A stretch of DNA of 64,000 bases from Mucilaginibacter sp. OK283 (GTDB taxonomy: Bacteria; Bacteroidota; Bacteroidia; Sphingobacteriales; Sphingobacteriaceae): positions 186,001-250,000 of the forward strand of contig NZ_FODR01000007.1 in the NCBI RefSeq assembly GCF_900110415.1, written 5' to 3'. The notes beneath the pieces are model-generated. The model ran no database searches, had not been told where the DNA came from, and saw only the letters and a program-made list of their open reading frames with translations. A program made the position numbers and the translations under genes. This document shows, one piece after another, positions 1 through 64,000 of this stretch. The number at the start of each line of letters is the position of its first letter. The stretch's first letter is position 1.

Positions 1-15
1 CATCATCAATAATTG

Positions 16-1191
16 TTATTGGCGGCGTTGGGCTTTTTCCCAAACAGCACTTTGTGTGGTTGTAAAATACCTGATGATGCCGGCTAATACAGCGTAGTTC
101 ATCACACAGAAATAATAAGGGATAAACAATACCTTTATGCGCAACTGCTTTTTCTCCATAATATAACCTAAAAATGCCAACATGTAAAATAGCACCTGGG
201 CAAACAGCAGTAACTGCCATCCGGTTGCGCCGGGTTCACAAGTAAGTACCACATTTAAAATAAAAGACAGGATGAGCAGGAAGGGGGTCACCGTCCACCG
301 CAATACCCGGTGACTAATGTACTGGAACGACAGGATTGGGTAGGGGAAAGGATTAAACAAACTTTTTAACCGCAATATGGATTGCATACCTCCGGCAGCT
401 ATGCGGATTTTCCGTTTTAATTCTTCAGTTACATTTGCGGATGCGGTTTCGGTGGCGTAGGCTTCGGGTTCATAAACAATGCGGTAGCCTTTTTCGGCGA
501 TCAGCATAGATATCATAAAATCATCCAATACCGTATCGGCCGGTACCGGTAAATAAAGTGACCGCCTTACGCTGAACAGTTCGCCTGCCGCGCCAACAAC
601 CGAATATAATTCAGAATCCCACTTTTTAAGTGCCGACTCATATTTCCAGTAAAACCCTTCACCGGCGGCGCTTGCATCGGCATTTTCATCAATATGTACA
701 CGTTTTTCGCCGGCCACCGCGCCAACGGTTGGGTCGGTGTAATGCCTGCAAATCTTTATCAGCGCATCTTTGTTCAAAAAGGTATTGGCATCGGTAAAAA
801 CTACAGCCTCGGTATCTACAGACTCCATTGCGCGGTGAACGGCAGCTATTTTGCCGGCGCGCTGCGGCTGATGCAAAAGCCGGATCTGGGGATACCCGCC
901 AATAATGTCGGGCGTGCTATCAGATGAGCCATCGGTTATAAAAATAATTTTTAGTTTGCCTACTGGGTAGTTAAGCAGCAAGCTATTAGCAATTTTTTCT
1001 TTTATAAAAAACTCCTCATTATACGCCGCCACAACCAGGGTACAGGTAGGGAGTGCGTCCAGGTTTTCGCCTACCGGCTTTTTAGGCCCTCTCACTATTC
1101 TTTTCAGTTTAATGATAAAGTATAAAAGAATGCCGTATCCTGCAAATGTGTAAAATACAATAATGAGGCTTAACAGTAAAATTATTTTCAT
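16..1191 (-). CDS. Membrane-bound family 2 glycosyltransferase (exopolysaccharide)
   Basis: A processive-looking GT2 enzyme (391 aa) expected to transfer a sugar from a nucleotide-sugar donor on the cytoplasmic face of the inner membrane. One N-terminal membrane segment (about residues 2-25) is followed by the GT-A domain, with TDGSSDS near residue 86 and TDANT near 133 as the metal/donor-binding motif. Three hydrophobic segments follow at the C-terminus. The frame is open further upstream, but the ATG at 1191 overlaps the preceding gene's stop as ATGA, the usual sign of translational coupling, so I use it. Last visible gene of the exopolysaccharide operon; the operon may continue past the left edge, where ATG triplets occur at 3-6. 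Acceptor and sugar cannot be told. Confidence 0.88.
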   Translation of the reverse strand: MKIILLLSLIIVFYTFAGYGILLYFIIKLKRIVRGPKKPVGENLDALPTCTLVVAAYNEEFFIKEKIANSLLLNYPVGKLKIIFITDGSSDSTPDIIGGYPQIRLLHQPQRAGKIAAVHRAMESVDTEAVVFTDANTFLNKDALIKICRHYTDPTVGAVAGEKRVHIDENADASAAGEGFYWKYESALKKWDSELYSVVGAAGELFSVRRSLYLPVPADTVLDDFMISMLIAEKGYRIVYEPEAYATETASANVTEELKRKIRIAAGGMQSILRLKSLFNPFPYPILSFQYISHRVLRWTVTPFLLILSFILNVVLTCEPGATGWQLLLFAQVLFYMLAFLGYIMEKKQLRIKVLFIPYYFCVMNYAVLAGIIRYFTTTQSAVWEKAQRRQ

Positions 1192-2111
1192 GCTATAGTA
1201 TTTATAGGATAACCTAAGTTGCTGCTGTTTTTTGAATGGGTAAGATTCCACCACACTGCTTTAAAAAGCATGGGTATAAAAGCGTAATTTTTGTTTTTTA
1301 TATAAGCTAATACGTTGCGCGGCACCACCAGCAACAGGAAATAAATAAAAAAAAATATTTTTTTGTGAGCAGGGGCATTACGCCGCGTAAACAAAATGCG
1401 GTTGCGGTTCATGAAATATTCCTTGAGCTTACTTTTTTTGCCCACGGATATCGATTCTTTATGATAAATCAATGCATCGGTATTTACCCAGGCCTGGTAA
1501 CCTGTTCTTTTGATCATCTCGCACCAGTCTACCTCTTCATAGTACAGGAAAAAATTTTCGGCCATGAGCCCGGCTTTGTCAATGGCTTCTTTTTTAATCA
1601 TCATGGCCGCACCATGGCAGTAGGCTGTTGGCCCAATAATATGATTAAACTGCCCCTGGTCTTTTTGCCTTAACCCAATACAACTATTGCGGCATGTATA
1701 ATAATCCATGGGCGTATAGCCGGCGTATTGAATTAAACCCTTGTCGCTGTAATATTTTATCATGGGCGAAATGATACCTACATCATCAAATGTTTCCAAA
1801 GTGTCTACCAGGCCATCTATCAGCCCCGGTGTAAATTCGGTATCGTTGTTAACCAGGAAAATATAATCTCCCGTGGCCTGTTTAATGCCCAGGTTATTAC
1901 CACCCGCAAAACCCATGTTAGCATCCGACCGGATAGATTTGATATCTGGGTACTTTACCAGCCACCCGGGCACCGGGTTTATTTTGCTGGCATTGTCAAC
2001 CACAATTATCTCCAGCCTGGCGTAGGTATTCGTTTTTTTTATGGATGACAGTAACTCTTCGGTAACTGCCGGCTGGTTAAAGTTTACGGTTACAACAGAT
2101 ACTTTTTTCAT
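1188..2111 (-). CDS. Family 2 glycosyltransferase, rhamnosyltransferase-like
   Basis: A 307-aa GT2 enzyme of the WcaA/RfbF-like type. The N-terminal GT-A fold shows VVTVNFN at residues 6-12, the nucleotide-binding VDNAS around 38-42, GFAGGNN near 67-73 and the DxD-like VNNDTE at 87-92. The segment YYEEVDW further on fits the family's catalytic-base region. A single hydrophobic stretch near residue 255 may associate the enzyme with the membrane. It lies 23 bp after the preceding glycosyltransferase gene, and its stop overlaps the next start by 4 bp, so it is co-translated with its neighbours. Family membership is clear; the sugar is not, and rhamnose specificity is only suggested by resemblance. 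Confidence 0.88.
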   Translation of the reverse strand: MKKVSVVTVNFNQPAVTEELLSSIKKTNTYARLEIIVVDNASKINPVPGWLVKYPDIKSIRSDANMGFAGGNNLGIKQATGDYIFLVNNDTEFTPGLIDGLVDTLETFDDVGIISPMIKYYSDKGLIQYAGYTPMDYYTCRNSCIGLRQKDQGQFNHIIGPTAYCHGAAMMIKKEAIDKAGLMAENFFLYYEEVDWCEMIKRTGYQAWVNTDALIYHKESISVGKKSKLKEYFMNRNRILFTRRNAPAHKKIFFFIYFLLLVVPRNVLAYIKNKNYAFIPMLFKAVWWNLTHSKNSSNLGYPINTIA

Positions 2112-2134
2112 CTATGCTGTTAATGTACCTACTA

Positions 2135-3334
2135 CTAAGCGGCAGTATGGTCATGTGTGGTATGTATAAATTTTTTGTTGGCGCCCTTTAACTTAAATAA
2201 CAACAACAACATAGTGAAAAATATCAGCGGCAGCTTAAGCGCGGCTTTCAGTAATTGGATGTTAAAGTAGGGGCCTGGTATGGCAGCCAGAATGCCGGCA
2301 TAGCAGCATAGGGTTGCAAGCGCCCACAATTGCCACGACGGCCCTATACCCGGCGTTAACCACCACAGGAATAAGGAAATGAATAACATAAAAGGCATCA
2401 ATCCCAGCATCAGCACCCTCGGTAGTATCGACATTTGGTATATTTCGTTAAAATAATCAAAGTTGCCCCGCAAAAATAATTCACTAAAGCCGCTCATGCC
2501 GTATTTACGTAACAGGTTAAACTGGGCCGAAAGCCATCTTTTACGCTGTTTTTTAAATACTTCGGGGTTGCTTACCTTCTCATCATATACATATGCTTTT
2601 TCGGCATAGGCAACGCCAATTTTCTGGCGGGTAAGTATCAGGCCCATTTCTTTATCAAAGCCGCCAACAGCGTCAATCTGGCCCATGGTTGTCTTGAATA
2701 AGCTATATTCCAGCGCCATTCCCGAACCAATAATAGCCGCCGAAAGGTTAAACACCCGTTGCGCCTTCCTGAAAATGTGGTTGTTAATCTCTTCACTTAT
2801 ACCATCAAGCACGGCTACCTTGGTATTGCTGTTTTTGGCTATTCTGTGGCCTTGTACCACCTTTTCGCCTGCCTGCAGGTAGTTGTTTATCTGGTACAAA
2901 AAGTCGGGCGCTGCAACGTTGTCGATATCGTAAACTATGGCCGCGTCAAATCCGGGCACCGTATTTTCAATGGCTTTGTTCAGCGCTTTTGATTTGGTGC
3001 TGTTTTCAAAAAACACTTCAACAACCTGCAATGGCATCTGCCTTAGCTTTACCAAAGTTTCGGGCTTCAGCGAATCGGCTATGACACATACATGGAATTT
3101 ATCGGTAGGGTAATCAAGCGTTAAGGCGTTCGCTGCAGAATTTAATAAAATTTCATCTTCTTTGTAAGCGCAGATGTAGATAACAAATTTGCTTAATGAA
3201 GTAGCAACGGGAGGATATTTTATAGGTACCAGTTTCCCTAAAACCGAGAAGATAAAAAGGTACAGGCAATATACCCCCAGGTATATAAAAGCCGCCCACA
3301 TGATTACCGAAGCAACAAACTTAATGATCTCCAT
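2135..3334 (-). CDS. Membrane family 2 glycosyltransferase with QxxRW motif
   Basis: A 399-aa glycosyltransferase resembling cellulose-synthase-like and hyaluronan-type GT2 enzymes. A membrane segment at about residues 8-35 precedes a GT-A domain with ADS at 86-88 and YDIDN at 135-139 (DxD). A QRKRW motif follows near residue 260, the QxxRW acceptor-site signature of processive GT2 enzymes. Three hydrophobic segments close the protein. These features suggest chain extension at the inner membrane, possibly with several sugar additions per binding event. It sits between other glycosyltransferases of the operon, 52 bp after the GT4-like gene. Polymer identity cannot be read from the sequence. 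Confidence 0.86.
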   Translation of the reverse strand: MEIIKFVASVIMWAAFIYLGVYCLYLFIFSVLGKLVPIKYPPVATSLSKFVIYICAYKEDEILLNSAANALTLDYPTDKFHVCVIADSLKPETLVKLRQMPLQVVEVFFENSTKSKALNKAIENTVPGFDAAIVYDIDNVAAPDFLYQINNYLQAGEKVVQGHRIAKNSNTKVAVLDGISEEINNHIFRKAQRVFNLSAAIIGSGMALEYSLFKTTMGQIDAVGGFDKEMGLILTRQKIGVAYAEKAYVYDEKVSNPEVFKKQRKRWLSAQFNLLRKYGMSGFSELFLRGNFDYFNEIYQMSILPRVLMLGLMPFMLFISLFLWWLTPGIGPSWQLWALATLCCYAGILAAIPGPYFNIQLLKAALKLPLIFFTMLLLLFKLKGANKKFIHTTHDHTAA

Positions 3335-3386
3335 TGTTTATTATGTTTTATAACTTTTACTGTATTTTAATAAAAAAGTTGCGTTA

Positions 3387-4607
3387 TTATTGATTTATCG
3401 CTTTAAGCTTAAGCTCTAAATTTAGTGCCAAAAGTTTCTCTATTTCAACAACCCTGTGTTCCCATGTGTTTTCGGCGGCCACTGCAAGTCTTTTTTTCTG
3501 CAATTCAGGCGTATCATTTAAAGCCTCGTTTATGGCGATGGTAAATTCTCCGGCAGTTTTGCAATAAGCAACAGTATCCTTTGTAAATTCTTTTAAATCG
3601 GTATTAAAGTTAGATGATACCGTTGGTTTGCCCGAGCCAAGGTATTCAAAAAGTTTTAAGGGGAATATAGAACTGCTTACCTCATCTTTTTTGAAAGGAA
3701 TAATAGCTACATCAAAACCTTTTAAAACCGCGGGCATTTGCTCATAAGGCACTGCTCCCGTTAAAAAAGCGTTGGGCCGTTCAAATACCGACATATCGGC
3801 ATAATTACTATCCACGGGACCTACAAAAGCGAAATTCTTGTCCGGGTTTTGGTCTAATAATTCTTTAAGCAAATTATAATCAACCCGGCGCTCAATATTG
3901 CCAAAGTATCCTATTATTGGTTTGCCAATACCCGATAAAACCGCTGCGACAGGCAACTCCGGGTCGAGCGCTTTTTGGCTATGGTTAATGTTTGCCGCGT
4001 TTGGAATAAGATGTGAGTTATGATTTAACTTAAGCTTTTTGTTTGTTAATTCTTTGCTGGTGCAAATTACCAGGTCTACTTTTTTAACAATAATGTCTTC
4101 GGATATTAAACCATGCCTGGTTTGGTAAACCTCAATCAGCGGATCGACGCAATGGTAAACCGTAAGTAATGGCTTTATTAAATCATGAAAGTTGGGGTAG
4201 GTGTAGTTGTAGGAGTTGATGTAAATGTAATCGTTGATGCTAAATTGTTTTATTACCTTTTTTAATCGTGAGGCAACAATCAATTCATTCATTCTTACGG
4301 CCAGGCGATATATTTTCCCTTCGGGCAGCATATTAATAGATGGCACCGGCGGGCAAATCACTATTTTAAGGTTGGGTATCTCTGTTTGGATAATGCTATC
4401 GGAAGGGGAGAAGAAATGCGGCTTTCTGATTTTAAAAGCCGGTGTATCTTTATACTTCACATAATCCCTCCAGGTAAAGGGCCTGTCTACATAGTATACG
4501 TTATTGTTTTTAGCCAGGTACTTTGCCAAAGTGTAGTTTGTTGATTCCAGGCGGCCATCAAACTGCATCTGTGAAAATATGATGATATTACGGTTCCTAA
4601 GCTCCAT
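3387..4607 (-). CDS. GT-B fold glycosyltransferase (GT4-like)
   Basis: A 406-aa soluble glycosyltransferase with the two-domain GT-B layout. The N-terminal half has an acceptor-domain beginning (IIIFSQMQFDGR). The C-terminal half contains GYFGNIE, FVGP and the donor-binding stretch KLFEYLGSGKP, which holds the E-x7-E-type motif of group 1 transferases. No signal peptide or membrane helix is evident, so it should act on the cytoplasmic face on a lipid-linked acceptor. It follows the flippase gene by 14 bp in the same operon. It resembles TuaH-type enzymes, but I would not assign a donor sugar. Confidence 0.85.
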   Translation of the reverse strand: MELRNRNIIIFSQMQFDGRLESTNYTLAKYLAKNNNVYYVDRPFTWRDYVKYKDTPAFKIRKPHFFSPSDSIIQTEIPNLKIVICPPVPSINMLPEGKIYRLAVRMNELIVASRLKKVIKQFSINDYIYINSYNYTYPNFHDLIKPLLTVYHCVDPLIEVYQTRHGLISEDIIVKKVDLVICTSKELTNKKLKLNHNSHLIPNAANINHSQKALDPELPVAAVLSGIGKPIIGYFGNIERRVDYNLLKELLDQNPDKNFAFVGPVDSNYADMSVFERPNAFLTGAVPYEQMPAVLKGFDVAIIPFKKDEVSSSIFPLKLFEYLGSGKPTVSSNFNTDLKEFTKDTVAYCKTAGEFTIAINEALNDTPELQKKRLAVAAENTWEHRVVEIEKLLALNLELKLKAINQ

Positions 4608-4621
4608 ACTAAATTGCCTGT

Positions 4622-5959
4622 TTACCTGTTCCTGATTTTTTTATACGATGTACTGATAAGTTCGTTCAGTTCAAGATATCCTAAATAAAACATGTCCTTA
4701 ACAGAAAACTGTAAATGCTTTTTAAGGGCCCAGTAACCAAAAATAGCCCCCGAAAAGAAAGTAAAAATTGATGCTATGGCCACGCCATATAAATTATGAA
4801 AAATGAATATCCCGGCAAAATCGGCAAATACATTGATGGTTAACATGATAAAGACTTTTATCATATTTAATTGCGGTTTCCCGATAATATCCAATGTTAT
4901 CCCAAAAAATCTATCAATAGGAAGCAGCATAACAAAACACATGAATATCCTGAAAATGTTGCCGGCATCAGAGTGCTGGTAACTGCTGCCAAATAATAGG
5001 CCAATAATAAGGTCGGCCAGTAAAAAGGAGAGTATAGCTACAGGTATCAGGGCGATTGTAAGCATTCCTGCGTATTTTTTCATAATATAGGCTACATGCT
5101 TTTTGTCGTCGCGATGTACCGAGGCCGACATAACAGGCAATGCCGTAGCGATAAAGGCCCTTAAGGGGATCTCAAATATTTCCATCAGCCTTTGCGGGAT
5201 ATAATATACGGCCAGTAATTGAGGCGGGAACATCATTTTAATGATAATGGTATCTGAACTGCGCAGCAAATAGGAACTGATTGATGTGCCAACACTATAT
5301 TTGCCAAAGTGTGCCATCTCTTTTATTGATGCCCAGCTTTTACTACCCATTGCTTTTATTTTTGACCAGCCGGTAAAAATTGCAAGTAAGCTGCTGATAA
5401 TACTATTTAAGCAATAGCAATAAATTGAATTTTGTAAACTGATATAACCAGATAAAATAAGCAATAATATAAAAAGAAAAAAGCCGCCCTGGTTAATTAA
5501 CTGCACCAAAAACAGCCTGTCAAAACGTTGTTCGGCTTGTAATATCCAGGTGGTTATTGTAGTTGGAAGCGAGCATAGATAAACGATGCCAAGCCATTTT
5601 GTTATCAGGAACATATTAGGGTTTGCGCCTGTGTACGAAAGAATAAAAAACAATAATAAATTACCTAACCCAAAAGTAACTACTATAGTTAAACCAATAT
5701 ACCAGGCAGATCCTGCTATGTTCGCTGCCCTTTGCGGGCTGGCGCCGGCATAGTATTTTATAAGTGATGTCTGTAAAAAGCCGGTCCTGAACGTATCGGC
5801 AAGGTTAAATACCACCAGGAAAAATATGTAATCGCCAAAGTCGGCTTTCGAAAGATGGCGTGCCATTAAACCCAGTATGGCCATACCCAAAACAGGCATA
5901 ATAGCGTTGCTTGCTAACGAAAGTGTATGCTTATTAATAAGCTTTTGTATAAACCGCAT
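4622..5959 (-). CDS. Polysaccharide repeat-unit flippase (Wzx-like)
   Basis: A 445-aa polytopic membrane protein of the polysaccharide transporter/MOP superfamily, with about twelve to fourteen hydrophobic segments along its length. It is expected to flip the undecaprenyl-linked repeat unit from the cytoplasmic to the periplasmic side. The reading frame extends 62 codons upstream, but that part overlaps the acyltransferase gene and is not membrane-like. The ATG at 5959 gives the sequence MRFIQKLINKH, 11 bp after the preceding stop, and is the better start. With the polymerase and chain-length genes nearby it completes a Wzx/Wzy-type assembly route. Confidence 0.88.
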   Translation of the reverse strand: MRFIQKLINKHTLSLASNAIMPVLGMAILGLMARHLSKADFGDYIFFLVVFNLADTFRTGFLQTSLIKYYAGASPQRAANIAGSAWYIGLTIVVTFGLGNLLLFFILSYTGANPNMFLITKWLGIVYLCSLPTTITTWILQAEQRFDRLFLVQLINQGGFFLFILLLILSGYISLQNSIYCYCLNSIISSLLAIFTGWSKIKAMGSKSWASIKEMAHFGKYSVGTSISSYLLRSSDTIIIKMMFPPQLLAVYYIPQRLMEIFEIPLRAFIATALPVMSASVHRDDKKHVAYIMKKYAGMLTIALIPVAILSFLLADLIIGLLFGSSYQHSDAGNIFRIFMCFVMLLPIDRFFGITLDIIGKPQLNMIKVFIMLTINVFADFAGIFIFHNLYGVAIASIFTFFSGAIFGYWALKKHLQFSVKDMFYLGYLELNELISTSYKKIRNR

Positions 5960-5970
5960 GCTTTGTTTTG

Positions 5971-6585
5971 TTACGCCTTTTCCCAACAATTTGTTGTGAA
6001 ATTGTATTTTTTTATAACTTTTGCCGGGTTGCCTACCACTACCGAATAATCGGGTATATTTTTGGTGACAATGCTGCCCGCGCCAATTATAGCGTGCTTG
6101 CCAATAGTTACGCCCGCGGTGACCACGCAATTGGCCCCAATCCAAACATTATCCTGAATGATTATTGGTTTGGTAACTACTTTTTGCGCCCGCGGAGGAA
6201 GTGTTACATCTTCGTACCCGTGGTTTAAGCCCGAAATAACAATGTTTTGGGCCAGCATTACATAATTGCCCATGGTAACCGGGCCAATGATTACATTACT
6301 GATACCGATGCCGCAATTGTTGCCTATGATAACATCACCAACACCATTATTGATGGTTGCAAAATCTTCGATAATGCTTTTACTGCCTAACGAGAATTTG
6401 TTAAATGGAAAAACATCCAGCCGCGCATAGTACCTTACCACTGCCCCTTTGCCGCGCGGATAATAAAATGGCGTAATAAACCAGCGTACCCAACGCCTTG
6501 GCCTCGATTCGCCGGTTGGTATCAGCATCCAGTGAACTAATTTTTTTAACCTTGGGTTTGTTTTTATGGTGGTTATTATCGACAT
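5971..6585 (-). CDS. Left-handed beta-helix acyltransferase
   Basis: A 204-aa hexapeptide-repeat transferase, probably an O-acetyltransferase that decorates the exopolysaccharide or its precursor using acetyl-CoA. Hexapeptide turns are visible as IIGNNCGIGISNVIIG, VWIGANCVVTAGVTIG and HAIIGAGSIVTKNI. The sequence then ends in the family's typical VVVGNPAKVIKKY. The segment SGLNHGYED carries the His expected in the active site of Maa/WcaF-like enzymes. The start is 4 bp after the polymerase stop, within the same operon. Acetyl is the most common donor in the family; the acceptor is unknown. Confidence 0.87.
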   Translation of the reverse strand: MSIITTIKTNPRLKKLVHWMLIPTGESRPRRWVRWFITPFYYPRGKGAVVRYYARLDVFPFNKFSLGSKSIIEDFATINNGVGDVIIGNNCGIGISNVIIGPVTMGNYVMLAQNIVISGLNHGYEDVTLPPRAQKVVTKPIIIQDNVWIGANCVVTAGVTIGKHAIIGAGSIVTKNIPDYSVVVGNPAKVIKKYNFTTNCWEKA

Positions 6586-6589
6586 CGGC

Positions 6590-8110
6590 TCAATTCAATT
6601 CGGTTAATGCTGTTGTATTTGGATTACTACCGGTTACTATGGCTTTTTGTTGTTCCAGGTCTAACCGCATGCAGGCAACAATAATGGCAATAGATAAGTA
6701 AAAAATAATATTGGATGGATATTGTACAATGGCCTGTTGCGGAAAATTGCCTATGTTAAAAGCAAATATAACCAGCACCATGGCCATGCAGTAGTTTTTA
6801 AGCCTGGGGTTTTTAATCAGGAAAAAGAAATTAATACCGTTTTTTAATACCACAAAAAACAGGGTACAAAACAACAGAAGGCCTATCCAGCCCATCTCGA
6901 CAGCTACGCGTACGTATCCGCTGTCGGGCGGAAATTTGGCCAGCATAGAATTGGGGGCGAAGCGCCGGCCCCAAACACCCACCGACCCCAGACCGCCACC
7001 TATTGGATGCGATAATATATATGGCTTTATTTTTCTTTGATTTTCGGCCCGCACATTATACGATGCATCTTTAGATGGGCTAAAAGCCGATTGGAACCTT
7101 TTTATCGCCGGGTTTGAAGTGGGCATTACAATCAAAAAAGCAAGTATTAAGCCGGCAACAAGGGTGCCGATAAGTACCTTGCGGTTAAAATTCAGCACAG
7201 CCAAAATAAGCAATGAGGCCGGCAACAAAACGTAAGCGGCCCTGGTGCCCGAATAAAGCATCACGGTGAGAAAAAATATGGCCATACAGCCCAGGATTAT
7301 TTTTTTGCGGATATCTATATTGCTCATGATGAGCGCGATACAAAGTAAGGCGCCAATAACCATGTTATAGGAGAATGTAACCGGATCAGAAAAAATACCC
7401 GATTTGCGCATGTGGCCGTTTATAAACAACAAACTTACGCGCTGCGGATCGGAGTAAAGCCATTTTTTTTCAAACGATAGAAAACCAAATTTCTCCTGTT
7501 GAAATGCCGAAATGGCGGCAATAACATCGAGCACAAGCCACAGCTTAAACAAATATTTTATAAAACCAACCGTACGAATGTGATAAACAAACACAAAATA
7601 CATGAGCATAATAAAGCCAACTGTACGTACAGTATAAATCCAGGCCAGCACCGATGCAGCAGATGGGTTGGCTACCTCAAGCAGGTTGTATATCAGCCAC
7701 AATATAATTACAATACTGATTGGGTTTTTAAAATAACTCCAGTCGTTTTCGCTTTTTTGTTTGATAAAAAAGCCCAGGATAAGCAAATAGGTTATAGCAT
7801 CAAGTAAAGTGCCTATAGGTACCTGTGCGGGCAAAAATTCCGAAATGTAGTTGATAAAAAACGACGCTACTATAAGTACCGTTACCCCAAATTTTGGATA
7901 GGCAACAATACCAATCAAAATAGGTACGCCTGCAATAAGGGCCATAATGGCGCCTGCGCCAATAATGCCAAGCTTATAAACAACAACGCTTACAAACAAC
8001 GCGGCGAGTACTAAAAATATAAGCACAAACGGGTTTGAAAACTTTTGGTGCAGCAGCCTTTTTCCAAATGCTTCGTTCACGTTAGTATTGTTGGTTGTTT
8101 CGCGCTGCAT
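6590..8110 (-). CDS. O-antigen ligase/Wzy-type polymerase family membrane protein
   Basis: A 506-aa integral membrane protein with about ten to twelve hydrophobic segments and a large periplasmic loop in the second half (about residues 340-410), the layout of the Wzy_C/O-antigen ligase family. In that loop are RAENQRK and a region rich in Gly and Pro (HPIGGGLGSVG), typical of the family's catalytic loop. In a cluster with a flippase and a Wzz-like protein, the likely role is polymerisation of repeat units in the periplasm. A ligase role is the alternative, less likely in an exopolysaccharide cluster. It lies between the small membrane protein gene and the acyltransferase. Confidence 0.86.
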   Translation of the reverse strand: MQRETTNNTNVNEAFGKRLLHQKFSNPFVLIFLVLAALFVSVVVYKLGIIGAGAIMALIAGVPILIGIVAYPKFGVTVLIVASFFINYISEFLPAQVPIGTLLDAITYLLILGFFIKQKSENDWSYFKNPISIVIILWLIYNLLEVANPSAASVLAWIYTVRTVGFIMLMYFVFVYHIRTVGFIKYLFKLWLVLDVIAAISAFQQEKFGFLSFEKKWLYSDPQRVSLLFINGHMRKSGIFSDPVTFSYNMVIGALLCIALIMSNIDIRKKIILGCMAIFFLTVMLYSGTRAAYVLLPASLLILAVLNFNRKVLIGTLVAGLILAFLIVMPTSNPAIKRFQSAFSPSKDASYNVRAENQRKIKPYILSHPIGGGLGSVGVWGRRFAPNSMLAKFPPDSGYVRVAVEMGWIGLLLFCTLFFVVLKNGINFFFLIKNPRLKNYCMAMVLVIFAFNIGNFPQQAIVQYPSNIIFYLSIAIIVACMRLDLEQQKAIVTGSNPNTTALTELN

Positions 8111-8127
8111 CTGCTATGGCCAAAGGT

Positions 8128-8265
8128 TTACAAAAACAAAATTTTAATTGCCCATACAAATACGCCGATAAAGGCTATTGTGATTGCCGCTTTGCGCGAC
8201 TTGTTTTGAAGCGGTGTTAAATCTTCAAATGGGTTTCGCTTTGCTTCAATGGGATCTATTCTCAT
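8128..8265 (-). CDS. 45-residue single-helix membrane protein in the exopolysaccharide operon
   Basis: A short frame, ATG at 8265 to TAA at 8128, in the otherwise empty 217 bp between the Wzz/kinase and polymerase genes. It begins MRIDPIEAKRNPFEDL, has a basic patch (KSRK), and ends in one hydrophobic segment (AAITIAFIGVFVWAIKILFL) right at the C-terminus. That gives a cytoplasmic N-terminus anchored by a C-terminal helix. Position, strand and length filling the gap between two operon genes favour a real gene. I recognise no family. A partner of the Wzz/kinase protein is possible but is inference from location only. Confidence 0.6.
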   Translation of the reverse strand: MRIDPIEAKRNPFEDLTPLQNKSRKAAITIAFIGVFVWAIKILFL

Positions 8266-8327
8266 AATACTACTAAAGCTAAAATTTCCCTGGTTGGAAA
8301 ATAAACCGGCAAATGCCTTACACAGGG

Positions 8328-10487
8328 TTATGTTCTCTTTTTATTTGCAGTTGTTTTATTAAGCACCCACCCGCCAAATTTGCTGCCCAGCGTCTTTAAA
8401 AATACCAGGTGAGGTTTTTGTGCATTGGTCAGTTCTTTATTTGCCTCAAAAATGGCAATAGTTTTATTAGCAAACAGGAGCCATTCTTTTGATTTATTTA
8501 ACGCTGTTAGCGGGGCTGTATCAATAATAATAATATCGTATTTTGACTTTAAATCGTCAAAGCGGTTTTTAATAAAGGCTTCGTCGGCAATTTCCAGCAA
8601 CGTAACATCATTGCCATGGTTGCCCAGCGTAGTAGCTACGCTGCTGTTTATTTCGATACTGCTGTGCGGATTGTCTTTAAAATAATCCTCTAAAAACAAC
8701 AACGGGTGCAGTGCATTTGTTAAATCCGGCCGCTCAAAGTTTCCATCAATTAATAAAACCTTTTTATTGATCATGGCATAGGAGTAGGCCAGGCTTGCAG
8801 CAAAAAGTGTTTTACCCTCATGGGCACTTAAACTGGTAACGGCCACAATTTTTTCTCCACGTAATTCCTGGTCAATTTCAAATCTTACAGATCGTAGCAA
8901 ATCTTTGTATTGTTGCATTTTATCCCGGTTTTCAATATCCCAAAGTTTCCTGAGGTCAAGGTCGGTGCCAGGTATCCTGTTTAGATAGCCAAGTAATGGC
9001 AACTGGGTTTTATTAACAAGTTCGGCAGGCTCCTTTATAGTATTATCAAAATAAAACATCAGGAACAACACAAACACGCACCCAAAAAGCGTTACCACAA
9101 CGCTTATAACTATCAATAGCATCTTTTTGGATGGTTGCGGGGCTTCAGGCTCGGCTTTCTCCACCTGTATCAGCTCGATGTTGAAATTTGATTTAAGGTT
9201 GGTAGCATTGTATTTATTCAACACGTCAAGGTATTCCTGGCTGGCAATGTTGATGTCAAAATCGTAAGTTTTTACCTTGGCATCAAACGGCACCAGGCTT
9301 GCAAATTTGGCGTTCAGTTTGGCCAGTTCGGCATTAATAGATTGCAGGCCATATTTGGCCAGGTCGCGTGCTATTTCAAGGCCCAGTTTTTGCTTAACCA
9401 ATTCGTCTTTATGTGTAAGCGGATTGGTAATATATTGGTCTGATGAGATATTTATTTGAGCCGATAATGATTTTTGAAGCGAATCAAGGGCGGGTTTATA
9501 TTTAGGATCGTAATTACTGCGGATATACCTGTTTTGAGTGTTATGAAGTTCATCCTGGGTTGCGGTAATAGTCTGGTTAATTTTGCTTGATACCGACTCG
9601 AAATATTTTCTGTCGCCGGGATCAAACCTGCTGTCAATCTTTTTTAGCGTCCCATCGTAAGATGCAATTTCTTTTTCGGCATCCTGCTTTTTATCATTGT
9701 AGCTAATTATCTGGCTAAAAATAGCCCTCGACTGCTCTTCAAGGTTTATTATCCCGTTATCTATTTTGTATTGTTGTAGCTGCGCCGTTTTTTCGCGAAG
9801 GGCGGTCCTTTTTTGAACAAGTAAATCGGATAAAAATGAAACGGCGTTTGATTGGTTTTTCTTTACCGCCTGGGTATAGTAGTTAATAAACTGCGTACAT
9901 AATATATTAACCACATCTGCAGACAATTGCGGGTTGGCCGAATCATAAGTTATAGTTATAAAATCACTATCCTCATCCCTGTAAATAATCAGGTTCTTGC
10001 GTAAAGATGCATCATCATATTTCATCGAGTGCAACAGGTCGTTCATAACAAGTTCCTGTTTGTTATAAAGCTGCAGCGGTTCAAAGTGATTAAATTTGTA
10101 TTCAAAAAACTTTAATGCGGCATCGCGCTCGTATTCGGCCATTTCTGCAAGCATTTTGCTTGGTTTGCTGTAGGGGTAGGCCGGATACTTAAGGTCATGT
10201 ATAATTAGCGAGTAGGATACCTGGCTCACTATCCGCTTAAGCTTCATAATAGCCATCAGGTTGCTAAATTCGCTGAAAGCCTGTTGTGCCTGCATGCTTG
10301 CGTTCGCGTCTTTATCCAGCAAGTGCCGCGATGCATCAATTATCCCTGTAGCAATTTGCGCATGTGAAATATAGGTGTCGGGCAGCTTTTTAACCAAAAA
10401 AAATGTCCCTATACCCGTTATAAGCGGTATAAAAATGAGTATTAACCGGTATTTTTTTATGAGTTTAAAAAAAAAGCTTAACTCCAT
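8328..10487 (-). CDS. Wzz/GumC-type chain-length protein fused to a BY-kinase-like domain
   Basis: A 719-aa inner-membrane protein. A first helix (about residues 15-33), a long periplasmic coiled-coil-rich region and a second helix (about 455-478) form the Wzz/PCP unit controlling polymer length and export. The cytoplasmic C-terminus resembles bacterial tyrosine kinases. It has Walker A SAHEGKT with Lys559, an A' region reading LLIDGNFERP, and Walker B IIIIDTAPL. The A' box has Asn where the family keeps its second Asp. The tail (NKTTANKKRT) has no tyrosine cluster, so autophosphorylation is doubtful. The start is 2 bp from the TolC-like gene's stop, implying tight coupling. Confidence 0.9.
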   Translation of the reverse strand: MELSFFFKLIKKYRLILIFIPLITGIGTFFLVKKLPDTYISHAQIATGIIDASRHLLDKDANASMQAQQAFSEFSNLMAIMKLKRIVSQVSYSLIIHDLKYPAYPYSKPSKMLAEMAEYERDAALKFFEYKFNHFEPLQLYNKQELVMNDLLHSMKYDDASLRKNLIIYRDEDSDFITITYDSANPQLSADVVNILCTQFINYYTQAVKKNQSNAVSFLSDLLVQKRTALREKTAQLQQYKIDNGIINLEEQSRAIFSQIISYNDKKQDAEKEIASYDGTLKKIDSRFDPGDRKYFESVSSKINQTITATQDELHNTQNRYIRSNYDPKYKPALDSLQKSLSAQINISSDQYITNPLTHKDELVKQKLGLEIARDLAKYGLQSINAELAKLNAKFASLVPFDAKVKTYDFDINIASQEYLDVLNKYNATNLKSNFNIELIQVEKAEPEAPQPSKKMLLIVISVVVTLFGCVFVLFLMFYFDNTIKEPAELVNKTQLPLLGYLNRIPGTDLDLRKLWDIENRDKMQQYKDLLRSVRFEIDQELRGEKIVAVTSLSAHEGKTLFAASLAYSYAMINKKVLLIDGNFERPDLTNALHPLLFLEDYFKDNPHSSIEINSSVATTLGNHGNDVTLLEIADEAFIKNRFDDLKSKYDIIIIDTAPLTALNKSKEWLLFANKTIAIFEANKELTNAQKPHLVFLKTLGSKFGGWVLNKTTANKKRT

Positions 10488-10489
10488 CT

Positions 10490-11170
10490 TTATTTTACGT
10501 CTTCCAGTTTAATTCCTAATAGCTCTTCCAGATTTGTTTTGGCCGTCCAGGTGGCTAATTCTGCCTGCAACATAAACGCATTTTGATTGTAATACGTAGT
10601 TAGTTGTTCATTATATATCTGGAATGTAGTCTCTCCCTTTTGAAAGGCATATTTAAGCTGCTTAACGGCAGTGCCGGCATCTGTTACCGCCCCCGAGCGA
10701 AGCCTTAATTCGGCCATAGCCGCCAAATAAGTAAAATAACTTCTTTTTACCTGCGCTTCAAGGCTAAGCATATACTCTGCCTGCTGGTACTGTGCTATTT
10801 TAAGGGATTCGCTTGCAACGTTTGTATTGGCCGGATTTCTAAGTAATTGGCCTATATTAAGCGTTATTGCTAACTGATACCCTTTGAATATGCTTGGTTT
10901 GGCCTGGTTAACTAAATTTTGCGGACTGTAAATGTACGAAGCCGTCAAGCCATCCAGCCAGGCAAATTTTGTTTGATTGTACGTGCTGCGGGCTATTTTA
11001 ACCTGGCTTTGCCTTGATTTTACTTCCGGATAATTCTTTTTTGCTGTTGCTATCAGCTTATCCAGGTATGTCATGTTTACAGTATTTATGAAAGTTTCCT
11101 GGGCGTGTACCTGCCTGGAAAACAGTGTAATGGATATCAAAAAGCAAGTTATTACTATATTTCTGTTCAT
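10490..11170 (-). CDS. Half-length TolC-like outer membrane protein
   Basis: A 226-aa exported protein: signal peptide MNRNIVITCFLISITLF ending near Ala23, then one outer-membrane-efflux-type helical repeat (ARSTYNQTKFAW..., QAEYMLSLEAQVKRSYFTYLAA). TolC proteins normally have two such repeats and about 430-480 aa, so this is roughly one repeat. The ATG at 11170 places the signal peptide correctly and lies 4 bp after the sugar transferase stop. A longer open frame to 11218 would overlap that gene. It may act as the outer-membrane part of the export route in place of Wza. Whether it forms a channel alone is unknown. Confidence 0.75.
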   Translation of the reverse strand: MNRNIVITCFLISITLFSRQVHAQETFINTVNMTYLDKLIATAKKNYPEVKSRQSQVKIARSTYNQTKFAWLDGLTASYIYSPQNLVNQAKPSIFKGYQLAITLNIGQLLRNPANTNVASESLKIAQYQQAEYMLSLEAQVKRSYFTYLAAMAELRLRSGAVTDAGTAVKQLKYAFQKGETTFQIYNEQLTTYYNQNAFMLQAELATWTAKTNLEELLGIKLEDVK

Positions 11171-11174
11171 TAAT

Positions 11175-12260
11175 TTATACTTTTTCTTTTTGAAAGAGGG
11201 CCGGTATGGTACCGGCAATTATCCGTAAATCTAACCAAATAGAATACTTTTGGGCATAAAAATTATCCAGTTTTTTTCTTTCTCTTTCAGACATGTCTTC
11301 TTTTCCCCGTTTGCTTATCTGCCATAAGCCGGTAAGGCCAGCCGGGCCCAAAAACCTCATCGACCACTCATTAGATGTAAGCATTTCCGCTTCGTAAACA
11401 GGTAAAGGACGGTTACCTACTACCGACATATCGCCCCTGAGGATGTTAAAAAGCTGCGGAAGCTCGTCGAGGCTGGAGTTGCGCAAAAAATTACCGAGCC
11501 TGGTAATGCGCGGGTCGTTTTTTATTTTTACAAAAGCTGCTTTGCCGGCGCCGCCTTCATTGGCATATTGGTTGCTTTCGGTAGATAGCTTGGCCAATAA
11601 CTGATCGGCATCGGTACGCATCGATCTGAATTTATAAAAATCAAACACCTTGTATCCCGTACCAACGCGCTTACTCTTGTAAAATACCGGGCCTTTTGAA
11701 TCCAATTTAATCGCTATGGCTACAAGCAGGTAAATGGGCGACAGGAAGAAAAGCATTGAGCACGATATAATCAGGTCGATAATACGTTTTCCCAAAGGCA
11801 TCTTGTACGTGGTATCAACCTCTTTTGATAGCTCAAGAAGCTTTGGTTTTATCAGCTTAAAAGTTACCAGAAAATTAAGCCTTTCGCGCAAGTCATCAAC
11901 AGAAAACGGGACGCTGTAATAATCGTGCACTCTTAATTGAAGCGCCTTTTGCTTAAGGTTTTTATCGTTTTTGGTTGACAGCAGAACAATAATAGACCCG
12001 TTAAGTAAAAAGCTTCTTTTTATCGATTCAACCAGCGCAAAGCATTTGCCTTCGGTATCGATCTCTATCAGGATAATGTCTGGTACGGTTAATATAGATT
12101 GCTCACCAAGATAAACATCAAGCTGTGTGATAGTATCATTACAAATAATGTTAAAATTATTAAGGCCGCTTAATATGAGGTCTTTTAATTCCAACCCCGC
12201 GTAAGCGATCCTGATGTGCGAGCCGGAATTTTCGTTCCAATCAGACGTTTGTCGATTCAT
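11175..12260 (-). CDS. Polyprenyl-phosphate sugar-1-phosphate transferase with receiver-like N-terminus
   Basis: A 361-aa enzyme that should start repeat-unit synthesis by moving a hexose-1-phosphate to undecaprenyl phosphate. The C-terminal catalytic part has one membrane segment ([20 protein letters not shown]), then [27 protein letters not shown] and [17 protein letters not shown], the bacterial sugar transferase signatures. The first 130 residues resemble a CheY receiver: [16 protein letters not shown] at the phospho-site strand, and VLLST and [11 protein letters not shown] toward the end. The ATG at 12260 overlaps the upstream receiver gene by 20 bp. This replaces the usual multi-helix N-terminus of WbaP-type enzymes. 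Confidence 0.87.
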
Positions 12261-12627
12261 AAACTTGTAGAAGTTGGTTAATTGCTGATTTGAGTTCGTT
12301 CGGCTTAAAAGGTTTGTGCATGTAAGCGTCAATTTTGAATGGCATATTGCTCACCTGCTCATCCAGGTCATGTGCTGCAGACAACAGCAATACCGGGATA
12401 TCGCGGTAAAAACCACTTATTTTTACATTTTTAGCAAATGACTGACCATCAAAGTAAGGCATTTGAAGATCAGAAAGGATCAGGTCGGGCAGGTGCCCTT
12501 CTTCCAGCCAGCTAAAAGCCTCAATGCCGTTGTTCTTAACAACACAGTTGTAATCTTTTGAGAGTATAAAACTAAGTAACTTTAATATGCTTAAATCGTC
12601 ATCGACAATTAGTAACGTTTTCTTCAT
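12241..12627 (-). CDS. CheY-like single-domain response regulator
   Basis: A 128-aa stand-alone receiver. The acidic triplet is VDDD at residues 8-11, the phospho-acceptor is Asp53 in LILSDLQMP, Ser83 in LLLSAAHD fits the switch Ser/Thr, and Lys104 is in HKPFKP. There is no output domain, so it must act through a protein partner. It is the first gene of the exopolysaccharide operon and overlaps the sugar transferase gene by 20 bp. This makes the receiver-like N-terminus of that enzyme, or an unseen kinase, the candidate partner. Confidence 0.9.
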   Translation of the reverse strand: MKKTLLIVDDDLSILKLLSFILSKDYNCVVKNNGIEAFSWLEEGHLPDLILSDLQMPYFDGQSFAKNVKISGFYRDIPVLLLSAAHDLDEQVSNMPFKIDAYMHKPFKPNELKSAINQLLQVYESTNV

Positions 12628-13140
12628 ATGATTAATTTGGGAATCAGCTTTAAAGCGGTTAAAACACGTAAACTAATAATTTCAGGGGCCTGTATGGCTT
12701 TAATTATATACAAATTCCTATATTTTTTATTGGTTTGCAAAATGATCAGGTATACGTTAAAAAGAGGTTTAATGTTCCGTTTTTTACTGATATTCCCAAA
12801 AAACCAATGCTGATTAACCAGTTTATGTGCACTTTGACAATTACTGTACCGAAAATACGGATAAAAAATTTACCATAAGCACCAATAATGTTTTTATTTG
12901 TTAACAAGCCCATTATTTATCTTGTTCGTTTTAATTAAAGGATTGCTATGGTTGTATTTGAATTATTATGGCCAAATATGTCCTGCTGTTGAGGAATTTT
13001 TTCCCACTTTGGGAGACCGCTTTTAAAATGGGAAAAAAATTTCCTGACGCGACCTGTTCAATTAAGTAGGAGTTTAATGGGCAGGGGGATATTTTATCGG
13101 CATATTTTATATTTTTGGCAATAAGCAACATTAAAAGGCC
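12628..13140. other. Intergenic region between exopolysaccharide operon and luxR-type gene
   Basis: This 513-bp AT-rich stretch separates divergent genes and should hold the operon promoter. Short open frames on both strands have no credible composition or start context. A TAnnTTTG-like -7 box (TATTTTTG) lies at 13110-13117 for the plus-strand gene. No clear -33 partner or minus-strand promoter was found. The strongest structure is an inverted repeat at 12993-13044. Confidence 0.6.
12993..13044. repeat. Inverted repeat, possible hairpin or operator
   Basis: The arms TTTTTTCCCA at 12997-13006 and TGGGAAAAAA at 13029-13038 are perfectly complementary, with an outer GGAA/TTCC pair at 12993-12996 and 13041-13044. 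The loop is 22 nt. It lies in the divergent intergenic region, about 100 bp before the luxR-type start and 370 bp from the exopolysaccharide operon. It could be a terminator-like hairpin or a protein-binding site. Confidence 0.5.
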
Positions 13141-13608
13141 GTGAATAAGTTTTCAAAAAATAAGCATATCATCATGTATGGTGGTTCGCTGGCTGTACTG
13201 CTGTTTTTAATGAAATGGCTGGAATACCGGTTTATTTTAATAGATCATGCATTCGAGATTTATATTGGCGCCATCGCCGTTGTTTTTACTTCCCTTGGCA
13301 TCTGGCTGGCATTAAAATTAAGTTCGCCGAAAGTTAAAACTATACAAGTTGAAAAAGAGGTTTATATTTATGCCAATGATAATTTTGTTTTAAACGAAAC
13401 CGCGTTAACCCAACTTAATTTAAGTAAGCGCGAGATGGAGGTGTTGCAGTTAATGGCCGATGGCTTAAGTAACCAGGAGATTGCCGCCCGCTTATTTTTA
13501 TCTTTAAATACGGTTAAAACACATTCGTCGCGTTTGTTTGAAAAGCTGGAAGTTGAGCGCCGTACCCAGGCCGTTGATAAAGCTAAGAAACTGGGTATCA
13601 TTGCGTGA
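13141..13608 (+). CDS. Membrane-anchored LuxR-type DNA-binding protein
   Basis: A 155-aa protein starting with GTG (an ATG twelve codons in is the alternative). Two hydrophobic segments (about residues 11-25 and 38-60) are followed by a cytoplasmic LuxR helix-turn-helix. The latter includes LSKREMEVLQLMADGLSNQE and LFLSLNTVKTHSSRLF (about residues 93-150). There is no receiver or autoinducer domain, so the regulator appears tethered to the inner membrane. It is divergent from the exopolysaccharide operon, which makes that operon a candidate target, by position only. Confidence 0.82.
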   Translation: MNKFSKNKHIIMYGGSLAVLLFLMKWLEYRFILIDHAFEIYIGAIAVVFTSLGIWLALKLSSPKVKTIQVEKEVYIYANDNFVLNETALTQLNLSKREMEVLQLMADGLSNQEIAARLFLSLNTVKTHSSRLFEKLEVERRTQAVDKAKKLGIIA

Positions 13609-13711
13609 TAATATTGGTACTTTGGTATGATTTAAGCAAAATCACCCTAAAGTATGACCGCGTTGCAAACCCAAAGCCCCAAATTTGTACCAGAAATTTA
13701 AACTTGAAACA

Positions 13712-14251
13712 ATGAAAAAAAATGTAATCGTTTTTGGATTAATTGCAGGTGCAATAGTATCCGGTTTGATGGCTGTTACCATGGCAATGTGTTATGCCAA
13801 TGGGCACACCAATGGCAGCATGTACTTAGGATATGCTACCATGCTTATTGCTTTTTCCATGATATTTGTAGCTGTTAAAAACTACCGGGATAAATATAAC
13901 GGCGGCGAGATAACTTTTGGGAAAGGGTTTATGATAGGGCTTTACATCGCGCTTATCGCATCTACCTGTTATGTAGTTAGCTGGCTGATAATTTACTACA
14001 ACTTTATGCCCGATTTTATGGAAAGGTATGCAACCCAGGTGCTTGCCGAAGCTAAGGCCGCCGGAGCAAGCGCAAAAGAACTGAGCGATGAGACTGCAAA
14101 AATGGATTCATATAAGCAAATGTATAAGAACCCAATTTTTATAATGTTATTTACTTATGTGGAAATATTGCCCGTAGGCTTAGTTATAGCCGTTATTGCC
14201 GCATTAATATTAAAAAAGAAGCACACAAACAATATTTTGACTGCCGGTTAA
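13712..14251 (+). CDS. DUF4199-type four-helix membrane protein
   Basis: A 179-aa membrane protein with four hydrophobic segments: about residues 4-24, 32-52, 73-95 and 145-168. A hydrophilic loop rich in Ala, Lys and Glu lies between the third and fourth. This length and topology match the DUF4199 family of Bacteroidota, whose function is unknown. The ATG at 13712 is chosen because the residues upstream are not hydrophobic and lack context. It is preceded by the luxR-type gene on the same strand 103 bp away and followed by an inverted repeat before a convergent gene. Confidence 0.8.
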   Translation: MKKNVIVFGLIAGAIVSGLMAVTMAMCYANGHTNGSMYLGYATMLIAFSMIFVAVKNYRDKYNGGEITFGKGFMIGLYIALIASTCYVVSWLIIYYNFMPDFMERYATQVLAEAKAAGASAKELSDETAKMDSYKQMYKNPIFIMLFTYVEILPVGLVIAVIAALILKKKHTNNILTAG

Positions 14252-14255
14252 GCCG

Positions 14256-14328
14256 TAAGCCCGAAGTTATAAGTACTAAGTCAGCTTAACTCTTTTTTCT
14301 TACGACTCCGGGCTTACGACTTCGGGCT
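14256..14328. terminator. Inverted repeat between convergent genes
   Basis: AGCCCGAAGT at 14258-14267 pairs with ACTTCGGGCT at 14319-14328. Inside is a near-direct repeat, CTTACGACTCCGGGCT followed by CTTACGACTTCGGGCT, at 14299-14328, and a T-run at 14293-14298. It sits directly after the DUF4199 stop and before the convergent VOC gene, so a shared terminator is likely. It may also belong to a dispersed repeat family. Confidence 0.55.
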
Positions 14329-14357
14329 ATTTTAACCAAATTCCATGGTTTGCAGCT

Positions 14358-14750
14358 TTAGCCTTTAGCTTCTTCAATAACCGACAGGATATTGCCTGCC
14401 GGGTCATTAAACCACGCTATCGTAGGGCCACCAGCTGTAAATATGCCTTTTTCATTGGTTTTGAAGTTCTCTTCATTGTAAACTATAAATTTAACGTCGC
14501 GCACTGTTAATTCATCTACAGCTTTTTCTACATCGGGTACCGGGAAGTTAAGTATAGTAAAAGTGGCTGGCTCATGATTGGGTTTTGGATATATTACAAT
14601 TGCGTTGCCGCCTGAAATTTCCAGGTGCAATATGCCCGGCATTGCGGTATCATCCTTTACTTCCAGTCCCAATGTTTTGCCGTAAAACTCCTTTGCTTTC
14701 CCGATATCATTTACCGAAAAGCCGCTGAATGCTTTGCTATCTTTTAACAT
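14358..14750 (-). CDS. VOC (glyoxalase/bleomycin-resistance fold) protein
   Basis: A 130-aa single-domain vicinal-oxygen-chelate protein. The N-terminal module begins [21 protein letters not shown], typical of the family, and the second module ends [15 protein letters not shown], where the Glu is a usual metal ligand. Such stand-alone VOC proteins range from dioxygenase-like to antibiotic-binding, and the substrate cannot be told. It begins a minus-strand group of small proteins (VOC, DoxX-like) running from 16321 down to 14358, possibly co-transcribed in parts. Confidence 0.82.
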
Positions 14751-14818
14751 GATGTTCTCCTTTTATTATAACGTTATTATAATAATTAACCGTAGCGGAT
14801 TTTGTTTGCGTATTGAAG

Positions 14819-15040
14819 TTAATCCGTTAATACTTCGGCCCGATAGCCAAAGCGTTTTAAAAAAAGTATCATCGTATTAGCGCATATGGTTCCGCTGTTG
14901 CATTGCACCCGCAATATGTTATCGCAATCGTCCAGATCGAAATTTGCATGATAGCCGGCAAAGGTCTTGTGGATTTCGACCAATAATGCTTTGGCATATT
15001 TACGCCTGTTTACATTGGTTTTAAAAACTTCTACCGTCAT
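14819..15040 (-). CDS. Small hypothetical protein, possible ferredoxin-like fold
   Basis: A 73-aa protein with no signal peptide or membrane segment. It has an alternating pattern: beta-strand VEVFKTNV, a helix RKYAKALLVEIHKTF, then the conserved-looking stretch NFDLDDCDNILRVQC, then a second helix and strand. This beta-alpha-beta-beta-alpha-beta order at about 70 residues resembles heavy-metal-associated-like domains, but the CxxC motif is absent. I have seen similar short proteins in Bacteroidota but can give no function. It lies 36 bp after the DoxX gene, so the two may share a transcript. Confidence 0.65.
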   Translation of the reverse strand: MTVEVFKTNVNRRKYAKALLVEIHKTFAGYHANFDLDDCDNILRVQCNSGTICANTMILFLKRFGYRAEVLTD

Positions 15041-15076
15041 AACAGCTTGATTTTTTAATCCGTGTGCATGTGTTGT

Positions 15077-15466
15077 TTATTTTGCGGTAAATAATGGAGC
15101 ATATTTTTCCCGTTGCGTATAGGCCAGGAATAATACGCCTGCCAGCAATGGTATAACCATAGTAAGCCCCGATGGCGATAAAAATGCATTCACTAAAACA
15201 ATATTTACCATTACCGGGAATAAAACTACTAAAGCGAGTGCAACGTACCTGCCAAATAATAAAAGCAGCGCGCAAACCAATTCGGTTATCTTTATAAGCA
15301 GCATTAAATAACCCGAGGCTTCCAATCCATCGTTAAAAACTTTCATATTGCCTGTTACAGGAGGCATGGTAAATGCATGAAAGTAAACCATGGCAAAATA
15401 GGTTACCGATGCAAACAAAAACATTAGTGCTACCAGTGTGCGTACAATAATTACAGCGATTTTCAT
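15077..15466 (-). CDS. DoxX-like integral membrane protein
   Basis: A 129-aa protein with four hydrophobic segments (about residues 4-27, 50-70, 72-92 and 98-116), the size and layout of the DoxX/DoxD family. Biochemical roles for most members are unknown; some are associated with redox stress or quinone use. It lies 25 bp downstream of a second DoxX-like gene, which points to a small membrane-protein operon. No catalytic motif is visible. Confidence 0.78.
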   Translation of the reverse strand: MKIAVIIVRTLVALMFLFASVTYFAMVYFHAFTMPPVTGNMKVFNDGLEASGYLMLLIKITELVCALLLLFGRYVALALVVLFPVMVNIVLVNAFLSPSGLTMVIPLLAGVLFLAYTQREKYAPLFTAK

Positions 15467-15491
15467 AAAATTTTGTTTTTAGTGTGATTGG

Positions 15492-15878
15492 TTATAATTC
15501 AGTTGATTTTAATTGATTAAACTTTTTCCAGAAATAGTATGCCGCAAACAAAAATACAAGCATGATTATTGGCGGAATGAACTCAATAATGGCATCGCCC
15601 GCAAAAGCCCTTGACGCAATGGCACCAAAAAGAGTGAATGAAAAGCCGGCGTAAGCCCATTCTTTAACTGTCTTGTATTTGTTTTGCAGTATGGCTATTA
15701 CCCCAAGCAGTTTGGCAGTGCCCACTATCACCATAAAATAAATGGGATAACCCAGGTGGTGCAGTACATCAATACCTGTCTGTTGCTTTGTAACTCCGCC
15801 AAAACCGTCACCGGCCATAGCTAATGCCAGTAAAATTGTTAACACCCAGTAGGTGATGTTAATTGTTTTCGCGCTCAT
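15492..15878 (-). CDS. DoxX-like membrane protein
   Basis: A 128-aa protein with four predicted helices, beginning MSAKTINITYWVLTILLA. A conserved-looking stretch LHHLGYPIYFMVIVGTAKLLG at about residues 40-60 is characteristic of the DoxX-like family. The frame remains open upstream to 15926, but that would overlap the VOC/PhnB gene; the ATG at 15878 follows that stop by 11 bp and gives a proper first helix. It likely shares a transcript with the neighbours on both sides. Function unknown. Confidence 0.8.
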   Translation of the reverse strand: MSAKTINITYWVLTILLALAMAGDGFGGVTKQQTGIDVLHHLGYPIYFMVIVGTAKLLGVIAILQNKYKTVKEWAYAGFSFTLFGAIASRAFAGDAIIEFIPPIIMLVFLFAAYYFWKKFNQLKSTEL

Positions 15879-15889
15879 AACCGTCAACG

Positions 15890-16321
15890 TTATTGTGGGC
15901 GGTTGGGTGAATAACTTACCATCCATGATATGCCAAATTTATCGGTAAACCATCCAAACAGGTCGCCCCACTCGGCCATAGCAAGCGGCACTATAACCTG
16001 GCCGCCTGCAGATAGAGCCGCAAATATGGTTTCTGCTTCTTCCTTGCTATCAGCATTGATAGAGACATGATAGTTATTACCCTGTTTGTAGCCCATGCCC
16101 ATTTCACCAATGCTATCGGTAGCCATCAGGATGTTTTTGCCTATGGGCAAGGCAATGTGCATCAGTTTGTCTTTGTCTGCTTCGGCTACGTTCTCAGACC
16201 CTCCCGGCGAATCTTTAAAACGTATCACGGCCAAAAATTCACCGCCAAATACTGATTTGTAAAAGTTAAAAGCTTCTTCGGTTGTACCGGGGAGATTCAA
16301 ATAAGGATTAATTGTTGCCAT
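15890..16321 (-). CDS. PhnB/VOC family protein
   Basis: A 143-aa protein of the PhnB-like (3-demethylubiquinone methyltransferase-like) VOC subfamily. It shows YLNLPGTTEEAFNFYKSVFG at the start, KLMHIALPIG and ILMATDS in the middle, and the C-terminal WGDLFGWFTDKFGISWM typical of the group. No SAM-binding fold is present, so it is not a methyltransferase. Members' ligands are mostly unknown. It is first in the run VOC, DoxX, DoxX, small protein, VOC on the minus strand. Confidence 0.85.
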   Translation of the reverse strand: MATINPYLNLPGTTEEAFNFYKSVFGGEFLAVIRFKDSPGGSENVAEADKDKLMHIALPIGKNILMATDSIGEMGMGYKQGNNYHVSINADSKEEAETIFAALSAGGQVIVPLAMAEWGDLFGWFTDKFGISWMVSYSPNRPQ

Positions 16322-16439
16322 GGTAGTTGAGGTTTCAAGTGATTAAATGTCTGTTGATTGATAATGTAAATCTACAGTCATTAAATATAAACCAAAAGGG
16401 TGTAATACGACAATTAAAGGGTATAATTAACACACTAAA

Positions 16440-17180
16440 TTATCTTCCGGAAATAAACCTATATAGGTAAGGCGCTTTATGGGCGCCGCCGGTAAATTTT
16501 TTTGCTATCCGTTCCAATATGCCCAGGCTTAGCATCTTACGCTGAAAGGCCGCCCTGATGAGTTTTTTGTTCAAGATAGTTTCATACAGGCTTTGTAAAT
16601 CGCCCATGGTAAAATCATCGGTGAGCAGGTTAAAGCCTATCAGTTTCTGATCCAGGTTGGCGCGCAGGGTTTCCAGTGCTTTTTTTATGATAAGCCGGTG
16701 ATCCTGCATCAGCTCAGGCAAATCATCAAGGCCATACCAATCGCAACTATCCGAGATACTATCGGGGGTAGGGATGGCTTTTGTAAAATCTACAAGCGCA
16801 TAATATCCTATAGATACAAAACGCTTCAGCAACCAGTGGTCGGCCGGGGGGATCTTGCCACTTACAGACATAATCTTTTTCAGGGGCTCCGGATCGTGCC
16901 TGCTTCTGTCGCCAAAAACATAAAACTGGTCAAGGAAGATGTTTTTTAGGCCCGTTCGATCAAATAACACCCGTCGTGCAGCTTCATTAACATCTTCGTA
17001 ATCATGAATAAAGCCGCCTGGCAAGGCATACAAACCGGTGTTTTTATAGGCAAGCAGCAAAACTTTAAGTTGTTTGTCATGAAAGCCAAAAATTACCGCG
17101 TCAATAGCCAGGCCGGGCAAATAGCCTTCACCTTTTGCATCAGCTTCCTGTTTTTTGAACTCGTTGTTGTCTTCGGGCAT
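16440..17180 (-). CDS. NrtR-type transcriptional regulator (inactive Nudix plus winged helix)
   Basis: A 246-aa protein: a Nudix-fold effector domain (about residues 25-160) and a C-terminal winged helix-turn-helix (FTMGDLQSLYETI through APYLYRF). In the Nudix box, GGFIHDYEDVNEAARR is recognisable, but the REUxEE core reads RRVLFDRTG, so the catalytic glutamates are missing. Loss of catalysis with ligand sensing retained is the rule in NrtR/AraR-like regulators. The ATG at 17180 is preferred to a TTG seven codons earlier. It is divergent from the carboxylesterase across a 123-bp gap with a palindrome. The ligand is unknown. Confidence 0.85.
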   Translation of the reverse strand: MPEDNNEFKKQEADAKGEGYLPGLAIDAVIFGFHDKQLKVLLLAYKNTGLYALPGGFIHDYEDVNEAARRVLFDRTGLKNIFLDQFYVFGDRSRHDPEPLKKIMSVSGKIPPADHWLLKRFVSIGYYALVDFTKAIPTPDSISDSCDWYGLDDLPELMQDHRLIIKKALETLRANLDQKLIGFNLLTDDFTMGDLQSLYETILNKKLIRAAFQRKMLSLGILERIAKKFTGGAHKAPYLYRFISGR

Positions 17181-17233
17181 ATAAATCGTAGCAATTAACA
17201 AAAAAATTTGTTAGCGGCGTAAATTTAAATTAT

Positions 17234-17256
17234 TATTGTAACATAATGATACAATA
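17234..17256. promoter_or_regulatory. Candidate operator palindrome
   Basis: The arms TATTGTA (17234-17240) and TACAATA (17250-17256) are exact inverted copies with a 9-bp spacer. The palindrome lies between the divergent NrtR-type regulator and the carboxylesterase, where an autoregulatory site would be expected. The link to this regulator is inference. Confidence 0.5.
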
Positions 17257-17303
17257 GTTATTCTAATGCTTGTATTAATTTCCAATAACCAATTATAAAC
17301 CAC

Positions 17304-18935
17304 ATGAGGAAACCATTTTTAGCAGTATTGCTGCTGGTGCAGCTAACTACCGTGAAGGTAATTGCACAAACAAACCAGGTAACTATCGGGAACGGTACGC
17401 TGGAGGGTGTAAAAGAGGCGGGTTCGCCCGTAACTATTTTTAAAGGTATCCCGTTTGCGCAACCACCCGTTGGCGATTTGCGCTGGAAAGAGCCGCAACC
17501 CGCTAAAAACTGGACGGGCGTTTTAAAAGCCGATCATTTTGGAAATAACCCTATGCAGCGGCCGGTTTTTGGTGATATGAATTTTAGGTCATCGGGGATG
17601 AGCGAGGATTGCCTTTATCTTAACGTTTGGACACCTGCTAAAACCATGAAAGAAAAGCTACCGGTACTGGTTTATTTTTATGGCGGCGGCTTAGTTGCCG
17701 GAGATGGGTCCGAATCGCGCTATGACGGCGAAAGCATGGCTAAACGTGGGATTGTTGCATTAACTGTAAATTACCGTTTGGGCATATTCGGGTTCTTTTC
17801 TCATCCGGAGCTAACTGCCGAATCGCCAAACCATTCGTCAGGCAATTATGGTTACCTCGACCAGCATGCTGCGCTGGAATGGGTGAAAAAGAACATAGCC
17901 AAATTTGGCGGCGATCCTGATCATGTTACCATCGCTGGCGAATCGGCTGGGTCGATATCGGTATCAATACAAATGGCGTCGCCGTTATCAAAAAACTTAA
18001 TCAACGCGGCGATAGGAGAGAGCGGTGCCGGGATAAAACCAACTTTAAATTCTATCCCATTGGCTGATGCCGAAAAAAACGGGGCGAAATTTGCGATCAA
18101 CATGAAAGCCGGATCTATAGCTGATTTAAGGGCTATACCCGCTGCCGATTTACTCAACGCGGCTTACAGTGCAAACGCAACCCCCAATACGCCAACTATT
18201 GATGGATATTTGTTGCCAAAATCGCTGCCCGAAATTTTTGAAGCAGGCGAACAGGCAAAAATCCCGATTTTAGTTGGATGGAACTCGGCCGAGGTGCCTT
18301 ACCAGTTTGTAATGCGTGCCGACGCACCAACGCTGGACAATTACAAAAAAGCATTAAATACTTTGTATGGCGATAAAGCCGGCGAAGTAATGAAACTTTA
18401 TCCTGCCTCGACAGACGAAGAAGTTATTAAATCAGCAACCGCCTTATCAAGCGATCGTTTTATCGTGTACAGTACCTGGAAATGGGCCGATCTGCAAATT
18501 AAAACGGGTGGCAAACCTGTTTATCGTTATTGCTTTTCGCGCATCCGCCCGGCGATGACAGCACAAATGGGCAACGCAGCCCCGGGGCTTGCAGGAGGTG
18601 TTGTGAAAAATAACGGAGGCATGGCTATGCCAAAAATGCCAGCGGCAGTTGGCGCATCGCACGCATCCGAAATTGAGTACGCCATGGGCAACCTTGGCGG
18701 CAATAAAGTGTACGCCTGGACACCTGACGACTATAAAGTATCAGAAACCATGGAGAGCTATTTTGCCAATTTCATTAAAAATTATAATCCAAACGGTGCA
18801 GGTTTGTCAAAGTGGGACGCCAATACAGCCGGTAAAAGCCCGGTTAAGTTTATGGACATTGACGTAAAAAGCGGGCAAAAAGCAGAAAACGACCGGGACA
18901 GGTATTTGTTCCTGGATAAAGAATATATGAAGTAA
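17304..18935 (+). CDS. Secreted type B carboxylesterase
   Basis: A 543-aa alpha/beta-hydrolase with signal peptide MRKPFLAVLLLVQLTTVKVIA (cleavage near residue 21). It has FKGIPFAQPPVG, EDCLYLNVWTP, the oxyanion region YFYGGGL and the nucleophile elbow GESAGS (Ser214). The His region HASEIEYAMGN occurs near residue 450. These are the marks of the carboxylesterase/cholinesterase family, which hydrolyses carboxylic esters, here in the periplasm or outside. The oxyanion motif is GGG as usual. It is divergent from the NrtR-type regulator, and a terminator follows. The natural ester is not deducible. Confidence 0.92.
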   Translation: MRKPFLAVLLLVQLTTVKVIAQTNQVTIGNGTLEGVKEAGSPVTIFKGIPFAQPPVGDLRWKEPQPAKNWTGVLKADHFGNNPMQRPVFGDMNFRSSGMSEDCLYLNVWTPAKTMKEKLPVLVYFYGGGLVAGDGSESRYDGESMAKRGIVALTVNYRLGIFGFFSHPELTAESPNHSSGNYGYLDQHAALEWVKKNIAKFGGDPDHVTIAGESAGSISVSIQMASPLSKNLINAAIGESGAGIKPTLNSIPLADAEKNGAKFAINMKAGSIADLRAIPAADLLNAAYSANATPNTPTIDGYLLPKSLPEIFEAGEQAKIPILVGWNSAEVPYQFVMRADAPTLDNYKKALNTLYGDKAGEVMKLYPASTDEEVIKSATALSSDRFIVYSTWKWADLQIKTGGKPVYRYCFSRIRPAMTAQMGNAAPGLAGGVVKNNGGMAMPKMPAAVGASHASEIEYAMGNLGGNKVYAWTPDDYKVSETMESYFANFIKNYNPNGAGLSKWDANTAGKSPVKFMDIDVKSGQKAENDRDRYLFLDKEYMK

Positions 18936-18960
18936 GATTTTTTTATGGGGTGTTTTAATT

Positions 18961-18996
18961 GTCCTGGTTGCTGTAAAGTAACCGGGACTTTTTTTA
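18961..18996 (+). terminator. Intrinsic terminator of the carboxylesterase gene
   Basis: GTCCTGGTT at 18961-18969 pairs with AACCGGGAC at 18980-18988 (one G-T pair), followed by seven T residues. It lies between convergent genes and could serve both, since the opposite strand also has an A/T-rich flank. Confidence 0.75.
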
Positions 18997-18998
18997 TT

Positions 18999-19625
18999 TT
19001 ATCTTTTGGTGAAAGCTATTTTAATACCCATCAGCACAAAAACAACTGCCGAAAATTTATTAAGCCAAAAACTAAATAAAGGCTGCTTTTTTAGTCGCCC
19101 GGATAATGAACCGGCAAAAAACGTGAGCACAGCAAACCAGGCTAAACCCATTAGCGCGTAAGTTATACCAAGCAAAACAAAGGGCAGGGCATTGTGAATT
19201 TGTGCCGGATGGATGAATTGCGGGAAAAATGCCAGGAAAAATATGGCAACTTTTGGGTTAAGGGTATTGGTTAACACTGCAGATAAATAAGTTTTACGCA
19301 CAGGCTCCAATACCATGGTTACATCCTGTTTTAAAATTTCTTCTTTGGAAAGAAACTTACTGATGCCAAGATAAACCAGGTAGGCAGCGCCGGCGTATTT
19401 TACAAAGCTGAAAGCCATTGCAGATTGTGATAATATTAATGACAAACCAAATGCAGCCAGCGTAGTATGTACAAGCACTCCGGTAGTGATACCCAGCGTT
19501 GCATAAATACCAGCCTTTTTGCCCTGGGCAATTGATTTGTTAAGCACGAAAATGGTATCGATACCCGGTGAGATGATGAACAGAAAAGAAGTAACCAGGA
19601 AAGTAGTAAAGTTAACAATGCCCAT
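18999..19625 (-). CDS. LysE/RhtB-family amino-acid exporter
   Basis: A 208-aa inner-membrane protein with six hydrophobic segments. The family's N-terminal signature is visible as FLFIISPGIDTIFVLNKSIAQG, including the conserved PGP-like turn (here PGID), followed by GIYATLGITTG. Later comes TLNPKVAIFFLAFFPQFI, the second family motif. Members export amino acids or homoserine lactone-type compounds using proton motive force. The ATG at 19625 is chosen over one nine codons earlier because it directly precedes the first helix. It is convergent with the carboxylesterase. Confidence 0.88.
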   Translation of the reverse strand: MGIVNFTTFLVTSFLFIISPGIDTIFVLNKSIAQGKKAGIYATLGITTGVLVHTTLAAFGLSLILSQSAMAFSFVKYAGAAYLVYLGISKFLSKEEILKQDVTMVLEPVRKTYLSAVLTNTLNPKVAIFFLAFFPQFIHPAQIHNALPFVLLGITYALMGLAWFAVLTFFAGSLSGRLKKQPLFSFWLNKFSAVVFVLMGIKIAFTKR

Positions 19626-19681
19626 AACGTAAAAGTAAACAGATCTAACCAAAATATAGGCTTTTAAACTTAAAACAGACG

Positions 19682-19829
19682 GGAGGCACCTACGGAGCCC
19701 TGCTTTTGAGTTTTATACTATAAACACGCGACTCCGTAGGAGTCAATGACACGCATTATTTCCAACTCCAGAGGAGTTACGTGTTTATAGCATGATAAAT
19801 ATTTATTGTTTGGCTCCGTAGGTGCCTCC
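19682..19829. repeat. Nested palindromic REP-like element
   Basis: This 148-bp structure is built from concentric inverted repeats. The outer arms are perfect 18-mers at 19682-19699 and 19812-19829 (GGAGGCACCTACGGAGCC and its complement). The inner arms CTATAAACACG at 19718-19728 pair with 19780-19790. Two small palindromes lie in the centre: GACTCC-GTA-GGAGTC at 19730-19744 and AACTCC-AGA-GGAGTT at 19764-19778. The CTCC/GGAG core recurs in every part. The layout resembles bacterial REP/BIME elements moved by REP-associated transposases; none is encoded in this window. Confidence 0.75.
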
Positions 19830-19895
19830 TTTTTTAAAGCGATTGCTGAACCAAAATAACTTTATCTCATAAGCTTTTTGCTAATTTTACCCTGT

Positions 19896-20597
19896 ATGAA
19901 CACCTTTGCCGATAGAATAATAGCTTTTAATCAACAACTGGAATATACAGGGACGCTGCCGACTGGCATAAGTATTATGAACCCGTTCAGGGACAATAAT
20001 TTTGCATTAAATGTGTCTACCCGGTTTTACAATAAATATTACAGCGATAATCATCCCCGCCATTTGGTATTAGGGATAAATCCGGGGCGTTTTGGTTCGG
20101 GTATGACAGGAGTGTCATTTACCGATCCTAAACGAATGATTAGCAAATGCCACATACCCTATACCGGGCCTATAACGCATGAACCATCATCAGAATATGT
20201 GTATGATATGATTGATGCCTTTGGCGGTATAACAGCGTTTTATGAGCAGTTTTACATCCACTCGGTTTGCCCGCTCGGCTTTACAATAACCGGCCCAAAA
20301 GGCAAAGAGGTAAATTATAATTATTACGATACTCCCGGGTTGACAAAAGCGGTGTATCCCTTCATTGTAGAAAATATCAAAAAGCAAATTGCTATAGGGT
20401 TTGAAACTGATGTTTGTTTTTGTTTTGGTACCGGGAAAAATGAAAACTTTTTGCGCAAGCTTAACGATGAGCACCGTTTTTTTAAACAGGTTGTGGCGCT
20501 GGAGCACCCGCGTTTTATTATGCAATACAAATCAAAAACAAAACAGGTTTATATAGATAAGTACCTCAAAGCTTTTAACACTGTTGTTATTCCTTAA
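19896..20597 (+). CDS. SMUG2-like uracil-DNA glycosylase (DUF4918 family)
   Basis: A 233-aa protein of the SMUG2-type uracil-DNA glycosylase group, expected to excise uracil or related bases from DNA. The motif LGINPGRFGSG (about residues 57-67) matches the family's water-activating motif 1, and FYIHSVCPLGF follows near 120. The C-terminal RFFKQVVALEHPRFIMQY carries the His-Pro motif of the superfamily (EHPR here). The ATG at 19896 is preferred over an upstream in-frame ATG at 19878. The gene is single and follows the REP-like element. Substrate specificity is inferred from family. Confidence 0.85.
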   Translation: MNTFADRIIAFNQQLEYTGTLPTGISIMNPFRDNNFALNVSTRFYNKYYSDNHPRHLVLGINPGRFGSGMTGVSFTDPKRMISKCHIPYTGPITHEPSSEYVYDMIDAFGGITAFYEQFYIHSVCPLGFTITGPKGKEVNYNYYDTPGLTKAVYPFIVENIKKQIAIGFETDVCFCFGTGKNENFLRKLNDEHRFFKQVVALEHPRFIMQYKSKTKQVYIDKYLKAFNTVVIP

Positions 20598-20599
20598 AA

Positions 20600-20923
20600 C
20601 TATTTAGAGCTGATATCGCGTTTATGATCATCAAACTCTTTGCCGGTAGCATGATAATCCCTGATCAGCTTGGCCAATTGTTTTAATTCGAAATCGGTAA
20701 GTTCGGTACCACCAGAATAATGATACCCGGGTTCCGTATCATCCAAAAAAATAGCGCCCAGATAACCTTTATCAAAAGTTTTCGGACTATCTATATCCTT
20801 GTATAACTTATAGGTTCCACTGTTGTTTTCGTCTACCTTATTGGTATTTGCCGGATCGATAGCAATAATAATATGGGTCCCGTCTGCTTTATTAATACCG
20901 AATGTTACGCCGCTGGTTATCAT
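20600..20923 (-). CDS. Hypothetical protein, 107 aa
   Basis: A soluble-looking protein with no family I recognise. It contains GINKADGTHIIIAIDPAN, an acidic middle part and a helical C-terminus (TDFELKQLAKLIRDYH). The stop lies 2 bp beyond the convergent glycosylase stop. The start is uncertain: the ATG at 20923 has a typical sequence after it, while the frame remains open to 20965 in repeat-like DNA. Composition with clear amphipathic alternation supports coding, but it could be non-coding. Confidence 0.5.
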   Translation of the reverse strand: MITSGVTFGINKADGTHIIIAIDPANTNKVDENNSGTYKLYKDIDSPKTFDKGYLGAIFLDDTEPGYHYSGGTELTDFELKQLAKLIRDYHATGKEFDDHKRDISSK

Positions 20924-21298
20924 AAGTAATAAACAAGCAGGCTGGATAAATGTTTGAGTACACACGAATTGAGCAGATTAAATCGAATTTCACGAATTGA
21001 ACTAACACGAATTGTACGAATTGAGGCGAATTTCACGAATTTGCATAGTTCGCCAAATTTTAAGCTCAGTATTAGTTGCAATTAGTAAACCAACTTTGAA
21101 CCCTTTGTTTGCGCTAATTCGCTTCAATTCGTGTTAATCTTCTTTAATAAAATTAAAAAGTTTTAATATGTTTATAAAATTATTGGGATTAGCTATTGTG
21201 ACACATAAAAAGCAAGGTTTATCATAACTTTGTTAGGCGAGCGGGATAATTGGCGTTAGATAATTTCAGGAAAATATTACTCAAAACACAAACTATCA
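20924..21298. other. Intergenic region with AATTCGTG-type repeats
   Basis: This gap of about 375 bp upstream of the glycan utilization locus contains repeated ACACGAATT/TTTCACGAATT motifs at 20961-21041 and the opposite orientation (CAATTCGTGTTAA) at 21123-21136. The motif is shared with the 160-bp tandem repeats at 45636-46115. The rest is AT-rich, with a -7 promoter box near the end. Confidence 0.6.
21225..21232 (+). promoter_or_regulatory. Bacteroidota-type -7 box upstream of the GH20 gene
   Basis: TAACTTTG is an exact match to the TAnnTTTG -7 element used by the Bacteroidota primary sigma factor. It would place the transcript start about 60 bp before the hexosaminidase ATG. No TTTG is present at the ideal -33 distance, only a TTG about 26 bp upstream, so activity may need help. 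Confidence 0.45.
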
Positions 21299-23596
21299 AT
21301 GATAGCTTTTTTACGAAAAAATGCCGGCATCAAGCTGGTAACCCCACTCTTGTTTGTATGGTTTAGTTCAAACGCACAAGACGCAGCTAAATTTCCACTG
21401 ATACCTTATCCTGCAAAATTAACATCGGGTAAAGGTGCTTTTGTTATAACCGCACGAACAACTGTGAGCGGGCCAGCATTTAAGAACGAGGCTAAAGAAC
21501 TCGCTGCTCTTTTAGAAAAAGGGCTTGGACAAAAGCTAATTCTAACTAAAAATCAATCGGCATCAGCAATAAGCATCATTAAAAGTGCCGATATAACAGT
21601 ATCAGAAGGCTACCGGCTTACCATCACGCCAAAGCATGTCGAAATTTTAGCTAACTCCGGGGCCGGCGTTTTTCATGCTATCGAAACCATCAGGCAATTG
21701 TTACCTGTTTCCATAGAAAAAGGCACAACAAACAAAAAGTTAGTTTTGCCCGTATTGACTATTCAGGACGAGCCCGCTTATGGGTGGCGCGGTATGCACC
21801 TGGATGTTTCGCGGCACTTTTTTTCTATCAGCTATCTTAAAAAGTTTATCGACAGGATGGCGCTTTACAAAATGAACAAGCTGCACCTGCACCTGACCGA
21901 CGACCAGGGCTGGCGCATCGAAATAAAAAAATATCCCAAACTAACCGAAGAGGGGGCATGGCGCACATTCAACGACCAGGATTCGTTGTGTATGAAACTT
22001 TCAAAAGATAATCCCGATTTTGTGATCGATAAGGAGCATATCAATCAGCGCGGCGGTAAAACACTTTACGGTGGTTTTTACACCCAGCAGGAAATAAAGG
22101 GTGTTGTAGCTTATGCCGCGGCAAAACACATTGATATTATTCCCGAGATAGATATGCCGGGTCACATGATGGCCGCCATCAATTCGTACCCGTTTTTAAC
22201 CTGTAATGGCGAGAATAAATGGGGAACGCTGTTCACCAAACCCATTTGCCCTTGTAACGAAACAACCTTTGAGTTTGCCCAAAACGTATTTACCGAAATT
22301 ATGGACATCTTCCCATCCCAATATATCCACATTGGAGGCGATGAAGTTGACCGTACCGATTGGGGTAAATCAGATGCCTGCAAGGCTTTGATGGAGAAAG
22401 AAGGAATAAAAGACCTGGCAGCGCTGCAAAGCTATTTTATTAACCGGATGGAAAAGTTTTTTAACTCCAAAGGCCGTAAATTAATAGGTTGGGATGAGAT
22501 TATTGAAGGTGGCATCAGCCCTACCGCTATTGTAATGTACTGGCGCGGATGGGTACCTAATGCGCCTGTTGAAGCGGTAAAAAACGGTAATACGGTGATC
22601 ATGACGCCCGGCGAGCCTTTATATTTTGATAACCAGCCCGATCAATATTCGGTTGACCGGGTGTATCATTTTAACCCAATCCCTAAAGTACTAAATAAAC
22701 AGGAAGCTAAATCGATCATCGGCGCCCAGGCTAACATCTGGTCGGAACGGATTCCATCCGAGCGACGTGCCGATTATATGGCCATGCCCCGGATGACAGC
22801 CCTTGCCGAAATGCTTTGGACAAATCAGCCCGATAAATATAATTCCTACCTGCAACGCCTGGTACGCCAGTATAGCAGGATGGATGCCTTAGGGATAAAT
22901 TATCGCCTGCCGGATTTGCCGGGCCTGTTAAACGAATATGTATTTACCAATGAGGGCAAATTAAGCATTGCATCGCCTTTGCCAACTTTAACCATCCGTT
23001 ATACTACCGATGGAACCCTGCCAGGCGTAAACTCCCCGATATTGCCCACACCATTGGTTATCAAAAAATCAGAATTGATAAGGGTAGCAGCTTTTACCCA
23101 AAATGGCACCCGCGGTGATGTTTACAACCTGAATTATACCCAACAACAAATGCTTGGCCCGGTTAAAATAGCGCCGCCGAAACCCGGCCTGGCCTGTACT
23201 TATTACAAAGCTTACTTTAAAGCAACAACTTTTATGAAGGATGCTAAAGTTGATAGTACATTTACCACAGATAAAATTGAAGTACCGGCAACTGTAAAAG
23301 CGCCATCATTTGGTATTACTTATAAAGGCTATATTGATGTACCCGCTGATAGTATTTACAGCTTTTACCTTACCTGCGACGATGGCGGAGTTTTAAAAAT
23401 AGGCCCCAACACGGTTGTAGACAACGATGGCAACCATTCGGCCCAGGAACGCAGCGGGCAGGTGGTCTTAAAAATGGGGGCACACCCTTTTCAGCTTGAT
23501 TTTATTGAGGGTGGCGGCGGCTTTAAGCTGGGCCTAAAGTATAGTGTTAATGGCTCGGTACCGCAGGAGGTGCCGGCTGGTTGGTTTAAAAATTAA
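21299..23596 (+). CDS. GH20 beta-N-acetylhexosaminidase with PA14 domain
   Basis: A 765-aa exported glycoside hydrolase removing terminal beta-GlcNAc/GalNAc from glycans. Order: hydrophobic export signal (residues 1-26), GH20 N-terminal domain (about 30-155), and the catalytic barrel (about 160-510). The barrel has RGMHLDVSRHFF and the acid/base pair in HIGGDEVD (Asp348-Glu349, substrate-assisted mechanism). A chitobiase-type C-terminal domain (about 545-610) and a PA14 carbohydrate-binding domain (about 630-760) follow. The first gene of the enzyme operon, it is followed 9 bp later by a GH29 fucosidase. It fits trimming of N-glycan antennae. Confidence 0.93.
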   Translation: MIAFLRKNAGIKLVTPLLFVWFSSNAQDAAKFPLIPYPAKLTSGKGAFVITARTTVSGPAFKNEAKELAALLEKGLGQKLILTKNQSASAISIIKSADITVSEGYRLTITPKHVEILANSGAGVFHAIETIRQLLPVSIEKGTTNKKLVLPVLTIQDEPAYGWRGMHLDVSRHFFSISYLKKFIDRMALYKMNKLHLHLTDDQGWRIEIKKYPKLTEEGAWRTFNDQDSLCMKLSKDNPDFVIDKEHINQRGGKTLYGGFYTQQEIKGVVAYAAAKHIDIIPEIDMPGHMMAAINSYPFLTCNGENKWGTLFTKPICPCNETTFEFAQNVFTEIMDIFPSQYIHIGGDEVDRTDWGKSDACKALMEKEGIKDLAALQSYFINRMEKFFNSKGRKLIGWDEIIEGGISPTAIVMYWRGWVPNAPVEAVKNGNTVIMTPGEPLYFDNQPDQYSVDRVYHFNPIPKVLNKQEAKSIIGAQANIWSERIPSERRADYMAMPRMTALAEMLWTNQPDKYNSYLQRLVRQYSRMDALGINYRLPDLPGLLNEYVFTNEGKLSIASPLPTLTIRYTTDGTLPGVNSPILPTPLVIKKSELIRVAAFTQNGTRGDVYNLNYTQQQMLGPVKIAPPKPGLACTYYKAYFKATTFMKDAKVDSTFTTDKIEVPATVKAPSFGITYKGYIDVPADSIYSFYLTCDDGGVLKIGPNTVVDNDGNHSAQERSGQVVLKMGAHPFQLDFIEGGGGFKLGLKYSVNGSVPQEVPAGWFKN

Positions 23597-23605
23597 AATG
23601 TATTC

Positions 23606-25723
23606 ATGAAAAAGGTTACAGGTATCATATTATTGTTATTGGCCATCGGCCTAAAAGGATTTAGCCAAGGCGCGCCAAAGCCCTACGGCCCGCTGCCAAC
23701 CAAAGGGCAGCTAAACTGGCAGGAAATGGGTATGTATTGCATTATTCATTATGGCGTTGATGTTTATACCGATAAGGAGTGGGGATATGGCGATGAAGAC
23801 CCTAAACTGATTAATCCATCGCAGTTTAGCGCTATGCAAATTGTAGGTGCTGCCAAAGCCGGCGGTTTCAAAGGCGTTGTAGTGGTTGCCAAGCACCACG
23901 ATGGTTTTTGCCTTTGGCCCACTAAAACAACCGAACATAACATATCCAAAAGCCCATACAAGAATGGCAAAGGCGATATTTTAAAAGAATACCGCGAGGC
24001 TTGCGATAAATTAGGAATGCAGTTGGGTGTATATTGCTCGCCCTGGGACAGGAATAACCCTAATTATGGAACCGATGAATATATCAAAATATACCGCGAA
24101 CAATTACGCGAATTATATACAAACTATGGCCCGCTGTTTATATCATGGCATGATGGCGCCAACGGCGGCGATGGCTACTATGGCGGTAAGCGCGAGGTAA
24201 GACATATCGACAGATCGACCTATTATGGCTGGGACACTACCTGGGCCATTACCCGTAAATTGCAACCAAACGCCGTTATTTTTGGTGATGTTGGCCCCGA
24301 TGTACGCTGGGTTGGTAATGAAGAAGGCCATGCCGGCGAAACCTGCTGGGCAACCTATACGCCCCATGCCCCGGTAGAAGGTAAAAAGCCGGGCAATGGT
24401 TTTGTAAAAGACTACGAAGGCACTGAAGGTACCCGCAACGGCGATTATTGGATGCCGGCCGAATGCGACGTGTCCTTAAGGCCCGGATGGTTTTACCACA
24501 AAACACAGGACGACGGGGTGAAATCGCCCTATACATTGCTTGATCTGTATTACAAAAGTGTTGGCCGCGGCGCGGCGCTGGATTTAGGCTTATCGCCAGA
24601 TCCGCGGGGGATTGTAAATGAGATAGACGTTAAATCCCTTACCCAATTTGGTAACCTGTTAAAACAAACCTTTGCGGTTAACCTGGCAAAGGGGGCTACT
24701 GTTACAGCGAGTAATATCCGTGGTGGCAATAAATTAAGCTTTGGTCCACAGCTTTTGTTAGATAATGACCGGTATAGCTATTGGGCTACGGATGATAAAG
24801 TAACCACGCCCAGCTTAACTATCGACCTGCACACGCCAAAAACATTCAACGTTATCCGCTTACGCGAAAATATTAAGTTAGGCCAGCGGATAGAGGCTTT
24901 TGATGTGGATGCTTTTATGAACGGCAAATGGCAGCAGATCGGCGCAGCCACCAGCATTGGCGGTAACAGGCTGATCCGTTTAACTCAAAACATTACGGCA
25001 AGTAAGTTAAGGTTAAGGATAACCAAATCGCCTGTTGCCATAGCGCTTAGCGATTTTGGATTATTTAAGGAGCCTGTACATTTAACGGCCCCTAAAATTG
25101 CCCGGAACAAAAAAGGTGAGGTTAGCATAACAACCGAAGCTCCGGTGAGTGCCATCAGGTATACCTTAAACGGACAGGAGCCAACCCCTACTTCGCCGGT
25201 TTACAAGGAACCGGTTTTATTGGCCGATGGAGGGATTGTTAAAGCACGTAGCTTTGAAGGCAAGGGGCAGAAAAGCGATGTTGCTTTTGCCTCATTTGGC
25301 TATGCCAAAACAGATTGGAAAATCATTGATGCGACTGCCGAAAATGACGGTGGTAACCGGGCCGAAAATGCGATTGATGAGCACACCAGTACGCTATACA
25401 GTACATTAAGCAAGGATGATGCAAAATTTCCGCAGCAAATAGCCATTGATATGGGCACTGCCCGCCAAATTAAAGCGTTTGGATATTTACCAAGACAGGA
25501 TAAGCAGCCGGACGGCATTGTTGACCGGTATGTTTTTTATACAAGCCTGGATGGCAAAGAATGGGTGAAAGTGGCTTCGGGAGAGTTTTCGAATATTAAA
25601 TCGAACCCGATTGTGCAGCCGGTTGTTTTAAGCAACCCCGTAAGCGCCAGGTATTTTAAGTTTGAGGCTGAGCATGTTATAGTGGGCAATGGCGTTACCG
25701 TTGCCGAATTAAGCGTTTATTAA
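23606..25723 (+). CDS. GH29 alpha-L-fucosidase with discoidin-like domains
   Basis: A 705-aa exported fucosidase. A signal peptide (to about residue 20) precedes a GH29 catalytic domain (about 25-350), with KHHDGFCLWPTKTTEHN and YGPLFISWHDGANG, whose Asp183 is the expected nucleophile. After it come an F5/8C discoidin-like domain (about 375-490), a chitobiase-like C-terminal fold (about 500-570) and a second discoidin-like domain to the end. It releases alpha-linked fucose, and the accessory domains probably bind the glycan. The short spacer after the GH20 gene implies co-transcription. GH29 subfamily and linkage preference cannot be fixed here. Confidence 0.92.
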   Translation: MKKVTGIILLLLAIGLKGFSQGAPKPYGPLPTKGQLNWQEMGMYCIIHYGVDVYTDKEWGYGDEDPKLINPSQFSAMQIVGAAKAGGFKGVVVVAKHHDGFCLWPTKTTEHNISKSPYKNGKGDILKEYREACDKLGMQLGVYCSPWDRNNPNYGTDEYIKIYREQLRELYTNYGPLFISWHDGANGGDGYYGGKREVRHIDRSTYYGWDTTWAITRKLQPNAVIFGDVGPDVRWVGNEEGHAGETCWATYTPHAPVEGKKPGNGFVKDYEGTEGTRNGDYWMPAECDVSLRPGWFYHKTQDDGVKSPYTLLDLYYKSVGRGAALDLGLSPDPRGIVNEIDVKSLTQFGNLLKQTFAVNLAKGATVTASNIRGGNKLSFGPQLLLDNDRYSYWATDDKVTTPSLTIDLHTPKTFNVIRLRENIKLGQRIEAFDVDAFMNGKWQQIGAATSIGGNRLIRLTQNITASKLRLRITKSPVAIALSDFGLFKEPVHLTAPKIARNKKGEVSITTEAPVSAIRYTLNGQEPTPTSPVYKEPVLLADGGIVKARSFEGKGQKSDVAFASFGYAKTDWKIIDATAENDGGNRAENAIDEHTSTLYSTLSKDDAKFPQQIAIDMGTARQIKAFGYLPRQDKQPDGIVDRYVFYTSLDGKEWVKVASGEFSNIKSNPIVQPVVLSNPVSARYFKFEAEHVIVGNGVTVAELSVY

Positions 25724-25739
25724 TCATCTATTATATAGC

Positions 25740-25763
25740 CGGGTTTATGTTTGTGCAAACCCG
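25740..25763 (+). terminator. Hairpin between the GH29 and GH92 genes
   Basis: CGGGTTT at 25740-25746 pairs with AAACCCG at 25757-25763 across a 10-nt loop. No T-run follows, so full termination is unlikely. A processing or partial-attenuation element within the enzyme operon is more plausible. Confidence 0.45.
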
Positions 25764-25785
25764 TCATACAATCTATAAATAACGA

Positions 25786-28068
25786 ATGAAAAAACAGATC
25801 TTTTTAGCCGGAATACTGGCTGTCTTAACATCAAGCTCATTTGGCCAGGCCCATAAGTCCCAAAAAACCGGGAAAGCGGTGCCTGTCTCTTTTACCAAAT
25901 ATGTCGATCCTTATATCGGCACCGGCTTTCATGGCCACGTGTTTGTAGGCGCAAACGTTCCTTTTGGTGCTGTGCAATTAGGGCCAACTAATCTGTCCGA
26001 AGGGTGGGATTGGTGCTCGGGTTACCATATTTCAGATTCAACCATCGTCGGCTTTCAGCATACCCACTTAAGCGGTACCGGTATCGGCGATTTGGGCGAT
26101 ATCTCCTTTATGCCAACCACTGGTGCCATCAAAACCTTTAAAGGCAGCTTGAAAGATATGCAAGATGGCTATGTTTCACTTTTTAGCCATAAGGACGAAG
26201 TTGTGAAGCCCGGATACTATAAGGTTAAGCTAAAACGCTACGATATCGGTGTCGAGCTTACAGCCAGTACCAGGGTAGGGATGCACAAATACACTTTCCC
26301 AGCATCAAAAGATGCGCATATTGTGATTGACTTACAGGAAGGGATTGGCTGGGACAGATCGTACGAAACCTACATTAAGCAGGAAGATAAGTACACCATC
26401 AGCGGGTACCGTTTTTCAAAAGGATGGGCGGCTGATCAGCGGATTTACTTTACCGCTGTTTTCTCAAAGCCGATAGAAAAATTCGCGGTTTATGACAGTA
26501 CAGCCAAAGTTGCCGGTACCAAATTAAAAGGAGCAAAAGTTAAAGGCGTTATCAGCTTTGCTACCTCAAAGGGCGAGGTTGTGTATGCTAAAGTTGGTAT
26601 TTCGCCGGTAAGTTCGGCAAATGCCATGCTAAACATTAAAGCCGAAATACCCGGCTGGGATTTTGCAAAAGTTGTTACCCAGGCCGACCAGGCATGGAAT
26701 GCACAGTTAGGTAAAATCAATATCAAAGCCGATTCATTGTCGATATTGAAAAAGTTCTATACCGCCTTCTATCACTCCATGGTGGCACCATCTATATTCG
26801 ACGATGTAAACGGCGAATATTGGGGTACCGATAAAAAGGTACATAAAAACGTTGGTTTTAATAATGTAACCACTTTTTCGTTATGGGATACTTACAGGTC
26901 TAATAACCCGCTGTCAACCATTATCCACCCGGAGCATACCAACGATATGATAAACTCGATGCTGGCTATTTACCAGCAGCAGGGTACTTTGCCAACCTGG
27001 CATTTAATGGCTAATGAAACTAACTGTATGGTTGGCTATAGCGCGGTGCCCGTTGTTGCCGATGCATTGCTTAAAGGCTACAAAGGTTTTGATGCTAACC
27101 TTGCATATGAGGCTATGAAAACTACCGCCATGCAGGATGCACGCGGCGTTAAATTTGTTAAAAAACTCGGTTTTATTCCTGCAGATAGCACAGCGGAATC
27201 TGTTTCGATGGGTTTGGAATATGCTATCGACGATTGGTGCCTTGCACAAGTTGCCAAAAAACTGGGTAAAACAGCCGATTATGAATACTTTAGCAAGCGC
27301 GGCAAATACTACAAAAACTACTACGATCCTAAGGCCGGGTTTATGCGTGGCCGTTTGGCCGACAATTCATGGCGCACGCCGTACAGCCCATTTATCTCGA
27401 TTCATGAAACAGGTGACTTTACTGAAGGCAATGGCTGGGAATACACTTTCCTGGTGCCACAGGATGTTGAGGGATTAATTAATTTGCTGGGTGGCAAAGA
27501 TAAATTTAATATCAAGCTCGATTCGTTATTTATTGCCGAGGGCGATATGGGTAAATTTAAATCGCCCGACGTTTCGGGATTAATAGGCCAGTATGCCCAT
27601 GGCAACGAGCCTGGCCACCCAATGGCCTACTACTATGATTACTCGGGCCAGCCATGGAAAACAGCCGCCAAAGTGCGCTATATCCTGGATGATTTTTATA
27701 CCACTAAAACCGACGGTATTATTGGCAACGAAGATGTTGGCCAGATGTCGGCATGGTACGTACTCTCGGCCCTCGGCTTTTACCCGGTTAATCCGGCAAA
27801 TGGCCTGTATGTTTTTGGCAGCCCGGTAATCACCGAGGCAAGGCTGAAACTGCAAGGCAATAAAACATTTCACATCGTTGTAAAAAACAACGGGCCTAAA
27901 AATATGTACATCAACGCCATGAAGCTAAACGGTGTAAATTATACCAAAACCTATTTTTCGCACAAAACCCTGATGGCCGGCGGCGAGTTGGAAATAACCA
28001 TGGGCGATAAGCCCGGTACCGTTTGGGGAGTAGGGGATGCCAATAAAGCGGTATCGGTGTTGAAGTAA
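25786..28068 (+). CDS. GH92 alpha-mannosidase
   Basis: A 760-aa exported enzyme of family GH92, calcium-dependent exo-alpha-mannosidases that cut N-glycan or mannan mannose. After the signal peptide (to about residue 21), an N-terminal beta-sandwich (about 40-280) begins YVDPYIGTGFHGHVFVG. The alpha/alpha-barrel then contains NETNCMVGY, EGNGWEYTFLVP and GNEPGHPMAYYYDY. GNEDVGQMSAWYVLS follows, whose Asp is the general base area and whose Gln/Met/Ser/Ala/Trp block is invariant in the family. Last of three enzyme genes before the regulatory part of the locus. Linkage specificity is not deducible. Confidence 0.93.
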   Translation: MKKQIFLAGILAVLTSSSFGQAHKSQKTGKAVPVSFTKYVDPYIGTGFHGHVFVGANVPFGAVQLGPTNLSEGWDWCSGYHISDSTIVGFQHTHLSGTGIGDLGDISFMPTTGAIKTFKGSLKDMQDGYVSLFSHKDEVVKPGYYKVKLKRYDIGVELTASTRVGMHKYTFPASKDAHIVIDLQEGIGWDRSYETYIKQEDKYTISGYRFSKGWAADQRIYFTAVFSKPIEKFAVYDSTAKVAGTKLKGAKVKGVISFATSKGEVVYAKVGISPVSSANAMLNIKAEIPGWDFAKVVTQADQAWNAQLGKINIKADSLSILKKFYTAFYHSMVAPSIFDDVNGEYWGTDKKVHKNVGFNNVTTFSLWDTYRSNNPLSTIIHPEHTNDMINSMLAIYQQQGTLPTWHLMANETNCMVGYSAVPVVADALLKGYKGFDANLAYEAMKTTAMQDARGVKFVKKLGFIPADSTAESVSMGLEYAIDDWCLAQVAKKLGKTADYEYFSKRGKYYKNYYDPKAGFMRGRLADNSWRTPYSPFISIHETGDFTEGNGWEYTFLVPQDVEGLINLLGGKDKFNIKLDSLFIAEGDMGKFKSPDVSGLIGQYAHGNEPGHPMAYYYDYSGQPWKTAAKVRYILDDFYTTKTDGIIGNEDVGQMSAWYVLSALGFYPVNPANGLYVFGSPVITEARLKLQGNKTFHIVVKNNGPKNMYINAMKLNGVNYTKTYFSHKTLMAGGELEITMGDKPGTVWGVGDANKAVSVLK

Positions 28069-28437
28069 TTCAATATCATGTCATTAAGAGCCAATCAGAT
28101 AAAACCCAAAAAAGATGGAGATGATGTATTGGCTTTAGATGCTCACAACAACTATGTTGAGTAACTACCAGGTCGAGCTGAAAAAAACAGTGAAGACACT
28201 TTTGTTTATAAAGATTAGCCTTGCAAAAAAGAATCAAGCCACATACCCCTTATAAACCCTTGGGGCCGAACAGAGCACGTTTGCGAGTTTGGGACGATCA
28301 CTCTTTGCAAAAAAACATTTATTGGAGCCATCGTTCAAAAGAGCGATGGCTTACCGCGCTGCTAAGCTTCGATACTTTCGGAGTGACCGAGCTTGCCCGG
28401 TTGCAAAAAATAATGAGCAAAGTGCCGGTTATATGAT
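28069..28437. other. Non-coding or decayed stretch after GH92
   Basis: No convincing gene. A 28-codon frame at 28078-28164 (MSLRANQIKPKKDGDD...) and a longer frame near 28221-28436 are open, but the latter starts with TTG and has no family resemblance. A hairpin AGCCATCG at 28326-28333 pairs with CGATGGCT at 28344-28351. With the adjacent broken regulator this looks like decayed or rearranged DNA. Confidence 0.5.
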
Positions 28438-28703
28438 TTATAATGCCCCGGATTTGTAAGATAGTTCCAGGTACCGTATCAAAACCAGTTCATCGGTAGT
28501 ACACTTGCCGTATCCGTTCTTTAAAAATACAAACGATAAAAAGTCAGGCCTGAAAATGAGCGATTCGTAGGGGTGGGTAGCATGCACATCCTTCAGGTTA
28601 CGAATAGCAAAATCGTTTTTTTATCAATACCATCTGCCGGCAATCCAAAATGGATGTTTTGCTATTTAAGATTGTTAAAAATTAGTTTTTCCTCGTCTTT
28701 CAT
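28438..28703 (-). pseudogene. Frameshifted remnant, possibly of an AraC-type regulator N-terminus
   Basis: Reading the minus strand from the ATG at 28703 gives MKDEEKLIFNNLK, then an in-frame TAG at 28664-28662, then QNIHFGLPADGIDKK. A run of seven A residues near 28618-28624 then breaks the frame by one base. The neighbouring frame continues NDFAIRNLKDVHATHPY, ESLIFRPDFLSFVFLKNGYG and so on, to TAA at 28440-28438. The joined text resembles the cupin-like N-terminus of Bacteroidota AraC-family regulators, but the helix-turn-helix half is absent. The remnant has at least three lesions: the stop, the frameshift and the truncation. Family identity is tentative; the reading is clear. Confidence 0.5.
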
Positions 28704-28871
28704 AGTCAACTACCTGCATCTAAGTTAATGTAATCGATTTATCTAACAGTCTGTGTTTTGCAGCTAAATTTTTTGCTAAACATAATTTAAAGTTTATGTA
28801 AAATGATTGTTATAATTTATTACATTGTACTTAAATTCATTTTTTAAAAAGTAGGCGGTTTTAACTTTATT

Positions 28872-29498
28872 ATGTCTGAAAGTATTGTAGGTGTTTATGG
28901 TGACAATGTTGCAACATGGCTTGCCTTTAAAGAGGGCAGTTGGGACGCCTATACCCAGCTTTACAATAATTATTTTAAAGTACTCAATAATTATGGGTAC
29001 AAATTTACCCGCGATGTAAACATTATTGAGGATGCTATTCATGACTTGTTTATTAAACTTTGGACAAACCGGGCAGGTCTTGGCAATCCGGTGTCGGTAA
29101 AAAACTATTTATATAAATCGCTTCGCGGTATTATTTTTCGCAAAATGCAGGGCCAATCGCGTTTTGTGGATTTGGAATCAGAAACCGATTACAATTTTTC
29201 TTTCGAGATCTCATTTGATCACCAGATTATTGCCAATGAAGAGGAACGCGAGCTTCAGCATAAAATAAAAACGGTAGTAAAAACTTTGCCGGCCAGGCAG
29301 CAGGAAATCATCTACCTGCGTTTTTACGAAGGCCTGGGCTATGAGGAGATATCCGATATTATGGAAATCAACATCAACTCTACTTATAAGCTGCTTTACA
29401 AAGCGTTCAACAACTTGCAGGGCGCGCTAAAAACTTCAAAACTGGTCATTGTAATTGGCCTTTATGGCTGTTTAGGTACCCATATTCATACAAATTAA
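28872..29498 (+). CDS. ECF sigma factor of the glycan utilization locus
   Basis: A 208-aa sigma-70 family factor of the extracytoplasmic-function group. Region 2 contains YNNYFKVLNNYGYKFT and DAIHDLFIKLW (about residues 36-60). Region 4 has LPARQQEIIYLRFYEGLGYE and EISDIMEININSTYKLLYKA (about 140-185), the helix-turn-helix that reads the -35 element. It is followed by FecR, SusC and SusD genes on the same strand, the standard layout of sigma/anti-sigma-controlled glycan loci. When FecR releases it, it should transcribe SusC/SusD. A short hydrophobic tail (VIVIGLYGCLG) ends the protein. Confidence 0.92.
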   Translation: MSESIVGVYGDNVATWLAFKEGSWDAYTQLYNNYFKVLNNYGYKFTRDVNIIEDAIHDLFIKLWTNRAGLGNPVSVKNYLYKSLRGIIFRKMQGQSRFVDLESETDYNFSFEISFDHQIIANEEERELQHKIKTVVKTLPARQQEIIYLRFYEGLGYEEISDIMEININSTYKLLYKAFNNLQGALKTSKLVIVIGLYGCLGTHIHTN

Positions 29499-29539
29499 AT
29501 TAATTTTTATTTAGGAGGGATAATTCCCGTATGCTCATG

Positions 29540-29569
29540 TATATAAGGTTTAAATCAGAAACTTATATA
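29540..29569 (+). promoter_or_regulatory. Hairpin directly before the FecR start codon
   Basis: TATATAAG at 29540-29547 pairs with CTTATATA at 29562-29569, 2 bp before the anti-sigma ATG. On the sigma-FecR mRNA it would place a stem beside the ribosome entry region. A small GGGA/TCCC stem sits at 29517-29527. A role in lowering anti-sigma translation is inference. Confidence 0.4.
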
Positions 29570-29571
29570 GC

Positions 29572-30609
29572 ATGGAGATTGCAAAATACGGCACTTATAC
29601 CCTACAGGATTTTTTAGATGATGACGATTTTCTTCAGTTCGTTATCAACCCCACTAAAAATGATATCAACTTTTGGCAATCGGTTACAGCTATGTACCCT
29701 GCTCAAAAGGAAATTATTGACGAAGCTACCCAAATTATACTGGCTTACCGTAAGCAGGATGTTTTTACAAACGAAGCAAATCAACAAAAAGTTTGGAACC
29801 GTATTGAGGGTACTTTACACGGTAAAAGGACAGTAAAACAAAAAGTATTTCGCTTAAACGTCTTCCTGCGCGTAGCTGCGATGATCTTATTGGTATCATC
29901 AGTTGGAATAGCGTTCTGGATGCTGAAATACAATTCAAAGAATGAAGTAGTTACCGCTTTTGGCGAATTGCGTACCGTTACCCTGCCCGATAATTCGATA
30001 GTGATACTTAACGGTAATTCCAAATTATCTTACGCCAATAACTGGGACAAAAAGGCAAGAGAAGTTTGGATCAGCGGTGAGGGCTTTTTCAGTGTAAAAC
30101 ATCTCAATAAAGACCCACGCCATATAAAAGCCACCGAAAGATTTATTGTGCATTGCAATGATGTTAATATCGAGGTGTTAGGTACCTCCTTTAATGTGCG
30201 TAACAGGCACAATAAAACCAATGTGGGCCTGGTGAGCGGTAAAATTATGCTGGAATACCTTGATCAGGCATCGCATAACAACCGGCTGCTGGTGATGAAA
30301 CCGGGCGATTACGTGGAATACGCCCACCGGAAGGTGGTAACCCAAAAGAAGCTTGCTGTGCCCGAGAAATTAACACAGTGGACAAACCACCAATTACTTT
30401 TTAACAATGCTACGTTATCACAAATCGGCGAGGTCATGACCGACGATTATGGGTATCACATTGATTATACCGACCCGGCTATTGCCAATCTGAAAATTGA
30501 AGGAGAGATAAGTGTATCAAACGTTGACGAACTTTTGGAAACTATCTCCACTACATTATCGGTAAAGGTCACCCAATCAGACAAAAACATCACAATCACA
30601 AAAAATTAA
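29572..30609 (+). CDS. FecR-family anti-sigma factor
   Basis: A 345-aa single-pass inner-membrane protein. A cytoplasmic N-terminus binds the sigma factor, one helix lies at about residues 97-118 (FLRVAAMILLVSSVGIAFWML), and the periplasmic FecR domain follows (VVTAFGELRTVTLPDNSIVI, WISGEGFFSV). A C-terminal DUF4974-type domain (about 270-345: LLFNNATLSQIGEVM) receives the signal from the STN domain of SusC. It is set 73 bp after the sigma gene and 18 bp before SusC, and all should be one transcript. Confidence 0.93.
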   Translation: MEIAKYGTYTLQDFLDDDDFLQFVINPTKNDINFWQSVTAMYPAQKEIIDEATQIILAYRKQDVFTNEANQQKVWNRIEGTLHGKRTVKQKVFRLNVFLRVAAMILLVSSVGIAFWMLKYNSKNEVVTAFGELRTVTLPDNSIVILNGNSKLSYANNWDKKAREVWISGEGFFSVKHLNKDPRHIKATERFIVHCNDVNIEVLGTSFNVRNRHNKTNVGLVSGKIMLEYLDQASHNNRLLVMKPGDYVEYAHRKVVTQKKLAVPEKLTQWTNHQLLFNNATLSQIGEVMTDDYGYHIDYTDPAIANLKIEGEISVSNVDELLETISTTLSVKVTQSDKNITITKN

Positions 30610-30627
30610 CCCCTAAACAACTCATTT

Positions 30628-33600
30628 ATGCGAAAATTTGACTTTTCAACTTTTTTAAAATGTTGCTGTTTCTTGTTGGTGTTGCTCGGCCAGTCGGTTT
30701 ACGGCTACGCTCAGCTGGCGCTTACCAGCAATAACAGGTTTCATACAAAAGCCCCTGGCTATGCCATGCAGCAGGTTGCCGAAAACAAAGTGCTGTTAAA
30801 GGACGCGCTTGAAAATATCAAAAAGCAATTCAATGTACAAATTGCTTACCAGGAAGGGTTGCTGGATAATAAATTTATACCGGTAAGCTTATTTAACAAC
30901 GCCAAGCAATTTAACCTTGATGAAAACCTGAAACAGTTACTGGCAGCTTTTCAACTGGAATATCGGAAAATCAATGATAGCCAGATCTCTATCTACTCGA
31001 TAAGAGAAACTACCGTTAATACCGCCCCGGTAGTTGCCGCTGTCTTAATAGGTAAAGTGGTTGACGAAAAAGACGGCCTGCCTGTTATTGGTGCATCGGT
31101 ATATTTAAAGGCCGACCCTAAAATCGGGACTTCGACTGACGTAATGGGTAATTTTAAACTGGTGGTTCCCGATAAATTCACCGGGAAACCATTAACCTTG
31201 TTGGTTGCTTATATTGGTTATAATAAAGAGGAAGTTACCGTAACGGATTTAACATCGCCTGTTCAAATAAAATTGAAACAGAATAACAGCACGCTTAACG
31301 AGGTTGTGGTAACTGCGCTTGGTATCAGTAAGCAAAGAAAATCATTAGGTTACTCTGTTACCGAAGTTAAAGGAGCCGAGTTTACCCAGGCCCGCGAAAA
31401 TAACGTTGCCAATGCCTTAACAGGTAAAGTCGCGGGTGTAAATGCTGCGGGTTTATCAACCGGCCCTGGTGGTTCAAGCCGTATAGTTATACGTGGTAAT
31501 GGTGGCCTTGCCGGCGATAACCAACCCCTTTACGTAGTAAACGGTATGCCTATTGATAATAGCGTACCCGGCGGTGCACCAACTGTCAACGGTATTACCA
31601 ATAACGTTGACCGCGGCGATGGTATAGCCGCTTTAAACCCTGACGACATCGAGTCCATCAGCGTATTAAAGGGAGGTACTGCGGCAGCTTTGTATGGTTC
31701 ACGGGCAGCAAACGGTGTTATATTGATTACTACCAAAAAAGGAAGGGTTCAAAAAGGAGTAGGAATTGAATATAATTCAACCGCTACTTATGATAATGTC
31801 GCGGTTTTTCCAGATTATCAATATGAATATGGTCAGGGTGACGGAGGCGTAAAACCAACAACACTGGCCACCGCCCAGGGCACCGGCAGGCGCTCGTGGG
31901 GTGCAAAAATTGACGGTTCGACAGATTATGTTGCTGTTGATGGTAAAACACATCCTTATACAGCTCAAAAAGATAACCTTAAAAATTATTATCAAACCGG
32001 GAGTACTTACACTAATAGCCTTGCGTTCCTGGGCGGTAATGAGGCCATCACATATCGTTTCTCGGCTGCCGACCTGAATAGCAAAGGTATTTTGCCGGGT
32101 ACAACTTATGATCGTAAAACCTTTAACCTGGCTTTAACCAGTAAGTTAACCAATAAAATATCCATAGAAGCATTGGCGCAGTATAATATCGAAACTGGTC
32201 ATAACCGCACCGGGGCCGGCGATGCATTGGGAAACCCTAACTGGACTCCGCTTGAGGTTGCAAATACCGTTGATATACGCTGGCTTAAACCAGGCTACGA
32301 TGCCAACGGTAATGAGCAGGTGTGGAATGATGCCGCCATCGCTTCAAATGGTTACTTTGTGATTAATAAATTTAAAGAAGATGACGTTAAAGACCGTTTT
32401 ATAGGCCAGGGATCGGTATCGTACACACCAATAACAAACCTGGTTTTTAAAGCTACTCTAAGTCGCGACTTTTTTAATTACAATTATTCAAACATACTAC
32501 CAACAGGTACATTGTACGTTCCTAATGGGCAATATCAGTCGATAAAGTCAGATGTGTCTGAAACCAACGAACTGGTGACCGTATCATACAAAACAAAAAT
32601 TGTAAGTGACTTTAATGGCTCGGTATTAGGCGGTGTAAACAGCCGTAAAAACATCACAAATCAACAAACCGTAAATGGTTCGCAGTTTGTTATTCCTTAT
32701 TTTTACAGCTCAACCAACCTTGCCACAACGTCAACTACTCCTTATAATGCCAAAATAGTTACTAACTCGGTGTTTGGTTCGGCCGATTTTGATTACAAAA
32801 GCCTTGTATTCTTATCATTCACCGGCCGAAAGGATTGGTTTTCTACATTAAGCTCTAAAAATAACAGCATTTTTTATCCAAGTGTGGGTGGTAGCTTTAT
32901 ATTGTCAGATGCTGTTAAACTACCTCAGTTTTTTACCCTGGCCAAGCTGAGGGCCTCATGGGCGCAGGTAGGCGGCGGTGCTCCTGATCCTTATGTAATT
33001 AATCTTACTTATAGCAATGTTCCAAGTGCCGGGCAGCCATTGCAAAATGTTACCAGTAATAACATTACCAATAGTGCGCTTAAACCTTACACTTCTACGA
33101 CTACCGAAGCGGGTCTGGAACTTCAGATGCTGCAGAATCGCTTGGGCATTGATGTTACCTTATATGATCGTAAAACCACAAATGATATCGTAAATACGGC
33201 TATCTCATCAACTTCGGGTTATAATAATGTAATCCTGAATGTTGGCGAAGTGCGTAACAAGGGTATCGAAGTTGCTTTAAACGGTTCGCCTGTAAAATCA
33301 AAAGAATTTAGCTGGAACGTTAACTATAATGTTGCATATAACGACAATAAGGTAGTAAAACTTGCCCCTGGCCTGTCGACAATTCAAATGGCGACATCTG
33401 TAAATGGTTACGCGCTGTTAAATAATACCGAGGGAATGTCATTTGGTACTTTATATGGAACACATATGGTTAAAAACAGCAGCGGACAAGTGGTATTCAA
33501 TGCAACTACAGGTTTGCCTGTTCAATCAGCATATGAACCCCTCGGCAAAAGCGTTGCTCCGCTTACTATGGGCTTAACTAACGAATTCAGGTACAAACGT

Positions 33601-34077
33601 TTTTCATTAAACTTCCTGCTTGATGGTAAGTTTGGTAATAAGGTGTTCTCATTAATGGAGGTGTACGCTACCCGTTTAGGTTTAATGAAATCAACGCTGC
33701 CTGGCCGTGAAAATGGCCTGGTGTTAAATGGAGTAGACCAAACCGGAGCTGCTTATACGCGCACCGTACCGGTAAGTGGCTTACGTACATATTATGACAA
33801 CTATAAAATTTATTCAGACCTGTTTACCCATGATGGAAGCTTTGTAAAACTTCGCCAGGTTATTTTGTCATATAATTTACCCGGTCTCGATCTTAAAAAG
33901 ATTCATATTCAGTCGGCAAGTATTTCATTGGTATCACGTAACCTGTGGACGCTTTACAAAAAGACAAAGAATTTTGATCCCGAAGAGAGTTTTACCAACA
34001 GTAACACGCAGGGTTTTGAATCAATTGGTTTGCCACGTACCCGTTCACTTGGTGTAAACCTGGCAGTTAAATTCTAA
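30628..34077 (+). CDS. SusC/RagA-type TonB-dependent outer-membrane transporter with STN domain
   Basis: A 1149-aa outer-membrane glycan importer. Signal peptide (to about residue 29); STN signalling domain (about 52-125, VLLKDALENIKKQFNVQIAY); carboxypeptidase-regulatory-like domain (about 138-225); the boundary LNEVVVTALG; plug (about 235-345, with GVNAAGLSTGPGGSSRIVIRG and YVVNGMPID); then a long beta-barrel. The STN domain contacts FecR, so ligand import activates the ECF sigma factor. It forms the pedal-bin pair with the downstream SusD lipoprotein. Glycan specificity cannot be read here. Confidence 0.95.
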   Translation: MRKFDFSTFLKCCCFLLVLLGQSVYGYAQLALTSNNRFHTKAPGYAMQQVAENKVLLKDALENIKKQFNVQIAYQEGLLDNKFIPVSLFNNAKQFNLDENLKQLLAAFQLEYRKINDSQISIYSIRETTVNTAPVVAAVLIGKVVDEKDGLPVIGASVYLKADPKIGTSTDVMGNFKLVVPDKFTGKPLTLLVAYIGYNKEEVTVTDLTSPVQIKLKQNNSTLNEVVVTALGISKQRKSLGYSVTEVKGAEFTQARENNVANALTGKVAGVNAAGLSTGPGGSSRIVIRGNGGLAGDNQPLYVVNGMPIDNSVPGGAPTVNGITNNVDRGDGIAALNPDDIESISVLKGGTAAALYGSRAANGVILITTKKGRVQKGVGIEYNSTATYDNVAVFPDYQYEYGQGDGGVKPTTLATAQGTGRRSWGAKIDGSTDYVAVDGKTHPYTAQKDNLKNYYQTGSTYTNSLAFLGGNEAITYRFSAADLNSKGILPGTTYDRKTFNLALTSKLTNKISIEALAQYNIETGHNRTGAGDALGNPNWTPLEVANTVDIRWLKPGYDANGNEQVWNDAAIASNGYFVINKFKEDDVKDRFIGQGSVSYTPITNLVFKATLSRDFFNYNYSNILPTGTLYVPNGQYQSIKSDVSETNELVTVSYKTKIVSDFNGSVLGGVNSRKNITNQQTVNGSQFVIPYFYSSTNLATTSTTPYNAKIVTNSVFGSADFDYKSLVFLSFTGRKDWFSTLSSKNNSIFYPSVGGSFILSDAVKLPQFFTLAKLRASWAQVGGGAPDPYVINLTYSNVPSAGQPLQNVTSNNITNSALKPYTSTTTEAGLELQMLQNRLGIDVTLYDRKTTNDIVNTAISSTSGYNNVILNVGEVRNKGIEVALNGSPVKSKEFSWNVNYNVAYNDNKVVKLAPGLSTIQMATSVNGYALLNNTEGMSFGTLYGTHMVKNSSGQVVFNATTGLPVQSAYEPLGKSVAPLTMGLTNEFRYKRFSLNFLLDGKFGNKVFSLMEVYATRLGLMKSTLPGRENGLVLNGVDQTGAAYTRTVPVSGLRTYYDNYKIYSDLFTHDGSFVKLRQVILSYNLPGLDLKKIHIQSASISLVSRNLWTLYKKTKNFDPEESFTNSNTQGFESIGLPRTRSLGVNLAVKF

Positions 34078-34095
34078 TATTTAAAGTTGATTAAG

Positions 34096-35625
34096 ATGAA
34101 AAGACACATATCAAAATATACTTCGTGTTTGCTGTTAATGCTTGGCATTATGGCAACACAATCATGTACTAAAAACTTCGATACGCTAAACGTAAACCCC
34201 AACGCGTCTTCAAAAGCTGTTCCTCAATATATATTTACCAAAGCTGAGTATGATGGTACGGCCCGCATGCTTGATTTATTACTGGGAACTATGCAGTATA
34301 CTACCAGCTTTAATGATGTTGCAGGTTTTGGCAGTAAATACGTTTTAGCTCAAAGCCAGCAGTCGTTTGCGGCGTTCGCCAATGCTTATCCTAACGAGAT
34401 CAACGAATTGGTGGAGGTTATAAAGGCAGCAGGCACCGATGCATCGCAGGTTAACCTGGTTGCCGAGGCACGCATCTGGCGGGTATATTGTTTTAGCAGG
34501 CTTACCGATTTGTATGGAGATATTCCATACTCACAGGCCGGCCAGGGTTATAACAGCTCTATTTATAAGCCCGCATATGATGCGCAGAAAGATATATATG
34601 CAGATATGCTGAAAGAGCTTGACCAGGCTGCTACATCGCTTGACGCCAGCAAAGCGACGTTTGGCGCCGCCGATCTGATTTACGGGGGAAGCACTGATAA
34701 ATGGAAAAAATTCGCCTATTCATTAATGTTAAGATGTGCTATGCGCATGACTAAGGTTGATTTAACTTCGGCGCAGTCATGGGCAACAAAAGCTATAGCC
34801 GGCGGTGTCATATTAAACGATGCCGACATTGCCAAAGTGTCGTATGTTGGATCGGGCCAGGATATCAATAAAAATCCGTTGGCAAATGATCTTTGGAACA
34901 ATGATTACATTGCTCAAAACGGAACTACCAATACCGAAGGCGGCAAATATCAGGAACCGTTTATCACTTACCTGAAAACCAACAAAGACCCGCGTTTAGG
35001 CGTTGTGTCTATAGTTTATAACGCAGGCGTAGCCGATACAACATCATCAATACAAAAAGGCATGTCGGCTTCGTTGAATGCCAAGCCGGCCGATTTTGTA
35101 ACTTACTCTGAACCTAACCCTAAAACTATCCTGCTTTTAAACTCTCCCCGTTTGGTATTTACTGCTGCCGAAAGCTATTTTCTGCTTGCAGAGGCTGCCT
35201 CAAGAGGATGGTATAGCGCGGCTACTGCATCGTCATTGTACGAGAGCGGCATCGCGGCATCTATGCGCCAGTGGGCTATTATTGGCGGCAGCGCGGGCGC
35301 AATAAGCGATGCCCAGATTAATACCTATATCAATTACCATAAGTTTAATTCGGCAGGTACGCTTGACCAAAAAATGGCGCAGATTTATACCCAGTTTTGG
35401 ATCGGTATTTTCCCGGATGCGCAGGAGGTATTTGCTACCTACAGGCGTACGGGATATCCGGCTTTGGTGCCTAATAATTATGTAGGTAATGCCACAGGCG
35501 GCAAAATATTCCGGAGGATGTTGTACCCTATATCCGAGCAAAATCTTAATGCCGCATCCTATGCTGCTGCAATAGCGCGGCAGGGTGCCGATGAGTTCCT
35601 GACAAGGATGTGGTGGGATAAATAA
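34096..35625 (+). CDS. SusD/RagB-type glycan-binding lipoprotein
   Basis: A 509-aa surface lipoprotein that binds oligosaccharide as the lid of SusC. The signal peptide ends in MATQSC, with lipobox Cys24. The mature part is helical with TPR-like repeats typical of the SusD-like_2 subfamily: NLVAEARIWRVYCFSRLTDLYGDIP, then WKKFAYSLMLRCAMRM. The C-terminal QNLNAASYAAAIARQG region fits the subfamily. The ATG at 34096 is used rather than a TTG three codons earlier; the gap from SusC is 18 bp. It ends before an intrinsic terminator. Confidence 0.93.
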   Translation: MKRHISKYTSCLLLMLGIMATQSCTKNFDTLNVNPNASSKAVPQYIFTKAEYDGTARMLDLLLGTMQYTTSFNDVAGFGSKYVLAQSQQSFAAFANAYPNEINELVEVIKAAGTDASQVNLVAEARIWRVYCFSRLTDLYGDIPYSQAGQGYNSSIYKPAYDAQKDIYADMLKELDQAATSLDASKATFGAADLIYGGSTDKWKKFAYSLMLRCAMRMTKVDLTSAQSWATKAIAGGVILNDADIAKVSYVGSGQDINKNPLANDLWNNDYIAQNGTTNTEGGKYQEPFITYLKTNKDPRLGVVSIVYNAGVADTTSSIQKGMSASLNAKPADFVTYSEPNPKTILLLNSPRLVFTAAESYFLLAEAASRGWYSAATASSLYESGIAASMRQWAIIGGSAGAISDAQINTYINYHKFNSAGTLDQKMAQIYTQFWIGIFPDAQEVFATYRRTGYPALVPNNYVGNATGGKIFRRMLYPISEQNLNAASYAAAIARQGADEFLTRMWWDK

Positions 35626-35647
35626 TGCATTCGTGTTAATAAATTGA

Positions 35648-35655
35648 TAGATTTG
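35648..35655 (+). promoter_or_regulatory. -7 box overlapping the SusD-to-fucosidase gap
   Basis: TAGATTTG matches TAnnTTTG and would put a start point right at the terminator hairpin. No good -33 element was found, so this may be fortuitous. Confidence 0.3.
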
Positions 35656-35660
35656 GTTTA

Positions 35661-35690
35661 AGGAAGGGTTTGGCTGCCCTTCCTTTTTTT
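35661..35690 (+). terminator. Intrinsic terminator after SusD
   Basis: AGGAAGGG at 35661-35668 pairs with CCCTTCCT at 35677-35684 and leads into a run of T residues. It should reduce transcription from the SusC/SusD operon into the fucosidase gene, which starts only 10 bp further on. Confidence 0.8.
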
Positions 35691-35700
35691 ATTTTTAATA

Positions 35701-37326
35701 ATGATGAGAAGATATTTTTGTTTGTTAGTGCTGGTGATATGTTGCAATGGAGCCATTGCACAAAACGACCTGGTGAAAGATGACAACGCGAGTAACTATA
35801 ACCTGAACAAGCCCGAACGGGAGCTTTGGCTTAAAAATACAGGTTTGGGCCTATTTATCCATTTTAGTATGGATGGGCAGTTGGGTGTAGTTATCAGCCA
35901 CTCACTGGTAGGCGCAAGCGACGATTACGTGAACCGCTATTTTACCGAATTGCCGAAAACTTTTGATCCATCAAAATTCGACCCGCACCAAATAGCTGTT
36001 TTGGCCAAACTTGCCGGCATGAAGTATATTGTTTTTACCAGCAAGCACCACTCTGGCTTTTGTATGTGGGATACTAAAACTACCGGTTTTAATATTACCA
36101 ACACACCCTATAAAAAAGACCTGTTAAAAGAATTTGTTGATGCCACACGTGAAGTAGGCCTGCAGGTAGGGTTTTATTTTTCGCCCGAGGATTTTAATTT
36201 TTTGCGTGACCATCATATTACGATAAGCCGCACCGATGTTAAAATGGATGCTGCTACCCGCAAAGCCTATGATGATTATACCCGGCAGCAATGCGAAGAA
36301 CTGATGACCAAATACGGCAAAATAGATGTACTTTTTATTGATGGCGACCCCAAAGAAATTGTAAAGCAAACCTGCTGGAAGTTGCAGCCCGATTTGCTTA
36401 TTACCCGTGGAGCTATCAAAACGCCCGAGCAGATTATGCCGGGGGCAATGATCAACGAACCATGGTTATCATGCATTACCATGGGTACCGCATGGGGCTA
36501 CCAGCCAACTAACGAGCGTTATAAATCGGGCAGCCAGCTGATTGGTTTATTGATAGAAGCCAGGGCTAAAGGCGGATCGTTGTTATTGAACGTTGGCCCA
36601 AAACCTAACGGCGAACTACCTATAGAGCAGGAAGAACGGTTGCGCGAAATGTCGGCATGGTATTTTATAAACCGCGAATGTGTTGATGATGTACGGAGTT
36701 GGGTGGTGAGCAAAGAAGGTAACATTTGGTTTACCGCGAAGAATGGGCATACCCTTTACGCCATAGTAACCGATGCCGCCGACTGGAAGGAAGGTACGCG
36801 TAAAACTTTCCTTATTCGTTCTGCAATCAGTACGCCCGATACCAAAATAAGCGTTTTGGGGCAAAACAGCCAGGTAATTGAATATAAAAGCGATGATGTA
36901 AGCTGCAGTTATACCCAAACAGCCAAAGGATTGGAAGTATCGGTAGTGAAAGCACAGCGTATTTATGACGATCATCGCTGGCCAAACCCCGTTGTTATTA
37001 AGCTGGATAATGTAAACCCCGCTTTTAAAGAAGCGGTTATTGTTGAAACCGGTGGTACTGCATTGTCAAAGGGCTTGGTGGTATTAAAAGGCAGGATAGT
37101 AAACTACAAAACGCCTTTGGTTAAACTGGCCCGTTTTGATTACAGGCCTTATCGTGGCCAGGTTGAAACCCTGTACGCCGGCAAATGGACGGCCAGCGCC
37201 TGGGTACCCGTTAAACCCGATGGTAGCTTTGAACTTACCTTGCCTTTAAAAGGCAGTTATGAATATAAGGCCGTAGCGCAACAGGAAAACGTGGAAATAG
37301 AAGGGGAAAACAAATTGCTGAGATAA
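35701..37326 (+). CDS. GH29 alpha-L-fucosidase (second copy)
   Basis: A 541-aa exported GH29 enzyme with signal peptide (to about residue 21). The catalytic domain shows YIVFTSKHHSGFCMWDTKTTGF and KIDVLFIDGDPKE with Asp214 as expected nucleophile, plus the family's NVGPKPNGELP at about residue 300. A short beta-rich C-terminal domain follows, without the discoidin domains of the other GH29 in this locus, so the two paralogues probably differ in linkage or in glycan binding. Its active-site Asp is in FIDGD rather than the other copy's WHDGA. It starts just after the SusD terminator. Confidence 0.9.
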   Translation: MMRRYFCLLVLVICCNGAIAQNDLVKDDNASNYNLNKPERELWLKNTGLGLFIHFSMDGQLGVVISHSLVGASDDYVNRYFTELPKTFDPSKFDPHQIAVLAKLAGMKYIVFTSKHHSGFCMWDTKTTGFNITNTPYKKDLLKEFVDATREVGLQVGFYFSPEDFNFLRDHHITISRTDVKMDAATRKAYDDYTRQQCEELMTKYGKIDVLFIDGDPKEIVKQTCWKLQPDLLITRGAIKTPEQIMPGAMINEPWLSCITMGTAWGYQPTNERYKSGSQLIGLLIEARAKGGSLLLNVGPKPNGELPIEQEERLREMSAWYFINRECVDDVRSWVVSKEGNIWFTAKNGHTLYAIVTDAADWKEGTRKTFLIRSAISTPDTKISVLGQNSQVIEYKSDDVSCSYTQTAKGLEVSVVKAQRIYDDHRWPNPVVIKLDNVNPAFKEAVIVETGGTALSKGLVVLKGRIVNYKTPLVKLARFDYRPYRGQVETLYAGKWTASAWVPVKPDGSFELTLPLKGSYEYKAVAQQENVEIEGENKLLR

Positions 37327-37407
37327 GCTAAACGCCAGATTGTTATTTTTCAGTGGATTGAATTGGTTTCACGATCCCAAACAGTTGTTTTGTAATAAAG
37401 TTAGCGA

Positions 37408-37441
37408 TTTGTAAATAATTTGAATTAAGGTGCTACTTTTA
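37408..37441 (+). promoter_or_regulatory. Candidate promoter of the acetylesterase gene
   Basis: TTTG at 37408-37411 and TACTTTTA at 37434-37441 resemble the -33 and -7 elements with a 22-bp spacer; the last -7 base differs from consensus. The ATG lies 36 bp further on. Confidence 0.4.
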
Positions 37442-37476
37442 TCCGCAAGGAAAAATAAACCTTTATAAATTAAGTT

Positions 37477-39450
37477 ATGTTCAAATCGTTATTATTAACC
37501 GTGTTTTCATTTTTGGTTACTGCGCAGTTAAGCAGTGCCAAAGTAAGCCTGCCATCTGTTTTTAGCGATAATATGGTTTTGCAACAAAAAACCAAGGCTG
37601 CCATATGGGGGAGGGCCGAAGCCGGTAAAAAAGTAGTGATAACAACAACCTGGTCTGGCAAAAAATACAGCACCATGGCAGATGCTGACGGAAACTGGAA
37701 AATAAAAGTTGGAACGCCGTCCTATGGCGGGCCTTTTACCATCACCATTTCGGATGGAGAGGCGCTGGAGTTGAAGAACGTGATGATAGGCGAAGTGTGG
37801 TTATGCTCTGGCCAGTCGAACATGGAAATGCCGGTGGCGGGATGGGGAAAAATAAATAATTATGAAAAAGAAATGGCCGGGGCCAATTACCCGAATATCC
37901 GTTTGTTGCAGGTTGAGCATATAACCAGCAGTGTACCCTTGGCCGATGCAAAAGTAACCAAAGGCGGTTGGGTGCCCTGCACGCCCGAAAATGTGGCCGA
38001 ATTTTCATCGGTTGCTTATTTTTTTGCAAGGGAAATTTATAGTAAAACAAATATACCCATCGGCTTAATTCATACCTCATGGGGCGGAACTATTGCCGAG
38101 GCCTGGACAAGCGGTACTGCATTACGCACTATGCCCGAGTTTGTTGAACCTGTAACCACTGTTGAAACAGAGGATAAGGAAGAAGCCCAAAAAGCTTACC
38201 TGCTTAAGGCGCAGCAATGGCAAAGCCTTATTGCCGAAAAGGATTCGGGATATAACCAGGGCAAGCCGGTTTGGCTGGCGGCAGATCTGGATGTTTCTAA
38301 ATGGCACGATATGGTTTTGCCCTCTATTTTAGAGAAAACTTTACCAAATTTTGATGGCGTTATCTGGTTACACAAAAAAATAGTTGTTCCTGATGATTGG
38401 GCGGGCAAGCCGCTTAAATTAAGCCTGGGCGCGGTTGATGATGCTGATATTACCTGGTTCAATGGCGAAAAAGTTGGTGAAACCGCAGTTTATAATACAC
38501 CAAGGATGTATACCATACCCGGTAACCTGGTTAAAGCCGGCGAAAATATTATTACCATCCGCGTGTTTGATGGCATGGGTAATGGAGGCCTTTACAGTGA
38601 TGCCAAATTACTATACCTGGCAAATGATAATGGCCAGCAAATCCCGTTAAACAATGCCTGGCAATATCATGTAGGTATGAACATTAAAAGCATGCCGCCT
38701 TTTCCAACCGATCCTAAAAGCCCCAACCGGCCTTCTGTTTTGTTCAACGCAATGATTAACCCATTTATCCAGTACGCTATTAAAGGCGCTATCTGGTACC
38801 AGGGCGAATCAAATTCCGGCAGGGCGTACCAGTACCGTCAATTATTCCCCACCATGATCAACGATTGGCGTAACAGGTGGGGCGAGGGTAACTTTCCTTT
38901 TTATTTTGTGCAACTGGCCAATTACTACATCACCGAACCGCAGCCCTCAGCTTCAGATTGGGCCGAATTGCGGGAAGCACAACTTAAAACACTGGCGCTT
39001 CCAAATACAGGCATGGCCGTCGCTATTGATTTGGGCGGGTACGATATCCACCCAAAAAACAAGCAAGAAGTAGGACGTAGGCTGGCATTGGCCGCCCTTG
39101 CTAAAACCTATGGTGAAAAGATAGATTACTCCGGCCCTATATTTCAAAAGTATACCATCAATAATGATAAAATAACGCTTTCCTTTAAATTTGGAGACGG
39201 CCTTAAAACCACCGACGGCCAACCACTAAAAGGGTTTGCCATTGCCGGTGCCGACCAGAAATTTTATTGGGCGGATGCCGTAATTGTTGGTGATAAAGTT
39301 ATGGTGAGCAGTACACAGGTAAGTAACCCGGTAGCCGTTAGGTACGCCTGGGGAATTAACCCGATATGTAATTTGTACAATGCCGCGGGCCTGCCTGCAT
39401 CGCCGTTCCGTACAGATGAATGGTCGGGCGTTACTTTAAATAAGAAGTAG
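37477..39450 (+). CDS. Sialate O-acetylesterase-family (SASA) esterase
   Basis: A 657-aa exported acetylesterase with SGNH-type motifs: CSGQSNMEMP with nucleophile Ser114 and GAIWYQGESNSGR as the block III-like oxyanion part. DIHPKNKQEVGRR supplies the catalytic Asp-x-x-His. Before and around the inserted jelly-roll region (about residues 230-400) are galactose-binding-like strands. The family name comes from sialate 9-O-deacetylation, but Bacteroidota members also act on acetylated plant glycans, and no sialidase is in this window. It ends the glycan utilization locus, apparently with its own promoter. Confidence 0.88.
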   Translation: MFKSLLLTVFSFLVTAQLSSAKVSLPSVFSDNMVLQQKTKAAIWGRAEAGKKVVITTTWSGKKYSTMADADGNWKIKVGTPSYGGPFTITISDGEALELKNVMIGEVWLCSGQSNMEMPVAGWGKINNYEKEMAGANYPNIRLLQVEHITSSVPLADAKVTKGGWVPCTPENVAEFSSVAYFFAREIYSKTNIPIGLIHTSWGGTIAEAWTSGTALRTMPEFVEPVTTVETEDKEEAQKAYLLKAQQWQSLIAEKDSGYNQGKPVWLAADLDVSKWHDMVLPSILEKTLPNFDGVIWLHKKIVVPDDWAGKPLKLSLGAVDDADITWFNGEKVGETAVYNTPRMYTIPGNLVKAGENIITIRVFDGMGNGGLYSDAKLLYLANDNGQQIPLNNAWQYHVGMNIKSMPPFPTDPKSPNRPSVLFNAMINPFIQYAIKGAIWYQGESNSGRAYQYRQLFPTMINDWRNRWGEGNFPFYFVQLANYYITEPQPSASDWAELREAQLKTLALPNTGMAVAIDLGGYDIHPKNKQEVGRRLALAALAKTYGEKIDYSGPIFQKYTINNDKITLSFKFGDGLKTTDGQPLKGFAIAGADQKFYWADAVIVGDKVMVSSTQVSNPVAVRYAWGINPICNLYNAAGLPASPFRTDEWSGVTLNKK

Positions 39451-39670
39451 TTTTGGAGCAGGGTAACCATGTAAAGTGGGTTAACATAACTTAACACATT
39501 TTGGATTTTATTTTTATAACTATTTGATAGTAAATAGTTTGTGTTTAATCATGGTTAACACTAAATCTATGTTTTACACAACTTAAGCATACCCAAATCT
39601 TTGTCCTATTGCCGGCCAAAAAAGGTGGCACAAGGAAACTCTGAGGGGAAATGACATACTAAAAGAGCGT

Positions 39671-39827
39671 TGTCATGCTGAGCCTGTCGAAGCATAGCGG
39701 GCAAAGGCCTCTCCGCGCGACCCTTCGACAGGCTCAGGGTGACAGGCCTGCGCACTTCAAAAATTCAACATGTCATGGGGTGCCTGTCGAAGCATAGGGG
39801 CAAAGACCTCTCCGCGCGGCCATGCCA
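39671..39827. repeat. TGTCATGCTGAGCCTGTCGAAG-type inverted repeat with second partial copy
   Basis: Within the 486-bp gap before the BlaI gene, 39671-39692 pairs with 39723-39744 with only two mismatches around a 30-bp loop containing CCTCTCCGCGCG. A truncated, diverged copy of the left part and loop follows at 39771-39827. The sequence type is widely scattered in intergenic DNA of many bacteria. The remainder of the gap (39451-39670) is AT-rich with a small inverted repeat at 39528-39549 and no gene. Confidence 0.7.
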
Positions 39828-39898
39828 TTTATTTTTATAAGCTTCCTGGCATATTTATATATCTTTTTCAAAAGGTACGAAAAAATTATTACCTAAAA

Positions 39899-39929
39899 TT
39901 TGTTTCGTACGAAAATATTCCTACCTTTG
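39899..39929 (+). promoter_or_regulatory. BlaI-operon promoter with internal operator palindrome
   Basis: TTTG at 39899-39902 and TACCTTTG at 39922-39929 match the Bacteroidota -33 and -7 elements with a 19-bp spacer. The spacer starts with the perfect 12-bp palindrome TTTCGTACGAAA (39903-39914). A half-site GGTACGAAA lies at 39874-39882. The repressor bound there would block polymerase, as expected for BlaI autoregulation. The ATG is only 8 bp after the -7 box, so the mRNA would have almost no leader. Confidence 0.7.
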
Positions 39930-39936
39930 AATTGTT

Positions 39937-40326
39937 ATGAATGAAACACAACAAAACAAGCAACTGGAACCTACAAAATCCGAACTGGAAATATTACAGG
40001 TTTTATGGGAAAAAGGCCCATCGACAGTTCGTGCGGTTAATGATGAGTTGCTAAAGCAAAAAGAGGTAAATTATACAACCACGCTAAAGCTGATGCAGAT
40101 TATGGCCGATAAAGGTATCCTTAACCGGGACGAAAGCCAGATGAAGCATATTTACAGCGTGGCCGAAGAGGAGCAAAAAACCAAGTCGCATTTGCTGGAT
40201 AAGTTTGTTGATTCGATGTACAAAGGATCGGCAAGTAAACTGGTAATGCAGTTGCTGGGCAACAAAAAAACAAGCGACCAGGAATTACAGGAGATCAAAG
40301 AAATTTTAAGAAAACTGGAGGAATAA
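39937..40326 (+). CDS. BlaI/MecI-family repressor
   Basis: A 129-aa winged-helix repressor. The DNA-binding half has LEPTKSELEILQVLWEKGPS and STVRAVNDELLKQKEVNYTT (about residues 10-50). The middle holds TLKLMQIMADKGILNRDE, followed by a helical dimerisation tail. Family members are inactivated by cleavage after activation of a membrane M56 protease, here encoded 3 bp downstream. No beta-lactamase is near. The start codon lies directly after the promoter's -7 box. Confidence 0.93.
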   Translation: MNETQQNKQLEPTKSELEILQVLWEKGPSTVRAVNDELLKQKEVNYTTTLKLMQIMADKGILNRDESQMKHIYSVAEEEQKTKSHLLDKFVDSMYKGSASKLVMQLLGNKKTSDQELQEIKEILRKLEE

Positions 40327-40329
40327 ACC

Positions 40330-42051
40330 ATGACTTACCTGAATGAATTACTGCCCCAGGGCTTCACCACAGCCTTAAGTTACACGCTGCTGCACTCGTT
40401 GTGGCAGGGCGTTATACTTGCTGTAATCACCAGCCTTATATTGGTGTTTACCCGCAGGCAAACAGCGGCAAAACGCTACACGTTAATGGTAGGCGCGCTG
40501 ATGTTGTTTGCTTTAACGGCCATAGGTACATTTATTTGGGAAATTAACCAAACAGCAGCAGGTAAAATATCACCGGCCAGCTACTCTTCAAATAATCAAA
40601 CACCGCAGGCGCCTGTTTTGGGCGTTGCCGGGTTTACGCAAGATTCGGTAATTGATAAAGGGATAAACTATGTGAATACCCATGCCCAACTGATAGTTTT
40701 AATATGGTTTTTGGTGGTTTTTGCGCGCGGTCTTCAGTTATCGGCAGGGCTACAGGGCCTGCATCATTTGCGGCGCAGGTCTGTTTTTACTGTTGATGAA
40801 TATTGGAAAGAACGCGTTGCTTTGTTGTCGCAGAAACTGGGGATAAAGCAAATAATAGGTATTGCAGAATCGGGCATAGCAAAAGTACCTATGGTGATTG
40901 GCCACTTGAAACCATTGATCCTGATCCCGGTTGGTTTGCTAACTGCCCTGCCGCCCGCCGAAGTTGAGGCTATCCTGGTACATGAGCTGGCCCATATCCG
41001 CCGGCGGGATTATTTGATAAACCTGTTACAAAGCTTCATCGAGATCATTTTCTTTTTTAACCCGGCCGTGCTATGGCTGTCGGCCCTGATCCGTACCGAG
41101 CGGGAAAACTGCTGCGATGACATAGCTGTACTGGAAACAAGCAGCAAGGTAAACTACATCAGGGCCCTGGTAAGCTGCCAGGAGTTCCAGCTGTCGGCAC
41201 CGGCCTACGCCATGGCTTTCCCCGGCAAGCGCGATCAGTTGATTAACCGGGTTAAACGTATGGCGTCGGGTAATAACCACAGCCTTAATATTCGCGAACG
41301 CTCTGTTTTGGCCGTGTTATTATTAAGCGCCGGTTTGCTCACCATGGCTTTCAGCAATGTCAAAAGGATTGATAAAATGCTGCTTAATACAGGTAAAACA
41401 GTATCGCATGCGGTTGTTTCTGTTAAAAAAGAGTTGTTTCATGCTGATGATACATCATCTCATCATGCTGATTTAAAACCAGGTGACGTAAACAAAGAAG
41501 CAAAAATAACTCATGCAGCATCTTTAAAGGCAACTGCCCCGATTTCGGCAGATACGCCTGCTAAAGCAAAACCATTGGATACCCTAAAAAGTAAATTAGG
41601 CAGATTGCATGGTGGTCTTGGAACGCTAAGCAAACTTGATGAACAAAAGGAATTGGCAAAAGCCGATTCTATTAACCAAAGCAGAACGCAAAATACAAAA
41701 CCAACCGCGCCTGCACAAAACGCTTATAGTTATGGCAGCAAGCCCTATAATAAACAAGACTATAAGTCAGTGTACAAAGCCGACTATAAACCTTACCATG
41801 CGCCAACCGAACCAAGTATAGGCGAGGTGGTGACTGCCGAATTGAAAAAGGACGGGCTTATTGATGCTGATGCTCCTAAGGTTTCCTTTAAACTTAGCCA
41901 AAGTGAAATGATCATCAACGGTGTAAAACAGCCAGATGATGTTTTTCAGAAATACAAGAAAAAGTATGTGCCCGTTACCGGCAAAAACCAATGGACCTTG
42001 TATAATAATTACGATACCGATACCAAAGTAACCACCACCGATAAGCCCTAA
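40330..42051 (+). CDS. M56-family membrane sensor protease (BlaR1-like)
   Basis: A 573-aa membrane protein. Four hydrophobic segments in the first 330 residues surround the zinc motif HELAH (His218, Glu219, His222) in VEAILVHELAHIRRRD. The final 240 residues are hydrophilic, periplasmic, rich in Lys, Ala and Tyr (NKQDYKSVYKADYKPY), and lack a penicillin-binding sensor domain. It should sense an envelope signal and trigger loss of the BlaI repressor. Start is 3 bp after the BlaI stop. The sensed signal is unknown and not necessarily a beta-lactam. Confidence 0.9.
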   Translation: MTYLNELLPQGFTTALSYTLLHSLWQGVILAVITSLILVFTRRQTAAKRYTLMVGALMLFALTAIGTFIWEINQTAAGKISPASYSSNNQTPQAPVLGVAGFTQDSVIDKGINYVNTHAQLIVLIWFLVVFARGLQLSAGLQGLHHLRRRSVFTVDEYWKERVALLSQKLGIKQIIGIAESGIAKVPMVIGHLKPLILIPVGLLTALPPAEVEAILVHELAHIRRRDYLINLLQSFIEIIFFFNPAVLWLSALIRTERENCCDDIAVLETSSKVNYIRALVSCQEFQLSAPAYAMAFPGKRDQLINRVKRMASGNNHSLNIRERSVLAVLLLSAGLLTMAFSNVKRIDKMLLNTGKTVSHAVVSVKKELFHADDTSSHHADLKPGDVNKEAKITHAASLKATAPISADTPAKAKPLDTLKSKLGRLHGGLGTLSKLDEQKELAKADSINQSRTQNTKPTAPAQNAYSYGSKPYNKQDYKSVYKADYKPYHAPTEPSIGEVVTAELKKDGLIDADAPKVSFKLSQSEMIINGVKQPDDVFQKYKKKYVPVTGKNQWTLYNNYDTDTKVTTTDKP

Positions 42052-42180
42052 ATTATCCTGACTGCATGAATTTTAACCCGCCCTCAACAGGCGAACGGGA
42101 ATTGCCATGCCCAAAATTTGAAAAGTATTTAAGATTAAATAACAGATCAACCTAAAAGAAACCTCCTAATACCCATCAAT

Positions 42181-44619
42181 ATGAAATTAAAAATTGCAGC
42201 TATTTTAGCCACCTGGCTTTCTATTGCCTCAACTTTGGTAAGTGCCCAAAATTTGATAACGATAACAGGTAAAATTAAAAGCACCGACGCCAAATCGCTG
42301 GATGGTGCTACAGTTTACCTATATAAGTTTACGGATTCAGCACTGGTAAAAACAGGTGTGGCAGACGCTATGGGGATTTATATCTTGAAAAATGTAAAAG
42401 CCGGACAGTATAAGATGGCCGTTAGCATGATAGGGTATCAAAACTATAAAAGCGCACCTTTTACGTTTGAAAAAGATATGGTGCTGCCGGATATTATTTT
42501 GCAGCTTGCCGGTAAAGAATTGAAAGAGGTAGCCGTTGTAGCCCAAAAGCAATTGGTTGAGCACAAAATTGACAGGACGGTAGTAAACGTAGATGCCATG
42601 ATTGGTAATGGCGGCAACACGGCTATGGATGTGCTTGATAAATCGCCGGGCGTAATCGTCGACCAGAATGGCGGTATCAGCCTTAACGGCAGCGGCAGCG
42701 TTAAAATTTATATCGACGATAAGCCTACCTACTTATCGGGGACAGATCTGCAAAACTACCTGCGCTCATTACCTGCATCAACTATCGACCAGGTTGAACT
42801 AATGACCAACCCGCCGGCTAAATACGATGCCGCCGGGAATGGCGGAGTAATCAACATCCGCATAAAAAGGAATAAAGCAAAAGGCTTTAACGGTGGCCTT
42901 AACATGAATTATACCCAAGGTAAATATGGCAAAACCATCAACAGTTTTAATTTTAATTTCAGGGACAACAAAATCAACATATTTGGCAACCTGGCGTATA
43001 GCACCTTTAATTCGTTTAATGACCTGGTTATTAACAGGTACTTTTTAAATGATGATGGCAGCCCGGCTTCCAATTTTTTGCAGCACTCATTTATCCGCAG
43101 GCAAACAAAAAACCTGAACCTGAGGCTGGGGGCCGACTATTATGTATCTGATAAAACTACAATCGGCATAAATATATTTGGCTTATTAAATCCCGGCGAC
43201 GTGAATACCCGTAATACCAGCAAACTACTTGATGCCGCCAACGTGTTGGATTCGACTATTGTAGCCGATAATAAGGAGCATATTAACTTTAAGAATGGTA
43301 ATGTAAACCTAAATTACCGCCATCAGTATAACAAAAAAGGGCAGGAGCTTACAGTCGACCTTGATTATTTGAACTACGACAACAGCACAAAGCAATCGTT
43401 TTTGAATACAGGCTATTTACCGGATGGAACGGTTATAAGTAACGACCTGCTCACAGGTAACCTGCCCGAAAATATCCACATCTACTCGGCCAAAACAGAT
43501 TATACACATCCTTTAAATAATGGCGTTAAACTGGAGGCCGGGCTTAAAATCAGTAATACCCAAACCGATAATATTGCCAACTACTTTTACACCATTAACG
43601 ATGTAACCAACCCCGATTATGGTAAAACAAATCACTTTATTTACAAGGAGCAAATAAACGCTGCCTATATTAATACAAGTAAAGATTGGAAGCGATTTTC
43701 GGCGCAGGCCGGGTTAAGGTTTGAAAATACCACATCAAATGGTCATCAGTTGGGTAATGTGCAGAAATCCGATTCAACGTTTAAGCGAAATTATAATGGA
43801 CTGTTTCCAACTGTTTACCTGCAATATAAACTGGATACAGCAGGCAGACAAAGCATAACTCTGAATTATGGACGACGGATTGACAGACCATATTACGAGG
43901 ATTTAAACCCATTTTTGTCGCCCCTGGATAAGTTTACTTATTATACCGGTAATCCGTTCCTTAAGCCATCGTATACCAACAACATTGAGTTGGCCTATAA
44001 CTGGAAAACTGTTACTGTAACGCTAAATTACAGCAATACGCAGGACGATGTAAACGAAACTATCGAGATTGTAAATGGTATTTATTATAGCCGGCCAGGC
44101 AATTTAGGCAGTATAACGGTAAAGGGCATAGCAGCCGACGCGGGTTTCGATCTTGCTAAATGGCTTAACTTTCACATATATTCAAGGGTTTCCAATATAC
44201 ACTCGGTAAGCGAGTTTTATACCGGCACGTTAAACACGCAGGGAACATACTTTTTTGTAAGGCCGGTATTCAAGTTTAAACTACCGCACGATTGGACAAC
44301 CCAACTGGATGGTGGTTATCAAAGCAAAATAACCAACGCCCAGTTTGTAACTGTGAGCAGGGGCCGTGTTAATGCGTCGGTATCTAAAAAGTTTTCGCCG
44401 TCCTTTACCGTCAGCCTGGTGGCCAATGATATTTTTTATACGTTCAATGGCGGCGGCGTTATCAATAACCTGGCAAATACCCGCGCCAACTGGACAAACC
44501 TTTCCGACAGTCGCAACTTGGCACTATCGTTAAGTTATCGTTTTGGTAAAACCATTGCCGGCCTGCGTAAACATGATGCAAACGGTGCCGAAAGCGAGCA
44601 AAACAGGGTGAAAAACTGA
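42181..44619 (+). CDS. Outer-membrane beta-barrel family protein (TonB-receptor-like)
   Basis: An 812-aa exported protein: signal peptide (to about residue 23), an N-terminal carboxypeptidase-regulatory-like domain (about 26-110, TGKIKSTDAKSLDGATVYLY), then a plug-like region. The latter contains VVNVDAMIGNGGNTAMDVLD and MTNPPAKYDAAGNGGVINIR. A long beta-barrel follows, with aromatic strand ends. This matches the outer-membrane beta-barrel family (PF14905-type) of Bacteroidota. It lacks a clear TonB box, so uptake function is uncertain. It follows the BlaI/M56 pair by 129 bp on the same strand and may be regulated with them. A strong terminator follows. Confidence 0.88.
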   Translation: MKLKIAAILATWLSIASTLVSAQNLITITGKIKSTDAKSLDGATVYLYKFTDSALVKTGVADAMGIYILKNVKAGQYKMAVSMIGYQNYKSAPFTFEKDMVLPDIILQLAGKELKEVAVVAQKQLVEHKIDRTVVNVDAMIGNGGNTAMDVLDKSPGVIVDQNGGISLNGSGSVKIYIDDKPTYLSGTDLQNYLRSLPASTIDQVELMTNPPAKYDAAGNGGVINIRIKRNKAKGFNGGLNMNYTQGKYGKTINSFNFNFRDNKINIFGNLAYSTFNSFNDLVINRYFLNDDGSPASNFLQHSFIRRQTKNLNLRLGADYYVSDKTTIGINIFGLLNPGDVNTRNTSKLLDAANVLDSTIVADNKEHINFKNGNVNLNYRHQYNKKGQELTVDLDYLNYDNSTKQSFLNTGYLPDGTVISNDLLTGNLPENIHIYSAKTDYTHPLNNGVKLEAGLKISNTQTDNIANYFYTINDVTNPDYGKTNHFIYKEQINAAYINTSKDWKRFSAQAGLRFENTTSNGHQLGNVQKSDSTFKRNYNGLFPTVYLQYKLDTAGRQSITLNYGRRIDRPYYEDLNPFLSPLDKFTYYTGNPFLKPSYTNNIELAYNWKTVTVTLNYSNTQDDVNETIEIVNGIYYSRPGNLGSITVKGIAADAGFDLAKWLNFHIYSRVSNIHSVSEFYTGTLNTQGTYFFVRPVFKFKLPHDWTTQLDGGYQSKITNAQFVTVSRGRVNASVSKKFSPSFTVSLVANDIFYTFNGGGVINNLANTRANWTNLSDSRNLALSLSYRFGKTIAGLRKHDANGAESEQNRVKN

Positions 44620-44621
44620 AT

Positions 44622-44663
44622 AAAGAATTAAACCCCGGCTAATTCGCCGGGGCTTAATTCTTT
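44622..44663. terminator. Bidirectional intrinsic terminator
   Basis: A 17-bp stem with one mismatch: AAAGAATTAA and CCCCGGC at 44622-44639 pair with GCCGGGG and TTAATTCTTT at 44646-44663, around a 6-nt loop. A/T-runs flank both sides. It separates the convergent beta-barrel gene and the 153-aa protein gene. Confidence 0.85.
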
Positions 44664-44673
44664 AATCGATAAG

Positions 44674-45135
44674 TTACTTTTGAAACTGGCTGTTCAGTAA
44701 AGCCTCCCAGTCTTTTGCCTGGGTTTCCAGTTGTTTCAGCTTTAATTCATTATCAATAAATTGCTGGTAAAATGGTATGCTGCAAAGCTGCCGGTTTGCC
44801 TGGTCGGCAATTTGCAAAATGATTGATTTTACCGCAGTGCCATTCATGCTTTTCAAAACATAGCAGCGGGCAGCGTTATTCAGGTCGTTTACGGTCACGG
44901 TTTCCTGCGATCCAAAGAGCAAAGCTTTGCCCGATTGTGCCCAGCCTATGATCTTATTACCGATAAACTCCGACCGGCTTATACTGAGTTGATGTTCATT
45001 TGCAATTGCCTGCAGGCGCTGGTTTAGCGCCGCGAATCTTTTTTGTTTTGACCGGCGGGTTATGATCACTACCGGGATAATAAATACAGCTAATAGGGTG
45101 CCCGCAACCAGGGCATTTTCCGTTATATGGTTCAT
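44674..45135 (-). CDS. Hypothetical protein with one membrane segment
   Basis: A 153-aa protein: short periplasmic N-terminus, one helix (about residues 9-25, LVAGTLLAVFIIPVVII), a basic stop-transfer RRSKQKR, then a helical cytoplasmic part (FAALNQRLQAIANEHQLSI) and a beta-rich stretch (GKALLFGSQETVTVNDL). I recognise no family. It is convergent with the beta-barrel protein across the terminator. Composition and length support a real gene. Confidence 0.65.
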   Translation of the reverse strand: MNHITENALVAGTLLAVFIIPVVIITRRSKQKRFAALNQRLQAIANEHQLSISRSEFIGNKIIGWAQSGKALLFGSQETVTVNDLNNAARCYVLKSMNGTAVKSIILQIADQANRQLCSIPFYQQFIDNELKLKQLETQAKDWEALLNSQFQK

Positions 45136-45209
45136 GCTTGATAATTAAAATTGAATAAATACGCGCTGTAATAAACGCGAAGAATTAAAAAACTTAGATC
45201 AGCATGGGT

Positions 45210-45530
45210 TTACCAGAAACCATGAAACGGGAAAAGGATGAGCCGGTAAAACCGGGAGGGTGGCACATTTGAAGCCTGGCTAATGTTGAACCTTGCAAGT
45301 GTGTAAGCTGCACTCAGATCAACAGCGGTAAAGAAAGCTGCCGGATGCACCGTAACCTGTAATGCAGGCGCATTAATTTCGGTATTCGTCTCGGCAATTA
45401 ATTGGTCATGGCGGGTGTTTTGTTTAACACTCGCTTTATTGCTGTCATGTTTGCCGGTATAAGCGTGTGCCTGTCCTGGCCCGCTTATATGTAAAGCGAA
45501 GAACAAGGTAACCACCAATAAAGATTTCAT
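45210..45530 (-). CDS. Small exported hypothetical protein
   Basis: A 106-aa protein with signal peptide MKSLLVVTLFFALHISGPG cleaved near AHA-Y. The mature part of about 80 aa has no recognised domain and ends FYRLILFPFHGFW. The ATG at 45530 is chosen because an exact -7 box on the minus strand (TATCTTTG, 45557-45550) lies 20 bp upstream. An ATG at 45545 would be too close to it, and a longer frame to 45608 runs through that promoter. Function unknown; a periplasmic accessory role is possible. Confidence 0.6.
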   Translation of the reverse strand: MKSLLVVTLFFALHISGPGQAHAYTGKHDSNKASVKQNTRHDQLIAETNTEINAPALQVTVHPAAFFTAVDLSAAYTLARFNISQASNVPPSRFYRLILFPFHGFW

Positions 45531-45549
45531 CAACCTGGACAGCATGGGG

Positions 45550-45557
45550 CAAAGATA
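45550..45557 (-). promoter_or_regulatory. -7 box of the small exported protein gene
   Basis: TATCTTTG on the minus strand matches TAnnTTTG. It decides the start of the downstream gene, since an upstream start would fall before the transcript begins. No clear -33 element. Confidence 0.45.
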
Positions 45558-45635
45558 ATGTTTTTTGGCAGGATGATGGCGAAGCGCATTTACAGCAGGG
45601 AATTGCATTTAAATATTTAACTTTCGTTTCTCATA

Positions 45636-46115
45636 AACTGTGATTTGAGTTGACACGAATTTAAATACAGAAAGTTCAGATTTAATCGAATTTCACGAAT
45701 TTTTCGATTGCGTGTCCTTAAATGGAGGTGCCGAACAATTTTAAAATTCGTGAAATTCGATTAAATTATATCCGACTTAGCAGGTATTCGTGTTTAACTG
45801 TGATTTGAGTTGACACGAATTTAAATGCAGAAAGGTCAGATTTAATCGAATTTCACGAATTTTTCGATTTCGTGTCCTTAATTGGAGGTGCCGAACAATT
45901 TTAAAATTCGTGAAATTCGATTAAATTATAGCCGACTTGACAGGTATTCGTGTTTAACTGTGATTTGAGTTGACACGAATTTAAATGCAGAAGGGGCAGA
46001 TTTAATCGAATTTCACAAATTTTTCGATTGCGTGTCCTTAAATGGAGGTGCCGAACAATTTTAAAATTCGTGAAATTCGATTGAATTGTAGCCGACTTGA
46101 CAGGCATTCGTGTCT
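45636..46115. repeat. Three tandem 160-bp nested palindromic repeats
   Basis: Units begin AACTGTGATTTGAGTTGACA at 45636, 45796 and 45956, so the period is exactly 160 bp. Each unit contains a long inner inverted repeat (TTTAATCGAATTTCACGAA and complement, about 22 bp per arm) around a conserved loop with GGAGGTGCCGAACA. Outer ACACGAAT/ATTCGTGT arms surround it. Copies differ at only a few positions. It is not a CRISPR array, since repeats are contiguous and no unique spacers occur. The motif recurs at 20961-21136. It fills most of the gap 45546-46202. Confidence 0.85.
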
Positions 46116-46202
46116 AAAAAAAATGAAACCTTCGCTGTCGATTTCCCTGATCAATAAATAAAATGCATCCTGTCAAATCAAAAAAATACATAAGTTTAGC
46201 CA

Positions 46203-47264
46203 ATGAAATTTAGCGAAGCGGTTGTAAACAATAAAGATCACAACATTGAATGGATAAATAATTTGCGGCTGATCAGCATGTTTGCCGTTATTGTGTTACA
46301 TACCGCCTCGCCCTTGCTTTTTGGCTATAAAAGTGTGCCTTTAAATGATTGGCTCACCGGCGATGTTTACAACGCGCTTGTGCGCTTTGCTGTGCCGGTT
46401 TTTGTGATGATAACCGGGGCGCTGTTGTTACATCGCCAATATGGGTTGAGAGATTTTTTGAAAAAGCGTATCGGCAGGCTTATTCTTCCTTTTTTGTTTT
46501 GGAGCCTGGTTTATGTTGCCTACCGGCTGTATAACGAGGAGTTTACGTTTACCGGTCATTTGTGGCCCGATGTAAAATTTGTTTTAAATCAACTCAAATC
46601 AGGAGCGTATTATCATTTATGGTATGTGTACCTGTTAATAGGGCTGTACCTGTTTATTCCTGTCTTAGGCAAGTTTGTACAGCATGCTACCGAAAAGGAA
46701 ATATTGTATTTTCTGGTGATTTGGTTTTTGGCGATGTTGTTGGCCACACCATATTTAAGCATTTTTAATACCGCTGTAGATATTCATAATTTTACAGGCT
46801 ATATTGGCTACCTGGTATTAGGTCATTACCTTACTTACAAGCGGTTCAACTTTCGGGCATTGCCGTATATTGCCGCCCTTGTGTTCGTCGCCCTGGTGGC
46901 TTTAATAAGCTGGGGTACCTACTATTTACAGGTAAAAGATCATGAGCTTAAAACATTCTTTTATGAACCGGTTGGTCCTTTTGTGGTTGTGTTGGCTACA
47001 TCCGCTTTCTTGATAGCCAAATACACCAAATTGAAACTTAATAAAACCGTAAAACGCATTTGCGATAATGCGGGTAAATATACCCTCGGTATTTACCTGA
47101 GCCATGCCCTGGTATTAAGCATCTTTGATTTAAACGATATTAATTTTACCATTTTTAACCCTGTGTTGAGCATTCCGTTAATAGCTTTTGTTTGCTTTTT
47201 ACTGTCGTGGCTGTTGGTATATGGCATGAGCAAGGTGCCGGTAATTAAACATCTGGTTGGATAG
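46203..47264 (+). CDS. Membrane acyltransferase (acyltransferase 3 family)
   Basis: A 353-aa polytopic protein with about ten hydrophobic segments. NLRLISMFAVIVLHTASPLLF at about residues 20-40 contains the family's invariant His, and a basic patch FLKKRIGRLILPFLFW follows. Such proteins transfer acetyl or succinyl groups to surface polysaccharides or lipids across the inner membrane (OafA/WecH type). It stands alone after the tandem repeats; the following membrane hydrolase gene is 81 bp away. The acceptor is unknown. Confidence 0.87.
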   Translation: MKFSEAVVNNKDHNIEWINNLRLISMFAVIVLHTASPLLFGYKSVPLNDWLTGDVYNALVRFAVPVFVMITGALLLHRQYGLRDFLKKRIGRLILPFLFWSLVYVAYRLYNEEFTFTGHLWPDVKFVLNQLKSGAYYHLWYVYLLIGLYLFIPVLGKFVQHATEKEILYFLVIWFLAMLLATPYLSIFNTAVDIHNFTGYIGYLVLGHYLTYKRFNFRALPYIAALVFVALVALISWGTYYLQVKDHELKTFFYEPVGPFVVVLATSAFLIAKYTKLKLNKTVKRICDNAGKYTLGIYLSHALVLSIFDLNDINFTIFNPVLSIPLIAFVCFLLSWLLVYGMSKVPVIKHLVG

Positions 47265-47345
47265 CGTTAATCAATTACAATAATTAACAAAACGCAAACA
47301 ATATCTGCGTAAAACCATTATCAAAACAAAATATAAAACCGGCCA

Positions 47346-48389
47346 ATGGATTCAGTTACCCATATTACTTTAGGAGCCTGCATTGGCGAACTTGTATTGG
47401 GTAAAAAATTGGGCAAACAGGCACTGTTATGGGGGGCTGTAGCTCAAAGCCTGCCCGATATTGATAGTGCCGGGGCTTTGTTTCTTCCGCCTGAACAGGC
47501 GCTTTTGGCTCATCGCGGTATAACCCATTCCTTCGTTTTCGCAGTAGTTGTCGGCCTGGCCTTAACCTTTTTGGTCCGGCGGATACATCATAAGGTTTAC
47601 CTGCCGTTTATTATGCTTGCGCTATTTTTTTGTATGCAATTAATGCTGCACGATTTGTTGGATACCTGTAATGCCTACGGTACCGGCCTGCTGGAACCGT
47701 TTAGCCATCAGCGGTTTTCGGTTAACCTGCTTTATGTGGCCGACCCTTTATTTACCATAGGTTTGCTTGTAGCCTTCGTAGTTTTGGTATTAAAAAACAT
47801 CAATTATCAAGGCCGTACGAAATGGGCTTTTGCTGCGATGATGCTCTCCGGTTTATATTTATGCTTAGCCGGTTTTAGTAAATTGTACATAAGCGGCAGG
47901 GTACAGGCAACATTGGAAAAAGATCAGGTCCAACCAGGCTATTTAATTACACCAGCACCCTTTACCAGCATGCTTTGGTATATTGTAGCGCCCATAAACA
48001 ATGGCTATAACACGGCCTACAGTTCGGTATTTGATGGTAACGATAACGCGTTGAATTACCAGTTCCATGCTAAAGATGAAGGGTTATTAAGCAACATTCA
48101 AAATAAAGAATTAATAAATAGCCTCATCACATTTTCAAACGGGTACTATACTATAAACAAGGCCGGAAACAACACCAATATAAATGTGTTGCGGTTTGGG
48201 CAGATACAAGGCTGGGCAGTGGCCGATGCACCTTTCGCGTTTAGTTACCCGCTGGTTGCCGGTAAAAACCAGGCCATGTTGCTGCAGAAAGGCCGCCTGA
48301 GTGGCTGGGACGGTCATTCGCTTAAAATTTATATAAAGCGGATACTGGGCAAAACAGTTATTGAGAATAAACCTAATCACAAAATTTAA
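47346..48389 (+). CDS. YdjM-like membrane-bound metal-dependent hydrolase
   Basis: A 347-aa membrane protein of the YdjM family. The motif SLPDIDSAGALF with Asp-x-Asp, HRGITHS at about residues 56-62 and HDLLDTCNAYG near 100 supply the metal ligands. Four or five hydrophobic segments precede a C-terminal soluble region. The biochemical reaction is unproven; some members link to the LexA/DNA-damage response or phospholipid metabolism. It is 2 bp from the cardiolipin synthase start, so the two are one operon, and a lipid-related role is a reasonable inference. Confidence 0.85.
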   Translation: MDSVTHITLGACIGELVLGKKLGKQALLWGAVAQSLPDIDSAGALFLPPEQALLAHRGITHSFVFAVVVGLALTFLVRRIHHKVYLPFIMLALFFCMQLMLHDLLDTCNAYGTGLLEPFSHQRFSVNLLYVADPLFTIGLLVAFVVLVLKNINYQGRTKWAFAAMMLSGLYLCLAGFSKLYISGRVQATLEKDQVQPGYLITPAPFTSMLWYIVAPINNGYNTAYSSVFDGNDNALNYQFHAKDEGLLSNIQNKELINSLITFSNGYYTINKAGNNTNINVLRFGQIQGWAVADAPFAFSYPLVAGKNQAMLLQKGRLSGWDGHSLKIYIKRILGKTVIENKPNHKI

Positions 48390-48391
48390 AA

Positions 48392-49837
48392 ATGAACTGG
48401 TATTTACCCGCAATTGGCATTTATCTTATTCTGGTTGTTTTCGTTTGCTTTCGTATTTTGTATGACATCCGGTCGGCAACTAAAACTTTCGCGTATTTGC
48501 TTATTACCATTCTTGTGCCGGTAGTTGGTATGGCTATTTATTTTGCTGTGGGCGCCAATTACCGGAAAAATAAATTGTACTCCAAAAAAATTGTGAGCGA
48601 TAGTAAATTACGTGCCGAGATTCGCGAAAAGATTGTACAGGAATCGGAGAAGACATGGAATACTGGTGACGACGATTTAAAAGGCCGTAAAAAGCTTGCC
48701 CATATGCTGCTAAATGATAATAGCCCCTTAACCAGCAATAACGATGTAAAACTGTATATCAACGGCGAAGAAAAATTCCCCGATGTAATAACCGCTTTAA
48801 AAAATGCCAAACACCATATCCACATGGAATATTATATTTATGAGGATGGCGACATTGGTAACCAGATAAAAGATATCCTAATTAAAAAAGCAGCCGAAGG
48901 GGTAAGGGTCCGTTTTATTTATGACGATTTCGGAAGCCGCTCTATACGCCACACCCTGGTGCCCGAATTAATAGCCGGCGGTGTGGAGGCTTACCCTTTT
49001 TATAAGATCCTGTTTATCGCACTCTCCAACCGGACAAATTACCGCAATCATCGGAAGATTATTGTGATTGATGGCTGCACGGGCTTTGTAGGTGGCATTA
49101 ACGTAAGCGACAGGTACATCAATAACAACGGCAAAAAGCAAGTATACTGGCGCGATACGCATGTCCGTATCAATGGCCCCGGGGTATATTACCTGCAATA
49201 CCTTTTTATATGCGACTGGAATTTTAGCGCGGGTAAAAAGCTGAAACTGGAGAAGGATTTTTTCTGTTCGACAGAAAGCGCTAAAGGCGAAGCCATTGTA
49301 CAAATTGCTGCCAGCGGGCCCGACTCGGATATTCCTACCATCATGTTCTCCCTAATCCAGGCTATTGGCATGGCCGAAGAAGAGCTGCTGATAACGTCGC
49401 CATATTTTATCCCCGGCGAAAGTGTTTTGGATGCAATTAATGTGTCTGCCCGTAGTGGGGTTAAAATTAAGCTGCTCGTACCAGGCAAGTCAGATTCAGC
49501 GTTGGTTAACGCCGCGTCGAGGTCATATTACCGCGAAATGCTCGACGCAGGCGTTGAGGTATATTTATACAAAAAAGGATTTGTACACGCCAAAACCCTG
49601 GTAGCCGATGGGCAACTGGCCATTGTTGGCACTGCCAATATGGATCAACGAAGTTTTGAACTGAATTTTGAGGTTAACAGCATAATATATGATGATAAAA
49701 TAGCAGGCCAGTTAAGAGATGTTTTTTACACAGATATTAAAGATGCCGTTAAAATAAATCCCAAAACCTGGGCCAAACGTACCCTGTTTAAACAACTGCC
49801 CGAAAAGCTAATCAGGCTTTTATCGCCGTTGTTGTAG
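48392..49837 (+). CDS. cls: Cardiolipin synthase
   Basis: A 481-aa phospholipase D-superfamily enzyme that condenses two phosphatidylglycerols, or PG and another phospholipid, to cardiolipin. Two N-terminal membrane helices (about residues 4-20 and 35-52) precede two HKD motifs: HRKIIVID (His220) and HAKTLVAD (His399). Each motif is followed by the family's GxxN-type residues (GFVGGIN; GTANMDQRSFELNFE). Domain order and length match bacterial ClsA. It is coupled to the YdjM-like gene 2 bp upstream. Confidence 0.95.
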   Translation: MNWYLPAIGIYLILVVFVCFRILYDIRSATKTFAYLLITILVPVVGMAIYFAVGANYRKNKLYSKKIVSDSKLRAEIREKIVQESEKTWNTGDDDLKGRKKLAHMLLNDNSPLTSNNDVKLYINGEEKFPDVITALKNAKHHIHMEYYIYEDGDIGNQIKDILIKKAAEGVRVRFIYDDFGSRSIRHTLVPELIAGGVEAYPFYKILFIALSNRTNYRNHRKIIVIDGCTGFVGGINVSDRYINNNGKKQVYWRDTHVRINGPGVYYLQYLFICDWNFSAGKKLKLEKDFFCSTESAKGEAIVQIAASGPDSDIPTIMFSLIQAIGMAEEELLITSPYFIPGESVLDAINVSARSGVKIKLLVPGKSDSALVNAASRSYYREMLDAGVEVYLYKKGFVHAKTLVADGQLAIVGTANMDQRSFELNFEVNSIIYDDKIAGQLRDVFYTDIKDAVKINPKTWAKRTLFKQLPEKLIRLLSPLL

Positions 49838-50647
49838 CTATTGCGTTGTCACCCTTAAACTCAAGGTATCTGTTTGCATCGCCGTAAAAATGCCCAGGCC
49901 ATTGGTAACGTTGGTGGGCTCGTTGAGCAAAGCCTGTGAATCGCGGGTGATATTGGTTGTCAGTATATTGATGTATTCCTGGTTTACCCGCATTAATATC
50001 ACTTTATAATGGCCGTAATAGTTAAATGACGATTGTACCAGGTTGTAATAAGATGCGCGCTCCGCGTTAATCTGGAAGCTGGGCTTATTATCACTGCGGA
50101 TGTAAGATATATAATAGGGGTCGTTATCAAGGTTTTTGAACACCAACAGGTGGTACAGCGAATCGGGGTTGCTCCACTTAATGGTGGCCCTTGCCACATC
50201 GGCATATAAAGGGTTGATAGTGCTGGGAACATGAAATATACTATCCGATAGGGTAAAATCTGCAGGTTTGCCCGGCATAATAGTAGTAGCGCTGACTGCT
50301 ACTCCGGCATAGGTAAACTGCATGGTATACGTTTTACCCGTGGTGATAAACGATTGATCGGCATAGGTATATGTGCCGCTTGCGCTTTCGGTTAGCTTGA
50401 CGCTTTTGCTGCCATCAGATACGCTGATGCTTAAACCTGTAAGTGCCGCGCCGTAAGTTGTAGTATCGGTAAGGGCCTTTTGCTGGTAAACTTTGATACT
50501 TAATACCCGGCCGGGGATAAGGTATGATTCTACCACCGGTTTATTGGTAGCCAGTATATCCGACTGATTTTTTTTACACGATGCCAGCAGTATTAAACTG
50601 CCTATTAAGCTCAATGCGATATAGCGTGTATATGTTTTTATTTCCAT
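49838..50647 (-). CDS. DUF4249 lipoprotein
   Basis: A 269-aa lipoprotein with signal peptide ending LLASC (Cys24). The beta-rich mature part (VVESYLIPGRVLSIKVYQQK, SVSDGSKSVKLTESASGTYTY) matches the DUF4249 family of Bacteroidota, which accompanies TonB receptors. It is likely on the outer membrane facing the periplasm or surface. It overlaps the upstream TonB receptor gene by 10 bp, implying translational coupling. Function in the pair is unknown but a SusD-like or assembly role is suggested by context. Confidence 0.87.
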   Translation of the reverse strand: MEIKTYTRYIALSLIGSLILLASCKKNQSDILATNKPVVESYLIPGRVLSIKVYQQKALTDTTTYGAALTGLSISVSDGSKSVKLTESASGTYTYADQSFITTGKTYTMQFTYAGVAVSATTIMPGKPADFTLSDSIFHVPSTINPLYADVARATIKWSNPDSLYHLLVFKNLDNDPYYISYIRSDNKPSFQINAERASYYNLVQSSFNYYGHYKVILMRVNQEYINILTTNITRDSQALLNEPTNVTNGLGIFTAMQTDTLSLRVTTQ

Positions 50648-53454
50648 CTTAAGCTGAGTGTTAGGTTGGGGGTAAAGCCCAGGTAATTTACATTGGTGGT
50701 TATCACCTGGTTGTTTTGCACCTGGTACTCTTTATACCAGGTATTGGTATGGTTGTAAACGTTGAAGAACGACAGGCCTATCGAACCTACTTTGTGACCA
50801 TCAATCTTCAGCAGATCATATGATACCGACATATCCAAACGGTGGTATGCAGGCAGGCGTTCGCCGTTTTTGTCGCTGATGTTCAGGTAAGTTTTACTGT
50901 TGCCATCGGCTGTTTGAATGGTGTAAGTTGATAGGGGGGCAGTATACGGCCTGCCGGTACTGAACAGGAATGTTGCTGCAAAGTTAAACCTGTTGTAATG
51001 GTACATATTGATGGATTTAAACTCATGTCTTACATCCTGGTTAGCGTCGTAATAATAATCGCCAAAGGCGGCAAATTTATTCTGGGCTTTGGCAAGTGTA
51101 TAACTTACCCAGCCGGTGTAGTTGCCCAGCTTTTTTTGTATCAGCAGTTCAACACCGGCATCGCGACCGGTACCTGTATAAAAATCTTCAGTAACAGTTT
51201 GTGTTTGCGGTGCGGCCATCCGGAAGCCACCGCCACCTGTTTGGGTTTGTTTCACTGTGTATTGCGTAAGCCCGGTTAAAGTTTTGTAATAGCTTTCTAC
51301 ACTAATCAAAAATTCATCATTTTCATAGCTAAGGCCGCCTATATAATGCCTGGCCATACCAACCGGGATATTGCTGCCGTTGGATAACACCCAAAAGTTA
51401 CGGTCGCCGGCAAGGATGTCTTGCCGTATCACCTGGTTTTCAAACTGGTAAAACTGCCCGGTAGCACCCTTTACCGTAAAATGCTCGTTCAAATTATAAC
51501 TGGCCGATACACGGGGTTCAAAATAAGGCTTGCCAGTTGGGCCGTAATAGCTGGCCCGCAAGCCTGGCTGTATATGGAAGTTGTTGTTTGGGTCGATAGA
51601 AAGCTCGGCATAAACACCTTCCAGCATGGCGTTGTTATGTTGGTTAATCAGTTTGCCGGTATCGTTTTGGGTGTATTCGTAATCAATTTTTTTGTAGTTA
51701 ACAAAGCCGCCAAAAAGCAGCTTGTAGGTTTCGCCGGCTTGCCATTCCCATTCAGATTTGTAGCCAACATCTTTAAGGTGATTAGTTTCTACCGTGCTGT
51801 TGCTAAAGGTGTGGGCAATGCCATTACTATCCAGCAATGAGCCACCCGAACTGGCGCGTTCCCGGTTGTTGAAATAGGAGGAGTAGGTAATGTAATTGTT
51901 GGAGTATAGTTTTTTACCCCACTGCCTGAACCATTTTACACTGCCGCCAAGATTGCCGTATTTGGTGTAATCGGTAATGCCAATTCCGCTGCCCGATCCT
52001 GAAAGGCCCGGAGGCAAGCCAAGGGTACGGCTGTTATCGGTTTTATCGGTTCCGGAATAATAGCTTACCGAAAGTTTATCCTTATCGCTGATGGTATATG
52101 TGTATTTGGCGTTGGCATCGTAAAAATACGAGGCCGGCGTTACCTGGTTGGCAAAGCCGCCACCACCACGGCCGCCAAAACCGCCGCCACCAAAACCACC
52201 GCCCTGCGATGTTGTTGTCTGGTTAAACTGGTTAAATATCTTGTTATAAAAAGGCCCCTGGTATGACCGCCTGATGGAAAGCAACAGTGTTTCATTTTTT
52301 GATAACGGTGTCTCCAGGAAGCCGCTCGCGCTTAGTAAGCTCAGGTCGACACCCATATTGGTTTCGTTTTTATTGCCTTCTTTGCCGTTAATTTCGGTAA
52401 CGCTTGATAGCCTGCCGCCGTATTTGGAGGTAAAGCCGCCTTTATAAAGCTGCACATCCTTAACTGCACTGGCGTTGAAGGCGCTAAAAAAGCCGTATAA
52501 GTGATCAACCTGGTAAACGGTAAAGCCATCCAGTAAAACCAGGTTTTGATCGGGCGTACCCCCGCGCACATAGGCCCCGGATGATGATTCGTTTGTGCCG
52601 CTCACGCCAGGCATCAGCTGAAAGGCACGCAGAATGTCCTTGTCGCCCATGGTTGGCAGCTTATCTAAATTTGCCGGCGAAAGCTGGAGCACGCCCACCT
52701 GCCTGCTATCAGTGTTCATAACTCCGCTTTTTTTGCCGGTAATATTAACTTCATTTAAGGTGTTTAGCGATGTGTACAGCCCGCATATAAGCGTATTGTT
52801 GATTTTATCGCTGCTAAGCCTGAAATAGTCTGTTTGGTAGCCCGAATAGGATACCTCGACAACACAGGTATCTGAGGGTACCCGTAAAAAAGTAAAGTAA
52901 CCATCAGAATTACTCATTGCCGTGAGGTCGGAGTTCCGGATCTTCACCGAAGCAGATGGAAGCGACTCGCCGGTTAGCTGATCGATCACCCGCCCGTTTA
53001 TGCTGAACATAAAATGCTTGGGGGCTATCTTTGGCGCTATGTCCGGGTCGTCATCATCGGTCTTTTTACGTTTTATTTTGGCATTCGCCGCCTGCAACGA
53101 AAGTTGGTTTAGTTTTTTCAGCCGGGCCAGGTCGTCGGTGTTTTTGAGGATGTAAATGGTGCCGGTAGATTCAATCCAGTACTTCAAATCGTGTTCCTGG
53201 CAAACCTGTTTGATAATGTTTTTTAAAGGCTCTTCAAAAAAATGCTCAACCACATCCATACCTTCCAGTTGGTTTTTATCATACACAATACGGATCTGGT
53301 AGGTGGTTGATATAGTATCAAGCATTTGATCAAGCGTGCACAAAAAAAAGTGGTTGACGATAATGTCTTTTAGCTTTTTTTGTGTTTGCTGCGCCTGTGT
53401 GGCCGAATGGCCTAAAGCTACGATGGTAAATAACAATAAGGAAAATCTCTTCAT
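50638..53454 (-). CDS. STN-domain TonB-dependent outer-membrane receptor
   Basis: A 938-aa receptor. Signal peptide MKRFSLLLFTIVALGHSATQ; STN domain (about residues 25-110, IVNHFFLCTLDQMLDTISTTYQ); carboxypeptidase-regulatory-like domain (about 150-240); plug (about 260-380, LMPGVSGTNESSSGAYVRGG); barrel to the end. Near residue 415 is a Gly-rich insertion (GGGFGGGGFGGRGGGGF) in an extracellular loop. The ATG at 53454 is preferred because it gives a clean signal peptide; ATGs at 53466 and 53499 are alternatives. It follows the LytS/LytTR pair and is coupled to the DUF4249 gene. Ligand unknown. Confidence 0.9.
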   Translation of the reverse strand: MKRFSLLLFTIVALGHSATQAQQTQKKLKDIIVNHFFLCTLDQMLDTISTTYQIRIVYDKNQLEGMDVVEHFFEEPLKNIIKQVCQEHDLKYWIESTGTIYILKNTDDLARLKKLNQLSLQAANAKIKRKKTDDDDPDIAPKIAPKHFMFSINGRVIDQLTGESLPSASVKIRNSDLTAMSNSDGYFTFLRVPSDTCVVEVSYSGYQTDYFRLSSDKINNTLICGLYTSLNTLNEVNITGKKSGVMNTDSRQVGVLQLSPANLDKLPTMGDKDILRAFQLMPGVSGTNESSSGAYVRGGTPDQNLVLLDGFTVYQVDHLYGFFSAFNASAVKDVQLYKGGFTSKYGGRLSSVTEINGKEGNKNETNMGVDLSLLSASGFLETPLSKNETLLLSIRRSYQGPFYNKIFNQFNQTTTSQGGGFGGGGFGGRGGGGFANQVTPASYFYDANAKYTYTISDKDKLSVSYYSGTDKTDNSRTLGLPPGLSGSGSGIGITDYTKYGNLGGSVKWFRQWGKKLYSNNYITYSSYFNNRERASSGGSLLDSNGIAHTFSNSTVETNHLKDVGYKSEWEWQAGETYKLLFGGFVNYKKIDYEYTQNDTGKLINQHNNAMLEGVYAELSIDPNNNFHIQPGLRASYYGPTGKPYFEPRVSASYNLNEHFTVKGATGQFYQFENQVIRQDILAGDRNFWVLSNGSNIPVGMARHYIGGLSYENDEFLISVESYYKTLTGLTQYTVKQTQTGGGGFRMAAPQTQTVTEDFYTGTGRDAGVELLIQKKLGNYTGWVSYTLAKAQNKFAAFGDYYYDANQDVRHEFKSINMYHYNRFNFAATFLFSTGRPYTAPLSTYTIQTADGNSKTYLNISDKNGERLPAYHRLDMSVSYDLLKIDGHKVGSIGLSFFNVYNHTNTWYKEYQVQNNQVITTNVNYLGFTPNLTLSLRWK

Positions 53455-53580
53455 CAGGGGGTACATTTTCTTTGCAACGAAATTGCACCCTATTTTCATC
53501 CACTTAAAATAAATGCGACATCAGGAGAGCTTGTGTAGATAAATGGGGGGAATGTGTAGTGGGTTTTAGTTCATGGGTAA

Positions 53581-53670
53581 TGGATCATTGTTCATGGCAG
53601 CAGCTATAACATGCTACATACCTTGATCTATGAAATGAAGATGTTTTTTTGCACCACGAACAATGATCCA
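53581..53670. repeat. Inverted repeat between the response regulator and receptor genes
   Basis: TGGATCATTGTTC at 53581-53593 pairs exactly with GAACAATGATCCA at 53658-53670 across 64 bp. Flanking TTCATGG/CCATGAA elements extend it. It may stop transcription from the two-component operon, or be a dispersed repeat. Confidence 0.5.
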
Positions 53671-53685
53671 TGAACTATGAACCAA

Positions 53686-54390
53686 TCACACCTTCCCAAT
53701 CATTTTATTAATCACCTCCCTGTAGCTGTCGCTTAGGGGCACTTCGGTGTTGATGAGTTTAATTCGGGCTCTGCGTAGCTGGGATACGTGCTGCAGGTTT
53801 ACCACGAATGATTTATGCACCCGGAAAAACTGCTCGGCAGGCAATTGCAATTCCACAGCTTTAAGGCTGATGCGCGACAAAACCGGTTTTTGCTGATTGG
53901 TGAAATGAACTTTTACATAGTCTTTTAGCCCTTCAATATATTCCACCTGGTCAAAACTTATTTTGATGAGGTTATAATCGGCATGCAAAAAGAAATAGTT
54001 TTTTACCACAGGCTGGGGTACATAACTCCGGCGAAGTTCAAACAGGTCGATAGCTTTGTGGCAGGCTTTTAAAAACCTATCCAGCGGTACCGGTTTTACC
54101 AGGTAATCAATCACATCCAGTTCAAAACCTTCCAGTGCAAATTTTTCATAAGCCGTTACAAATATTACCATGGGGCGCTGGGTAAGGCTTTTAATAAGCT
54201 GTAAACCATTGATACCGGGCATATAGATATCGCAAAATATCAGGTCGATCTGCTCCTTTTGCATAGCCAGGATGGCTTCGCCGGCATTGCGGCAGCGTGC
54301 AGCTATTTGTATACTATGTACGTGTTTCAGGTTATCTTCCAGCAGGTCAAGGGCCAGCGGTTCGTCGTCAATAATCAGGCATCTCATCAT
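53686..54390 (-). CDS. LytTR-type response regulator
   Basis: A 234-aa regulator: receiver (about residues 1-120) with acidic IIDDE, phospho-acceptor Asp54 in IFCDIYMPG, switch Thr in FVTAYE and Lys in YLVKPV. A LytTR DNA-binding domain follows (about 135-234: YFFLHADYNLIKISFDQVEY, VHKSFVVNLQHV). The ATG overlaps the kinase stop as ATGA. It should be phosphorylated by that kinase and bind direct-repeat targets. Neighbouring receptor genes are possible targets. Confidence 0.93.
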   Translation of the reverse strand: MMRCLIIDDEPLALDLLEDNLKHVHSIQIAARCRNAGEAILAMQKEQIDLIFCDIYMPGINGLQLIKSLTQRPMVIFVTAYEKFALEGFELDVIDYLVKPVPLDRFLKACHKAIDLFELRRSYVPQPVVKNYFFLHADYNLIKISFDQVEYIEGLKDYVKVHFTNQQKPVLSRISLKAVELQLPAEQFFRVHKSFVVNLQHVSQLRRARIKLINTEVPLSDSYREVINKMIGKV

Positions 54391-55418
54391 TTAAGTTCAA
54401 TTTGCAGCATCACAATGTAGGTTTGCTCGTTTTTATTGATGTATAAGTTGTGTTTACTGGGGTAAAGCAGTTCCAGTCGTCGTTTTACGTTGGCTAAACC
54501 GATTCCGCTATCATTATCCTTTTGCTTTTCGGCCGCGTTATACACGTTTTGTACCGTAAACCGCAGTGTTTCTTCATCGGCAAAAAGCGTAACCGCAATA
54601 TCGGGCCTGGCAATATCGCCGGTACCATGTTTAAAGGCATTCTCCACAAAAGGGATCAGCAGCATGGGCTCGATGGTTTTGTCCGGGGCTTTTATATCCG
54701 ATTTAAAGTAAATTTTTACCTGGTCGCCAAAGCGCAGCTGTTGAAGGTTGATATAGCTGCGCAGGTAATCTTCTTTTTTTTGCACCGTTACCATTTCGGC
54801 ATCGGTAACATACAGCATGTAGCGCAATAATTGGGATAACTGTATCAGCGTAGGTTCAACTGCCGCAGGATTTATCCTGGATAACGCCACAGCACTATTG
54901 ATGACATTAAATATAAAGTGCGGACTGATCTGCGAACGCAGAAAAGCCAGTTCGGACAGGAGCGAGGCATTGGTGATATCCTTCTTTTTATTCATCGCCC
55001 TAAACTGATCGGCAAGGTAATGGTAGGCAAAACTTCCGGCAGTTATAGATAGTAACGGAAATAGCACAAATGAAGGCCCATGTGGTGCATGGCCTTCCAT
55101 ATCTTTGATATTAGGTAATGGGAAATACGGCCTGGCATACAACAACACCACATTAAATACTGCCACGGAAGCCAGCAAAGCCAAAAAATAAAACCAGATA
55201 TTCTTTTTTAACACCCTGGGGATGAGTAAAAAAGCGTTCAGGTAAAATTCGGAGGCAAGCACCAGGTTGAAAACAATAATGCGCCCGGGCGAGAAAAAGT
55301 GTTGAGGCATGCCCCGCATGTCTGGCCGCGAGATAATAGGGGTATAAATAATAAGCGCCCAAAACAGCAGGTGAATACACACCTCGATAATAAGCGCCGG
55401 CTTTATGCGGTTAAACAT
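54387..55418 (-). CDS. LytS/YehU-like sensor histidine kinase
   Basis: A 343-aa membrane kinase. Four hydrophobic segments in the first 135 residues, then the His-kinase domain with the phospho-acceptor His in SQISPHFIFNVINS (about residues 168-181). The ATP-binding part is IPFVENAFKHG and DNDSGIGLANVKRRLELLY. This is the family paired with LytTR regulators. It has no extracellular sensor domain; ligands may be sensed within the membrane. It overlaps the regulator gene by 4 bp. Confidence 0.92.
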   Translation of the reverse strand: MFNRIKPALIIEVCIHLLFWALIIYTPIISRPDMRGMPQHFFSPGRIIVFNLVLASEFYLNAFLLIPRVLKKNIWFYFLALLASVAVFNVVLLYARPYFPLPNIKDMEGHAPHGPSFVLFPLLSITAGSFAYHYLADQFRAMNKKKDITNASLLSELAFLRSQISPHFIFNVINSAVALSRINPAAVEPTLIQLSQLLRYMLYVTDAEMVTVQKKEDYLRSYINLQQLRFGDQVKIYFKSDIKAPDKTIEPMLLIPFVENAFKHGTGDIARPDIAVTLFADEETLRFTVQNVYNAAEKQKDNDSGIGLANVKRRLELLYPSKHNLYINKNEQTYIVMLQIELK

Positions 55419-56048
55419 GCGGGCTAAGGTAAACGCATTTCCTCATCGTTGTAAATACAATAGACGAGCGGCTTAAATGTGCCGACGAAAGGGCTTTTCA
55501 GGTTGTAGTTGTTAGTTTGCAGTTGCCGGTTTATAGCTGTTTTTAACAAAAGCAATGGTGATGAGTGCGGTAACCGATGCAGTAGATAATTTACATACGA
55601 GATAAAAAAATTACATGCAGAAAAGCCTTAAAACATGACTGGGGTTAGATAACGCCATTATGCCACACAGAGCATGACGAATTTTCCCGGTTTGGAGGTA
55701 TTGTGTGTCATTATTACACAATAATAGTAGAGTAATTTCCACAAACTCACACGCAACTTTAAATTAAGTGCTGTTTTAAACGTTTTAACCCACATTTAAT
55801 AATTGGCATTGCAATTGAATATAACTTAATATCCTTCTCAAAGGATTGTTTTTCATAGGTAGATGTAAAGGCCGATAAAACTGCGAGAGTTTTTCGGCCT
55901 TATTTGTTTACCGCTGGCAAATTCTGCTCCCTTTAACCCCCTTGGGTGACCTGATTACTTTAAACGTTTTGTATAATCGGGTTCGCACGCCGTTTTGATT
56001 AGGCTATTGCTTGCCGGATATTAATAGGTTTGCTGTTTTAAATTGCCT
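55419..56048. other. Intergenic region with an orphan hairpin
   Basis: This 630-bp gap lies upstream of the kinase (minus strand) and downstream of the FG-GAP gene (minus strand). I find no gene. It contains AT-rich promoter-like sequence and, near its right part, a strong hairpin at 55868-55901 not explained by either neighbour. Confidence 0.55.
55868..55901. ncRNA. Strong hairpin, possible terminator of a small RNA
   Basis: AAGGCCGA (55868-55875) pairs with TCGGCCTT (55894-55901), and AAAACT (55877-55882) with AGTTTT (55888-55893), with one bulged base and a five-nt loop. It is a 14-bp stem followed on the plus strand by TATTTGTTT. It could end an unannotated small RNA on either strand or terminate the FG-GAP transcript. 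No promoter was identified. Confidence 0.35.
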
Positions 56049-59000
56049 TTAGTCATTCATCATCCTTTTTTTGCCGTTATAACTGGTTATCGTAATCCTC
56101 GCCACATCGGCGCCGACCTGCAAATTACGCGATGACTGTGACAGGTAGGTTGAGCCATAGTAAAACTCCACCCTTTTCTTGCCGCCGTTTTTATAGATGA
56201 TATCTGCATAAAAATCATCGGCTTTTAGTTTGATGTACTTTTTAGGTTGAATGCCCATGCCGGTTTGCCTGTAAGCCTTAAGGCTATCCTGGTTCTGTGT
56301 GGCAACTAAAACATCACCTCCTTTAGCGGATTGTACGGTGGCCAATCCCTTGGCATCGCCGTTAATAAACAGGCCGCTTTTAGCTACAGATAGGGGAGCG
56401 AAGCTGCCTTTGCCATTACCTTTCAAATACAAGCCCATAAAGGCATCATGCCGCCCGGTAAACGGCTCCATGCCAAAATCATTACCCGCCATTACCAGGT
56501 CCAGGTTGCCGTCCTGGTCAATATCTTTTGCAACTATACCGTATACGGGTGCCATTTGTGTGGCTAATGGCATTGGGCTTATTGTAAACTTGCAGTTTCC
56601 TTTATTGGTAATAAAGCTGGTGTTCATATCAGAGGCTTTCATAATCACCGCGTTTTCTTTGTCTTTTTCGCTCCATAAATCGTCCATAGTAGCTTTGCCG
56701 AAGCCCCTGTAGCTTGGGTATTTTTTGCGGATAGATATCAGCTGGCTTATCAAATCGTCGCGTGTGTGCATCGGGAAGGGCTTTTGCAAACCGTCCTCGG
56801 CCTTCATGTAGCAAAATATCATAGCATCAAATGATCCGTTGCCATCAAGGTCTTTACCCATAATGGTCATTGGTTGTTCAAAAGTTGCTTTGTAATTTGA
56901 GTTTTGTCCCAGGTTGCCTGCAACATAATCCACCTGGCCATCGTTATTAAAATCACCGGCAACAATGCTGTTCCACCAGCCAACGTGGTTGTCAATTCCC
57001 GTTTTTATTTTGGTAAAACCGTTACCGGTATTTTTGTAAAAGGTTACCGGCATCCATTCGCCCACAACAACAAGGTCAACCTGCCCGTCGTTATCAAAAT
57101 CAGACCATAGCGCATCGGTAATCATCCCGCCGTGAACCAGTTCGGGACAAAGCTGTGCGGTTACGTCGGTAAATTTGCCGCCATCGTTTCTGAAAATATG
57201 GCTCACCGGCGATGATGGGTAAGCGCCCGAAACAGATCGTCCACCCACAAACAGGTCAAGGTCGCCATCGTGGTCAAAATCGGCGGCCCGTACGCACGAG
57301 CCATTATCGTACTCAACCGGCACTGCGCCAAAGTTTTTGGTAAACTGGCCCTTGCCATTGTTGATATATAGGCGGTCTTGCGCGGTAGTATGGTCTTTCG
57401 GGAACTCGTAGCTGCCGCTAACCACATATAAATCAAGGAAACCGTCGCCATTGGCATCAAACAACAGCGCGCCCATATCTTCTTCCTCCTTGAAACTATC
57501 GTTTAAAAAACGATTGTTGTCCATGGTAAACTTACCGTCGGCACCCTGCATAAAAAACACGCCTTTATTGCCTGCAGCCCCGCCAACATAAAAATCGTCG
57601 TAGCCGTTGTTATCTACATCACCTACAGCTATAGATGGCCCATACTGGCTTAGTTTATGCGGTAGGGTTGGTTGGATGTTATAATCAATGGCATCTTTTT
57701 CCTGGTGCACATATTTGATACCCAATTGGTTTGCTGCTGATTGGAATACCGGTGCACTCTCCAAATGAAGCTGGGGGCTGTAACTGCCTGAACCGTTTTT
57801 GTATTGCAGGGTGATAGTTTGATTTGCCTTGATGTTTTTTACCAATTCGGTTTTGCCATCTGCCCAGCGGATGCGCAACGAATCAATTTCATTAGCAGTG
57901 CCGATACCGAAATGTGCTTTGGCATCATCGGTGCTCATATAGCCGCGGCAGGGTTGCTGGTCGTAAAATTGTTGCTTGCCCTGGTAGTAAATACGCATGG
58001 TTGCACCAATGCCGCCAAGGTTTTTACTATCGCCCGTTAGCTTAACGGTGAGGTAATGGTGCGTTTTATCTACCTGTGTTTTGCTGTTTAGTGTGTTTTC
58101 GTAAATGAAGGCATCGTCATCAATATTGTTGATCACCAGGTCGAGGTCGCCATCGTTATCAAGGTCGGCATAAACGCCGCCGGTTGAAAAAGTTGGTTTA
58201 ACAATACCCCAGTTTTTCGACTGGTCGGCAAACATATAGCCGCCCTGGTTTTTAAAAGCATAGCTGGCCGTTTTAACAACCGGGAACGAGTCGGCTGCGG
58301 CCAACGTGCGGTTTTCCTTTACCGTGCGGCCCTGGTCGTTACTGTACAAGGCATGGTCCAGGTCGGTTACGTCTCGGGGGTAGCCGTTGGTAATCACCAT
58401 GTCGCGGTAGCCGTCATTATCAAAATCGGCCACCAACGGCGTCCAGCTCCAATCGGTTTGGTAAATGCCGGCCATGTAGGCTATATCGCTAAACTGGGTG
58501 TGCTCCAGTGGCGTTTGTCCCTGGTTTAACTGCAACACGTTACGGATATATTGATGCTCGTAATTAAACTTTTGGTTGTTGATGTAGGTAATGTAGTTAT
58601 CGCCCATCAGCATGGTTTTTTTGCGCACATTTTCTTCGGGCAGCATCTCTAACGACACCAGGTCGGGCAGGCCGTCGTTGTTGATGTCTACCATATCCGA
58701 GCCCATTACCGACCAGCCGGTATGTTTAAAATAGTCGCCCGCGCGATTGGTAAACGTCCCGTTTTTATTGTTGATGTATAGCACATCGTTTGATATAAAG
58801 TCATTGCCTACATAAATATCAGGCCAGCCGTCGTTGTTAATATCTGTTACCGATACCGAGTTGCCAAAGCCCTCAATTAAAATGCCTGCCTCTTTAGTAA
58901 CATTGCTAAATGTGCCGTTACCGTTGTTGTGGTAAAGGCGGTCGTTATTTTCGGCGCTGCCATCGGTCAGTTTAGGACGATAAGCTACAGGGGTGGTTTT

Positions 59001-59612
59001 GCCTAAAAAGTTTGTCAGCAGGTACATATCCAGGTCGCCATCATGGTCGTAATCAAAAAATATGGCTTGCGTGCTGTAGCCATTATCATCTAAGCCGTAT
59101 GCCTTTGCTTCGTCCTTAAAGGTGGGTATACCATCCTTATTGTTGCCCTGGTTAATGTACAGCATGTTACGGCGCTGTTCGGGATTTGATTTAAACGATG
59201 CGCATACATAAATATCCATTTTGCCATCGTTATTAATATCCACAACAGATACACCCGCGCTCCATTTGCCTTCGCCATCAACGCCGGCAGTACTGGTTAT
59301 ATCGGTAAATTTTAAGTCGCCTTTGTTGAGGAATAGCTTGTTGGCCACCATGTTGCCTGCAAAGTAAACGTCGGGCAGGCCATCGTTATTAAAATCGCCT
59401 ATGCCCACGCCTGCGCCGTTGTACAAATAAGGATGGTTAAGAATGTTGATGCTGTCGCTTGGGCTTAGGGTATTCTTAAAATCGATTCTGGTTTGCGATG
59501 CATCCAAGAGTTTAAAGAGAGTAGGCCCATCCTGCCTGCGCGAGCAACCAGCGGCCAAAAAAAACAATAGTATAAGGGCGGGTTTAAACTTAATGAGTAA
59601 AGGTTTTATCAT
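56049..59612 (-). CDS. Large FG-GAP/VCBS repeat lipoprotein with ASPIC/UnbV domain
   Basis: A 1187-aa exported lipoprotein (lipobox LAAGC, Cys23). It contains many FG-GAP-type calcium-binding repeats, seen as DFNNDGLPDVYFAG, DINNDGKMDIYV, DYDHDGDLDMYL, DFDHDGDLDLFVGG and similar. These form seven-bladed propellers. A central ASPIC/UnbV-like region (about residues 525-610, RIRWADGKTELVKNIKANQTI) lies between two propellers. Such proteins occur next to SusCD loci and oxidoreductases in Bacteroidota; their function is not established and surface binding is likely. It is divergent from the haloperoxidase-like gene. Confidence 0.9.
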   Translation of the reverse strand: MIKPLLIKFKPALILLFFLAAGCSRRQDGPTLFKLLDASQTRIDFKNTLSPSDSINILNHPYLYNGAGVGIGDFNNDGLPDVYFAGNMVANKLFLNKGDLKFTDITSTAGVDGEGKWSAGVSVVDINNDGKMDIYVCASFKSNPEQRRNMLYINQGNNKDGIPTFKDEAKAYGLDDNGYSTQAIFFDYDHDGDLDMYLLTNFLGKTTPVAYRPKLTDGSAENNDRLYHNNGNGTFSNVTKEAGILIEGFGNSVSVTDINNDGWPDIYVGNDFISNDVLYINNKNGTFTNRAGDYFKHTGWSVMGSDMVDINNDGLPDLVSLEMLPEENVRKKTMLMGDNYITYINNQKFNYEHQYIRNVLQLNQGQTPLEHTQFSDIAYMAGIYQTDWSWTPLVADFDNDGYRDMVITNGYPRDVTDLDHALYSNDQGRTVKENRTLAAADSFPVVKTASYAFKNQGGYMFADQSKNWGIVKPTFSTGGVYADLDNDGDLDLVINNIDDDAFIYENTLNSKTQVDKTHHYLTVKLTGDSKNLGGIGATMRIYYQGKQQFYDQQPCRGYMSTDDAKAHFGIGTANEIDSLRIRWADGKTELVKNIKANQTITLQYKNGSGSYSPQLHLESAPVFQSAANQLGIKYVHQEKDAIDYNIQPTLPHKLSQYGPSIAVGDVDNNGYDDFYVGGAAGNKGVFFMQGADGKFTMDNNRFLNDSFKEEEDMGALLFDANGDGFLDLYVVSGSYEFPKDHTTAQDRLYINNGKGQFTKNFGAVPVEYDNGSCVRAADFDHDGDLDLFVGGRSVSGAYPSSPVSHIFRNDGGKFTDVTAQLCPELVHGGMITDALWSDFDNDGQVDLVVVGEWMPVTFYKNTGNGFTKIKTGIDNHVGWWNSIVAGDFNNDGQVDYVAGNLGQNSNYKATFEQPMTIMGKDLDGNGSFDAMIFCYMKAEDGLQKPFPMHTRDDLISQLISIRKKYPSYRGFGKATMDDLWSEKDKENAVIMKASDMNTSFITNKGNCKFTISPMPLATQMAPVYGIVAKDIDQDGNLDLVMAGNDFGMEPFTGRHDAFMGLYLKGNGKGSFAPLSVAKSGLFINGDAKGLATVQSAKGGDVLVATQNQDSLKAYRQTGMGIQPKKYIKLKADDFYADIIYKNGGKKRVEFYYGSTYLSQSSRNLQVGADVARITITSYNGKKRMMND

Positions 59613-59784
59613 GTAATTACAGTAAAAATTTAATAATGGTTTACGCTTTGGTTAAGCTTTAACTTATTGAACGCTATATAGTAAGCGTACGTAAAGAAAA
59701 TGGATTTTGATATAACAGATTCTGCAAATCATATCAATATTTCGTCAAATTGTATCGCTCAATATATGTTTGTGGATTTCCTGT

Positions 59785-59792
59785 TAGCTTTG
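59785..59792 (+). promoter_or_regulatory. -7 box upstream of the haloperoxidase-like gene
   Basis: TAGCTTTG matches TAnnTTTG in the 234-bp gap between the divergent genes. A TTTG 12 bp upstream is too close to be a normal -33 element, so the promoter is only half supported. Predicted leader is about 48 nt. Confidence 0.4.
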
Positions 59793-59846
59793 ATGAATAG
59801 CCTATCCGGGCCAATTAACCTTTATTAATTTTATCAAAACTCATGT

Positions 59847-61166
59847 ATGAATAAACTTTACTTTACTGTTTTTGCCGTCACCTTGTTATTTGGCTGTAGT
59901 AAAAATAGCGGGTGGAAAAAATCAGCCGAAAACCCCAATTACATACATAGGTCGGTACGCGAGGTTAGCGAGGTAATGCTGCATGATATTTATTCGCCGC
60001 CGGTGGCAAGCCGCATTTACGCTTATATTACCGTTGCAGGGTACGAGGCCGCACGTAACGGCAACACAAACTACTTGTCCCTTGTGGGCCAGGTAAAAGG
60101 TTTGGATTCAATCCCCAAACCGGAAGCCGGCAAAACATATTGCTACAATTTGGCCGCAGCGCATGCCATTTTAACGGTTGGGAAAATCCTGGTCATGTCG
60201 GAAGGCCGGATAGAGGCTTTCCACAGCGGGTTGATGGATGAATTTAAAAATACCGGCATGCCCGATGAAGTATACCAAAACTCGATAGCTTATGGAAAAT
60301 TGATTGCCGGCCGGATTATTAAATGGGCGGGCAAGGATAATTATAAGCATACCCGTTCGTTATCAAAATACGATGTGCAAACAGACGATGCCACCTGGAA
60401 GCCGACACCACCGGCCTATATGAAAGGGGTGGAGCCGCACTGGAACGAAATACGTCCATTTTTACTGGATTCGGCACAACAGTTTAAGCCTGTAAAAGCG
60501 GTGGATTTTTCGAAGGAACCCACCAGTTATTTTTATAAACTGGCTGTTGCTGTTAGAGAGGCCGGCCAGCATTTAACACCAGAGCAAAGCGCTATAGCTA
60601 CTTATTGGGACGATAACCCGTTTAAGGTTAATACCAATGGGCATACCATGTTTGCTACCAAAAAAATATCGCCCGGGGGCCATTGGATAAACATTGCCGG
60701 GTTGGTTTGCCGCCAGGCTAAAGCCGACTACGTCCGTTCGGCTGAAACCTATGCCTGCCTGGCTGTTGTAATTGCCGATAGCTTTATTAATTGCTGGGAC
60801 GAAAAATACAAAAGCAAAGTTATTCGCCCCGAAACCTATATTAACCAATACATTGATCAAAACTGGATGCCGTTGTTGCAAACCCCACCATTCCCCGAGT
60901 ATACCAGCGGGCATAGCGTAGTTTCAAATGCATCGGCAGTGATGCTCGGCAAGCTGTTTGGCGACAATCTTGCTTTTACCGACTCCACCGAGGTGGAGTT
61001 TAGCATCCCGGCGCGGAAGTTCAAATCATTTAAAGCCGCCGCCGATGAGGCAGCTATCAGCCGGTTTTACGGCGGTATTCATTATATGCCATCCATTGTA
61101 AATGGCATTGACGAAGGGAGACGTATCGGAAACTTCGCGATCAACAAGCTAAAGACACGTAATTAG
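59847..61166 (+). CDS. Vanadium-dependent haloperoxidase/PAP2-type lipoprotein
   Basis: A 439-aa exported lipoprotein (lipobox ending LLFGC, Cys17) of the PAP2/vanadium haloperoxidase family. The three active-site motifs are present in order: KYKSKVIRP (K-x6-RP), PEYTSGHS (the PSGH motif with Thr replacing Pro) and SRFYGGIH (SR-x5-H). The same site binds vanadate or phosphate, so it may be a haloperoxidase or a phosphatase; the sequence alone does not decide. It is divergent from the FG-GAP lipoprotein, a pairing found repeatedly in Bacteroidota. Confidence 0.88.
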   Translation: MNKLYFTVFAVTLLFGCSKNSGWKKSAENPNYIHRSVREVSEVMLHDIYSPPVASRIYAYITVAGYEAARNGNTNYLSLVGQVKGLDSIPKPEAGKTYCYNLAAAHAILTVGKILVMSEGRIEAFHSGLMDEFKNTGMPDEVYQNSIAYGKLIAGRIIKWAGKDNYKHTRSLSKYDVQTDDATWKPTPPAYMKGVEPHWNEIRPFLLDSAQQFKPVKAVDFSKEPTSYFYKLAVAVREAGQHLTPEQSAIATYWDDNPFKVNTNGHTMFATKKISPGGHWINIAGLVCRQAKADYVRSAETYACLAVVIADSFINCWDEKYKSKVIRPETYINQYIDQNWMPLLQTPPFPEYTSGHSVVSNASAVMLGKLFGDNLAFTDSTEVEFSIPARKFKSFKAAADEAAISRFYGGIHYMPSIVNGIDEGRRIGNFAINKLKTRN

Positions 61167-61316
61167 TATCAGCTATCAAGACAGCTACCTTTTTAGTATC
61201 AAGTAGCAAGTATCGAGACAGCCGCCTTTTTTAGTATCAAGCATCACGATAGCCGCAAATACATAGTGGTAAAATTTAAGTCCAAAATCTTGATACTTGA
61301 TACTAACTACTTGGTA
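61163..61316. repeat. Tandem TTAGTATCAAG-type repeats between convergent genes
   Basis: Three imperfect units begin TTAGTATC near 61163, 61193 and 61231, each with TATC(A/G)AG-like and GACAGC/ATAGCC parts. An opposite-orientation copy (CTTGATACTTGATACTA) follows at 61289-61304. The forward and reverse parts can pair as a hairpin, which could terminate both convergent genes. Confidence 0.55.
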
Positions 61317-61322
61317 CTATTA

Positions 61323-64000
61323 TTAATAAGTTTTAATCTTCTGATTCTTTTTATTTTGTTGATACTCGGTAGGGGTGGTACCAAATTGTTTCAAAAAGTT
61401 ACGGCCCAGGTGCGATTGTGAGCTGTAACCTACCATATTGGCAACTTCATAAACCTTATAATCGCCATCTTCAAGCAGTTTTGCAGCTGCCTTAAGGCGG
61501 GTTATATTAATCAGTTCGTTAATGGTTAGGTTTGATATAGCCTTAATTTTACGGTACAACGTAGGCTTACTCATATTCATCAGGCTGGCAATATGCTCCA
61601 CATCAAGGTCGGGATTTTGAATGTTGTGATTAATCACTGCGTTAAGCTTATCCAAAAAACTTTCGTCCGGTTTGGAGTAGGCCATGGTTTTAATATTCGC
61701 CAGCGGCGAACTTGCAAAATGGTCTTTGATTTTATTGCGGTTGATAAGCAGATTGGCTATTTGCACCTGTAAATGCTCGGGAGAAAACGGTTTTTCGATA
61801 TAGGCATCTGCACCTACCTCCAGACCTTCTATTTTGCTTTGCAGGGTGTTTTTTGCCGTGAGTAATATAATAGGGATGTGGCTGTAATCAAATGTAGTTT
61901 TGATGCGCTTGCATAATTCAAAGCCATCAATTCCCGGCATCATCACATCGCTGATAATAAGCTGGATGTTTTCAATTTCTATCATATCCAACGCTTCCTG
62001 GCCGTTTAATGCTTTTATTACAGCATATTTATCGCTCAGGTCATCCGAAATAAAATCAAGTATCTCGGGATTGTCATCTACCAAAAGTATAATCGGTTTC
62101 ATAAAGTCAAAATTTTCTTCTTTAATAGAATCGGTTAGTTCATAATCGTCGGGAGTGTTGTGCAGGTCAAATTCCTTCTCCTGGTGAATAGGCAAGGTTA
62201 AGTTAAAAATATTGAAATCGTTGATTGATTTATTCAGCACCAATAATCCTTTGTGCAATTCGGCAAGGGAACGCGACAGGGAGAGGCCTATCCCTGTGCC
62301 AATTTGTTTTTCTGATTCCTTCATCCTGAAGAAGGGCTCAAAAATCTTTTCACGCATTTCGTAAGGCACAATGTAACCGTTGTTTCTTATTTCAATGGTA
62401 AATGTATTATCGCCGGGTTCGGGCTTCAGCAGTTCCACCTCTATAGCGTTTTCGCCATATTTAATGGCGTTATTGATCAGGTTACTTATTATTTTGGTAA
62501 ATGCTTCAATATCAACATAGGCATACAAGGTTTTATCTACACATATTAGGGTGTAACGTTGCCCTTTTTGCTCGGTTAGGGGCTTAAACCTTAAAAATAT
62601 ATCGGCCAGCAAATCGGCTATGTTTGTTTTTACAAAACTCAGGCTAAAACCATTGGTTTCTGTTTTCCTGAAATCAAGCAACTGGTTTGTCAGATCGAGC
62701 AGCCTGTTGGTGTTTTTCTCCATAATCTTCAGGTTATTCTGAATCTCGGGTACGTGCTCAGATCTTTTGATCACCTTTTCCATCGGCCCTTTTATAAGGG
62801 TTAGCGGAGTACGTATTTCATGTGCTACATTGGTAAAAAACTCAATTTTGGCATTATATATCTGTTTTTCCTTGTCGCTCTCCAGTATCTCTATCAATCG
62901 TTTATTGCGCTGTTTGTTGCGGTTGTGGTACTGCCTTAACAGGTAATAGCCAGTTAAAATAACCAGCACTGTATACAGTGCATAGGCCCAGGAACTTGCC
63001 CAAAAAGGCGGCGCAATGTTTATTTCAAGGGCTGTTTCTTTAGTGCTCCAAACGCCGTTATTGTTGGCAGCTTTTATTATAAAGGTATAATGGCCGGGCC
63101 GCAGCTGTGTAAAGTATACTTTGCGGTTTCGTTTTAAATCTGTCCAACCTTTGTCCAGCCCTTTCATGGTGTATTTATACTGGGTCATCTCGGGCGACGG
63201 GTAGCTCAAGGCGGCAAAATCAATGCTAAATGACGATTGGTTATAATTTAAATTAATTTTTTTTGTGTAGATGATGGATTGCCGGAGTAATGAATCGGCC
63301 CCATTTACCACTATCTCCTGGTTGTGTACCTGGAAACCGGTTATAAATACCGGGGCAACATAGTTGTTTAAGGCAAAAGCCGACGGATTAAAGCTTATCA
63401 TCCCTTTAACGCAGCCAAAATACATGGTGCCATCAGTATCTTTAAATGCCGAATTGTAGTTAAACTGATCGCTTAATAAACCGTTAGCCCTGGTATAAAC
63501 CTTAATGCTGTTGGTAATAATGTTAAAGCTTACCAGGCCGCGGGAGGTGCTGATCCATAAGTTTTTATGATTGTCTTCCAGCATCCTGAATACATAGTTG
63601 CTTGGTAAACCGTTATCAAGATCATAAAACTTAAAGTTTTTTTTCTCCGGATCATATCTCCATAAACCAAGACCATCCGTGGCAAACCATAAAATATGGT
63701 TACTATCCTCAAAAACACCGTTAACTGTTGATCCGTTAATAGCTTTTTTAACAGGGTATGCATCGCGGATGTGGATACTGGCATTGGTGCCGGGGTCATA
63801 AATATAAATACCATCCCTAACAGTACCTATCCAAAGTTTGCCCGAATGGTCTTCAATAATATCATAAACAAAATCGCCTCCCGGTATTTTATCAATTAAT
63901 GTAAAATCGGCCTTTTTACGGTTATAAATATAAAGCCCCCTGGTAGCCCCCACGTATATAGTACCCTTCCTTGTTTTACGAAAACAAATTATGAAGTTGC
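61323..64000 (-). CDS. Hybrid two-component system sensor-regulator (partial)
   Basis: The C-terminal part (at least 890 codons) of a one-protein two-component system; its frame stays open to the right edge (reading FRKTRKGTIYVGATRG before a GTG at 63953), so the start is outside the window. Order: two-component propeller repeats with periplasmic YYY domain, a membrane helix (WAYALYTVLVILTGYYLL), HisKA with NVAHEIRTPLTLI, an HATPase, a receiver with ILLVDDNPE and ISDVMMPGIDG, and AraC helix-turn-helix (LTINELINITRLKAA, GYSSQSHLGRNF). Such proteins sense glycan fragments and switch on utilization loci. The target should lie beyond the right edge or elsewhere. Confidence 0.93.
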   Translation of the reverse strand, partial: NFIICFRKTRKGTIYVGATRGLYIYNRKKADFTLIDKIPGGDFVYDIIEDHSGKLWIGTVRDGIYIYDPGTNASIHIRDAYPVKKAINGSTVNGVFEDSNHILWFATDGLGLWRYDPEKKNFKFYDLDNGLPSNYVFRMLEDNHKNLWISTSRGLVSFNIITNSIKVYTRANGLLSDQFNYNSAFKDTDGTMYFGCVKGMISFNPSAFALNNYVAPVFITGFQVHNQEIVVNGADSLLRQSIIYTKKINLNYNQSSFSIDFAALSYPSPEMTQYKYTMKGLDKGWTDLKRNRKVYFTQLRPGHYTFIIKAANNNGVWSTKETALEINIAPPFWASSWAYALYTVLVILTGYYLLRQYHNRNKQRNKRLIEILESDKEKQIYNAKIEFFTNVAHEIRTPLTLIKGPMEKVIKRSEHVPEIQNNLKIMEKNTNRLLDLTNQLLDFRKTETNGFSLSFVKTNIADLLADIFLRFKPLTEQKGQRYTLICVDKTLYAYVDIEAFTKIISNLINNAIKYGENAIEVELLKPEPGDNTFTIEIRNNGYIVPYEMREKIFEPFFRMKESEKQIGTGIGLSLSRSLAELHKGLLVLNKSINDFNIFNLTLPIHQEKEFDLHNTPDDYELTDSIKEENFDFMKPIILLVDDNPEILDFISDDLSDKYAVIKALNGQEALDMIEIENIQLIISDVMMPGIDGFELCKRIKTTFDYSHIPIILLTAKNTLQSKIEGLEVGADAYIEKPFSPEHLQVQIANLLINRNKIKDHFASSPLANIKTMAYSKPDESFLDKLNAVINHNIQNPDLDVEHIASLMNMSKPTLYRKIKAISNLTINELINITRLKAAAKLLEDGDYKVYEVANMVGYSSQSHLGRNFLKQFGTTPTEYQQNKKNQKIKTY

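Follow-up and report, generated by a model that had tools for sequence, protein, structure and literature searches.

The genome of Mucilaginibacter sp. OK283, a soil bacterium, carries three palindromic 160-bp units in tandem, without a gene, at 45636-46115 of the window (the whole 64-kb stretch of DNA analysed here). To what kind of element do these units belong, and how did a palindrome with no gene of its own come to be repeated three times at one site?

Structure of the array

The array is intergenic, between a 132-aa ORF and an Acyl_transf_3 gene, and no ORF lies within the units; ORF calls around it were mechanical, and the genome is a draft of 7.19 Mb in 36 contigs. Tandem Repeats Finder placed the repeat at 45636-46117, with a period of 160, 3.0 copies and a score of 866. 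Together with the repeat search, this bore out an earlier note, made from the letters alone, that had described three tandem units of this period. The nested hairpin described there was also found, with outer arms of 8 bp (ACACGAAT/ATTCGTGT) as given, and with inner arms of 24 bp, rather than about 22 bp, flanking a 39-bp loop (Table 1). The inner arms are perfect in units 1 and 2, while those of unit 3 have one mismatch and one G-T pair. The folding that the note had anticipated was computed for unit 1, whose RNA had a fold energy of -51.8 kcal/mol (z -6.2) on the + strand and -45.6 (z -7.6) on the - strand, far more stable than shuffles, none of 200 of which reached it on either strand. A search of the 64-kb window against Rfam gave no match.

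The copies had been called near-identical and their duplication recent. Comparison of the units contradicted the first description and did not support the second. The units differ pairwise at 7, 12 and 9 of 160 positions (4.4-7.5%), whereas two strains of the species differ in the coding flank at 33 of 1062 positions (3.1%; 25 of 354 third positions, 7%). With more divergence between copies than between strains in the coding flank, recent duplication is not established; nor is an assembly collapse evident.

Table 1. Coordinates, in the window, of the array, its parts, its flanking genes and a second member of the palindrome family.
Feature	Position	Strand	Source
Second palindrome-family member of the window, with CACGAATT words followed by AATTCGTG at 21126	20963..21133	none	Motif search
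132-aa ORF flanking the array, no Pfam match	45210..45608	-	ORF list and Pfam
Whole array, with its three palindromic units of 160 bp in tandem	45636..46115	none	Tandem Repeats Finder and repeat search
Unit 1	45636..45795	none	Repeat search; RNA fold
Unit 1 left outer arm, ACACGAAT	45653..45660	+	Read from sequence
Unit 1 left inner arm, ATTTAATCGAATTTCACGAATTTT, with the family words TCGAATT and CACGAATT; core recurs genome-wide	45680..45703	+	Repeat search
Unit 1 right inner arm, AAAATTCGTGAAATTCGATTAAAT	45743..45766	+	Repeat search
Unit 1 right outer arm, ATTCGTGT	45786..45793	+	Read from sequence
Unit 2, differing from unit 1 at 7 positions	45796..45955	none	Repeat search and copy comparison
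Unit 2 left inner arm	45840..45863	+	Repeat search
Unit 2 right inner arm	45903..45926	+	Repeat search
Unit 3, differing at 12 positions from unit 1 and at 9 from unit 2	45956..46115	none	Repeat search and copy comparison
Unit 3 left inner arm, with a single substitution (CACAAATT)	46000..46023	+	Sequence reading and copy comparison
Unit 3 right inner arm	46063..46086	+	Repeat search
Acyl_transf_3 gene (PF01757) flanking the array; anchor of the empty-site comparison	46203..47264	+	ORF list and Pfam

The arms are dispersed, the whole unit is not

In the OK283 genome the whole 160-bp unit is found at a single locus; what recurs elsewhere is limited to its ends, over up to about 50 bp. The arm core ATTCGTGAAATTCG (CGAATTTCACGAATT/AATTCGTGAAATTCG) has about 69 copies in the genome at one mismatch or fewer, as compared with four for the reversed control. 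These copies are clustered between genes; CACGAAT words mark the outer side of a cluster, the opposite end carries inverted words, and the interiors vary from copy to copy. Recurrence of the motif elsewhere in the window, also claimed earlier, was confirmed by nine matches at two mismatches or fewer against 0.18 expected, including one at 20984-21041.

Named genomes were scanned for hairpins with arms separated by a 25-55-nt gap. Among the matches listed, the arm hairpin occurred in Flavobacterium, Prevotella, Mucilaginibacter and other Bacteroidota, and in MAGs of Chloroflexi, Verrucomicrobia and Acidobacteria. Viral contigs contained no exact hairpin, and phage was set aside as a vector of the palindrome on that ground. 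Clustering of the ORFs adjoining hairpins in the named genomes showed no enrichment of a mobile gene; the neighbours were mostly orthologous. Neither a paper containing the exact arm sequence nor an enzyme for CACGAATT...AATTCGTG-type palindromes was found in the literature searched, in which subscription papers were thinly covered, so that absence is no proof of novelty.

GxxExxY genes are enclosed by inverted arms

The array holds no mobilising gene, as had been observed, and the candidate family GxxExxY (PF13366) is also absent from the window. GxxExxY (PF13366/TIGR04256), a predicted RecB/Cas4-like PD-(D/E)XK nuclease, was present in 18 of the 19 palindrome-carrying genomes. One such gene in OK283 (C14:98918-99262), confirmed as TIGR04256, is enclosed exactly by clusters of inverted CACGAATT words. 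Between the arms of this cassette and the array there are shared 15- and 16-mers, whereas no shared word in 342 control pieces was longer than 13. The array has two marks of what we define here as the GxxExxY-linked palindrome family, inverted arms of CACGAATT type and a gene-carrying version in the same genome.

The generality of this arrangement was assessed by local alignment of the 260 bp to the left of each gene with the reverse complement of the 260 bp to its right. Scores were compared with those of dinucleotide shuffles, with a cut-off of z>4. Inverted repeats were found around 25 of 27 PF13366 genes in a first set and 16 of 27 in a second, separately drawn one (41/54), as compared with 7 of 288 random genes from the same genome set, these controls being mechanical ORFs from 20 regions. 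The remaining 13 of the 54 loci were without clear arms. The words are also oriented: CRCRRAKW words around 28 PF13366 genes pointed inward in 80 cases and outward in 17, against 35 inward and 51 outward around the 288 controls. The arms are built of ~9-11-bp words of related classes (CACGAATT, CACGGATT, CACAGAGA, CACAAAG and CGCAAAGG). Palindrome-poor genomes sometimes hold many GxxExxY genes, but with other word classes, and only one of four plasmid-borne genes had an arm score >16. On a plasmid of Sphingomonas parapaucimobilis, a GxxExxY gene within the fab operon has fabD on one side and, at a distance of 2 bp, fabG on the other; its arm-like words are all short (score 22).

The motif D..ExK..Q..tYL was conserved across 53 GxxExxY proteins, and the PDB held no sequence relative. 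A role as a defence gene was dropped since PADLOC gave no match for GxxExxY. In the literature searched, GxxExxY appears in two papers, one of which names it only beside a CRISPR-associated RT.

Gain, loss and amplification

The array was missing from the orthologous site in G257, a complete genome of the same species. That site, orthologous to window 45565-46160, carries a different palindrome block of GTAG/CTAC words (GTAGCCTTTACGAGGC...GCCTCGTAGAGGCTAC), which looks like a REP-type block. At 28 further loci with an Acyl_transf_3 homologue the array was absent, and none had CACGAATT words upstream. The gene-carrying form varied in the same way: at the dtd-mazG site, the arm-GxxExxY-arm cassette was present in six genomes of the genus and absent in others, in several of which the two genes lie about 20 bp apart; the length of the empty site varies. 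In one genome the dtd-mazG gap contains a TGTCATTGCGAGCGAGGTACGAGCGAAGC palindrome where others carry the cassette, so that palindromes of more than one class occupy a single site. A clean target-site duplication was not seen, G257 carrying other DNA at the array site. Most dispersed copies were common to OK283 and G257, which suggests that turnover is slow and activity low.

Tandem arrays of CACGAATT units were recurrent, with 59 bp x12.5, 56 bp x6, 202 bp x2.7 and 125 bp x1.9. G213, a genome of the same genus, has a GxxExxY cassette whose left arm contains an array of 60 bp x7.8 (L354, 1979-2441), and the 59-bp x12.5 array at a separate site (L505, 418-1153). The sequence TTTGAGTGAACACGAATT in the G213 array unit resembles TTTGAGTTGACACGAATT of the window array. 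The window array is one more case of tandem amplification of CACGAATT units.

The search across genome and strains that the earlier note proposed thus returned the ends of the unit at many places, the whole unit at one, and neither unit nor array at the site in G257. Its suggestion of a mobile palindromic unit is partly supported, by the dispersal of the arms across phyla, the strain polymorphism of the array and the existence of gene-carrying versions.

Palindromes around other small genes

Genes of PF05635 (S23/IVP) had the same inverted-repeat arrangement at 24 of 29 loci, with words different from the GxxExxY class. At eight loci of OK283 that encode the four-helix-bundle S23/IVP, the inverted-repeat words were AGTATCAAGTAGTTAGTATCAAG, GTTCATGGTTCATGG, TTAAGTCTGAAGTC, GATGTGCAGATTTCAGAT and AATTTGAAAATTTGAGGATTTG; these loci may be intergenic counterparts of the 23S rRNA IVS. 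Small GIY-YIG (PF01541) genes, meant as a control family, also had strong inverted-repeat flanks (score >16 in 16 of 20), so a link with palindromes may extend to small, sporadically distributed genes at large. Their flank repeats, seen at ten loci, were of another class (TTTGTCATTGCGAGGAACGAAGCAATC, GTCATGCTGAGC). CGTC-type REPs without a dedicated transposase have been described (PMC3733652), and GIY-YIG is a candidate enzyme for them if the repeat classes are the same.

Comparison with known systems

The family resembles REP/BIME/REPIN sequences and their RAYT (TnpA_REP), which have many intergenic palindromes per genome and the same palindromes flanking a single-gene nuclease (PMC6006769, PMC3733652); slow turnover and an excess of gene-less over gene-carrying copies are further points of likeness. 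It differs from them in its association with a PD-(D/E)XK family member instead of a Y1 HuH transposase, in its arms of iterated ~9-11-bp words, in its much longer hairpins and in its tandem amplification. The 23S rRNA IVS has terminal inverted repeats around a small S23/IVP ORF (PMC4990558) and is similarly sporadic, and S23 genes elsewhere in the genomes examined share word-built flanks. The array, however, is intergenic and gene-less, and its gene-carrying relatives encode GxxExxY; as it is not in rRNA, has no S23 ORF inside and lies in a window without an Rfam match, it was not classed as an IVS. Our best reading, by analogy, is that the palindrome family would work like REP/RAYT or the 23S rRNA IVS while being a member of neither.

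As in MITEs, the array is gene-less, has terminal inverted repeats and is related to longer gene-carrying copies, but interiors in this family are not conserved between copies and a clean target-site duplication was not seen. A GTTTAAC at the unit boundary brought integron attC sites into consideration, but the arms, being nearly perfect, do not resemble attC, and no attC architecture was seen.

Origin of the array

We favour, at a probability of roughly 55%, the reading that the array is a gene-less, three-fold tandemly amplified derivative of the GxxExxY-linked palindrome family, copied through the action of the nuclease. The gene-carrying form would be an intergenic cassette of inverted repeat, GxxExxY gene and inverted repeat. 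GxxExxY, as a predicted nuclease, would recognise the paired words or the hairpin or cruciform that they form, and cut there. Repair after cutting would then copy, move or tandemly duplicate the palindrome, and would do so in trans for gene-less copies. If repair copies the palindrome in this way, the gene-less palindromes would be derivatives that depend on the gene-carrying form much as REPs depend on RAYTs, and so non-autonomous. Nuclease activity, recognition of the arms and action in trans are proposed here from sequence comparison.

The main rival is passive spread, by slippage, template switching or gene conversion among AT-rich word repeats, with the GxxExxY, S23 and GIY-YIG genes as passengers that insert or persist within palindromes. 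The tandem arrays, whose periods range widely (56-202 bp), resemble slippage products, three unrelated gene families have the same arrangement, and copies are mostly common to both strains, all of which would be expected of such an origin. What it does not predict is one word type across phyla, pointing consistently inward at one gene family, and we give it about half the weight of nuclease-driven copying or a little less. Selection for host use of the hairpin in RNA or DNA, as a terminator, RNase III site, mRNA stabiliser or protein-binding site, is possible but unsupported, and we think it unlikely. It would fit the stable folds on both strands and the intergenic placement, together with the excess of convergent over divergent sites in other genomes (23 vs 10) and the fact that some copies keep their place, 12-15 bp from each stop codon, in different Flavobacterium species. 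Yet the array is absent in the same-species strain and at every other homologous locus examined, the OK283 genome is without a 3'-end bias (9 divergent vs 4 convergent), the Flavobacterium copies have no U-tract after the right arm, and Rfam gave no match. Intrinsic terminators in particular were rejected on the A-tracts, not T-tracts, that follow the right arm in Flavobacterium and on the absence of the bias in OK283. In three Flavobacterium genomes the hairpin lies between the stop codons of the same convergent gene pair, with T-runs before it and A-runs after it.

Movement of the array as a REP/REPIN sequence by a RAYT (Y1 HuH) transposase is less likely still and would be a considerable surprise. 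The many-copy intergenic palindromes, four Y1_Tnp matches in the OK283 genome and the atypical flanks of Bacteroidota RAYTs of subclass 2.6 (PMC6006769) speak for it; it failed two defining tests, since no Y1 gene of OK283 is flanked by the motif, the one examined in full carrying other repeats, and the GT[AG]G guide, part of the REP/RAYT definition (PMC6006769), is absent at the hairpin foot. A Y1_Tnp (RAYT-like) gene about 70 kb from the array (C17:160690-164034) has flank repeats of its own (CGTACCTACGGCACGC...). An error of assembly in the copy number, envisaged by the earlier note, could be suspected in a 36-contig draft when the array is missing from a complete genome of the same species, but each unit has distinct substitutions and the G257 site holds unrelated DNA, not one unit. 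Its likelihood is close to nil.

Implications

More tentatively than for the array itself, and at somewhat under even odds, we propose that palindromes of short iterated words across phyla are mobilised or maintained by GxxExxY, that S23/IVP and small GIY-YIG genes form parallel systems with their own word classes, and that the window array is a gene-less amplified copy. Such repeats, selfish or semi-selfish, would form a class that has been little described. The GxxExxY link, which is strong and was replicated in the second set of loci, provides a candidate enzyme for the palindromes of several phyla and a candidate substrate for the uncharacterised GxxExxY, and both can be tested. It also suggests that REP/RAYT and the rRNA IVS are perhaps two cases of a wider pattern, in which a small nuclease or nucleic-acid-binding protein is paired with its own palindrome, and of which the window array would itself be a modest instance.
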